Positions 1 through 43,292 of a stretch of DNA of 43,292 bases are shown piece after piece. The translations under genes were made by a program, and so were the position numbers. Location: contig JAUSEK010000015.1 in the NCBI GenBank assembly GCA_030650275.1, positions 131,834 to 175,125 on the forward strand, written 5' to 3'. The notes beneath the pieces were generated by a model. The model was given only the letters and a program-made list of their open reading frames with translations. It was not told the DNA's origin and searched no databases. The DNA is from Candidatus Omnitrophota bacterium (GTDB lineage Bacteria; Omnitrophota; Gorgyraeia; Zapsychrales; Fredricksoniimonadaceae). Numbering within the stretch: the first letter of the stretch is position 1; every line of letters begins with the position of its first letter.

Positions 1-683
1 AGTTCGATTCCCTGGTCAAGGTCAGCCAGTCCATCACCTCCGAGCGTTATCTGGATGAGATCTTAAATCTTATCGTGGTCGTCACCGCCGGGATGCTCAA
101 TTCCAAGATTTGTTCCATCATGCTGCTGGATGACAAGGGCGTTCATTTGTCCATCAAGGCCACACAGAGTTTGAGCGAGGAGTATAAGCGCAAGCCCGAT
201 GTGAAGGTGGAGAACAGCCTCATCGGCACGGTCATCAAGACCCGCCGGCCCCTGGTGGTTGAGGACGTGCGCCACGATGAGAAATATTTTTACCGCGACC
301 TCGCGGTCAAGGAAGGGCTCACGTCCATGGTGGCCGTGCCCATGATCGTCAAGGACAAGGCCATCGGGGTCATCAACGTGTACACCAAGGAGCCCCATCA
401 TTTTACCGGCGAAGAAATTGATGTCCTGCAGATCGTGGCCAACCAGGCCGCGGTCGCGGTGGAGAACACCAAATTGATGGAGGAGGCCCTCAAGGCCAGG
501 GAAGCCCTAGAGACCCGCAAACTCGTGGAACGCGCCAAAGGCATCCTGATGACGATGAACCGCCTTTCGGAAGATGCCGCCTACCGGCTCATCCATAAAA
601 AGAGCATGGACACCTGCCGGAGCATGAAGGACATCGCCGAATCCATCATCCTCATGGCGGATCTGCAAAAAAATATTTCTTGA
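1..683 (+). CDS. GAF-ANTAR transcription antiterminator (5' end outside window)
   Basis: The reading frame is open from base 3 and has no convincing start inside the window, so this is the 3' part of a longer gene. Visible residues form a GAF sensor domain (about the first 150 residues; segments such as SIMLLDDKG, GTVIKTRRPLVVEDV and VGVINVY-like GVINVYTKEP) followed by a short helix and a C-terminal ANTAR domain (RKLVERAKGILM, then EDAAYRLIHKKSMD and MKDIAESII). ANTAR domains bind tandem RNA hairpins in nascent mRNA and stop a terminator from forming; GAF domains sense small molecules or receive signals. The gene lies directly upstream of amt-PII-glnA, and a matching two-hairpin leader with a terminator follows it, so I infer that it controls that operon. 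The input signal is unknown. The promoter -35 of the next operon overlaps its stop codon. Confidence 0.9.
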   Translation, partial: FDSLVKVSQSITSERYLDEILNLIVVVTAGMLNSKICSIMLLDDKGVHLSIKATQSLSEEYKRKPDVKVENSLIGTVIKTRRPLVVEDVRHDEKYFYRDLAVKEGLTSMVAVPMIVKDKAIGVINVYTKEPHHFTGEEIDVLQIVANQAAVAVENTKLMEEALKAREALETRKLVERAKGILMTMNRLSEDAAYRLIHKKSMDTCRSMKDIAESIILMADLQKNIS

Positions 684-707
684 CAGCTTTTTTTTATCCG
701 GTATACT
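680..707 (+). promoter_or_regulatory. Sigma-70-type promoter of the amt operon
   Basis: TTGACA at 680-685 and TATACT at 702-707 are separated by 16 bases, a near-consensus housekeeping promoter. The -35 box overlaps the TGA stop of the GAF-ANTAR gene. Transcription would start near 714, giving a leader of about 140 bases before amt that contains the hairpins and terminator listed next. Confidence 0.8.
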
Positions 708-733
708 TCCATTTGTAGTTTGAAATTTGGTCC

Positions 734-782
734 GTTCGGGGCATGGATGTCCCGGACAGCAGTAAAGGACAAAGATAGTCCT
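734..782 (+). promoter_or_regulatory. Candidate ANTAR-target RNA: two tandem A1/G4 hairpins
   Basis: Hairpin P1 pairs 734-742 with 749-757 (9 continuous pairs including two G-U) and presents the hexaloop AUGGAU at 743-748. Hairpin P2 pairs 766-770 with 778-782 and presents the loop AAAGAUA at 771-777. Both loops have A at position 1 and G at position 4, the recognised ANTAR-target signature; the second loop has seven bases, so it fits only if A777 is bulged. The linker is 8 bases. The 3' arm of P2 is also the 5' arm of the terminator that follows, the classic antitermination layout. Binding by the upstream-encoded GAF-ANTAR protein is inferred. Confidence 0.72.
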
Positions 783-817
783 CTGGCCGCTAAAAGCGCC
801 GGAGGATTTTTTATTTT
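779..817 (+). terminator. Intrinsic terminator in the amt leader (attenuator)
   Basis: Bases 779-790 pair with 796-806 (TCCTCTGGC with GCCGGAGGA, then GC/GC around one unpaired C) with a UAAAA loop, followed by TTTTTT at 807-812 and further T-rich sequence. It sits between the promoter and amt, so it can abort transcription before the operon. It shares bases 779-782 with the preceding hairpin P2, so the two cannot form together. Confidence 0.85.
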
Positions 818-855
818 ATCCGTATTAACCAAAAGTAAAAGGGAGGGTGAACGTA

Positions 856-2094
856 ATGGGAACAAATCCGATCAATGCCGGAGATACGGCGTGGGTACTG
901 GTTGCGTCAGCCCTGGTTTTGCTGATGACGGCGCCAGGTTTGGCCTTATTTTACGGAGGCATGGTCCGGCGTAAAAACGTTCTGGGTGTTTTGATGCAAT
1001 GTTTTATCTGTTTGGCGCTGGTCAGCGTCTTATGGGTTGTGTACGGTTACAGCCTGGCCTTCGGCAAAGGCAGTCCTTTTATGGGGGGCTTGGACTGGTT
1101 CATGCTCAAAGGCGTCGGACAAGATCCAAACATGGATTACGCGGGGACCATTCCGCACCTGGCGTTCATGATCTTCCAGGCCATGTTTGCGGTGATCACC
1201 CCGGCCTTGATCATCGGCTCTTTTGCCGAACGCATGAAATTTCCCGCGTTCTTGGCTTTCACGGCCTTGTGGCTGACCTTTGTGTATTGCCCGATCGCGC
1301 ATATGGTTTGGGGCGTCGGAGGGTTTTTGCGCAGTATGGGCGCCTTGGACTTCGCCGGCGGTACCGTCGTTCATATTAACGCGGGCGTTGCCGGTTTGGT
1401 CACCGCTTTATATTTAGGGAAGCGCGTGGGAGTAGAGAAGCCGGGCATGCATAATGTACCCTTTGTTGTCTTAGGGGCATCCTTATTGTGGTTTGGCTGG
1501 TTCGGTTTCAATGCCGGTTCTGCCCTGGCCGCCAATGGTTTGGCCGCTCATGCGTTTGTGGCCACCAATACAGCCACCGCTATGGCAGTCCTTAGCTGGT
1601 GCGTGATGGAGTGGATCTTCGCGGGCAAACCCACGACGCTGGGTGCTGCTTCCGGCGCCGTGGTTGGTTTGGTCGCCATCACTCCTGCTTGCGGTTTCGT
1701 GGATCTGACAGGGGCGCTTTGGATCGGGGCCCTGGCCAGCGTGTTCAGCTTCTTTATGGTGAGCATTGTGAAGCCGAAATTAGGTTATGATGATACCCTG
1801 GATGCGTTCGGCGTGCACGCCATCGGCGGTTTCTGGGGGGCCATGGCCACGGGTCTTTTTGCCACCAAACTGGTGAATTCTGCCGGCGCGGATGGTTTGC
1901 TGTTGGGCAATCCCGGACAGGTTTGGATCCAGTTTATCGCTTGCGCCACCACGATCGCTTATACGGCCATTGCCACGTTCGTGATCTGTTTTGTCGTGGA
2001 TAAGGTCATCGGCATTCGTGTTGCGCAGGAAGAAGAGATCATGGGCCTGGATCTGACCCAGCATCACGAACGCGCTTATACGATTTTAGATTAA
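856..2094 (+). CDS. amt: Ammonium transporter (Amt/Rh family)
   Basis: A 412-residue polytopic membrane protein of the Amt family, which conducts ammonium across the inner membrane and is blocked by PII proteins. Seen in the sequence: many hydrophobic helices, the FYGGMVRRKNVL segment near the N-terminus, Asp165 in ALDFAGG, the pore histidines His173 (TVVHINAG) and His321 (GVHAIGGFWG), and WFGFNAGSALA. I place the start at ATG 856, nine bases after GGGAGG; a GTG at 847 lies inside that ribosome-binding site and is unlikely. No signal peptide of the E. coli type is evident. It is the first gene after the ANTAR leader and is followed by a PII gene, the usual amt-glnK pairing. Confidence 0.96.
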   Translation: MGTNPINAGDTAWVLVASALVLLMTAPGLALFYGGMVRRKNVLGVLMQCFICLALVSVLWVVYGYSLAFGKGSPFMGGLDWFMLKGVGQDPNMDYAGTIPHLAFMIFQAMFAVITPALIIGSFAERMKFPAFLAFTALWLTFVYCPIAHMVWGVGGFLRSMGALDFAGGTVVHINAGVAGLVTALYLGKRVGVEKPGMHNVPFVVLGASLLWFGWFGFNAGSALAANGLAAHAFVATNTATAMAVLSWCVMEWIFAGKPTTLGAASGAVVGLVAITPACGFVDLTGALWIGALASVFSFFMVSIVKPKLGYDDTLDAFGVHAIGGFWGAMATGLFATKLVNSAGADGLLLGNPGQVWIQFIACATTIAYTAIATFVICFVVDKVIGIRVAQEEEIMGLDLTQHHERAYTILD

Positions 2095-2098
2095 TGAT

Positions 2099-2126
2099 GT
2101 AGAGACGCAAAATTTTGCGTCTCTAC
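2099..2126. repeat. 28-bp perfect palindrome between amt and PII gene
   Basis: GTAGAGACGCAAAA is followed at once by its exact reverse complement. In RNA it would be a long hairpin with almost no loop. It has the look of a dispersed REP-like palindrome rather than an operator. It has no T-tract, so it is more likely an mRNA processing or stability element between the two genes than a terminator. Confidence 0.8.
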
Positions 2127-2141
2127 GAAGGGAGGATATCA

Positions 2142-2483
2142 ATGAAATTGGTCACTGCCATCATCCAGCCGCACCGGCTGGAGGAAGTTAAAAAAGAATT
2201 ATACGCCGCGCAGGTGAACCTCATCACCGTGTCCGAAGTCCTGGGTCACGGCCGCCAGATCGGCGTGGATGAGTTTTACCGCGGGGTCAAGGAAATCGGT
2301 AATTTGTTGCGCAAGGTCCGGATAGATATCGCGGTCAACGAGGACTTCGTTGAGCCGACGGTCAAGGCCATCATCAAAGGTGCCCGCACGGGCAAGATCG
2401 GCGACGGCAAGATCTTCGTCGTGGACCTGCCGCGCTGCATCCGTATCCGCACCGGTGAAGAAGGGTCCAAGGCCATCGGGTAG
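2142..2483 (+). CDS. glnK: PII nitrogen regulatory protein (GlnB/GlnK family)
   Basis: A 113-residue PII signal protein, which normally binds ATP/ADP and 2-oxoglutarate and regulates Amt and nitrogen enzymes. Seen: MKLVTAIIQPHRLEEVK at the N-terminus, GRQ at 37-39 with Gln39, T-loop residues Tyr46 and Arg47, Lys58, the B-loop TGKIGDGK at 83-90, and Arg101/Arg103. The start at ATG 2142 follows GGGAGG with good spacing. Position 51, the uridylylated Tyr in proteobacterial GlnB/GlnK, is Glu here, and position 49 is Val instead of the cyanobacterial phosphoserine. The family call is secure. The symbol glnK is chosen only because of linkage to amt. Confidence 0.95.
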   Translation: MKLVTAIIQPHRLEEVKKELYAAQVNLITVSEVLGHGRQIGVDEFYRGVKEIGNLLRKVRIDIAVNEDFVEPTVKAIIKGARTGKIGDGKIFVVDLPRCIRIRTGEEGSKAIG

Positions 2484-2505
2484 GGCTTTGACCTGTTTTT
2501 AGTTC

Positions 2506-2534
2506 TTGACACATTTTTCCCCCAAAGGTAATAT
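2506..2534 (+). promoter_or_regulatory. Sigma-70-type promoter of glnA
   Basis: TTGACA at 2506-2511 and TAATAT at 2529-2534 with a 17-base spacer. The predicted start near 2541 leaves a leader of about 56 bases. This lets glnA be expressed independently of the upstream ANTAR-controlled promoter. Confidence 0.8.
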
Positions 2535-2559
2535 GCCTCAAATTTGGGGGAAAATGTGT
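2509..2559. promoter_or_regulatory. Large inverted repeat spanning the glnA promoter
   Basis: The arm at 2509-2526 (ACACATTTTTCCCCCAAA) is complementary to 2543-2559, with one base missing on the right side. The -35 box overlaps the left arm, the -10 box lies in the loop and the right arm starts just downstream of the expected transcription start. An operator for a dimeric regulator or a cruciform-type control site is plausible. No known regulator motif was recognised. Confidence 0.6.
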
Positions 2560-2596
2560 TTGAGGGGTCCCATATGATAAATACAGAGAGGTGGGT

Positions 2597-4738
2597 ATGA
2601 ACAAACGCATTTCTGAGGAGATCATGGAAAATCACAGCGACGATTGCGGGTGCCGGAATTTCAGCGAGACCTTGCCGGAACATTTCGGCGAGAACGTCTT
2701 TGGCCTGAAGGTAATGAAGGAAGTCCTTTCGCCCAAGGCCTATGAATCCATTGCCCGGACCATTCAAGAAGGCGGCAAATTAGACCAGGGCATTGCTGAC
2801 GAAGTGGCCGAGGCCATGAAGAAATGGGCCATTGCCAAGGGGGCCACCCACTTTACGCACTGGTTCCAGCCCTTGACTGGCACGACCGCTGAAAAGCACG
2901 ATTCTTTTATCGCCTGGGACGGCCAAGGGGGCGTTGTTTTAAGTTTTTCCGGCAAAGAGCTCATCCAGGGCGAACCGGACGCGTCTTCGTTCCCGTCGGG
3001 GGGCTTGCGCGCGACTTTTGAGGCCCGCGGTTATACTGGCTGGGACCCGACATCCCCGGCTTTTATCAAAGAAGGCCCGGAAGGCGCGACGTTGTGCATC
3101 CCGACGTTTTACATCGGCTATCACGGCGAAGCCCTGGACAAAAAGACGCCTTTATTGCGTTCCATGAAAGCCCTCTCCAAACAGATCTGCCGTCTGGCCG
3201 AACTGTTCGGCATTGACACCAAGGGCAAACGTGCTTACTGCACCGTCGGCCCCGAGCAGGAATATTTCCTTATTGACAAGGCCCATTTTCAGGCCCGTTT
3301 GGACCTGATCGAGACCGGCCGCACGCTCTTCGGTCTCAAGCCGGCCAAACACCAGCAACAGGAAGACCATTATTTCGGCGCCATCAAACCGCGCATCATG
3401 GCGTTCATGGAAGACCTGGACCGCACCCTGTGGAAACTCGCGGTCCCGGCAAAAACACGCCACAATGAAGTGGCCCCGGCCCAGTATGAGATCGCCCCGA
3501 TCTACGAAGATCTCAACACCGGCATTGACCATCACATGATGATGATGGAGATCATGCGCACCCTGGCCGACAAGCGCGGGCTTGTCTGTTTATTGCATGA
3601 AAAACCGTTCGCCGGCATCAATGGTTCCGGCAAGCACAACAATTGGTCTGTTGTCGGTCCCGACGGAAAGAACTGGCTTTATCCGGGAAAGACCCCGCAC
3701 GAGAACGCCAAATTCTTGACCACTTTGTGCGCGATCATCAAGGCGGTGGACACCTATGCCGATCTTTTGCGCGCCTCGGTCGCTTCCGCCGGCAATGATC
3801 ACCGTTTGGGCGCCAATGAAGCGCCCCCGGCCATCGTTTCCATCTTTTTGGGCGAGCAGTTATACGATATTTGCGAGCAGATCGAAAAGGGAGGGGCCAA
3901 ATCCTCCAAACAGGGCGGTATTCTGCATGTCGGCGTTGATTCCCTGCCTCCTTTGGCCAGAGACACCACCGACCGCAACCGCACCTCGCCGTTCGCTTTC
4001 ACCGGCGCTAAATTTGAATTCCGCGCGGTCGGTTCCAACCAGAACCCTTCCGCCGCCAACATGGTGCTCAACACCATCGTCGCGGACGCCATCAGCGACA
4101 TCTGCGACCAACTGGAAGCCGACAAGAAAGCCGGTAAGGATTTCAACGCTTCTTTGCAGAAGGTCCTGCAGGAGATCATCAAGAAACACAAGCGCGTGCT
4201 GTTCAACGGGGACAATTACATTCCCGAGTGGCATGCCGAGGCCAAGAAGCGCGGTTTGCCCAATTTGAAAAATACGCCCGAAGCCCTGGAAGTCCTCAAG
4301 GAAAAAAAGAACATCCGGGTGCTCGTCAAGCACGGCGTTTTATCGGAAAAAGAGCTCGCGTCCCGCTATGAGATCAATAAACACGCTTACAAGACCGTGG
4401 TCGCCCTCGAGGGCGATTGCGCGTCCACCATGGCGCGCACGCAATTGATCCCCGCGGCCGTTTCCTATCAAATGGAATTGGCCGAAACGATCAAGACCGT
4501 GGGCAGCGGCGGCAAAACCACAGGCGTCAAGAAATTGCTTAAGGAGGTCTCCCGGCTGGTGGATGAGGCCTTGTCCTGCGCTGATGGTTTGGACGCGGCT
4601 TTGACCGCACATGACGCGGCCAAGACCAATGCCGGTATGGTCAAACTGCGTGAGGCCGTGGATGCTCTGGAAGCGCTGGTCCCGGCCAATCTGTGGCCTT
4701 TGCCGTCCTACGCGGAAATGCTTTTGATGAATGCGTAG
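2597..4738 (+). CDS. glnA: Glutamine synthetase type III
   Basis: A 713-residue enzyme that makes glutamine from glutamate, ammonia and ATP in the cytoplasm. The length of about 700 residues (types I and II are about 350-470) and motifs [36 protein letters not shown] and [20 protein letters not shown] identify the GSIII (GlnN) class. ATG 2597 follows AGAGAGGTGG and gives a normal N-terminus. It follows amt and the PII gene and has its own promoter, so it may be transcribed both from the ANTAR-controlled start and from its own. A clear terminator follows the gene. Confidence 0.96.
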
Positions 4739-4763
4739 GAAATATTGCAATGGCATGACCAAG

Positions 4764-4797
4764 AAGGTGGATTCGAAAGGATCCACCTTTTATTTTT
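4764..4797 (+). terminator. Intrinsic terminator after glnA
   Basis: AAGGTGGAT at 4764-4772 pairs perfectly with ATCCACCTT at 4781-4789 around an 8-base loop and is followed by a T-rich run. It closes the nitrogen operon. Confidence 0.88.
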
Positions 4798-4848
4798 CTG
4801 TTGTAACTAATTGCAAATAATAAAGTTATAACTATTGTTGTCGTCGGC

Positions 4849-4876
4849 TTGCCGATCAAAAAATATGTGTTATACT
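4849..4876 (+). promoter_or_regulatory. Promoter of the large exported protein
   Basis: TTGCCG at 4849-4854 and TATACT at 4871-4876, 16 bases apart. A start near 4883 places the ATG at 4948 after a leader of about 65 bases. The leader holds a 12-base direct repeat (GATAGCCTTAGA at 4884-4895 and 4908-4919) and two alternative weak hairpins, because CTAAG at 4904-4908 can pair with CTTAG on either side. No Shine-Dalgarno sequence is obvious. Confidence 0.55.
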
Positions 4877-4947
4877 TTTTCTCGATAGCCTTAGAACATT
4901 TTCCTAAGATAGCCTTAGATAAAATCCCGACTAAGCACATACTTGGT

Positions 4948-7900
4948 ATGATTAAAAAATCCCTGAATGTTGTTTTTGTTGCCGCCTTTTTGCTTAATAC
5001 CTTTGGCCCCATGCCGGCCTATGCTGACGTACGGGCGATTATTAATCGCCCCTACATGCCTGAGCCCGGCGTCATGGTGTCCTTAAGCCCTGAATTTACC
5101 CCCGCCCACCTTAAAGGTATCACCATTCACCCGGACAATGCCCTTAAGTTCGACTTTATCATCCATAAAGGCGATTCCAACCTCGCTGGGCAAGAGAAAC
5201 AGGAAGAATACAAGAAATTGATCAAGTATTTCCTGGCCTCCTTGGCTGTTCCCGATGAAAATCAGTGGGTGAACCTCTCTCCTTATGAGAAAGACCGCAT
5301 TATCAAGGATGATTTCGGCAAAACCGAGATGGGACGTGATCTTCTCTCCCAGGACTATCTGCTTAAGCAGATCACAGCATCCCTGATATACCCCGAACAA
5401 GGCCTTGGCCAGAAGTTCTGGGATAAGGTCTATGAACAGGCCTTTAAGCAATACGGCAACACCAACATCCGGGTCAACACCTTCAACAAGGTCTGGATCG
5501 TCCCGGACAATGCCGTTATCTATGAAAAGGGCAATACCGCTTATGTCTTAAAGAACCATCTGAAGGTCATGCTGGAAGAGGATTATTTAGCGCTTAACAA
5601 AAATACTATTCTCTCCCCCTCTGTGGGGAGGGTCAGGGAGGGGGGAGACAAGCAAGTCAATGCCCTCGGCTCCCAAATCGTCCGCGAAGTGATCCTCCCC
5701 GCCCTTGAGAAAGAAGTCAATGAAGGCAAGAACTTCGCCATGCTCCGCCAGGTCTACTCCGGCATGATCTTAGCCGCCTGGTACAAACGGGCCTTAAAAG
5801 AATCACTATTAGGCAAGATCTATGCCGATAAAGCGAAACTCAAAGGAATGGAGTATACCTCTGTCATTCCCGCGAAGGCGGGAATCCAGTCCAAGGACGA
5901 CATAGAGGGCATTTACCAGCGCTACCTCCAGGCCTTCAAAAAAGGCGTCTACAATTATATCAAGGAAGACACCGACAAATACACCAAACAGGTCATTCCC
6001 AGGAAGTATTTTTCGGGGGGAACAAGAGGGTTTGACCAGGCACAAATAAGCAGGGTTACCTCTGTTGACTTTGCGCAGGCCTCGACTATTCGGGAAGATA
6101 TTGCAAATAAAATGGACATGGCTGCAGTGGCTTTGGAAGAGCCCGACGCGGCGATGATGAGCCGCAGAGAGGCGGTGGGTCTTTTGGCCGGCGGTGCTGG
6201 CCTATTGCTTACAGAACCTGTAGATGCATTAAATATTTTTTCTATTCAGCAAAACCAGCCAGCAAAGACTTTGGATGCTACCAAAGCCGCCAACTGGCTT
6301 AAAGCACAGATCAACACAAACGGGCTTATTGCTTCATTCACCGGTCTTCATCAGGCAGATCCATCCAGCGGAGTGACCTGGATGTATAACCAGGGGCAGG
6401 CCATTCAAGCTTTTTTAGCCATGGGAGACATTGCAACAGCTGAACGTTTGGCAAAGGCAATTCTGCGATTGCGCCGGAACGGGAATGTCTGGTTTGACGG
6501 GTATATGACCCAAACCGGTGATCCAGCAACAAAACTAGCGGAGCAAACTCAAAGCCAGGTCGGCCCCGCGGCAGTGCTCGGCCATGCCTTCTTAAACCTT
6601 TTGGAGCAAACTTCCGATGCTGGTCTAGCTGAAGATTTGTTAAAAGCCTCTGTTGGCGTGTCTCGTTTTCTCAACGGACTGTTTCAGGACCGTAACAATT
6701 ACGGGTTTGTGGTCACTGCTTCAGGATCGCGCCGGGCCACAACCGAACACAATGAGCGGGCTTTTGCGTTTTATTACCAGCTTTATAATGTGTTTAACAA
6801 CCAGCAACACAAACACAGGGCCATTCTCGAGAAATATCGCAACAGCCTCGATGTGGGTGGCCTGAAATCACGCGCCGATAAAATTATATTTTGGATCCAG
6901 AATAAAATGTGGGATGCTAAACTGGGTCGTTATCAGGCCGGCTATGAAAATTTTGCAACAGAACAGCTTTTGACCTCTGATAATGAACAATGGGGGTATA
7001 CGCAATACCTGGCCCCTGTAATGGCCCATGTTGCCGGATTAAATCCTCGGGATTTTGCGCGAGGGATCGATTGGCTCCTGAAAAATTTAAGTACGGTGAC
7101 GGTAAACGGCATCACCTACAAAGGGGTATCGCGCTGGAAGGGCGCTTCTTCATTATGGGGAAAGGGGAACGCGGAAGCAGCTGCCGCACTTAGCCTGCTT
7201 GGCCGGCGGGCAGAGGCGCAGGAATTATTTCGGACCTTGAATTTCTTGCAACAAGGATCCGGTGCGGTTACAGAAGCTTATGGGCAGGACACCAAAGCTC
7301 CATGGCCAAACCATTTTCCATTCGGGAGCATTGAAGCCACCGTTCCGGCCATTATTGCGGCGAGGAACTATGATCCTAAATTCATTGCAGAATTGGCTTC
7401 TTCTGCCAAGCCCGACGCGGCGATGACGGTGGCAGAGGACATCAGACAACGTATCAATGTGCAATATGGGCACTACTTGGAGTTCTCTCCGGAGAATGTG
7501 GAAGAAATCGTCCAACACTTATTGTCACCAGCCCGAGCAATAGTAGACACCGGCCGTCAATTTGTTATTGATTATGATGGCCAAGGGAATGAGCGTTATC
7601 TTTCAAGCGCGCTGTACAGATTCAGCGTTCGACCAATAGACGCGGCGATGACGGCTGGCACGGTCATTGATCCGAATCAGCTTGAATTGAGGTGGGGGCC
7701 CAGTATTACGGGAAGAGTAACAACCTATGAATTGGTACGGATGGGGTCTCCTGAGAGACAATTAGCTGGCACATTGAAAGTTGAATTAAATCTTGAGAAA
7801 AAGAATACTCGCATAGTGTGGAGGGGCAACGGTCAAGGTCAGGCAAGCATAGAAGTAACATTGCCTGGTTTACAAGAACTTACATGGAGACAGGGTATTG

Positions 7901-8190
7901 AGGCGCTTAATCGTGATCACACCAACGCGGCGATGACGGGTGCGGATAAAGCCGCAGTGGCTGATGTTACCAAACCGTTCACTCGAGGCGGTATTGACAT
8001 GAACGCCGCGAACTTGAATTTGCAGATCAGGCGCGACGGCAAGGGCGTGCCGCTGCCGGTCAGTCAGCAGGACCTAGAAAACATCAAGCTCGACGGCTTG
8101 GTGCCGATCATCCTCGAGATCAAGCCCGCCATGGCCACCCCGTTACTCTCCGAACTGCAGGTTGCAGGAATGCAGCAGGCGAAGATATAA
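4948..8190 (+). CDS. Large modular exported protein, Omnitrophota-type, with (alpha/alpha)6-like region
   Basis: A 1080-residue protein with a Sec signal peptide (about residues 1-27, ending AYA before Asp). Residues 28 to about 395 form a region I recall from Omnitrophota proteins (SLSPEF, GITIHP, KLIKYFLASL, NLSPYEKDRII, VNTFNKVWIVPD); its function is unknown. Four DAAM-like linkers start at residues 400, 823, 898 and 993 and separate further modules. Module 404-815 begins with a twin-arginine-like signal (SRREAVGLLAGGAGLLL) and continues as a helical region resembling six-hairpin glycosidase-type folds, with repeated Gly/Trp/Tyr-rich segments. Modules 827-893 and 902-988 are not recognised. 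The last module (997-1080) contains GGIDMNAANLNLQIRRDGKG, also Omnitrophota-like. Two palindromic repeats are read in frame (residues 222-234 and 306-314). I start it at 4948 because the upstream promoter would not transcribe earlier starts. No enzymatic activity can be assigned. Confidence 0.85.
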   Translation: MIKKSLNVVFVAAFLLNTFGPMPAYADVRAIINRPYMPEPGVMVSLSPEFTPAHLKGITIHPDNALKFDFIIHKGDSNLAGQEKQEEYKKLIKYFLASLAVPDENQWVNLSPYEKDRIIKDDFGKTEMGRDLLSQDYLLKQITASLIYPEQGLGQKFWDKVYEQAFKQYGNTNIRVNTFNKVWIVPDNAVIYEKGNTAYVLKNHLKVMLEEDYLALNKNTILSPSVGRVREGGDKQVNALGSQIVREVILPALEKEVNEGKNFAMLRQVYSGMILAAWYKRALKESLLGKIYADKAKLKGMEYTSVIPAKAGIQSKDDIEGIYQRYLQAFKKGVYNYIKEDTDKYTKQVIPRKYFSGGTRGFDQAQISRVTSVDFAQASTIREDIANKMDMAAVALEEPDAAMMSRREAVGLLAGGAGLLLTEPVDALNIFSIQQNQPAKTLDATKAANWLKAQINTNGLIASFTGLHQADPSSGVTWMYNQGQAIQAFLAMGDIATAERLAKAILRLRRNGNVWFDGYMTQTGDPATKLAEQTQSQVGPAAVLGHAFLNLLEQTSDAGLAEDLLKASVGVSRFLNGLFQDRNNYGFVVTASGSRRATTEHNERAFAFYYQLYNVFNNQQHKHRAILEKYRNSLDVGGLKSRADKIIFWIQNKMWDAKLGRYQAGYENFATEQLLTSDNEQWGYTQYLAPVMAHVAGLNPRDFARGIDWLLKNLSTVTVNGITYKGVSRWKGASSLWGKGNAEAAAALSLLGRRAEAQELFRTLNFLQQGSGAVTEAYGQDTKAPWPNHFPFGSIEATVPAIIAARNYDPKFIAELASSAKPDAAMTVAEDIRQRINVQYGHYLEFSPENVEEIVQHLLSPARAIVDTGRQFVIDYDGQGNERYLSSALYRFSVRPIDAAMTAGTVIDPNQLELRWGPSITGRVTTYELVRMGSPERQLAGTLKVELNLEKKNTRIVWRGNGQGQASIEVTLPGLQELTWRQGIEALNRDHTNAAMTGADKAAVADVTKPFTRGGIDMNAANLNLQIRRDGKGVPLPVSQQDLENIKLDGLVPIILEIKPAMATPLLSELQVAGMQQAKI
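5612..5647. repeat. C-rich/G-rich palindromic repeat inside a coding region
   Basis: CTCCCCCTC near the left end faces GGAGGGGGGAGA at the right end, with a GTGGGGAGGG core between them. It is read in frame as residues 222-234 of the large exported protein (SPSVGRVREGG). A related element occurs just after the same gene at 8191-8224. Confidence 0.7.
5866..5885. repeat. ATTCCCGC...GCGGGAAT palindrome inside a coding region
   Basis: ATTCCCGC and GCGGGAAT flank GAAG. The DNA is of the widespread bacterial ATTCCCGC dispersed-repeat type, and it is translated here as VIPAKAGIQ (residues 306-314). That peptide is familiar as a repeat-derived insert in unrelated bacterial proteins. Confidence 0.8.
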
Positions 8191-8368
8191 CCCCCTCCCG
8201 TACCCTCCCCACAAGGGGGAGGGAATACGTTTCTCTAACTGCTAAACATTATCCCTTCGTTGGGCATACGCCTGGCGATGGTTTTTATTTATATACTTAA
8301 TTCAATTAAAGTATGATTTAGACATACTTTACTTGACTTAACTGCATTAATATGGTAAGTTTCTTATT
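8191..8368. repeat. Intergenic palindromic repeat and hairpin upstream of the ATPase gene
   Basis: Directly after the stop of the large gene, 8191-8224 is a CCCCCTCCC...GGGGGAGGG palindrome of the same kind as the one inside that gene; it could also serve as a transcription barrier. The rest is AT-rich. At 8309-8315 and 8323-8329, AAGTATG and CATACTT form an inverted repeat with a 7-base loop, a possible operator or weak hairpin about 40 bases before the ATPase start. I could not identify a well-spaced promoter. Confidence 0.5.
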
Positions 8369-9697
8369 ATGAAACGAAAAATCACTATAAAATTACTTCA
8401 ATGGAAGAATAGCGGCCGGCGTCAGCCTTTGCTCATGTATGGGGCAAGACAGGTGGGCAAGACCTATGTTATTGATGAGTTCGGCCGGAACAATTATGAG
8501 AATATCATTTATGTTAATCTTGAAACGAATTTGACCGTTGCCGCGGATTTCAATAATGATATTTCACCGCAACACATTATCAATTGTTTGGAAATGTTTT
8601 ATAAACAAAAAATAGTCCCCGGGAAAACGCTTATTTTTTTTGATGAGATCCAATCGTGCGAGCGGGTGTTGACCTCTTTAAAGTATTTCTGTGAGAGCGC
8701 CCCCGAATATCATATTATCGCGGCAGGAAGCCTTTTGGGCGTCGCGCTTAACCGGGAGAAATATTCTTTTCCTGTCGGGAAGGTTGACCTGCTGCATATG
8801 TATCCGTTGGACATGGAAGAATTCTTATGGGCAATGGGCAGAGAGCCGTTGGCAAACGAAATACGCGCTTGTTACGCGGATAACAGGCCGTTGTCCTCCA
8901 TGCTTCATGACGCGGGCTTAAGTTTGTATAAGGAGTATTTAATTGTCGGGGGGATGCCGGCCGTTATCAATGAGTATTGCAAGAGCCATCGGTTATTGGA
9001 CGCGGCCAATGTGCAATCGCTGATCGTTGACACCTATATAGCGGATATGGCAAAATATGCTACTCCTGGGGAAACGACAAAAATAATGGCGGCGTTCCAA
9101 TCCATACCGGCCCAGTTGGCCAAGGATAACAGGAAATTCCAATACAAGGTTGTTCAGCGCGGCGGTTCTGCTTCGATATTTGGAGCATCGATCGACTGGT
9201 TGTGCGCCGCCGGGCTGGTCATTAAATGCAACAAGGTTGAACGCGGGCAATCGCCGCTGGCGGTCCATCAGGATTTTTCAAGCTTTAAATTGTATATGGG
9301 GGATGTCGGGTTGTTGACCTTAAAGTCGGGGATGTCGACGCACAATATTTTAACACCCATTGAAAGCAACAATACTTTTATAGGCGCGATCGCTGAGAAT
9401 TATGTGGCGGACCAGTTGCGGGTCAATTGGAACGATCTTTATTATTGGGATTCCGCCCATACTGCCGAAATAGATTTTATTATTCAAGATCGAGACAAGA
9501 TCATTCCTGTGGAAGTCAAAGCCAGCGCGCACACTAAGTCCAGGAGTTTGTCGGTGTATAAGAAAATGTATTCCCCGCCTTACGCGATAAGGATATCGGC
9601 AAGGAATTTTGGGTTCGAGAATAATATAAAATCTGTGCCGCTGTACGCGGTGTTTTGCATCGAAGGAACAACGCACGCGCAGACAGCGGGAAATTAG
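8369..9697 (+). CDS. AAA_14 ATPase with C-terminal DUF4143 domain
   Basis: A 442-residue ATPase. The N-terminal half has the Walker A motif GARQVGKT (residues 25-32) and Walker B FFDEIQ (Asp92-Glu93). The C-terminal half is DUF4143-like, with EIDFIIQDRDK followed by PVEVKAS, a PD-(D/E)XK nuclease-like signature. The family is very common in bacteria and archaea, has no settled role and often behaves as a mobile accessory gene. Base composition looks more AT-rich than the flanking nadE and gltB genes, and repeats lie just upstream, so recent acquisition is plausible. It ends four bases before nadE but appears functionally unrelated to it. Confidence 0.9.
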   Translation: MKRKITIKLLQWKNSGRRQPLLMYGARQVGKTYVIDEFGRNNYENIIYVNLETNLTVAADFNNDISPQHIINCLEMFYKQKIVPGKTLIFFDEIQSCERVLTSLKYFCESAPEYHIIAAGSLLGVALNREKYSFPVGKVDLLHMYPLDMEEFLWAMGREPLANEIRACYADNRPLSSMLHDAGLSLYKEYLIVGGMPAVINEYCKSHRLLDAANVQSLIVDTYIADMAKYATPGETTKIMAAFQSIPAQLAKDNRKFQYKVVQRGGSASIFGASIDWLCAAGLVIKCNKVERGQSPLAVHQDFSSFKLYMGDVGLLTLKSGMSTHNILTPIESNNTFIGAIAENYVADQLRVNWNDLYYWDSAHTAEIDFIIQDRDKIIPVEVKASAHTKSRSLSVYKKMYSPPYAIRISARNFGFENNIKSVPLYAVFCIEGTTHAQTAGN

Positions 9698-9701
9698 GAA
9701 A

Positions 9702-11339
9702 ATGTTAAAAATAGCCATCGCCCAGATGAATGCCGTCGTCGGAGACCTTGCGGGCAATGCCCGCATGATCGCCGACTATGCCGCCCGCGCCCGCCAGGCC
9801 AAAGCAGACCTGGTCGTTTTTCCTGAACTGGCCCTGTGCGGGTATCCTCCTGAAGACCTGCTTTTTAAGAAACATTTTGTCGCCAACACGGTCAAGGCCC
9901 TGGATGCTTTGGTCAAGAAGATGACCGGCATCGCGGCGATCGTCGGTTTTGTGGATACCGACGGGGCGGGCCGGATCTATAATGCCGCCGCGTTCATCGT
10001 GGACGGTGCGCTCAAAGGCGTGTACCGCAAACGGGAACTGCCCAATTACGGGGTTTTTGACGAGCGCCGGTATTTTACGCCCGGCACCGACGAGGGGATC
10101 TTTACGCTCAAAGGCGTGACCATCGCTGTTAATATTTGCGAGGACATCTGGGTGAATAAAAGCGTGTATGCGGTTCAGGCTAAACGCAGGCCCGCGGTCA
10201 TGATCAACATTTCCTCTTCGCCTTATGAGACCGGCAAGCCGCGTGTGCGCGAAGCGTTGCTGCGCCGCCGCGTGCGGGAGACCAAAATTCCCATGGTGTA
10301 TGTGAACATGGTCGGCGGGCAGGATGAATTGGTCTTTGACGGGGCCAGCATGGTCATCGCTGTTGACGGCAAGGTCGCGGCCCGGGCCAAACAGTTCAGT
10401 GAAGATCTTTTGCTCACGGATTGCACGAAGACGGCAGGCGGCGTTTTGCCGCTCATGGATGAAAATGAGGAAATATACAATGCCCTGGTTACCGGAACGC
10501 GCGATTATGTGCGCAAGAACGGGTTTGCCAAGGTCGCGGTTGGCCTAAGCGGTGGCATTGATTCCGCCCTGGTGGCCATCATCGCCGTGGATGCTTTGGG
10601 CAAGGACAATGTCGTCGGGATCTCCATGCCGTCCCCATTTAACGTGAAGGCGACGCGCGCCGACGCGAGCCGGCTGGCGCGTAACCTCGGCATTGAGTTC
10701 AAGGAAATTCCCATCAAGGCCGTTTTTGCCGCGTTCCTTAAGGCGCTCAAAGGCCCTCCGGGCCTACGGCCCGATAGGGCCGGAGGCCATTTCAACGGTG
10801 GATCACCAGGCACTGCCGAGGAAAACCTGCAGGCGCGCATCCGCGGCAATCTCCTCATGGCATTTTCCAATAAATTCGGATGGCTTGTCCTGACCACCGG
10901 CAACAAGAGTGAAATGGCGGTCGGCTATTGTACGCTTTACGGCGACATGTCCGGCGGGTTCGCGGTGCTGAAAGATATTTTCAAGACCAGGGTCTATGAA
11001 TTGGCGCGTTGGCGTAATATCCGAAGCGGGGAATCGATCATTCCCAAGAGTGTTGTCCTGCGCGCCCCGTCGGCGGAGTTAAGGCCGGGTCAAACTGATG
11101 AACAAACCCTGGGTGCTTACGCGGACCTGGACCGCGTGCTGTCCGCTTATGTGGAGGGCCACCGGTCGGTCCAGGATATTGCCGGCACGACCCTACCCTT
11201 AAAATATGTTCAAAAGACGGCGCGGCTCGTGGACAGCAACGAGTATAAGCGCCGCCAAGCCCCGCCCGGGGTGAAGATTACCTCTCGCGCCTTCGGCAGG
11301 GACTGGCGCCTGCCCATCACCAACCGCTACAGGGAATAA
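9702..11339 (+). CDS. nadE: Glutamine-dependent NAD+ synthetase
   Basis: A 545-residue two-domain enzyme that amidates nicotinic acid adenine dinucleotide using glutamine. The nitrilase-like glutaminase domain is residues 1 to about 260, starting KIAIAQMNAVVGDL, with active-site Cys146 in VNICEDIW. The synthetase domain follows with the ATP-pyrophosphatase loop GLSGGIDSALV and later TTGNKSE. Between LKALK and EENLQARIRG there is an extra segment of about 15-18 residues (around 349-366) encoded by a GC-rich palindrome. The active-site motifs are intact, so the enzyme is probably functional. A weak AGGA precedes the start. A GT2 gene follows after three bases. Confidence 0.95.
   Translation: MLKIAIAQMNAVVGDLAGNARMIADYAARARQAKADLVVFPELALCGYPPEDLLFKKHFVANTVKALDALVKKMTGIAAIVGFVDTDGAGRIYNAAAFIVDGALKGVYRKRELPNYGVFDERRYFTPGTDEGIFTLKGVTIAVNICEDIWVNKSVYAVQAKRRPAVMINISSSPYETGKPRVREALLRRRVRETKIPMVYVNMVGGQDELVFDGASMVIAVDGKVAARAKQFSEDLLLTDCTKTAGGVLPLMDENEEIYNALVTGTRDYVRKNGFAKVAVGLSGGIDSALVAIIAVDALGKDNVVGISMPSPFNVKATRADASRLARNLGIEFKEIPIKAVFAAFLKALKGPPGLRPDRAGGHFNGGSPGTAEENLQARIRGNLLMAFSNKFGWLVLTTGNKSEMAVGYCTLYGDMSGGFAVLKDIFKTRVYELARWRNIRSGESIIPKSVVLRAPSAELRPGQTDEQTLGAYADLDRVLSAYVEGHRSVQDIAGTTLPLKYVQKTARLVDSNEYKRRQAPPGVKITSRAFGRDWRLPITNRYRE
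10752..10788. repeat. GC-rich palindromic element inserted in nadE
   Basis: GGCCCTCCGGGCCTA at 10752-10766 is nearly complementary to TAGGGCCGGAGGCC at 10775-10788. It lies in frame in the synthetase domain of nadE, in a linker just before the conserved EENLQARIRG segment, where relatives have a shorter connection. Confidence 0.7.
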
Positions 11340-11342
11340 ACC

Positions 11343-12056
11343 GTGACGCTTTCCATCATCATCCCGGCCTATAACGAGGCCGTCACCATCGGCGCTGTCC
11401 TTGAAAAAGTCCTGGCTGTGCCTTTGCCCGGCGGTTTGACTCGCGAGATCATTGTGGTCAATGACGGATCCACCGACGGGACAGAGCAGGCGCTGAAAAG
11501 TTGGGCCGGCCACTCACCTATCACGATCATCCATCAGGCCAATCAGGGCAAGGCCGGGGCCATCAGGACGGGAATGAAGCAGGCGTCCGGCGATATTTTG
11601 CTCATCCAGGACGCGGATCTGGAATATGATCCCGCGCAGTATCCCGGGCTTTTGCAACCGATCCTTGAAGACCGGGCCCAGGTGGTCTATGGCTCACGAT
11701 TTTTGGGCAATATCCAGAACATGTCCCGGATCGATCGCTTCGCCAATAACGTTTCCAATACCATGTTCCGTTGGCTTTACGGGGCAGTGATCACCGACAT
11801 CAACACCTGTTACAAGGCGTTCACCCGCAAAGCCCTGGAAGGCATTACCATGAATGCCCGCAATTTTGCCTTTGAGACCGAGATCACGGTCAAATTCATC
11901 CAAAAAGGCCTCTTCATCAAGGAGGTCCCCATCCATTACGCGGCCCGCACCCGCCAAGAAGGCAAGAAGATCCGCTGGGGCACGGCATTGCAAATGTTCT
12001 GGCCCATCCTGTACCAGCGCTTCAATTTTAATTGTATTTTAGGTAGAAAAAGTTAA
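11343..12056 (+). CDS. Family 2 glycosyltransferase (polyprenyl-phosphate sugar transferase-like)
   Basis: A 237-residue inverting GT-A glycosyltransferase. The N-terminus TLSIIIPAYNEAVTIG and VVNDGSTDGT binds the nucleotide sugar, and the metal-binding DXD-type motif appears as QDADLEYDP. The pattern resembles dolichol- or undecaprenyl-phosphate glucosyl/mannosyltransferases (DPM1/GtrB-like), but there are no C-terminal membrane helices, so a soluble DPM1-like enzyme is the best guess. It starts with GTG three bases after the nadE stop and is probably cotranscribed with it. Donor and acceptor are unknown. Confidence 0.9.
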   Translation: MTLSIIIPAYNEAVTIGAVLEKVLAVPLPGGLTREIIVVNDGSTDGTEQALKSWAGHSPITIIHQANQGKAGAIRTGMKQASGDILLIQDADLEYDPAQYPGLLQPILEDRAQVVYGSRFLGNIQNMSRIDRFANNVSNTMFRWLYGAVITDINTCYKAFTRKALEGITMNARNFAFETEITVKFIQKGLFIKEVPIHYAARTRQEGKKIRWGTALQMFWPILYQRFNFNCILGRKS

Positions 12057-12059
12057 AAT
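12032..12059 (+). promoter_or_regulatory. Possible promoter of gltBD
   Basis: TTGTAT at 12032-12037 and TAAAAT at 12054-12059 with a 16-base spacer overlap the end of the preceding GT2 gene. The -35 is poor (three of six consensus bases), so this is a tentative call. Confidence 0.4.
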
Positions 12060-12093
12060 ATGAAGGTTTTGTCTCGTCGTAATAATGGGATAA

Positions 12094-15000
12094 ATGGGGA
12101 AGAGAATGTCTTTACCGCCCAAACAGGGACTCTACGATCCGCAAAATGAGCACGACAGCTGCGGGGTCGGTTTTATTGTTAATATCAAGGGCCGCAAGAC
12201 CCATGATATTATCCGTTCCGGCATCCAGATCCTGGAAAATTTGACCCATCGCGGGGCCTGCGGCTGTGATCCCGAAACCGGGGACGGTGCGGGCATCATG
12301 ATCCAGATGCCCGATGCTTTTTTGCGCAAGGAAATGGCTAAAAAAGACATCACCCTGCCGCCCGCGGGCGATTACAGCGCCGGGCTTGTTTTTTTGCCGC
12401 CCAACTCGGAAGACCGCAACACCATTGAAGGGTGGACCGAGCATATCATCCATGAAGAAGGCCAGAAACTTTTGGGCTGGCGCGAAGTGCCGCATGACTC
12501 AACAAAGATCGGGCGCGTGGCCCGTTCCGTCGAGCCGGTATTCAAACAATTGTTCATCGCCCGCGGCAGGAAGACCAAGGCGGAGGATTTTGACCGCAAA
12601 CTTTACGTCATCCGCAAACGGCTGTGGAACAAGGTCTATTATTCCACACTGCCCCAGAAAAATTATTACTATTTCTGCAGTTTGAACAGCCATACCCTGG
12701 TGTACAAAGGCCAGCTCATGTCCGAGCAGCTGGACCGCTTTTTCCTGGACCTGGCTGACCCGCTGATGACTTCCGCCATCGCGCTCATCCACTCGCGCTA
12801 TTCAACCAATACGTTCCCCAGCTGGGCTTTGGCGCATCCCTACCGGATGATCGCCCATAACGGGGAGATCAACACCCTGCGCGGCAACATCAACTGGATC
12901 CATGCCCGCGAAAAGCAATTTGTTTCCAGGGCTTTCGGCGACGATCTGGAAAAGGTCCTGTCCATTGTGGTGCCGCATGGTTCGGACACCGCCACGTTTG
13001 ACAATGTGCTGGAGATGCTCGTCTTGTCCGGCCGTTCTTTGCCGCACGCGGTCATGATGATGATCCCGGAAGCGTGGAGCGCCCACCAGGACATGGACCC
13101 CAAAAAGCGCGCGTTCTACGAATACCATTCCTGTCTGATGGAACCGTGGGACGGGCCGGCTTCCATCGCGTTTTCCGACGGGCGCTACGTCGGTGCGGTG
13201 CTGGACCGCAACGGCCTGCGCCCGTCACGTTATATCGTCACCACCGACGACCTTGTCATCATGGCTTCCGAAGCGGGTGTTTTGCCGGTCGCGGCAGAGA
13301 CGATCATCACCAAGGGCCGTTTGCAGCCGGGCAAGATGTTTTTGGTGGATACTAAAGAAGGTCGCATCATTGACGACAAAGAGATCAAGGACCAGGCCGC
13401 GTCCCGCCAGCCGTACGGACAATGGCTCAAGGACAATATCGTTGATCTGCGCACACTGCCTCAACCCAAAAAAGTCCATGGCCTTAACACCAAGACGCTC
13501 CTTGAACGCCAGCGCGCCTTCGGCTATACGCTGGAAGACATTAAAATAATTTTGATGCCTATGGCTTTGTTGGGGGAAGAGGCCACAGGGTCCATGGGCG
13601 CGGACACGCCTTTGGCCGTGCTCTCCGACCGGCCGCAATTGCTATACAGTTATTTTAAACAGTTGTTCGCACAGGTCACCAACCCGCCCACCGACGCCAT
13701 CCGTGAAGAGATCATCATGGCCGAGGACATGATGCTGGGGGCCGAGGGCAATTTACTCGACGAGACACCGGCCCATTGTCATCGCCTGTGGATCCAGCGG
13801 CCGACCCTGACCAACGAAGAGCTGGAAAAGATCGCCCATGTCAATACCGGCAATCTCAAAAGCGCTGTCCTGCCCATTGTTTTTAAGAAAGAAGACGGGG
13901 CCAAGGGCATGGAGGCCGCGCTGGAGACCTTGTTCGCAAAAGCGGACGAAGGCATTGCCGCGGGCATCAGCATTTTTGTCCTTTCCGACCGGACGATGAA
14001 CGCGAAGAACGCGCCCATACCGGCTTTGCTGGCTTGCGCGGGGCTGCACCATCATTTGGTTCGCCGGGGCACGCGCACCAGGGCCAGCATCGTCGTCGAG
14101 ACCGGCGAGGCGAGGGAAATGCACCACTTCGCAGCCCTGATCGGTTACGGGGCCAATGCCGTCAATCCGTATCTGGCTTTTGAGACCATTGAGGCGCTCA
14201 TCGACGGGGAAAAACTTGAGGAAAAGATCGCTTGGAAGGACGCCGAGAAGAATTTCCTCAAGGCCTGCCATAAAGGACTGTATAAAATTATTTCCAAGAT
14301 GGGCATCTCCACCATCCAGTCCTATTGCGGGGCCCAGATCTTTGAGGCCGTGGGGCTGGGGGACGATTTGGTGGAGAAATATTTTACCGCGACCCCCTCG
14401 AGGATCGGCGGCATCGGCATTGCCGTTGTCGCCCAGGAGGTCTTAAAACGCCATGCCCAGGGGTATCCTGTTTTTCCAGGCGAAGACCATATGCTTGAGG
14501 AGGGCGGGGATTATTACTGGCGTCAGGAAGGGGAATTCCACCAGCTCAACCCGCAGACGATCGCGCTTTTGCAGCATTCAACCAAAAGCGGCGATTACAG
14601 GGTCTTTAAGCAATACGCCAAAACGATCAATGAGCAAAACAGGGGCCTGGCCAATATCCGCGGGCTTTTGAAATTTAAGACCGGCCATCCCATCTCCATC
14701 GACGAGGTTGAACCGGCCTCCGCCATTGTCCAGCGTTTCGCGACCGGGGCCATGAGTTACGGGTCCATTTCCAAGGAAGCGCATGAAACGCTGGCCATTG
14801 CCATGAACCGTCTGGGCGGTTTTTCCAACACCGGCGAAGGCGGGGAAGACCCTGAACGTTTCAAGAAAGAACCTAACGGCGACAGCAAGCGCAGCCGCAT
14901 CAAGCAGGTGGCGCAGGGCCGTTTCGGGGCCACCATTGAATATCTGGTCAACGCGGACCAATTGCAGATCAAGATGGCGCAGGGCGCCAAGCCCGGCGAG

Positions 15001-16605
15001 GGCGGCCAATTGCCCGGGCACAAGGTTTCCAAAGAGATCGCCAAGACACGCTACACCATGCCGGGGGTGGGGCTTATCTCCCCGCCGCCGCATCACGACA
15101 TTTATTCCATTGAGGATCTGGCCCAGCTGATCCATGACCTTAAAAATGCCAATCCGCAGGCCATGATCAGCGTCAAATTGGTCGCCGAGGTCGGGGTGGG
15201 CACTGTTGCCGCTGGCGTGTCCAAAGGCAAGGCGGACCACGTGCTCATTTCCGGGTTTGAGGGCGGCACCGGCGCGTCTCCGCAAACGTCCATCAAACAC
15301 GGCGGCCTGCCGATGGAATTGGGCATTGCCGAGACCCAGCAGGTTTTGGTCATGAACGATCTGCGCGGCCGCATCCGCGTGCAGACCGACGGGCAGTTGA
15401 AGACCGGCAGGGACGTTGTCATCGCCGCCATGCTTGGCGCCGACGAATTCGGGTTTTCCACGGCCGCACTGGTGACCCTGGGGTGCATCCTGTTGCGCAA
15501 ATGCCATTTGAACACCTGTTCCGTCGGTATCGCGACCCAGGATCCCGAGTTAAGAAAGAAATTTGAAGGCAAGCCGGAATACGTGATGAACTTTTTCACA
15601 TTCATCGCCGAGGAAGCGCGCGAGATCATGGCGGAATTGGGTGTTCGGAAATTTGAGGACTTAGTCGGCCGCGTGGACATGCTGGACGCCAGGGACACCA
15701 TTGACCATTGGAAGGCCAAAGGTGTTGACCTGACCAACATTTTGCACAAACCCGACGTTCCCAAGGGCACGGCCATCCGTCACACGGGCACCCAGGACCA
15801 TGGTTTGGAAAAGGCATTGGACAACACCCTGATCGAACGCTGTAAGGACGCCATTGAAAACAAGACGCCCGTGCGCTTGGCGAACCCCATCAAGAACACC
15901 AACCGCACGGTGGGGACCATGTTGTCATCGGTCATCGCCCGCAAATACGGTTTGGCGGGGTTACCGGACGATACCATCCAGATCAAATTTGAGGGGTCGG
16001 CGGGCCAGAGTTTCGGCGCGTTTTTAGCGCACGGGGTTTCTTTGACCCTGGAAGGCGAGGCCAATGATTATACGGGCAAAGGCCTTTCCGGCGGACGGAT
16101 CGTCATTTTTCCCCCGAAGGGGGCCAAGTTCGTTCCGGAGCAGAACATCATCGTCGGCAATGTCGTGCTGTACGGTGCGATCATGGGCACCATGTTCCTG
16201 CGCGGCCTGGCCGGCGAGCGTTTTGCCGTGCGCAACTCCGGCGCCGATGCCGTTGTTGAGGGTGTGGGCGATCACGGGTGCGAGTATATGACCGGCGGCA
16301 GGGTCGTTGTGTTGGGCCCGACGGGCAGGAATTTTGCCGCGGGCATGAGCGGCGGCATTGCCTATGTCTGGGACAAGGACCATGCGTTTGGGAAAAACTG
16401 CAACACAGGCATGGTGGACCTGCTTCCCGTCGAGGAAGAGCAAGACATCGCCGAACTTAAAAATTTGATCGAGCGGCATTTGAACCATACCGGCAGTGCG
16501 GTGGCAGAAGGGGTCCTGAAAGGTTGGGAGGGCATTTTGCCGCAGTTCGTCAAGGTGTTCCCGCGCGATTACCGCCGGGTCCTGGAAGAGGCCGCCAATG
16601 GGTGA
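12094..16605 (+). CDS. gltB: Glutamate synthase (NADPH), large subunit
   Basis: A 1503-residue GOGAT alpha subunit that transfers the glutamine amide to 2-oxoglutarate. The class II amidotransferase domain begins after a short propeptide; Cys23 in HDSCGVGF should become the N-terminal nucleophile. The central and FMN-binding regions contain [26 protein letters not shown] and [10 protein letters not shown]. The [3Fe-4S] cysteines are Cys1131, Cys1137 and Cys1142 ([13 protein letters not shown]). The C-terminal GXGXG-rich beta-helix ([13 protein letters not shown]) is complete. The start could also be ATG 12106, which gives the more usual [12 protein letters not shown]; neither start has a strong ribosome-binding site. 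The end overlaps gltD by 8 bases. Confidence 0.97.
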
Positions 16606-18106
16606 CATCAAAGGGTTCATGAAACATGGCCGGCAGGAATACAAAAAAGAGCCGGTGACCCAGCGCGTCAAACATTTTAAGGAATTCATTGACCTGCCCG
16701 CCGAGAAAGACCTGCGCGTCCAGGGCGGGCGGTGCATGGATTGCGGCGTGCCGTTCTGCCAGAGCGGCTGTCCCATCGGCAACATCATCCCCGACTGGAA
16801 CGACCTTGTTTTCCGTGACCGCTGGGATGAGGCCATTGAGCGCCTGCATAAGACCAATAATTTTCCGGAATTCACCGGACGCATCTGTCCGGCGCCCTGC
16901 GAGAACGCCTGCGTCCTGGGGATCAATGCCCCGGCCGTGACCATCAAGAACATTGAGCTGGCCATCGTTGAGCACGCGTATAACAAGGGATGGATCAAGC
17001 CCCAGCCCCCTAAGCACCGCACCGGCATGAAGGTCGCGGTCATCGGCTCGGGCCCGGCGGGACTGGCCTGCGCGGACCAACTCAATAAAAAAGGACACAA
17101 GGTCGTTGTCTATGAAAAAAACGAGGTCATCGGCGGACTTTTGACGCTGGGGATCCCTGATTTTAAACTGGAAAAATGGATCGTTGAACGGCGCGTCAAC
17201 CGCATGGCCGCGGAAGGGGTCGCCTTCAAGACCGGCCAATACATCGGGGTCAATGTCAACGCCAAAGAATTGGCCGCCCAATACGATGCCATTGTTTTGT
17301 GCGGCGGCGCGGAAAGTCCCCGCGAATTGCCCATCCCGGGCCGCGAGCTGGAAGGCGTGTATCAGGCCATGTATTTTCTGCCCCAGCAGAATTTGCGCAA
17401 CAACAATTATCCTATCGACGGGTACATGGCCAGGTACGCGGAGAATATTTTGCAGGTCCGGCCGCACGATCAGGGACCCGTGACAGCCAAGGGTAAAAAA
17501 GTGGTGATCTTAGGCGGCGGGGACACGGGCTCCGACTGCTTGGGCACGGTCAACCGCCAGGGCGCGGCATCCGTGCATCAATTTGAACTGATGCCTAAAC
17601 CGCCGGAGCAGCGCGCGATGGACAATCCCTGGCCCAACTGGGCGTTCATCCTGCGCACGTCCACGTCGCACGAGGAAGGCGTTGTCCGCGATTATTCGAT
17701 CATGACCAAACGTTTGAGCGGCGTCGACGGCAAATTAAAGAAATTGCACGGCGTGCGCCTGCAGTGGACCAAAGACCCGGCCACGGGCCCCGCCGTAGGC
17801 GGGGCAGGCAAAATGATCATGCAGGAGATCCCCGGATCGGGATTTGACATGGATTGCGACATGCTTTTGCTGGCCATGGGTTTTACGGGGCCTGTCAAAA
17901 AAGGCATGCTGGAAGAGTTGGGTGTTGTTTTGGACGCCAGAGGCAATGTCACTGCCGACGCCGACAAGATGACCAATGTTCCCGGTATTTTTACCGCGGG
18001 GGACATGACCCGCGGCCAGTCGCTGGTCGTGTGGGCCATCCAGGAAGGACGCGCCGCTGCCGAAGGGGCGCACCGTTATCTGGCGGCCAAGGCGGTGAAG
18101 AAATGA
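16598..18106 (+). CDS. gltD: Glutamate synthase, small subunit
   Basis: A 502-residue FAD and iron-sulfur subunit that passes electrons from NADPH to GltB. N-terminal [4Fe-4S] ligands are visible in [20 protein letters not shown] and [10 protein letters not shown] first Rossmann motif [14 protein letters not shown] binds FAD and a second, [13 protein letters not shown], binds NADPH. The C-terminus [19 protein letters not shown] is typical. The first bases overlap the gltB stop, indicating translational coupling. Around residues 397-403, an 8-bp-armed GC palindrome (17787-17805) adds a Gly/Pro/Ala stretch in a variable surface region of the NADPH domain. Confidence 0.96.
17787..17805. repeat. 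GCCCCGCC/GGCGGGGC palindrome inside gltD
   Basis: Perfect 8-base arms around GTA, translated as part of GPAVGGAG. It is of the same general kind as the other GC-rich short palindromes in the window. Confidence 0.55.
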
Positions 18107-18600
18107 TCCGCTGGTTCTTAATATTTCTCTTTTTTTTCGCCGTACCCGTGCTTTCCGACGAACAGGCGCCCGTGCAGGGCGACGCTTCCCGCACACAGCA
18201 GGCCGACCAGATGGAAAATCAGGCCGTAGCGGCCGTTGACGCGGGACGGATGGACAGGGGCTTGTCGCTCATGCGCCAGGCGATCGCCCTGGACGCGGCC
18301 CCGTCGCGCCAGCTGAATTACGGGAGCATCCTTTTCGGCAACGGCGTATCGCTTTTTAAGAGCGGCCAAAAGGACAAGGGCCGAAAGGTCCTGGCCGAGG
18401 CGCGCGAACAATTGCTCAAGGCGGTTGATGGTTTTGACAAGACCAAGGACGTCATGTTCTTGGGCCAGGCCTATTTCCTGCTCGGCGAGATCGAACGCAA
18501 CGGTTTCGCGGACACGGCGAAAGCCAAAGAATATTACAAAAAATCCCTCTCTTTTTACGACCACGAAGGCGCCAAAGCCGCTTTGCAGCAGATGCCGTAA
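18103..18600 (+). CDS. Small exported protein with TPR-like helices
   Basis: A 165-residue protein starting at ATG 18103, which overlaps the gltD stop as ATGA. The first 18 residues ([17 protein letters not shown]) are a signal peptide or anchor. The mature part is helical and TPR-like, for example AAVDAGRMDRGLSLMRQAIALD, GQKDKGRKVLAEAREQLLKA and AKAKEYYKKSLSFYDHEGAKAALQ. No enzymatic motif is present. Its coupling to gltBD is probably positional only, and the function is unknown. No ribosome-binding site is needed if it is translationally coupled. Confidence 0.8.
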   Translation: MIRWFLIFLFFFAVPVLSDEQAPVQGDASRTQQADQMENQAVAAVDAGRMDRGLSLMRQAIALDAAPSRQLNYGSILFGNGVSLFKSGQKDKGRKVLAEAREQLLKAVDGFDKTKDVMFLGQAYFLLGEIERNGFADTAKAKEYYKKSLSFYDHEGAKAALQQMP

Positions 18601-18639
18601 AATATCTTCTTCTGTTTTTCCCGCCCGCACTGCTTTTGT

Positions 18640-18651
18640 TATAATAACCGC
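18640..18651 (+). promoter_or_regulatory. -10 element directly before glpK (possible leaderless start)
   Basis: TATAAT at 18640-18645 lies six bases before the ATG at 18652, so transcription would begin at or next to the start codon. No Shine-Dalgarno sequence is seen, and the -35 region is poor (T-rich, about 18616-18622). Confidence 0.5.
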
Positions 18652-20130
18652 ATGGAATATGTATTGGCCATCGATCAGGGGACCACGGGTTCGCGCGCGT
18701 TCATTTTTGACAGCAAGGGGCATGTCCGCGCGAGGGCGTATCAGGAATTCAAACAATATTATCCAAAACCCGGATGGGTGGAGCATGATGCCGACGAGAT
18801 CTGGTCGTCCTGCGCGCGGGTCATCCGCAAGGCTGTTGCCCGGGGCCGCATTGATCCCAAACGCATCACTGCCATAGGGATCACGAACCAGCGCGAAACA
18901 ACCATCCTTTGGGACCGTGTCACAGGCAAACCCTTTTATCACGCCATTGTTTGGCAATGCCGGCGCACCGCCGATCTCTGCGCGGCTCCCGCATTGCGCC
19001 GCAGGGCGGCCTTCATCCGTCGCGCGACTGGGCTTGTTTTAGACCCGTATTTTAGCGCCACGAAAATTCGATGGATCCTGGACCATGTTCCCGGGCTTAA
19101 ACGCAAGGCCGCCCGGGGACGCGTATGTTTCGGCACCGTGGATAGCTGGCTTTTGTGGAAACTCACCAACGGCAAGGTCCATGCCACAGATCCCACCAAC
19201 GCCTCGCGCACTATGCTGTTTGATATCAATTCCCAAAAATGGAGCCGTTCCCTGTTGGATATTTTCGGTATTCCCCCGTCGGTATTGCCGCAGGTGAAGC
19301 CCTCGGGCTGCGTGTTCGGGCTCACGGCCGGCGTTGCCGGATTGCCTGCCGGTATTCCCATCACCGCGATCATGGGGGACCAGCAGGCCGCGCTCTACGG
19401 CCAGGGATGCTGGGAAGCCGGCACCATCAAGAATACCTATGGGACCGGTTGTTTCATGGTTTTGAATACGGGCAAACAGCCGGTCCGTTCTTCCGACGGG
19501 TTATTGACGACCGTGGCCTGCGATGCTTTGGGAAAACCGGTGTATGCCCTGGAGGGCGCGGTGTTCGTTGCCGGCGCGGTGGTGCAATGGCTGCGCGACG
19601 GATTGAAGATCATTCCCGATTCCGCGTCGAGCGAACGTCTGGCGGCCAGTGTCAAGGACAGCGGGGGCGTGTATTTTGTTCCGGCTTTCACAGGCCTGGG
19701 CGCCCCGTATTGGGACCCGCAGGCCCGCGGGACCATCACGGGCCTGACCCGCGGCAGTATGCGCGCGCATATTGTCCGCGCCGCGCTGGAAGCCATCGCG
19801 TATCAGACCAGGGATATTTTTACCCTGATGCGCAAGTCGCTGTATTGTCCCATCCGCCGTTTGCGGGTGGACGGCGGGGCGGCCGCCAATGATCTTTTGA
19901 TGCAATTCCAATCCGACCTTTTGGGCATTCCCGTGGTGCGGCCGAAATTACTGGACTCAACGGCCGCGGGTGTTGCGTATCTCGCGGGGATCACCGTCGG
20001 GTTGTGGCGCCCTAAAGACATTACGGCGATGCAGACGGTTGAGCGGATCTTCAGACCCGCCATGCCTTTGAAAGTCGCGCAAGCCAAATATGAAGGGTGG
20101 CAAAAAGCTGTCCGGAAGACCATGGCATGA
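18652..20130 (+). CDS. glpK: Glycerol kinase
   Basis: A 492-residue FGGY-family kinase that phosphorylates glycerol to sn-glycerol 3-phosphate. Seen: the N-terminal phosphate loop AIDQGTTGSRAFIFD, GITNQRETTILWDR and AIVWQCRRT (substrate site), TDPTNASRTMLFD, the second phosphate motif GDQQAALYGQGCW, NTYGTGCFMV, and DGGAAANDLLMQFQSD near the C-terminus. The order and spacing fit GlpK better than other FGGY kinases. It is followed, with an ATGA overlap, by a glycerol-3-phosphate dehydrogenase, which supports a glycerol catabolism role. The start is probably leaderless. Confidence 0.95.
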   Translation: MEYVLAIDQGTTGSRAFIFDSKGHVRARAYQEFKQYYPKPGWVEHDADEIWSSCARVIRKAVARGRIDPKRITAIGITNQRETTILWDRVTGKPFYHAIVWQCRRTADLCAAPALRRRAAFIRRATGLVLDPYFSATKIRWILDHVPGLKRKAARGRVCFGTVDSWLLWKLTNGKVHATDPTNASRTMLFDINSQKWSRSLLDIFGIPPSVLPQVKPSGCVFGLTAGVAGLPAGIPITAIMGDQQAALYGQGCWEAGTIKNTYGTGCFMVLNTGKQPVRSSDGLLTTVACDALGKPVYALEGAVFVAGAVVQWLRDGLKIIPDSASSERLAASVKDSGGVYFVPAFTGLGAPYWDPQARGTITGLTRGSMRAHIVRAALEAIAYQTRDIFTLMRKSLYCPIRRLRVDGGAAANDLLMQFQSDLLGIPVVRPKLLDSTAAGVAYLAGITVGLWRPKDITAMQTVERIFRPAMPLKVAQAKYEGWQKAVRKTMA

Positions 20131-21635
20131 TCCGCGACCTCAAACGTTTTTCCAGAAAAACTTACGATCTGCTTGTCATCGGCGGGGGCATCAATGGTGC
20201 GGCCATCGCTTATCTGGCCGCTTCAACCGGGGCGTCGGTGGCGCTTTTGGAAAAAGGCGATTTTGCCGGCGGCACCTCCAGCAAAAGTACAAAATTGATG
20301 CACGGCGGTTTGCGTTACCTGGAACATCTTGAGTTTGACCTCGTCGCTGAATCGCTCAAAGAACGCTATATCCAGTGGAAAAGCGCGCCGCATCTGGTCA
20401 AACCCATGGCGTTCATCATTCCGGTTTACCGCGGCGACCCCCGGGGTTTGTGGCAGATGCGTTTGGGGGTGTGGCTGTATGATGCTTTAAGCGGCGCTTA
20501 TACGCTGGGAGGACGCCGGACTTTAAGCAAAAAAGAGGTGATCCGGCACGTTGCGGGCATCAACCCCGAAGGGCTTGTGGGCGGGGTTGAATATTTTGAT
20601 GCGCAGATGGACGATGCCCGGCTTTGCCTGGAAAACGTGCTGATGGCGGACAAGCACGGCGCGCACGCGGCCAACCATGTTGAGGTGACAGGATTTTTAA
20701 AGAACAACGACCGCACCGTCGGGGCCCGCGTGCAGGACGCCCGGGCTGGGACCTCATTTGACGTTTTAGCGCGGCAAATCGTTGTGGCCGCGGGGCCGTG
20801 GTCGGACATGATTCTTCATAAAGACGCGCCGCGCGCCAAACCCTGTTTAAGGGGCACCAAGGGTGCGCATGTCGTTTACCGCGGCCGTTTGAGCGATCGC
20901 GCGCTTTTGGTCCCGACGCGTACCGGCAAAAGGGTCATTTTTATTATTCCTTTCAAAGGCAACACCCTCATCGGCACGACCGATACGGATCATGCCGATA
21001 ATCCTGATGATGTCCGCTGTGACGAGGACGATGTTGCGTATCTGCTGGGCGAGGCAAACCGTATCCTGTCCGGCCGAACACTTCAAAAAGAGAACGTGAT
21101 CATGACCTTCGCGGGCATCCGGCCCCTGGTCTATGACCGCGGCACGCCATCGCAGGTGTCACGCCGGCATGTCATCAAGCGCGCATTGTCCGGCGTCTAT
21201 TATGTGCTGGGTGGTAAATATACGACCTACCGTGCCATTGCCCGCGAATGCGTGGCCAAGGTCCTGCCCGAGGCCGGGCGGCGCCTGGGCACTGGTGACC
21301 AACATCCTTTGTATGGCAGTCCCGAGCAGGGGCAGGAGGACGCCAAGGCCGCGGCAGAGCATTACAGCGTCGGCATAGACATTGTTGAGCATCTGATGGG
21401 CGTTTACGGCAGCCGTTTTGCCGATGTCCTTACCCTGACCCGCCAAGACCCTTCTTTAAAAGAGAAATTGTGCTCCTGTTCGCCGGCCATCCGCGCGCAG
21501 GTCGTCTACGCGATCAAGGTTGAAATGGCCCGCACTGTTGAGGACGTGTTTGAGCGCCGCCTTGGTCTTGTCTATACGGATTGTCCCACCCGCCAATGCC
21601 GTTTGACCATTGAAGAAATGTTAAGGGACACATGA
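20127..21635 (+). CDS. glpD: FAD-dependent glycerol-3-phosphate dehydrogenase
   Basis: A 502-residue flavoenzyme that oxidises glycerol 3-phosphate to dihydroxyacetone phosphate at the membrane. The N-terminal dinucleotide loop is LLVIGGGINGAAIA, followed by EKGDFAGGTSSKSTKLMHGGLRYL, the signature of GlpD/GlpA. KGAHVVYRG, FIIPFKGNTLIGTTDTDH and AGIRPLVYD complete the catalytic domain, and a C-terminal helical domain ends with CRLTIEEML. ATG 20127 overlaps the glpK TGA and gives a natural N-terminus. No GlpB/GlpC partners are in the window, so the homodimeric GlpD type is likely. Confidence 0.94.
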   Translation: MIRDLKRFSRKTYDLLVIGGGINGAAIAYLAASTGASVALLEKGDFAGGTSSKSTKLMHGGLRYLEHLEFDLVAESLKERYIQWKSAPHLVKPMAFIIPVYRGDPRGLWQMRLGVWLYDALSGAYTLGGRRTLSKKEVIRHVAGINPEGLVGGVEYFDAQMDDARLCLENVLMADKHGAHAANHVEVTGFLKNNDRTVGARVQDARAGTSFDVLARQIVVAAGPWSDMILHKDAPRAKPCLRGTKGAHVVYRGRLSDRALLVPTRTGKRVIFIIPFKGNTLIGTTDTDHADNPDDVRCDEDDVAYLLGEANRILSGRTLQKENVIMTFAGIRPLVYDRGTPSQVSRRHVIKRALSGVYYVLGGKYTTYRAIARECVAKVLPEAGRRLGTGDQHPLYGSPEQGQEDAKAAAEHYSVGIDIVEHLMGVYGSRFADVLTLTRQDPSLKEKLCSCSPAIRAQVVYAIKVEMARTVEDVFERRLGLVYTDCPTRQCRLTIEEMLRDT

Positions 21636-22591
21636 CCCGCGACGAAGCGTTCAAACGTTTAGTTTCTGCCGTCGGTAAACGCGCGTCTTTAAGGAAGACC
21701 ACCGACGCTATACGCCTGGTCAATGGCGCGGGCGATGGCTTGCCGGGACTGACTCTGGAACAGTACAGTGCGCATTTTTGCGCCCATATTTTTGAGACGG
21801 CGTGGTTAAAGCGCGCCGACTGGCTGCGGGATTTTCTGTCGGACCATTTTCCTTGCGAGTATTTTATTTTAAAGGACCGCAGTGCCTCTGCCGCCGCGAC
21901 GCCGGATGCATTTAAAGTATATGTGATCGTTGATAGAGACGGGCCCCGGACCATTGTCAGGGAACGGGGCGTCCAATTCCATGTGGACCTGAATGATACG
22001 TTAAACACAGGATTGTTTTTGGACATGCGCGCCAATCGCTGCCTCGTCGCCGGGCTGGCCAAAGGCAAGCGGCTGCTGAACACCTTCGCGTACACCTGTT
22101 CTTTCGGCGTGCATGCCCGCGCGTCCGGCGCTGCCGCTGTCGTCAACGTGGATGTCAGCAAGAAAGTCCTCGAACGCGGCCGGGCCAATGACGCTCTCAA
22201 CGGTTTAACCCCGGCATCAGGAGAATTCGTGCGCGCGGATGCCGTGCGTTATTGCGAACGTCTGGCCAAACGGGGGGAGCGCTTTGATGTCATTGTCCTG
22301 GATCCGCCGTCTTTTGCCCGCCATGAGGGCAAGGCCTTTCAGGTCAAAAAAGACATGCCGCGTTTGGTTGAGGCGGCGCTTGGGGTCTTGGGTCCCGGCG
22401 GATATCTTTTTGTTTCCACCAACTGCAGCGCCCTGACCTATGCGGACCTGACGAAATATGTTAAAATAGCCGCCGTATCCCGTGGTTTGAAGGTTAAGGG
22501 GATGAGGGCCTTGGGCCAGGACAAGGATTTTCCGGGAAGCGGCACAAGCAAAGAGAGCCATCTGGCAGCCGCCCTGGTTTCATTCACATAG
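21632..22591 (+). CDS. RlmI-like class I SAM-dependent RNA methyltransferase
   Basis: A 319-residue methyltransferase with a central Rossmann domain. It resembles 23S rRNA (cytosine-1962-C5) methyltransferase RlmI and relatives: GLPGLTLEQY at the N-terminus, NTGLFLDMRANR, LLNTFAYTCSFGVHA (SAM motif I), NVDVSKKVLERGRAN, VLDPPSFAR (motif IV) and FVSTNCSALT. RlmI usually has an N-terminal PUA domain, which is missing or strongly shortened here, so the exact target is uncertain. It overlaps the glpD stop by four bases and is probably a passenger in the operon. Confidence 0.88.
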   Translation: MTRDEAFKRLVSAVGKRASLRKTTDAIRLVNGAGDGLPGLTLEQYSAHFCAHIFETAWLKRADWLRDFLSDHFPCEYFILKDRSASAAATPDAFKVYVIVDRDGPRTIVRERGVQFHVDLNDTLNTGLFLDMRANRCLVAGLAKGKRLLNTFAYTCSFGVHARASGAAAVVNVDVSKKVLERGRANDALNGLTPASGEFVRADAVRYCERLAKRGERFDVIVLDPPSFARHEGKAFQVKKDMPRLVEAALGVLGPGGYLFVSTNCSALTYADLTKYVKIAAVSRGLKVKGMRALGQDKDFPGSGTSKESHLAAALVSFT

Positions 22592-22604
22592 ACAAGGAGC
22601 CGTC

Positions 22605-22988
22605 ATGAACAAGAAGGTCATCAAAACCGATAAAGTATCGCTGCCGGTGGGGCCGTACAATCAGGCGGTAGCCATCGGCGGTCTCGTTTATACTGCCGGA
22701 CAGATCCCGTTGGATAAACAGGGCAACATGGTTCCCGGCGGCATCAAGGAACAGACCGAACAGGTCATTCAGAATTTGATCGCGGTCTTGGGCACAGCCG
22801 GGTCGTCGCTGGATAAGGTGGTCAAGGCCACCGTGTTCCTCAAAGACCTCAATGATTTTGCCGGCATGAACGAGGTGTACGCCAAATATTTCAAGGCCGC
22901 CATTGCGCCGGCGCGCAGTACCCTTCAGGTTTCCCGCATCCCCAAGGACTCGCTCGTCGAGATCGAAGTTGTAGCGCAGATTCAATAA
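22605..22988 (+). CDS. ridA: RidA family enamine/imine deaminase
   Basis: A 127-residue RidA protein that hydrolyses reactive 2-aminoacrylate-type enamines and imines, protecting PLP enzymes. Seen: LPVGPYNQAV, VYTAGQIPLD, ATVFLKDLNDFAGMNEVY, and the key Arg104 in APARSTLQVSRIPKDSLVEIEVVA. The length is exactly that of the family. A good ribosome-binding site (AAGGAG) precedes the ATG. It is the last gene of the glycerol operon and is followed by a strong hairpin. Confidence 0.95.
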   Translation: MNKKVIKTDKVSLPVGPYNQAVAIGGLVYTAGQIPLDKQGNMVPGGIKEQTEQVIQNLIAVLGTAGSSLDKVVKATVFLKDLNDFAGMNEVYAKYFKAAIAPARSTLQVSRIPKDSLVEIEVVAQIQ

Positions 22989-22991
22989 AGG

Positions 22992-23029
22992 TAGCACCTG
23001 CCTTCTTTCAAGAAGGCAGGTGCTAACTT
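22992..23029 (+). terminator. Strong hairpin after ridA (terminator or REP-like repeat)
   Basis: TAGCACCTGCCTTC at 22992-23005 pairs perfectly with 23012-23025 around TTTCAA, followed by a short ACTTTAT stretch. The poor T-tract and the AGCACCTGCC sequence also fit a dispersed palindrome that doubles as a 3' end. Confidence 0.65.
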
Positions 23030-23046
23030 TATCCCTTTATCCATGC

Positions 23047-23075
23047 TTGACATTCGGCGGTCAATTGTCTATATT
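23047..23075 (+). promoter_or_regulatory. Sigma-70-type promoter of carAB
   Basis: TTGACA at 23047-23052 and TATATT at 23070-23075 with a 17-base spacer. The predicted start is near 23082, so the leader contains the palindromic repeat that follows. Confidence 0.8.
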
Positions 23076-23098
23076 GTGACGTTATCCCACAAATATAT

Positions 23099-23157
23099 GG
23101 GGACACAATACTTAATTCTTGCCATGTATTTAGCTGGGAATTAAGTTTTGTGTCCCC
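23099..23157. repeat. GGGGACACAATACTTAATTC palindromic repeat in the carA leader
   Basis: GGGGACACAATACTTAATTC at 23099-23118 is nearly complementary to 23138-23157. This sequence type is familiar to me from REP elements linked to REP-associated tyrosine transposases; no transposase is in the window. Its right arm ends 8 bases before the carA start and occupies the place where a ribosome-binding site would be. Confidence 0.75.
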
Positions 23158-23165
23158 AACCATGT

Positions 23166-24263
23166 ATGACAGAAGCCATCCTATATCTGCAAGACGGCGC
23201 GGCTTTTCGGGGGCATGTTTTAGGGCAAACCGGAGAAACCGCGGGAGAGGCCGTTTTTAACACGGCGATGACCGGGTATCAGGAAATTCTCACCGACCCT
23301 TCTTATACCGGCCAGATCGTCGTGATGACCTATCCCCTCATCGGAAATACCGGCGTCAATAACGACGACGTGGAAAGCGACAAGATCCACGTCAAAGGGT
23401 TCGTGGCCAAAGAATTCTGCCGCAGGCCCTCCAACTGGCGCGCCACCAGGTCCCTGACCGAATACCTCAACCAGAACCCGATCATCGCGAGGGAAGGTGT
23501 CGACACCCGCGCCTTGACCCGCCATTTGCGCATGGCCGGCGCCATGAAAGCGATCATTTCAACGGAGGATTTTGATCCTAAAAGTTTGCAGGCAAAACTC
23601 GATGCCTTGCCGTCCATGGAAGGCGCGGATCTTGTGCGCGGCGTCACGACGCCCAAAAAATACGTGTGGAAGGCCAAAGGTCCCCGCCGCTATAAGATCG
23701 CGGCCATTGACTGCGGCATCAAATGGAACATTTTGCGCATCTTCGCGGACTTAGGATGCGAAACCCATGTTTTTCCGGCGACCGCAACGATCAAAGACAT
23801 TTTGGCCATCAAACCCGACGGGCTTTTTCTCTCCAACGGCCCCGGCGATCCGGCGGTCGTGACCTATGTGATCGACACCGTCAAACAAAGCATCGGCAAA
23901 TTGCCGGTTTTCGGCATCTGTTTAGGCAACCAGATCCTGGGGCTCGCGCTGGGCGGAAAAACGTATAAATTGAAATTCGGTCATCACGGCGCCAATCATC
24001 CGGTCAAGGACCTTGAAGGCCAGCGCATCGGCATCACGTCGCAGAACCATGGTTTTTGCGTGGACACAAAAAGTTTGGACCCCGCCGAAGCCGAAATGAT
24101 CCACGCCAATCTCAATGACCATACCGGCGAGGGCCTGCGCCACAAGAAATTCCCGGTTTTTTCCATTCAATACCACCCTGAAGCGGCGCCCGGCCCGCAT
24201 GACGCGCGGTATTTGTTCAAACAATTTCTCGACATGATCGACGTCCATAAAAAGAATGCCTAA
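23166..24263 (+). CDS. carA: Carbamoyl-phosphate synthase, small (glutaminase) subunit
   Basis: A 365-residue subunit that releases ammonia from glutamine for carbamoyl phosphate, feeding pyrimidines and arginine. The N-terminal domain has [25 protein letters not shown] and [14 protein letters not shown]. The class I amidotransferase domain has SNGPGDP, nucleophile Cys252 in [16 protein letters not shown], and [11 protein letters not shown] with the catalytic His and Glu. I chose ATG 23166 ([10 protein letters not shown]) because earlier codons run into the palindromic repeat; there is no Shine-Dalgarno sequence. It overlaps carB by eight bases. Confidence 0.96.
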
Positions 24264-27200
24264 ACGCACGGACATAAAGAAAATTTTGATCATCGGCGCG
24301 GGGCCCATCGTCATCGGCCAGGCGTGCGAGTTTGATTATTCCGGGTCCCAGGCCTGCAAAGCGCTCAAAGAAGAGGGCTTCAGCGTTGTTCTGGTCAATT
24401 CCAATCCCGCCACCATCATGACCGACCCTGGAATAGCGGATGCCACCTACATTGAACCATTGACCCCGGAATTCCTGGAATACATCATCCGCAAAGAGCG
24501 GCCCGACGCTATTTTACCAACCTTGGGCGGACAGACGGCGTTGAATTTAGCGATGCAATTGCACGAGCAGGGTATCCTGGAGAAATACGGGGTCCAAATG
24601 CTGGGCGCGAAACATGATGTGATCAAAAAAGCCGAAGACCGCAGTGAATTCAAGGCCGCGGCCCTCAAGGTCGGTCTTGACGTGCCCAAAAGTGTTTTTG
24701 CCCACAATTTGGAAGAAGCCAAGAAAGCGGTCAGCCAGATCGGCTTTCCCTGCATTGTCCGCCCGAGCTTCACCCTGGGCGGCACCGGCGGCGGGATCGC
24801 GCCTGACATGGAAGAATTTGAGCGCGTTGCGGCGCTGGGGATCGAGAGCAGTATGATCCACGAAATTCTCATTGAGGAGAGCATTGAGGGGTGGAAAGAA
24901 TATGAACTGGAAGTCATGCGTGATGCCGCAGACAATGTGGTCATCATTTGTTCCATCGAGAATATGGACCCCATGGGCGTGCACACCGGGGACAGCATCA
25001 CGGTTGCCCCGGTGCAGACCCTGACGGACGTGGAGTACCAGAACATGCGGGACGCTTCAATACGGCTCATCCGCGAGATCGGCGTTGAGACCGGCGGGTC
25101 CAACATCCAGTTCGCCGTTGATCCCAAGAACGGGCGCATGGTCGTCATTGAAATGAACCCGCGCGTGTCGCGTTCCTCGGCGCTGGCCAGCAAGGCCACG
25201 GGCTTTCCCATTGCCAAATTCGCCGCCAAACTGGCCGTGGGTTATACGCTTGATGAGATCCAAAACGACATCACCCGCGAGACCCCGGCGTGTTTTGAGC
25301 CGACCATTGATTATTGTGTGGTCAAGATCCCGCGTTTTACTTTTGAGAAATTCCCCGAAGCCAAGGACATCCTGGGCGTGCAGATGAAAAGCGTGGGGGA
25401 GACCATGGCCATCGGCCGCACCTTCAAAGAAGCCCTGCAAAAGGGCTTGAGGGGCCTGGAGATCGACCATGCCGGCCTGGACAACAAACAGGACTACCGT
25501 TACATCGAGGATGAAAAAATACGCCTGCGTTTGAAAGAGCCCAATGCCTCGCGCGTTTTTTACCTCAAATACGCTTTGCAAAAAAGCATCACCATCGACG
25601 AGGTGGCGGCCTTAAGCCGGATCGACGTGTGGTTCATTGACCAGATCGCCCAGATCCTGGAACTGGAGAATGAAATAAAGGCCGCGGTCACTGCGGGAGG
25701 GACATTGAATTCTTCGTTGTTGCGCCGCGCCAAAGCAAACGGGTTTTCCGACGCGCAATTGGCGGAACTGATGGACCGCAGTGAAAAAGATGTCCGGGCC
25801 CTGCGCAAGGAATTGGGCATCGTGGCCACGTTCAAACTGGTGGACACCTGTGCCGCGGAATTTGAGGCCTATACCCCGTATTATTATTCAACGTATGAGA
25901 CCGAGGACGAGGCGCTTTTGAACGCACAAAAGCGGCTGGCCGAACAAGGGCCCCGAAAGAAGATCATGATCTTAGGCGGCGGCCCCAACCGCATCGGCCA
26001 GGGCATTGAATTTGATTATTGCTGCTGCCACGCGTCCTTCGCGCTCAAAGAGATGGGGTTTGAGACCATCATGGTCAATTCCAACCCGGAGACCGTTTCC
26101 ACCGATTATGACACCTCCGACCGTTTGTATTTTGAGCCGCTGACCTTTGAGGACGTGATGAACGTGGTGGACGTGGAAAAACCCGACGGGGTCATTGTCC
26201 AGTTCGGCGGACAGACGCCGTTGAACCTGGCCCGGCGCCTGCAGCAGGCCGGGGTGCCCATCATCGGCACGTCCGTTGATTCCATCGATCTGGCGGAGAA
26301 TCGCGAACGCTTCGCGGCGCTCATCAATGAATTGAAGATCGACCAGCCGGCCAATGCGTCGGCCACGACCAAGGAAGAGACCCTGGCCGCGGCGGGCTCG
26401 ATCGGCTATCCGGTTTTGGTCAGGCCTTCTTATGTTTTGGGCGGGCGCGCCATGCGCATTGTTTATGATGAAGAATTCCTCAAGGCGTTTCTGGACGAGC
26501 TGCATAGCGTCTCGCGCGGGCACCCCGTGCTCATTGATAAATTTTTGGAAGACGCGCAGGAAGTGGACGTGGACGCGATCAGCGACGGCACAGATGTCTA
26601 TGTGGCCGGGATCATGGAGCATATTGAGAACGCGGGCATCCATTCCGGGGACTCGGCCTGCGTGCTGCCGCCGCATACCTTGAGCGAAAACGTTGTGGCC
26701 GTCATCAAGGACCATACCGTGCGTTTGGCCAAGGTCCTTAACGTCATCGGCCTTTTGAACATACAGTTCGCGGTCAAGGGCGGCCGGGTCTATGTGCTGG
26801 AGGTCAATCCGCGCGCCTCGCGCACGGCGCCTTTTGTCAGCAAGGCCACCGGCGTGCCTTTGGCCAAGGTGGCCGCGCAGATCATGGCAGGCAAGAAACT
26901 GGGTGATTTTGACCTGCCCGACCCCGGCAAGTTAAAATACGTTTGTGTCAAGGAATCGGTGCTGCCGTTCAGCCGTTTTTCCGGCGTGGACATTATCCTT
27001 GGCCCGGAAATGAAAAGCACCGGCGAGGTCATGGGCATTGCCCCGACTTTTGGCGTGGCCTTTGCCAAGTCCCAAATTTGTGCCGGCCAGGCCCTGCCGC
27101 AGGTGGGGAGCGTTTTTATCAGCGTCAACGAAGCAGACAAACGCCAGGTCGCCGCCGTCGCCAGGAAGTTGGAAGGCCTGGGATTCAAACTTTTCGCGAC

Positions 27201-27546
27201 CAGGGGCACGGCCGAAGTGTTGCGCGCCGACGGGGTCACGGTCACGGTCGCGGACAAGCATCACGAAGGGGAAAATAACGCGTTGACATTGCTCAAGAAA
27301 AATGAGATAAATTTAATCATCAATACTCCTTCTGGACCAAAAAGCCAGTCGGACATGCGCGCCATACGGGCGGCGGCCATTTTGCACAACATCCCCTGTA
27401 TCACAACACTGCAGGGCGCCTGGGCCGCGGTCAACGGCATTGAAGCCGGCATCAAAGACGAATTCACCGTCGAATCACTGCAGAATCTTTATCGGCGCAC
27501 AGGGACGACCCGCCGGGTCGCCCGTACGGTCGCAGGAGCAGGATAA
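24256..27546 (+). CDS. carB: Carbamoyl-phosphate synthase, large subunit
   Basis: A full-length 1096-residue synthase with two homologous ATP-grasp halves. The N-half has [22 protein letters not shown], the GGTGGG loop and [18 protein letters not shown]. The C-half repeats these as [26 protein letters not shown] and [18 protein letters not shown]. The allosteric MGS-like domain occupies the last 160 residues or so ([25 protein letters not shown]). The start overlaps the carA stop, giving translational coupling. Nothing is unusual beyond the C-terminal [17 protein letters not shown] tail. Confidence 0.97.
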
Positions 27547-27548
27547 TT

Positions 27549-28921
27549 ATGTGCGGCATTGTAGGCATCAGCCATCATAAAGAAGCGTCGCAAATGGCCT
27601 TTTTGGGCCTGTATGCCCTGCAGCACCGCGGGGAGGAATCCGCCGGCATCGTGACCTATGACGGCAAGGAAACCCATGTCATCAAGAAAATGGGCCTGGC
27701 GGTGGACAATTTTGACGAGAGCACGATCGGGAAATTGAAAGGCCATGTGGCCATCGCCCACACGCGCTATTCCACGACGGGCGCCTCGGCGGCCAAGAAC
27801 GTACAGCCCATCGTGGTCACTCACCGCAAGAAACCCATGGCCATCGCCCATAACGGGAATTTGACCAATACCGAGGAATTGTATTCCCGTCTGGAAGAAG
27901 AGGGGGCCATTTTCCAGACGTCCATGGATTCCGAGGTCATTGTCCACTTGCTGGCCAAGGCCCCCAATGGTGATCTGAAACAATGGTTTGTGAATGTTCT
28001 CTCGCAGTTGAAAGGCGCGTTCTCGCTGATCTTCCTCGTCGAGGACACCCTCATCGGCGCGCGCGATCCCCACGGATTTCGGCCGTTGTCGCTGGGGAAG
28101 TTGGGCGATGGGTATATTTTGGCCAGCGAAAGCTGCGCGTTCGACCTGATGAAAGCGGAATTCGTCCGCGAGATAGAGCCGGGTGAAGTGGTCATCATCA
28201 AGGGCAATAAGATTGAATCCGTGTTTTTGCCCGGCGCTAAAAAAGCCGTCAGGGCGCATTGCGTTTTTGAGAACATTTATTTTGCCCGTCCCGACAGCCA
28301 TATTTTCGGCGACAACGTTTATCAGGTGCGCAAGCGCCTGGGCGCGCAATTGGCCAGGGAGCATCCGGCAAAAGCCGATTTTGTCATGGGCATCCCGGAT
28401 TCAGGCAATTACGCGGCCCTGGGCTATGCCCAGGAATTGAAAATGCCCTTTGAGATCGGGATGATCCGCAACCATTACATCGGGCGCACCTTCATCCAGC
28501 CCACGCAATTTTTGCGTGAATTCCGGGTGCGCGTCAAACTCAATCCCATCCGGGAAATGATCAAGGGAAAAAGGATCATCGTGGTCGAAGATTCCATCGT
28601 GCGCGGAACCACGTCCCGCAACCGCATTGAAGAGATCCGCGAGGCTGGGGCCAAAGAGATCCATATGCGCATTTCCTGCCCGCCCATCATTTCCCCGTGT
28701 TTTTACGGCATTGATTTTCCCAGCACCAGGGAATTGATCGCGCACAACAAGTCAGTCCAGGAGATCGCGGATTTCATCAAGGTGGATTCCCTGGCTTATT
28801 TGAGTTTGGAGGGGATGATGTCGGTGATGAAGAACAAGGGGGACTTCTGCACGTCGTGTTTTACCGGCAAATATCCTCTGCATATCCCGCCCAACGCCGA
28901 TAAATTGATGATGGAGAAACA

Positions 28922-28925
<4 letters not shown>
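27549..28925 (+). CDS. purF: Amidophosphoribosyltransferase
   Basis: A 458-residue enzyme for the first committed step of purine synthesis, making phosphoribosylamine from PRPP and glutamine. Cys2 follows the initiator Met directly (MCGIVGI), so no long propeptide is present. The glutaminase domain shows LQHRGEESAGI, HTRYSTTG and HNGNLTN. The phosphoribosyltransferase domain shows GIPDSGNYAALGYA and the PRPP loop IIVVEDSIVRGTT. Two bases separate it from carB. Its stop overlaps the GTG of the following small ORF. Linkage of purF with carAB is consistent with joint nucleotide supply. Confidence 0.96.
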
Positions 28926-30636
<1,711 letters not shown>

Positions 30637-30642
30637 ATATAC

Positions 30643-30724
30643 GCGCGGGTGGCGGAATTGGTAGACGCGTACGTTTGAGGGGCGTATGCCGTAAGGCGTG
30701 AGGGTTCAATTCCCTCCCCGCGCA
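30643..30724 (+). tRNA. tRNA-Leu (GAG)
   Basis: Acceptor stem GCGCGGG (30643-30649) pairs with CCCGCGC (30717-30723), followed by discriminator A. The D-arm contains GGTAGAC, the anticodon stem TACGT/GCGTA encloses the loop TTGAGGG (anticodon GAG), a class II variable arm follows (TGCCGTAAGGCGT), and the T-arm is GAGGG-TTCAATT-CCCTC. CCA is not encoded. Confidence 0.95.
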
Positions 30725-30744
30725 TTTTTATCCACGCATTTTTT

Positions 30745-31398
30745 ATGAAAAAACTCATTGAAGTTTCCGCAAGCATTCTCGCCGCTGATTTTGCCCATCT
30801 GGCGGACGAGATCAAGAAGAGCGAGGACGCCGGCGTGGACCGTTTCCACGTTGATGTCATGGACGGCCATTTTGTGCCGAATCTAACCATCGGCCCGGTC
30901 ATCGTCGAGGCCGTGCGCAGGCACACGCGTTTGCCCGTGGAAGCGCACCTGATGATCGAGCATCCCTGGGACTACATCGAGGCCTACGTGAAAGCCGGGG
31001 CGGACATTATCCAGATCCAGGTTGAGTGTTACGTCGACAGCATTGACGCGGGCAAATTGCGCGCGGACTTAAAGAAGATCAGGTCTTTGGGGAAAAAGGC
31101 CCATATCGTCATCAACCCGGGCACGCCTTTGATCACTGATGTCCTGGGGGACTGCGACGGGGTCCTTGTTATGTCGGTCAACCCCGGTTACGCGGGCCAG
31201 AAGTTCATGCCCCAGGCGCTGCCGAAGATCGAACATTTAGCAAAGACCTTCCAAGGGGACATCGGTGTCGACGGGGGGATCAACGGGGACACGGCGCCTT
31301 TATGCGTCAAGGCCGGGGCGCGGGTGCTGATCACGGCGAGTTATTTGTACGGCTCCAAAGACCTTAAAGGGGTTGTGGCTGGTTTGAAAGCCCTGTAG
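30745..31398 (+). CDS. rpe: Ribulose-phosphate 3-epimerase
   Basis: A 217-residue TIM-barrel enzyme that interconverts ribulose 5-phosphate and xylulose 5-phosphate. Seen: VSASILAADFAHL at the N-terminus, the metal and catalytic residues in FHVDVMDGHFVPN, AHLMIEHP, VMSVNPGYAGQKF and IGVDGGINGDTA. The length matches the family. It lies 20 bases after tRNA-Leu with no obvious ribosome-binding site. The end of the gene carries the -35 box of the pilin-like gene. Allulose-phosphate epimerase is a less likely alternative. Confidence 0.94.
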   Translation: MKKLIEVSASILAADFAHLADEIKKSEDAGVDRFHVDVMDGHFVPNLTIGPVIVEAVRRHTRLPVEAHLMIEHPWDYIEAYVKAGADIIQIQVECYVDSIDAGKLRADLKKIRSLGKKAHIVINPGTPLITDVLGDCDGVLVMSVNPGYAGQKFMPQALPKIEHLAKTFQGDIGVDGGINGDTAPLCVKAGARVLITASYLYGSKDLKGVVAGLKAL

Positions 31399-31412
31399 GG
31401 ATATGGTATATT
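31384..31412 (+). promoter_or_regulatory. Promoter of the pilin-like gene, almost leaderless
   Basis: TTGAAA at 31384-31389 and TATATT at 31407-31412 with a 17-base spacer. The start would be near 31419, about four bases before ATG 31423, and there is no Shine-Dalgarno sequence in between. Confidence 0.55.
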
Positions 31413-31422
31413 TAAATTGCCT

Positions 31423-31764
31423 ATGAAATTCACCCGTTCAAAAATCGGGCAGACCCTTCGACATGGCTCAGGGCAAACCGCGCTGGAATATCTGCTTTTA
31501 TTCGGCATTGTGGCCGCGGCGGTTTTGGCCGCTTTCAGATATTTGCTTCCCCAAGCGCGCGATTCCTCCGAAGGGTATTACAATAATGTGACCCGCGTCA
31601 TCATGGGGGAAAAACCCGATCCCATCGACGGTGGCTGGTGCGACTACTCAGCCTGTCCTCCCGGCGTCAGCCAGAAATTCCGCACCTGTCAATGCCCCGC
31701 GCCCGCCTTTGGCGGTAATGATTGCCCTGGCGGTCCCGGTGCCGGCCAAGCGCCCTGTCCCTAG
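31423..31764 (+). CDS. Flp/class III pilin-like protein with TSP1-like C-terminal tail
   Basis: A 113-residue protein. The leader is followed by a prepilin cleavage motif at Gly17-Gln18 with the canonical Glu at mature position 5 (GQTALEYLLL) and one hydrophobic helix (about 20-42). The C-terminal half holds six cysteines (73, 78, 89, 91, 101, 112) in the pattern GWCDYSAC-PPGVSQKFRTC-PAPAFGGNDCPG, which resembles a thrombospondin type 1 repeat. This suggests an exported, pilin-anchored, disulfide-bonded module. A short palindrome duplicated part of the leader (first copy GQT at 9-11). The stop codon shares CTAG with the convergent response regulator gene. No pilus assembly genes are in the window. 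Confidence 0.72.
   Translation: MKFTRSKIGQTLRHGSGQTALEYLLLFGIVAAAVLAAFRYLLPQARDSSEGYYNNVTRVIMGEKPDPIDGGWCDYSACPPGVSQKFRTCQCPAPAFGGNDCPGGPGAGQAPCP
31454..31473. repeat. CCCTTCGAC...GCTCAGGG repeat inside the pilin leader
   Basis: A short element of the widespread CCCTTCGAC/GCTCAGGG type. It is bracketed by 9-base near-duplicates, GGGCAGACC (31447-31455) and GGGCAAACC (31471-31479), suggesting insertion with a target duplication. It is translated in frame. Confidence 0.65.
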
Positions 31765-32693
31765 GCCTTCCTCTGGTCGCGCACGTAGTTACTTCTATCT
31801 AAACTCTTTGCGTATTTTTTGAGTTCCGCGCCGATCTCGCCGATCTGGGCCACGTGGGTGATCTTTTGCCCGCGGTTGCTGACAATGCCGATGGAGATCG
31901 CGACGAAGGCGGCCCTGGTGGGATTGCCCTGGCGGTCCTTGCCTGTGATGAATTCGGCTTTGCGGTCCTTTTCATTGTAAAAGGCCGGGACCGCGGCGTC
32001 AAAGGCATCAATAACCTTCTGGCTGACCGCGTCCGCTTTTTCGTCGTCACAGATAAAAACAAAATCATCCCCGCCGATATGGCCCACAAACCCTTCTGCC
32101 CCGCACACTTGCCGGACGCTGTCAATGAGCACGCGGGCGGCGGTGCGGATGAGCTCGTCGCCGCGTTCAAACCCGTAGGCATCGTTGTAGATCTTGAATT
32201 TGTCCAGATCCGCGTATCCGACGGCGAACGTCTTGCCGGAATCGATGCGGTTTTGCAATTCTTCCATGATGGAAGAATTGCCCGGCAAATGGGTCAGCGG
32301 GCTGGCGTCCAAAGAACGGGAGGTGCGTTTGAGGATCATGCGGATGCGCGCCAGCAAGGTCTCGGGGTCGAAGGGTTTGATCAGGTAATCGTCGGCGCCG
32401 GATTCAATGCCGGTGACCATGTCCTTGGTCTCGCCTTTGCCGGTAAGCATGATGACCGGCAAATGCTGCAGGAGGATGTCCTTCCTTAAATTCCGGCAGA
32501 ATTCCGGCCCGTTCATGACAGGCATCATATAGTCCGTGATGATGATGTCCGGCGCCTTGGCCTTGACCAATTCGAGGCCTTCCGTGCCGTTGTTGGCGGC
32601 AAAGACCGTGTAATGTTCGTTGAGGGTCAACTGCAGGACGTCCAGGATGTCGGGGTCATCGTCTATGACGAGGACCTTAGCTTTGCGCATCAT
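31761..32693 (-). CDS. Response regulator with GGDEF-like domain
   Basis: A 310-residue two-domain regulator. The receiver has the acidic pocket DDD at 11-13, the phosphoacceptor Asp54 (ITDYMMPVMNG) and Lys in IKPFDP. The C-terminal domain is of the diguanylate cyclase type (GYADLDKFKIYNDAYGFERGDELI), but its active-site motif reads GGDDF (207-211) instead of GGDEF/GGEEF, so activity is uncertain. No RxxD inhibitory site is seen at the usual spacing. It starts inside the stop of the kinase gene (ATGA on the minus strand), so the two form a cognate pair. The stop overlaps the pilin-like gene's stop. Confidence 0.9.
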   Translation of the reverse strand: MMRKAKVLVIDDDPDILDVLQLTLNEHYTVFAANNGTEGLELVKAKAPDIIITDYMMPVMNGPEFCRNLRKDILLQHLPVIMLTGKGETKDMVTGIESGADDYLIKPFDPETLLARIRMILKRTSRSLDASPLTHLPGNSSIMEELQNRIDSGKTFAVGYADLDKFKIYNDAYGFERGDELIRTAARVLIDSVRQVCGAEGFVGHIGGDDFVFICDDEKADAVSQKVIDAFDAAVPAFYNEKDRKAEFITGKDRQGNPTRAAFVAISIGIVSNRGQKITHVAQIGEIGAELKKYAKSLDRSNYVRDQRKA

Positions 32694-34237
32694 TTTTGTT
32701 GGTCTCCCCCCATGTCGTCGTAGGCCTTTTGGGAAGCAGGCAGGGTGAAGGTGAACGTCGTCCCGACGCCCGGCTGGCTGTTGACCCATATTTTGCCATG
32801 ATGGGCCTCGACGATGTTTTTGGCCAGGGCCAGCCCCAGTCCCGTGCCCTTGACGCTCTGGTTGATCTCATTTTCCACGCGGTAAAATTCGTCGAACAAT
32901 TTTTTAAGGTCGTCTTCGGCGATGCCGATACCGGTGTCCGATACCGAAAAGGTGATGATCCCGCGCTTCAGGGCCGACGACGCCGCAACCGTGATGGTCC
33001 CTTTTTTGGGGGTGAACTTGATGGCGTTGCTCAGCAAATTGATGAAGATCCTTTCCGCCTGGGAAATGTCCACGTAGAATTCTTCGACGGCAAGGGGAAT
33101 GTTGACGTTGAGCTGTATGTTTTTACCGCTGATCTGGGGGCTGAGCAGATCGACGATATTGTCCACGACCGAGCGCACGCTGTGCAGGGCGAATTTCATC
33201 TCGACCCTGCCGGATTCGATGCGCGCGATGTCCAGAAGATTGTTGATCAGGTTCACCAGGTTGTCCGAATGGGTGTTGATCTTGGCCAGGCGTTCCTTGA
33301 CCGCCAGGGGGACCTCGCCGATCTTTCCGGTCATGAGGATGGAGGCGTATCCCTTGATGGAGGTCAGGGGCGTCCTCAATTCGTGGGACACCGCCGAGAT
33401 GAATTCGGTTTTCTTTTGGCTGATCTCTTTGACCTGTTCCAAGGCCAGGGCCAATTGTTTGGTGCGTTCTTTGACCTTGAGTTCCAGTTCCTGGCTGGAG
33501 CGGAACACTTTTTCGAACAGTTGGGCGTTCTCAATGCTCTGGCCGATCTGGCTGGCTAAAATGGCGATGAGTTCTTCGTCACCCTGGGTCACGGCCGGCG
33601 CCGTGTAGCGGTTGCCCACGAAGACGAACCCGATGCAGCCGTTTTGCGTGAGGATGGGAGAGAGGACAAAATGTTCGGCTTCAAAGATGGCGACGAGTTT
33701 CTCCTTGGTTTTTCGGGAAACGTTGATGGAGGAGAAGGTGTGGCTTTCGCCCAGCGCGGTCTTGAAATGCTCGTCCTCAAGCAATTGGGTGAGCATGGTG
33801 TCGGCCTGGGGCGCGTCAAACCCGATGGTCACCCGCGGCCTCATGGTCTGGCCCTCCTCGAGAGAAGCGACCAAAACGCGCGTGAAGCCCAGTTCGTCGA
33901 ACAGGGACGGTTTTAGTTTTTTGTAAATTTCGTTTTCGTTGAGGGCCTGGCTGATCTGGCGCGAGGTGCGCTGCAGGGCGTTGAGGCCGTTGAGGCGCTT
34001 GTCGAGTTCTTCGTGGGCCCTGTTGAGCTCCAGGTCCGTGCGGACGATGAGTTTGGCCTGCTCGTCGAGTTCATTGAAAGAGCGCATCAGTTTATTGTGC
34101 GCGTTTTGCATTTGCCGGATGGTTTCGTCCTTGCCGGCCATCTGGGCGAGCAGGTATCCGGCGCCGGCCAGGATCGCGATGAGCACCGTGACTAACAGGA
34201 GGAATGTTTGCGGCAGGGTGAGCGTGATATCCGCCAT
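32690..34237 (-). CDS. Sensor histidine kinase with TM, GAF, HisKA and HATPase domains
   Basis: A 515-residue kinase. An N-terminal membrane segment (about residues 9-32) is followed by a coiled coil, a GAF-like sensor region (about 90-240), a second coiled coil, HisKA with His285 in SAVSHELRTPLTSIKG, and HATPase_c with NLLSNAIKF (N box), DTGIGI (G1) and GTGLGLALAK (G2). It lies three bases after a FIST gene and overlaps the response regulator gene, so FIST sensor, kinase and regulator are probably one signalling unit. The signal is unknown. Confidence 0.94.
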   Translation of the reverse strand: MADITLTLPQTFLLLVTVLIAILAGAGYLLAQMAGKDETIRQMQNAHNKLMRSFNELDEQAKLIVRTDLELNRAHEELDKRLNGLNALQRTSRQISQALNENEIYKKLKPSLFDELGFTRVLVASLEEGQTMRPRVTIGFDAPQADTMLTQLLEDEHFKTALGESHTFSSINVSRKTKEKLVAIFEAEHFVLSPILTQNGCIGFVFVGNRYTAPAVTQGDEELIAILASQIGQSIENAQLFEKVFRSSQELELKVKERTKQLALALEQVKEISQKKTEFISAVSHELRTPLTSIKGYASILMTGKIGEVPLAVKERLAKINTHSDNLVNLINNLLDIARIESGRVEMKFALHSVRSVVDNIVDLLSPQISGKNIQLNVNIPLAVEEFYVDISQAERIFINLLSNAIKFTPKKGTITVAASSALKRGIITFSVSDTGIGIAEDDLKKLFDEFYRVENEINQSVKGTGLGLALAKNIVEAHHGKIWVNSQPGVGTTFTFTLPASQKAYDDMGGDQQK

Positions 34238-34240
34238 AGG

Positions 34241-35425
34241 TCAGCCGATAGCAACGATCAGGATGGTTTCGTTGTGCATGTGCGTGTTTTTGACATTATC
34301 CAGGGACCCGAACGGGGAAATTTCCCCGAAAGCATACATGCCGATAAGAGGAGTCGTGTATCCCAGGACGTCTTTGACCGCCTGTATTTCCAGCCAGGAG
34401 CGCCGGCCGAGGATCCTGTGCCTGGCCATGGACTCGATGATCAGGACGAATTTGGGCTGTTTGCCGGCCAGGCCGTCCTTGACTTCCTGGGCCGCGTCAA
34501 TGGCGCTTTGCACGCAGGAATCGCGGTTGCCGATCATCAAATGCACTTCCGCACCCTCGGGAACTTCTCCCTGACATACAATACTCCCGTCGTCCAATAT
34601 GTCAACGGCATTTTTGAGCAGGTATTGGCGTTCGTCCTCCAGATAAATGCCCAGAGGGTAAAGCAGGACGTGGGAGGCAAAGACATTTTTCTTGAGGTCC
34701 CGCGCTTCATTCCCCAAAAATTCTTCGTAGAGCCCCACCGCCGGTTTGTCGTCGATGGTGCGCAGGACATGGCCTTCGGCCTTGGTGATGAAACGCGGTT
34801 TGCCCAGGGGTTTGAACCCGTGCCGGCTGCCCACGGCCACGTGCGCGCCGCCGATCAAGAGGCCCACGGTCGCGTTGGCGAGCCGCTGTTTCTGGTGGAA
34901 CGAGCACCTGTTCTTGAATTTGAAATCGTCGCTGCTGACCGCCCCGAGCAAAGGAAAGCCGGACCCCAGGACCTCCTGGATGCCGCGCACCAGCAGGGAA
35001 TTGTTTTGGGACATCCCGTCGGTGAAGATGATGCCTGCCTGGCGGCCGGCGGATTTGAGGTCGCCGGTGAGTTTGCGCCCCAGCTCAAACCCGGCCTGGC
35101 GCAGGTCGGCGGAAGCCGGCGTGTTGACCGCGGCCAGGCCGAAAGAGATCTCGTCGGAATTGACGGCCAAAAGGACGAGCCCGTTCTTTAAAATGCCGTC
35201 AGGGGCGATGATCGCGCCGGCGCAAGCACCCGTGAGCCGTTTGGGCCGCAAAATGGTGTGGATGACGTTTAAGACCTCGTCGCGGGCGCAGTTTTCGCCG
35301 GTAAAAAGGAGGACCAGGTCCGTCTGCGCGCTGTTGAGGCTGTTCTTGGCCGCCATGCAGGCCTGGTAGGCGGCTTCCTGCGGGTCCGCGGCCTGGCTGG
35401 CGCCGATGGCGATGTGTGTCGGCAT
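34241..35425 (-). CDS. FIST domain sensory protein
   Basis: A 394-residue cytoplasmic protein with FIST_N (CAGAIIAPDG, GIIFTDGMSQNNSLLVRGIQ, PLLGAVSSDDF) and FIST_C (VGLYEEFLG, LYPLGIYLEDE, LIGMYAFGEISP) regions. FIST proteins are proposed small-ligand sensors, often encoded with kinases, as here. I start it at ATG 35425 (PTHIAIGASQ) because a -10 box (TATAGA, 35435-35440 on the minus strand) lies just upstream. An ATG at 35434 abuts that box and could not be translated from it. Confidence 0.88.
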   Translation of the reverse strand: MPTHIAIGASQAADPQEAAYQACMAAKNSLNSAQTDLVLLFTGENCARDEVLNVIHTILRPKRLTGACAGAIIAPDGILKNGLVLLAVNSDEISFGLAAVNTPASADLRQAGFELGRKLTGDLKSAGRQAGIIFTDGMSQNNSLLVRGIQEVLGSGFPLLGAVSSDDFKFKNRCSFHQKQRLANATVGLLIGGAHVAVGSRHGFKPLGKPRFITKAEGHVLRTIDDKPAVGLYEEFLGNEARDLKKNVFASHVLLYPLGIYLEDERQYLLKNAVDILDDGSIVCQGEVPEGAEVHLMIGNRDSCVQSAIDAAQEVKDGLAGKQPKFVLIIESMARHRILGRRSWLEIQAVKDVLGYTTPLIGMYAFGEISPFGSLDNVKNTHMHNETILIVAIG

Positions 35426-35434
35426 AGATGACAT

Positions 35435-35461
35435 TCTATAGACGGGGACGGCGGGGGTCAA
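35435..35461 (-). promoter_or_regulatory. Promoter of the FIST-kinase-regulator operon
   Basis: On the minus strand TTGACC (35456-35461) and TATAGA (35435-35440) are 15 bases apart, slightly short. The expected start falls close to ATG 35425, so the mRNA may be leaderless. It diverges from the tRNA-Glu promoter. Confidence 0.45.
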
Positions 35462-35468
35462 TAACTTG

Positions 35469-35496
35469 TTGACGTTAAATGGGCGTGTGTTATATT
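35469..35496 (+). promoter_or_regulatory. Promoter of tRNA-Glu
   Basis: TTGACG at 35469-35474 and TATATT at 35491-35496 with a 16-base spacer. The start near 35503 gives a precursor leader of about 88 bases that contains two hairpin repeats. Confidence 0.6.
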
Positions 35497-35528
35497 TTAT
35501 ATTCCCTTTCACAAAATTTTGGCCCCAT

Positions 35529-35594
35529 CCCGTAAAATGCCTTACGGCATCACGGGATTGGCCTCGTGATGAGCAAAGCGAATTTTACGAGGCC
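35529..35594. repeat. Double-hairpin repeat inserted at the 5' end of tRNA-Glu
   Basis: The first hairpin has arms CCCGT/ACGGG (35529-35533, 35552-35556) with inner ATGCC/GGCAT. The second has arms GGCCTCGT/ACGAGGCC (35560-35567, 35587-35594). The tRNA's first nine bases, GGCCCCATC, occur both before the element (35521-35529) and after it (35591-35599), like a 9-base target duplication. Confidence 0.7.
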
Positions 35595-35665
35595 CCATCG
35601 TCTAGCCTGGTCCAGGACGTCTGCTTCTCAGGCAGAAAACACCGGTTCAAATCCGGTTGGGGCTA
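35591..35665 (+). tRNA. tRNA-Glu (CTC)
   Basis: Acceptor stem GGCCCCA (35591-35597) pairs with TGGGGCT (35658-35664) with one G-U at the end, followed by discriminator A. The anticodon stem TCTGC/GCAGA holds the loop TTCTCAG (anticodon CTC), and the T-arm is ACCGG-TTCAAAT-CCGGT. CCA is not encoded. A short TCTGC/GCAGA hairpin with a T-rich tail follows (about 35667-35692) and may end the transcript. Confidence 0.93.
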
Positions 35666-35739
35666 CTCTGCTACGCCGCAGAATTTTCGTTTGCCATAGT
35701 TCATCACTTATGATACACTTTCTTTAGGAGGATAAGAAT

Positions 35740-35967
35740 ATGGCTACTAAAAACCCAAGATTGAACGTCGTGTTGGAACCAACCCTCATGAAGGGGGTCG
35801 ATCATTTGGCCAAGGCGCAGGGGGTGTCTTTGTCCACCATGGCACGGGATTTGATCAAAGAGGCCTTGAATATCTATGAAGATGGCCAATGGCAGAAAAT
35901 CGCTCAAAAACGTGAAACCACTTTTTCTCACAAAAAGTCCCTTTCCCATGATGAGGTTTGGGGGTAA
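35740..35967 (+). CDS. Ribbon-helix-helix antitoxin (RelB/ParD-like)
   Basis: A 75-residue protein preceded by a strong ribosome-binding site (TTAGGAGG). The N-terminal strand RLNVVLEP and helices HLAKAQGVSLSTMARDLIKEALNIYED form a ribbon-helix-helix DNA-binding domain. The C-terminal tail (QKRETTFSHKKSLSHDEVWG) would wrap the toxin. The stop is followed directly by the toxin ATG. Such antitoxins usually repress their own operon; a TATGAT -10-like box lies at 35709-35714. Confidence 0.88.
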   Translation: MATKNPRLNVVLEPTLMKGVDHLAKAQGVSLSTMARDLIKEALNIYEDGQWQKIAQKRETTFSHKKSLSHDEVWG

Positions 35968-36258
35968 ATGGATTATCGGCCGATCTATCATCATGAGATA
36001 CCGGATGATCTAGGTGGCATTCCTGCCAATATAAAAGGACGCATTCAACGAGCGATCGAGACGCGTCTTTTAGCAGACCCCATCAGCTACGGCCTGCCAT
36101 TACGCAAAAGTTTGCGTGGTCATCGTAAATTGCGGGTCGGTGATTACAGGGTCATTTATCGCATTGAAGGCAGGCAAGTCATTATTCTCAAAATTGGACA
36201 TCGTAAGAGCGTTTATCCTCAAGCATTGGTTCGCTTAACTAAACCAGTCAAAGCATAA
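35968..36258 (+). CDS. RelE/ParE-family toxin
   Basis: A 96-residue basic protein. PANIKGRIQRAIETRLLADP, YGLPLRKSLRGHRKLRVGDYRVIYRIEG and VIILKIGHRKSVYPQA match the RelE/ParE fold, with the usual G-x-R-x-L-R-x-G-D-Y-R-V-I-Y core and C-terminal IGHRKSVY. It starts immediately after the antitoxin stop, so the pair is translationally coupled. RelE-like mRNA interferase is more likely than ParE given the GHRKxVY end, but this is not certain. Confidence 0.9.
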   Translation: MDYRPIYHHEIPDDLGGIPANIKGRIQRAIETRLLADPISYGLPLRKSLRGHRKLRVGDYRVIYRIEGRQVIILKIGHRKSVYPQALVRLTKPVKA

Positions 36259-36269
36259 TTGAGCGATTT

Positions 36270-37013
36270 TTGACATGTCTTCCATATAGCGCATCTGCCG
36301 TCCAACTGCGCGCGGCGCTCAAACGCCGCGCTTCGCCTGCCAAGGCAAAGACCCTTGCCGCATTTTTCAAGATCGGACCCGGCCAATATGCCCAAGGTGA
36401 CCAGTTTTTGGGCATCACGGTCCCGACCCAGCGTGTTGTTGCCCGGTCATTTTCCGCCCTGCCCCTCAAAGACATCGCCGTTTTGCTGCAAAGCCCCGTC
36501 CACGAGGAGCGGCTGACCGCGCTGATCATTCTCGTCGGGAAATTTGAAAGGGCACAGGGCGCTGACCGTGAACGCATCGCCGTTTTTTACCTGAAAAATC
36601 TCAAGCGCGTCAATAACTGGGACCTGGTGGACCTGACCGCCCCGCAGATCCTCGGCGCGTATCTTTATGGACAGGGACGGCAGGGGATCGATGTTTTGAT
36701 GCGCCTGGCGCGTTCCAAAAATTTGTGGGAGCGCCGGGCGGCCATGGTGGCCACGTTTTATTTTATCCGCCGCAAAAGCGCCCGGGAGGCGTTCATGGTC
36801 GCCCGGATCCTTTTTAAAGACGAGCATGATCTTATCCACAAGGCCGTGGGGTGGATGCTGCGCGAGACAGGCAAGCACGTTTCCCGGGACATTCTGGAAA
36901 AATTCCTGCATCGCCATTACAAAAACATGCCGCGCACCGCGCTGCGCTATGCCATTGAACATTTTCCTCAAGCCCGGCGGCAGGCCTATTTGCTTGGACA
37001 AGTCCGACATTAA
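36270..37013 (+). CDS. AlkD-like DNA alkylation repair protein
   Basis: A HEAT-like repeat DNA glycosylase of the AlkD family (about 247 residues), which removes N3- and N7-alkylated purines. Seen: AAFFKIGPGQYAQGDQFLGITVP at the N-terminus, the catalytic-region motif NNWDLVDLTAP, LWERRAAMVATFYFIR and KAVGWMLRETGK. The start is uncertain. The frame begins with TTG 36270 and no in-frame ATG lies between it and the conserved domain; the nearby ATG 36275 is in another frame. The family domain itself seems complete. It lies 11 bases after the toxin gene but is unrelated to it. Confidence 0.85.
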   Translation: MTCLPYSASAVQLRAALKRRASPAKAKTLAAFFKIGPGQYAQGDQFLGITVPTQRVVARSFSALPLKDIAVLLQSPVHEERLTALIILVGKFERAQGADRERIAVFYLKNLKRVNNWDLVDLTAPQILGAYLYGQGRQGIDVLMRLARSKNLWERRAAMVATFYFIRRKSAREAFMVARILFKDEHDLIHKAVGWMLRETGKHVSRDILEKFLHRHYKNMPRTALRYAIEHFPQARRQAYLLGQVRH

Positions 37014-37052
37014 TACTGGCGTCGGGATTGGATTTCAATATAATAGGGGGAC

Positions 37053-38003
37053 ATGAAGCCGTTTTACATTTCTCTTAAGCCGTTTTTGGACCATCAGGCC
37101 CTGTCCCGTCCCGCCCATTGGGAAAAAATTTTCGGCAATGACCGGCCTGTGGAAGTGGAAATAGGTTTCGGCAACGGAGAATATCTGGCGCGTTTGAGCA
37201 CGGAAAATCCGCAGGTCAATTATGTCGGTTTTGAGGAGTATTGCGAACGCATCCAGCGCACGTTGAGGAAGATCGGCCGCGCCGGCGCTGTGAACGCGCG
37301 TGTTCTGCGTATGGATGTGCGTCCGGGGTTTGAGTTTTTGTTCGCGCCCAAGACCGTCCGGTTCATCCATTGCCTTTTTCCGCCGCCGTGGCCGAAAAAA
37401 TCCGGCGTCAAGCACCGGTTGTTTGACACAGCGTTCCTGCGCCTGGCCAACAATCGCCTGCGCGACAAGGGGACCTTAAAGATCGTCACCGACCACCGCC
37501 CGTACGCCGGATGGATAACGGACAATGTGCCCGGCACCGGGTTTGACCTTCGCCTGGAAAAAGTCCCGGCGCGTTATGACACCAAGTTTGAGCGCAAATG
37601 GACCGAGGGCGGACAAAAGGAATTTTATGAACTTACGCTGGTTAAAAAAGAACATGCCGAGGTCGCGCGCAAGGAGGACGTTGCCGTGCAGCATTATGTG
37701 ATGGAGCGTTTTGATCCCGACCGTTTTTCCATGCCCGACCACTCGGCCGACGGCATCGCGGTGGTGTGCAAAGATTTTCTCTACGACCCCAAACGCAAGA
37801 CAGCCATGGTCCATGTCCTGGTCAATGAAGAGCATTTATTGCAGAACATTCGCGTCGTGATCACCGAGGGCAAGGGCGGATGGCATGTGAATCTGGCGCA
37901 GGGCTCTTTGCTGATGCCCACGGCCGGCGTTGCCAAGGCCCTGGAATGTGTGCATCAGGCCGCGCTGGCGAGCGTAGGGGCGGGCCCCCGTGCCCGCCCG
38001 TGA
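37053..38003 (+). CDS. trmB: tRNA (guanine-N7-)-methyltransferase, with C-terminal extension
   Basis: A 316-residue methyltransferase that makes m7G46 in tRNA. The catalytic domain has VEIGFGNGEYL (SAM), FEEYCERIQRTLRK, HCLFPPPWPKK and LKIVTDHRPYAGWI, plus FERKWTEGG near residue 190. Bacterial TrmB is usually 200-240 residues; the extra 110 or so C-terminal residues (VMERFDPDRF onward) recall the extended thermophile-type enzymes. The last residues (VGAGPRARP) are encoded by a GC-rich palindrome, so the natural C-terminus has been altered. ATG 37053 follows AGGGGGAC. Confidence 0.92.
   Translation: MKPFYISLKPFLDHQALSRPAHWEKIFGNDRPVEVEIGFGNGEYLARLSTENPQVNYVGFEEYCERIQRTLRKIGRAGAVNARVLRMDVRPGFEFLFAPKTVRFIHCLFPPPWPKKSGVKHRLFDTAFLRLANNRLRDKGTLKIVTDHRPYAGWITDNVPGTGFDLRLEKVPARYDTKFERKWTEGGQKEFYELTLVKKEHAEVARKEDVAVQHYVMERFDPDRFSMPDHSADGIAVVCKDFLYDPKRKTAMVHVLVNEEHLLQNIRVVITEGKGGWHVNLAQGSLLMPTAGVAKALECVHQAALASVGAGPRARP
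37974..37999. repeat. GTAGGGGCGGGC palindromic repeat at the end of trmB
   Basis: GTAGGGGCGGGC faces GCCCGCCC across CCCCGT. The element resembles the other GTAGGG-type palindromes in this window, such as 38814-38862, but the outer part of its right arm is missing. It encodes the last residues of TrmB. Confidence 0.65.
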
Positions 38004-38010
38004 ATGGATC

Positions 38011-38817
38011 ATGATGAAATTGTGTCGTCGCATATTATTGTTGGCGCTGGCCATTGCCCTGGTCTGTCCCTCCGAGGCCTCGGCCCGCGGCATCACTGCC
38101 ACATCCGCGTTTTTGTGGGACGCGACCGACGGCCGTACTTATTACGCCAAAAGCCCCAACCGCTGGATATTCCCGGCGAGCACCGCCAAGATCATGACCG
38201 TGCTTCTGGTCCTGGAAAAATTGCCGCTTGAGAGCTATGTCACCGTGTCCGAGCGGGCCACCCGGGTCCAGCCGACCAAGCTTGGCCTCAAGGCCGGCGA
38301 ACGCTACCGGGTGCGCGATCTGCTCTACGGGGTGGTCTTAAAATCCGCCAATGATGCCAGCATTGTCCTGGCCGAGGCCGTAGCCGGCTCCGAAGCGAAA
38401 TTCGTCGTCCTGATGAACCGGCGTGCCAGGGCCCTCGGCGCCCGGCACACCCGTTTCGCCAATTCCCACGGTTTGCCGTCCAAGACCAGACAATATTCAA
38501 CCGCCCGTGACATGGCCCGCATTTTTAAGGAAGCCCTTAAAAACAATTTTTTCAGAAAGGTCCTCATTTTCAAATACCGCGTTATTTATTCCAAGGACGG
38601 GCGCAGGCATTTTCTCAAGTCCCATAACAAGTCATTATTTTTAAACTGGAAAAGGGACGTGTACGGCAAGACCGGTTACACCCGGCAGGCCCGGTCCTGT
38701 TTTGTGGGATATTTTAACAAAGGCGGCCATACCTGCATCATCGCGGTGTTCGGGTGCCGCAAACGCTGGGAAGACATCAAATTCATGATCGAGCGTTATG
38801 GCAAAACAGATCTGTAG
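38011..38817 (+). CDS. D-alanyl-D-alanine carboxypeptidase (peptidase S11, DacA-like)
   Basis: A 268-residue exported penicillin-binding-type enzyme that trims peptidoglycan stem peptides. A signal peptide covers about residues 1-26 (ILLLALAIALVCPSEASA). The three active-site motifs are SxxK at Ser57-Lys60 (PASTAKIM), SxN at Ser112-Asn114 (SANDAS) and KTG at 220-222. The C-terminal beta domain of DacA is absent, giving a short S11 enzyme. I start it at ATG 38011; a GTG at 37990 overlaps trmB and would put charged residues before the signal peptide. The stop TAG belongs to a palindromic repeat. Confidence 0.92.
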   Translation: MMKLCRRILLLALAIALVCPSEASARGITATSAFLWDATDGRTYYAKSPNRWIFPASTAKIMTVLLVLEKLPLESYVTVSERATRVQPTKLGLKAGERYRVRDLLYGVVLKSANDASIVLAEAVAGSEAKFVVLMNRRARALGARHTRFANSHGLPSKTRQYSTARDMARIFKEALKNNFFRKVLIFKYRVIYSKDGRRHFLKSHNKSLFLNWKRDVYGKTGYTRQARSCFVGYFNKGGHTCIIAVFGCRKRWEDIKFMIERYGKTDL

Positions 38818-38862
38818 GGACAGGTTCCTGCCTGCCGGTAGGCAGGTGAAACCTGTCCCTAC
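38814..38862. repeat. GTAGGGACAGGTT palindromic repeat after the carboxypeptidase gene
   Basis: GTAGGGACAGGTT at 38814-38826 is the exact reverse complement of the sequence ending at 38862, with CCTGCC(TGCCGGTA)GGCAGG inside. The gene's stop codon is the TAG in GTAGGG. As RNA it is a very stable hairpin and may act as a 3' end. Confidence 0.85.
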
Positions 38863-38928
38863 CTTGTGGTTTTGCCTGTTTTGAGGTAAGATGATTTTTA
38901 TTAGCTGATGGGGTATATGGAGGGGTCA

Positions 38929-39696
38929 ATGAAAAATAATGTCGTTATCGTTTTGCTGGTTGTTTTGATCGCTGTTTTGTTCGGGGCCGGGTTATTGTCC
39001 GGTGTTGGCAATGCCATGAAGGTGGCCATGATGCCGCTGGTTGAAAAAGCCGAATCGGTCGTTGCCAAACAGAATGACATCGGCCGCAAGCTGGACGCCA
39101 TCAACGTCCGTTTGGCGGCTCTGGAAAAGGGTCCGTCGGCAGGGCAGCAGCCCCCATCGGAAGACCACAACAAGGTTTATACGATCCCCGTCGGGAATTC
39201 AGTAGTCGTAGGCAAAAAGGACGCGCCCGTGACCATTGTGCAGTTTGTTGACCTGCAATGCCCGTTCTGCAACCGGTTCTATCCGCCGGTCAAGGAAGCG
39301 CTCAAGGCCTATCCGGACAAGGTCAATTTCATCATCAAGAATTTTCCTTTGAATTTCCATCCCAACGCGCGTCCTGCCGCGAAAGTGGCCATGGCCGCCC
39401 ATGAGCAGGGCAAGTATATTGAGATGGTGGAATTGCTTTTGGCCAACGGTGCCAACGTCAGCGCGGACAAAATGAAAGAGTATGTCAAACAACTGGGGCT
39501 CAATGAACAGAAGTTGACGGACGACCTTAAAAATAATGACGCCCGCTACGAGGCCCAGATCAAGGCGGACATGGACCTGGGAGCGCAGGTGGACGTGCGC
39601 GGCACGCCGACTTTTTATATCAACGGCAAAAAGACCACGGCGCGCGACTTCAACGGTTTTAAGGCCCAGATCGATGCCCTCTTGGCCGGTAAGTAA
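38929..39696 (+). CDS. DsbA-like membrane-anchored thioredoxin-fold protein
   Basis: A 255-residue protein. An N-terminal hydrophobic segment (about 5-26) anchors it or acts as a signal, followed by a short coiled coil (LVEKAESVVAKQNDIGRKLDAINVRLAALE). The DsbA/thioredoxin_4 domain carries the redox motif Cys111-Pro-Phe-Cys114, FPLNFHPNARPAAKVAMAA and the cis-Pro loop RGTPTFYING. It likely forms or isomerises disulfides outside the cytoplasm. ATG 38929 has a good ribosome-binding site (GGAGGGG); an earlier ATG at 38908 does not. The cysteine-rich pilin-like protein in this window is the sort of substrate it could serve. Confidence 0.92.
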   Translation: MKNNVVIVLLVVLIAVLFGAGLLSGVGNAMKVAMMPLVEKAESVVAKQNDIGRKLDAINVRLAALEKGPSAGQQPPSEDHNKVYTIPVGNSVVVGKKDAPVTIVQFVDLQCPFCNRFYPPVKEALKAYPDKVNFIIKNFPLNFHPNARPAAKVAMAAHEQGKYIEMVELLLANGANVSADKMKEYVKQLGLNEQKLTDDLKNNDARYEAQIKADMDLGAQVDVRGTPTFYINGKKTTARDFNGFKAQIDALLAGK

Positions 39697-39703
39697 CTTT
39701 TGA

Positions 39704-39731
39704 TTGCAAAAAAGCTGTTTTATTGTATATT
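39704..39731 (+). promoter_or_regulatory. Promoter of the bL27-glmS-rsmI operon
   Basis: TTGCAA at 39704-39709 and TATATT at 39726-39731, 16 bases apart, upstream of a gene with a good ribosome-binding site (AAGGAG at about 39751). Confidence 0.55.
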
Positions 39732-39763
39732 AAGGGCTCAAATTTCAATTAAGGAGCATTATT

Positions 39764-40009
39764 ATGGGCGGTCGTGTCGGCGGCATTACAAGCAAATATT
39801 ATGTTGAAACCCGCGGGATCAAGGTGTCAGGCGGCCAGAAGGTCACCTCCGGCACTATCTTGACCCGTCAGGGGGACCGTTGGAAGCCGGGGCTTAACGT
39901 CATCGGCCGCGCCTCTCTCACAGCGGCCTGTGACGGAGAGGTCTATTTTACCCGCAAGAAGAACGGCTACAAAGCCGTCATCACGCTCATCAACATCAAA
40001 CCAGCGTAA
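39764..40009 (+). CDS. rpmA: Ribosomal protein bL27, divergent
   Basis: An 81-residue protein matching the bL27 core: RGIKVSGGQKVTSGTILTRQGDRWKPGLNV, GRASLTAACDGEVYFT. In typical bL27 an N-terminal Lys/Gly-rich tail reaches the peptidyl transferase centre; here the tail is short and different (GGRVGGITSKYYVET). It is not next to rplU or obg, the usual neighbours. It is either the sole, divergent bL27 of this lineage or a paralogue. The family match is in the beta-barrel core; the tail is the open question. Confidence 0.85.
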   Translation: MGGRVGGITSKYYVETRGIKVSGGQKVTSGTILTRQGDRWKPGLNVIGRASLTAACDGEVYFTRKKNGYKAVITLINIKPA

Positions 40010-40011
40010 CT

Positions 40012-41841
40012 ATGTGCGGAATCATCGGCTATGTCGGCACCAAGGACGCGTTGCCCGTTTTGGTCGAGGGGCTTAAGAAGCTCGAATACCGCGGGTATGA
40101 TTCCAGCGGTGTCGGCCTGTTATGCCGCGACGCCGGTTTGGTCGTCCGTAAATCCAAAGGCAAGATCCGCAATTTAGAAGAGCTCATCCGCGCGCGGCAC
40201 GTGCCTTTGGCCCGGGTGGGCATTTCCCATACCCGCTGGGCCACCCACGGTTTGCCCAGCGACCGCAACGCGCATCCGCATACCGACGGTAAAAACCGCA
40301 TCGCCGTCGTCCACAACGGCATCATTGAAAATTACCTGGCCCTCAAAGAGTCCCTGAAAAAACAGGGCTGCAAATTCATTTCCGAAACCGATACCGAGGT
40401 CATCGCGCATCTGATCGCCTCTGTTTATAAGGGCGATCTCGTTGCGGCCGTGCGAAAGGCCGTGCGCCATCTCAAAGGCGCGTTCGCCCTAGGGATCATC
40501 AGCTCTGATCATCCGGACATGCTGGTGGCCGCGCGCGTCGGGTCACCGCTGATCGTCGGGGTGGGCGACCAGGAGAATTTCATCGCCTCCGACGTGCCCG
40601 CCATTCTGCAGCGCACCCGCCGTGTGATCTACCTCAAAGACGGACAAATGGCGGTCTTGACCAAAGATAAAGTTAATGTGATGACGTTTGACGGCAAAAA
40701 AGTGCCGGCGAAAATTGACACCGTATCTTTTTCCTCCGGGTCTGCCCAGAAGGACGGGTACGCGCATTTCATGTTAAAGGAAATTCATGAACAGCCCGCG
40801 GTCTTGGCGGCCATGCTCGCTGCGCGTGTCAAGGGCGGCCGTTTGGACCTGCAAGGGCTGGCCATTTCCGACGGTGTATTGGCGCGCCTGCGCAAGGTGA
40901 TGATCGTGGCCTGCGGCACGGCGTATCACGCGGGGCTGGTCGGCAAATACGCCATGGAACATTGGGCCCGTTTGCCGGTTGAGGTGGATACGTCCAGTGA
41001 ATTCCGTTACCGCGACCCCATCGTGGATAAAAATACGCTTGTCATTGCGGTCAGTCAGTCGGGTGAGACCGCGGATACCCTGGCCGCCCTGCGCGAGGCC
41101 AAAGCCAAAGGGGCCAGGGTCATTGCCGTGTGCAATGTCATCGGCTCGTCGCTGGCGCGTGAGTCCGACGGGGTGCTGTACACCCATGCCGGCCCCGAGA
41201 TCGGCGTTGCCTCCACCAAGGCCTACACCGCCCAGCTGATGATGCTGTATCTGTTGGCGTTGAAAATGGCGTCGGTCCGCCGGGCGCTGGCCCCCAAAGA
41301 CATTCAACGGCTGTTGCGGGAAATGTCCCGCGTGCCCGCGCTATGCCGCGGGCTTTTAAAGCAGAAAGCATTGGTGCGCAAAGTGGCCGAGGCCAATTCG
41401 CATTTCGGCTGTTTCCTTTATCTGGGACGCAACGTCAATTACCCATCGGCCCTGGAAGGGGCGCTCAAGCTCAAGGAAATTTCCTATATCCCCGCCGAGG
41501 GCTACGCGGCAGGCGAAATGAAACACGGCCCCATCGCGCTCATTGACGAATACCGCGCGGTCGTCTGCATTGCCCCGGCTTCGCACGTCTATGAGAAAAT
41601 GGCGTCCAACATTCAGGAGATCCGCGCGCGCAAAGGCAATATCATCGCCGTGGTCACGGCCGGGGACAAGGACATCCGCGACCATGTTGATTTTGTCCTG
41701 GAAATTCCCGCCATTGAAGAGACGCTCTCGCCGCTCTTGGCCGCCATCCCGCTGCAGCTGCTGGCGTATTTTATCGCGGTCAAACGCGGATGCGACGTGG
41801 ACCAGCCGCGCAACCTCGCTAAATCTGTAACGGTGGAATAA
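40012..41841 (+). CDS. glmS: Glutamine-fructose-6-phosphate aminotransferase (isomerizing)
   Basis: A 609-residue enzyme making glucosamine 6-phosphate for peptidoglycan and LPS. The glutaminase domain starts with nucleophile Cys2 (MCGIIGYVG), then EYRGYDSSGVG, HTRWATHG and HNGIIENY. The two SIS domains carry VACGTAYHAGLVGKY and SQSGETADTLAALREAK, then LGRNVNYPSALEGALKLKEISY and EGYAAGEMKHGPIALI. The C-terminal DQPRNLAKSVTVE is diagnostic. It starts two bases after bL27 without a ribosome-binding site. No glmS ribozyme is apparent upstream. Confidence 0.97.
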   Translation: MCGIIGYVGTKDALPVLVEGLKKLEYRGYDSSGVGLLCRDAGLVVRKSKGKIRNLEELIRARHVPLARVGISHTRWATHGLPSDRNAHPHTDGKNRIAVVHNGIIENYLALKESLKKQGCKFISETDTEVIAHLIASVYKGDLVAAVRKAVRHLKGAFALGIISSDHPDMLVAARVGSPLIVGVGDQENFIASDVPAILQRTRRVIYLKDGQMAVLTKDKVNVMTFDGKKVPAKIDTVSFSSGSAQKDGYAHFMLKEIHEQPAVLAAMLAARVKGGRLDLQGLAISDGVLARLRKVMIVACGTAYHAGLVGKYAMEHWARLPVEVDTSSEFRYRDPIVDKNTLVIAVSQSGETADTLAALREAKAKGARVIAVCNVIGSSLARESDGVLYTHAGPEIGVASTKAYTAQLMMLYLLALKMASVRRALAPKDIQRLLREMSRVPALCRGLLKQKALVRKVAEANSHFGCFLYLGRNVNYPSALEGALKLKEISYIPAEGYAAGEMKHGPIALIDEYRAVVCIAPASHVYEKMASNIQEIRARKGNIIAVVTAGDKDIRDHVDFVLEIPAIEETLSPLLAAIPLQLLAYFIAVKRGCDVDQPRNLAKSVTVE

Positions 41842-42506
41842 TGTTATATGTCGTTTCCACCCCCATCGGCAATCTCAAAGACATTACGCTCCGTGCGCTT
41901 GAGACGCTCAAGGCGGTAGACCTCATTGCCGCGGAAGACACGCGCCACACCAAAATCTTCCTGGACCATTATGGGATCACCAAGCCCCTGACGAGTTTTT
42001 TTGAGCATAATGAAGACCGCAAGACCGCTCATCTGGTCGCTTTGATGAAGGAAGGCAAGAATATCGCGTTAGTCAGCGACGCGGGCACGCCGGGTATCAG
42101 CGATCCGGGCTATCCATTGATCCGCCGCGCGCTGGAAGAGAGAATTAAGGTTGAGGTGGTCCCCGGGGTCACGGCTTTGATCATGGCGTTGACCGCCTCG
42201 GGACTGCCTGCCCACGCTTTTATTTTTGAAGGGTTTTTGCCGCCCAAAGCAGCTGCCCGGCGCAAGAAGCTGGAAGGATTCAAAGGGGAGCAAAGGACCG
42301 TTATTTTTTACGAATCCCCGCACCGTTTATTGAAGGCATTGAAAGATATTGAAGAAGTGTTGGAAAACCCGACCGTGGTTTGCGCGCGGGAGTTGACGAA
42401 AAAATTTGAGGAAGTTCAGAAGGGAACCGCAGAAGAATTATCCGCGCATTTCACCCGCCACGCCCCCAAGGGCGAGTTCGTTGTGTTGATCTCTTTGCAG
42501 GTATAA
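41841..42506 (+). CDS. rsmI: 16S rRNA (cytidine-1402-2'-O)-methyltransferase
   Basis: A 221-residue tetrapyrrole-methylase-fold enzyme. Seen: VVSTPIGNLKDITLRALETL, AAEDTRHTKIFLDHYGI, SDAGTPGISDPGYPLIR, VEVVPGVTALIMALTASGLP, FEGFLPPK and FYESPHRLLKAL. Family members are about 230-290 residues, so this one is at the short end and seems to lack most of the C-terminal helical part. The ATG overlaps the glmS stop by one base (TAATG). It converges on the collar-like gene 18 bases away. Confidence 0.94.
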   Translation: MLYVVSTPIGNLKDITLRALETLKAVDLIAAEDTRHTKIFLDHYGITKPLTSFFEHNEDRKTAHLVALMKEGKNIALVSDAGTPGISDPGYPLIRRALEERIKVEVVPGVTALIMALTASGLPAHAFIFEGFLPPKAAARRKKLEGFKGEQRTVIFYESPHRLLKALKDIEEVLENPTVVCARELTKKFEEVQKGTAEELSAHFTRHAPKGEFVVLISLQV

Positions 42507-42524
42507 TTAAGTCTGTCTGCGTTT

Positions 42525-43280
42525 TTAATCTTTGCTGCAAAATACTATGTCCAGATAAGGCGGTTCGTTATTCTCCGTGCCGGTCTGGGAATTATCCGGG
42601 TTACCTGTGTTCGTGCCGCCGAAATTTACGTTGACATTATGGGTATGATCTCCGTTAGTGGCCGTTGTTCTGTTCCCTCCGCCCGCCATAAAATCCGAAG
42701 TGGTGCTAAAATTATGAACATGGTCCCAGCGTATGCCCCAACCGTTGGTGTCGTCGGTATTTGCCATATAATTCCCACTTGATTGTGTCGTGCCGGCAAC
42801 AGTATGCTGGTGGTCGACATCAACATCGTGAGAGTGGTCTCCACCGGCGGTCGTCGTAAAGTCGCCGTTGAGTGCGGAAACTGAATGGTTGTGATTGTGC
42901 TGGTGGTCATGGGTCGCCGAACCACCCGTACCCCCATAACTTCCGCTTCCTCGGGGATAAAGGCCATCCAGTGCGCTGAACCGGGTCCAACCTGCCGGAC
43001 AGCTGGTGGCAAACATTGCGATCATCCCGGAAGGGGGGACGGCGCTTCTCCAGGTACTGCTATTATCGCAATACTGGAGGGTGTTGTTGGTATTCTCAAC
43101 ATAGAGAGTGCCGGGATCGCAAGCGCCGGACAAAGCGGCCTGCGGGACAAGCCGCAGCTGGCTATAATTTCCTGATGGGGCTGGATAATAGGTCGTCAGA
43201 GTGGTCGTTCCCGCAAAAACCACACCGGTGCTTATGAGCAGGAGACCTATTGCGTATGGAAGGAATGTAGGGCGTTTCAT
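42525..43280 (-). CDS. Exported His-rich tail-collar-like protein
   Basis: A 251-residue protein with a good ribosome-binding site (GGAGG) and a signal peptide (about 1-23, FLPYAIGLLLISTGVVFA). The segment after it, TTTLTTYYPAPSGNYSQLRL, is one I recall from exported proteins of Omnitrophota and related phyla. Then comes a phage tail collar-type region (PPSGMIAMFATSCPAGWTRF, LYPRGSGSYGGTGG) and four HxH-type clusters (HDHQHNHNH, HSHDVDVDHQH, HVHN, HTHN), ending in NNEPPYLDIVFCSKD. In phage fibres such HxH motifs bind iron along a trimeric stalk. It is single here with no phage genes around, so a host surface appendage tip is more likely than a prophage remnant. Confidence 0.85.
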   Translation of the reverse strand: MKRPTFLPYAIGLLLISTGVVFAGTTTLTTYYPAPSGNYSQLRLVPQAALSGACDPGTLYVENTNNTLQYCDNSSTWRSAVPPSGMIAMFATSCPAGWTRFSALDGLYPRGSGSYGGTGGSATHDHQHNHNHSVSALNGDFTTTAGGDHSHDVDVDHQHTVAGTTQSSGNYMANTDDTNGWGIRWDHVHNFSTTSDFMAGGGNRTTATNGDHTHNVNVNFGGTNTGNPDNSQTGTENNEPPYLDIVFCSKD

Positions 43281-43292
43281 GACTGCCTCCAG

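Follow-up and report, generated by a model that had tools for sequence, protein, structure and literature searches.

A predicted ANTAR-responsive attenuator before an ammonium transporter gene of an Omnitrophota bacterium, and a nested leader design among its relatives

The window, that is, the whole stretch of 43,292 nucleotides that was analysed, comes from contig C15 of an Omnitrophota genome (G000), and its relatives are nearly all named Omnitrophota. Its first part holds the end of a gene for an ANTAR protein, a promoter, a structured leader and three nitrogen genes, all on the same strand:

1..683, + strand: 3' part of a GAF-GAF-ANTAR gene (Pfam GAF and ANTAR)
680..707, + strand: sigma-70-type promoter, TTGACA-16-TATACT (11 of 12 consensus matches)
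734..757, + strand: P1 hairpin, 9 bp, with arms 734-742 and 749-757 (folding; covariation in eight amt leaders)
758..765, + strand: linker of 8 nt, AGCAGUAA (folding; within the range of eut leaders)
766..782, + strand: P2 (antiterminator) hairpin, AGGAC-AAAGAUA-GUCCU, 5 bp (folding)
777..808, + strand: intrinsic terminator stem (folding; helix covariation across 33 leaders)
856..2094, + strand: amt, ammonium transporter (Pfam PF00909, E 3.5e-126)
2142..2483, + strand: gene for a P-II nitrogen regulatory protein (Pfam PF00543)
2591..4738, + strand: type III glutamine synthetase gene (Pfam GSIII_N)

The start of the GAF-GAF-ANTAR gene lies about 546 bases 5' of the window, and its full product (the ORF in locus L078) has about 409 amino acids; the second GAF domain, in the N-terminal part, was assigned by eye. 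This is the sole ANTAR gene found in the genome (a single match), and its product is predicted to be the trans-acting antiterminator for the amt leader. The ANTAR domain can be aligned without gaps to the structures of EutV (6ww6), NasR (4akk) and Rv1626 (1s8n). With the EutV residue numbering transferred by hand, Arg142, Lys143, Lys149, Glu160, Tyr164 and Met172 remain unchanged, Arg stands in place of Lys147, and some of the EutV backbone contacts (Arg168, Asn173, Arg175 and Arg177) are replaced by His, Asp, Cys and Ser. According to PMC8934654, EutV Arg142, Lys149, Glu160, Tyr164 and Met172 contact or position the G at loop position 4 (G4), and these G4-contact residues are conserved in the product of the genome's one ANTAR gene. 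Just 5' of the window (about 1170-1275 of L078), the gene is preceded by a perfect inverted repeat, GGGGACACAATACTTAATTC...GAATTAAGTATTGTGTCCCC, with a REP-like look. The ATG follows a -10-like TATACT at a distance of only about 7 bases, which suggests a leaderless message for this gene.

On the other side of the leader, amt starts at ATG 856, downstream of a GGGAGGG-type ribosome site (with GTG 847 as an alternative start), and the P-II gene 3' of it likely belongs to the same operon. The type III glutamine synthetase gene at 2591 apparently has a separate promoter of its own. A search of the genome with the covariance model R1 (see below) gave no match in front of this gene; in many relatives, the ANTAR motif lies directly before it. 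A promoter-like TTGACA-17-TAATAT is found at 2506-2575, within a long inverted repeat, ACACATTTTTCCCCCAAA...TTTGGGGGAAAATGTGT, that is possibly an operator or the terminator of the P-II gene.

The anatomy of the leader was computed by folding. The promoter is near consensus, as the initial annotation had it; its -35 box shares bases with the TGA (681-683) that ends the ANTAR gene, and, judged from its position, transcription would be expected to start near 714. The two hairpins that had been read from the sequence, with loops AUGGAU and AAAGAUA, and the 8-base linker between them, were found in place, both hairpins exceeding a minimum of 3 bp. The P1 hexaloop (743-748) has A at position 1 and G at position 4 (A1/G4) and is closed by G-U and C-G pairs. 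The P2 loop (771-777, between arms 766-770 and 778-782) also has A1 and G4; it is seven bases long and can be read as the hexaloop AAAGAU plus an unpaired A. The linker falls within the functional range of the eut leaders of Enterococcus faecalis, in which 5-12 nt are found and 3 or 14 nt impair function (PMC3369931). The terminator, with its U tract at 807-812, does reuse bases of P2, although the extent first given (779-782) was too small: its 5' arm takes the entire 3' arm of P2 (778-782) plus A777, and terminator formation excludes P2. At the gathering score, the leader matches no Rfam family; the only matches were at chance level (E 3.8 and 5.3).

The fold of positions 728-815 is stronger than that of 200 out of 200 shuffled sequences (z = -5.8). 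P1 alone was calculated at -14.6, P2 alone at -5.0 and the terminator at -20.2 kcal/mol. P1 combined with the terminator reaches -36.2 kcal/mol, compared with -31.2 kcal/mol for P1, P2 and the truncated terminator stem that remains, and the terminator state is thus favored by about 5 kcal/mol. Since this state wins energetically, the default of the leader is off (termination). In stepwise folding of the growing transcript, P1 and P2 persist through base 803, and by base 806 P2 has been displaced and the terminator has formed. In such a model, read-through would result from a protein that held P2 in place long enough with a few kcal/mol of added stability. The minimum-energy fold also pairs A743 with U748, so that a free P1 hexaloop is an assumption; in the model, the loop may close to a tetraloop.

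The seven-base P2 loop had been named as the weak point of the annotation. Seven bases instead of six still count against a canonical ANTAR target, but the objection loses weight, since seven related genomes also have amt leaders with loops of 7-8 nt and a longer P2 loop is therefore a recurring feature of these leaders. Such loops read AAAGAUA and AAAGAGA within the genus, and AAAGAUA, AAAGAUG, AAUGAAG, AAUGAUAU, AUAGACAC and AGUGAAUU in other genera. A1, G4 and A5 are always kept, and the surplus bases are 3'. The nirB leader of the window genome has a plain hexaloop, AAAGAU, in P2. Perhaps the longer loop weakens P2 and gives a tighter off state. Its recurrence suggests that a strict hexaloop rule misses real targets when searching for them.

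Are the loop letters kept in the relatives along with the terminator? The loci compared were 50 downstream of ANTAR genes in named assemblies and 27 in family genomes (many of them the same assemblies, with repeated sequences dropped), and terminators and overlapping hairpins were located without use of the loop letters. A1 together with G4 was present in 28 of the 41 six-base loops that overlap a terminator, versus 4 of 37 at the remaining terminators of these loci. In 49 leaders, the predicted start and P2 are at least 28 nt apart, which leaves room for P1 (promoter positions being consensus matches, in genomes that are draft assemblies). Hairpins of 5 bp or more with an A1/G4 hexaloop occur in 27 of them, with an average of 0.4 and a maximum of 3 in shuffled sequences. 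Loss of A1/G4 beside a kept terminator would have spoken against the switch, and both have been kept. When hexaloop hairpins of this minimum length were accepted in the same 49 leaders whatever their loop letters, 28 of 36 had A1 and 34 of 36 had G4. Among related genomes, eight amt leaders were compared for P1, which shows two-sided changes at 6 of its 9 pairs, is 98.6% paired and has two invariant closing pairs; sequence-specific closing pairs are also required in E. faecalis (PMC3369931). Some longer leaders have no simple P1, and several of these, L021 and L155 for example, show a bulged P1 by eye, outside the score.

The covariance model R1 was built from 33 leaders and consists of the P2 sequence and the terminator helix; P1 is no part of it and serves as an independent test. 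The terminator helix has 45 cells with two-sided changes, versus 15 in shuffles; P2 is kept mainly as a sequence, GGRC-ANNGAN-GYCC, with no covariation. (An R1-based tally, with G4 in 122 of 122 loops, carries the bias of the model and does not serve as main evidence.) In the window genome, R1 has three matches at E < 0.001, one in the amt leader and a tandem pair in front of a nirB-like gene. Sites were found in 30 of 32 family genomes, 27 of 32 having an ANTAR gene, and in 74 of 285 genomes of the phylum, most densely within the order of the window genome. The motif is present in 67 of 211 genomes with an ANTAR gene versus 7 of 74 without one (p = 1e-4), and the seven genomes with a motif and without an ANTAR match may reflect incomplete assemblies. 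Clear motifs without an ANTAR match are seen in G103 (L175), G024 (L112), G139 and G220; because G139 and G220 are more than 90% complete, they may have lost the regulator or may carry a diverged ANTAR domain.

The first genes behind 102 attenuator clusters include 29 ammonium transporters and 25 type III glutamine synthetases, further 5 nirB-like nitrite reductases, 3 nifH and 2 type I glutamine synthetases. The predicted targets are mostly nitrogen genes, which agrees with the earlier suggestion that nitrogen uptake and assimilation are under this control. In the window genome, the second target is the attenuator pair before the nirB-like gene (L079, leader at about 480-700 on the minus strand), which is cut by the contig end. 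The motif lies before amt, glutamine synthetase and nirB-like genes that are remote from ANTAR genes, for example on contig C3 of the window genome. For other phyla, a 2012 publication reported ANTAR targets in front of amt, nir, nif and gln genes (PMC3369931), and this kind of leader is therefore already known; we found no report on Omnitrophota ANTAR targets in the literature searched. Three or four ANTAR attenuators stand in direct tandem before one gene in L177 (149-390), L132 (1501-1711) and L119 (1501-1741), so that several terminators would have to be passed in succession. In L100 (and likewise in L002/L093), a nested attenuator comes first, followed by a small gene and then by a pair of attenuators before amt, an arrangement that implies step-wise control of a single operon.

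Could such structures arise without an ANTAR switch? A terminator does lie immediately after the ANTAR gene, where it might simply end that gene, and short hairpins with A1/G4 loops can occur by chance. However, the fold is stronger than all shuffles, the motif recurs before nitrogen genes remote from ANTAR genes, and loop letters and helices are conserved and covary. A chance combination or plain end-of-gene terminator with no regulation is thus extremely improbable, and was dropped on the shuffle folding, the loop tally and the P1 enrichment. The hairpins might instead be bound by another regulator, such as CsrA, since the P1 loop contains GGA, or they might be part of a glutamine-sensing RNA, as nitrogen genes are known riboswitch targets in other systems. 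Against this, the leader has no Rfam match, and motif and ANTAR gene co-occur, making either idea very unlikely; the CsrA reading was dropped because the GGA is unconserved (position 3 is G in just 6 of 122 P2 hexaloops).

A closer alternative accepts the ANTAR leader and treats P2 as a single-hairpin site, with P1 dispensable. The distance from start to P2 falls into two groups, 31 leaders with less than 28 nt (nearly all with 3-14) and 49 with at least 28 nt, and 31 of the 80 are consequently too short for P1. In addition, EutV binds single hexaloops in vitro (PMC8934654). Over a third of the leaders thus seemed to have one hexaloop only, and a single-hairpin type was considered for them and rejected, since most carry a second hexaloop at the apex of the terminator, 12-18 nt from the first. 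Two hexaloops are therefore the rule, and in the amt leaders P1 is conserved and covarying, so that a dispensable P1 is unlikely.

In these short, nested leaders, an apical terminator hexaloop that has G4 and starts with A or G was found in 20 of 31 (16 with A1), versus 3 of 48 leaders with room for P1 (p = 3e-8), and in 14 of 24 versus 3 of 44 after removal of similar terminators (p = 6e-6), although the idea arose from part of the same leaders and the p-values are not fully independent. At other terminators, the proportion is 1 of 33, and by the rule used 11 of the 31 short leaders have no such hexaloop. P1 and the apical hexaloop tend toward mutual exclusion (p = 3e-6). Both designs occur together in six genomes, and the window genome also appears to have both: a standard leader before amt and a nested one, AAAAC-AAUGAC-GUUUU, before nirB. 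In the EutV model, the dimer binds P1 first and then passes to P2 (PMC8934654); in nested leaders, the switch hairpin is transcribed first, opposite to the published order. We found no description of the nested design in the available parts of PMC3369931, PMC8934654 and PMC8164766, a literature check that was not exhaustive. The nested design is new in this analysis; the ANTAR nitrogen targets themselves were published in 2012. On balance, we lean toward one GAF-GAF-ANTAR protein serving two opposite designs, with either an always-formed recruiting hairpin first, or the switch hairpin first, within a few bases of the start, and the intact terminator tip as the second hexaloop, which reverses the recruitment-then-transfer order.

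The amt leader itself is very probably an ANTAR-responsive transcription attenuator at which the upstream GAF-GAF-ANTAR protein binds P1 and P2, gives read-through and controls a nitrogen regulon. The initial annotation had proposed such an antitermination switch, and the loop tally, P1, covariation, co-occurrence of gene and motif, and nitrogen targets support it at the level of comparative sequence analysis. Computation gives the anatomy, the conservation and covariation, the mutual exclusion and the target genes, and the following scheme adds what we infer about protein binding, about read-through and about the kind of signal. Transcripts from about 714 would by default form P1 and the terminator and end at about 808-815. 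In its active state, presumably reached under nitrogen limitation, the protein would bind both hairpins at their A1/G4 loops and hold P2, the 3' arm of P2 would be withheld from the base of the terminator, and RNA polymerase would go on to transcribe amt and the P-II gene. The rest of the predicted nitrogen regulon would answer to this protein as well, namely the nirB-like gene here, and type III glutamine synthetase and nifH in relatives.

NasR with nasF (Klebsiella) and NasS-NasT also regulate nitrogen genes by ANTAR antitermination, with nitrate/nitrite sensors in place of the tandem GAF domains found here. In Geobacter sulfurreducens, GnfR, an ANTAR protein with a two-component receiver, acts by antitermination on nitrogen genes. 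The EutV/EutW eut leaders of E. faecalis are alike in having two hairpins with A1/G4 loops, a linker of 5-12 nt, a terminator that overlaps P2, a default off state and an ANTAR regulator (PMC3369931 and PMC8934654); they differ in that the regulator here has no receiver domain, the amt P2 loop has 7 nt, and the target is ammonium uptake instead of ethanolamine use. The 2012 predictions of ANTAR-target regulons, made for Desulfotomaculum and Pelobacter among others, share the P-II, ammonium transporter, nitrite reductase, nitrogenase and glutamine synthetase targets and the several copies per genome; nested-hexaloop leaders are a feature of the Omnitrophota here, with no description found in the available part of that paper (PMC3369931).

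Why do ANTAR systems need two hairpins? The nested leaders are a natural test of this question: if hairpin order proves irrelevant, the recruitment-then-transfer model would be wrong or incomplete. For the organisms, the analysis predicts that one RNA-binding antiterminator governs nitrogen uptake and assimilation across a large group of uncultured Omnitrophota.
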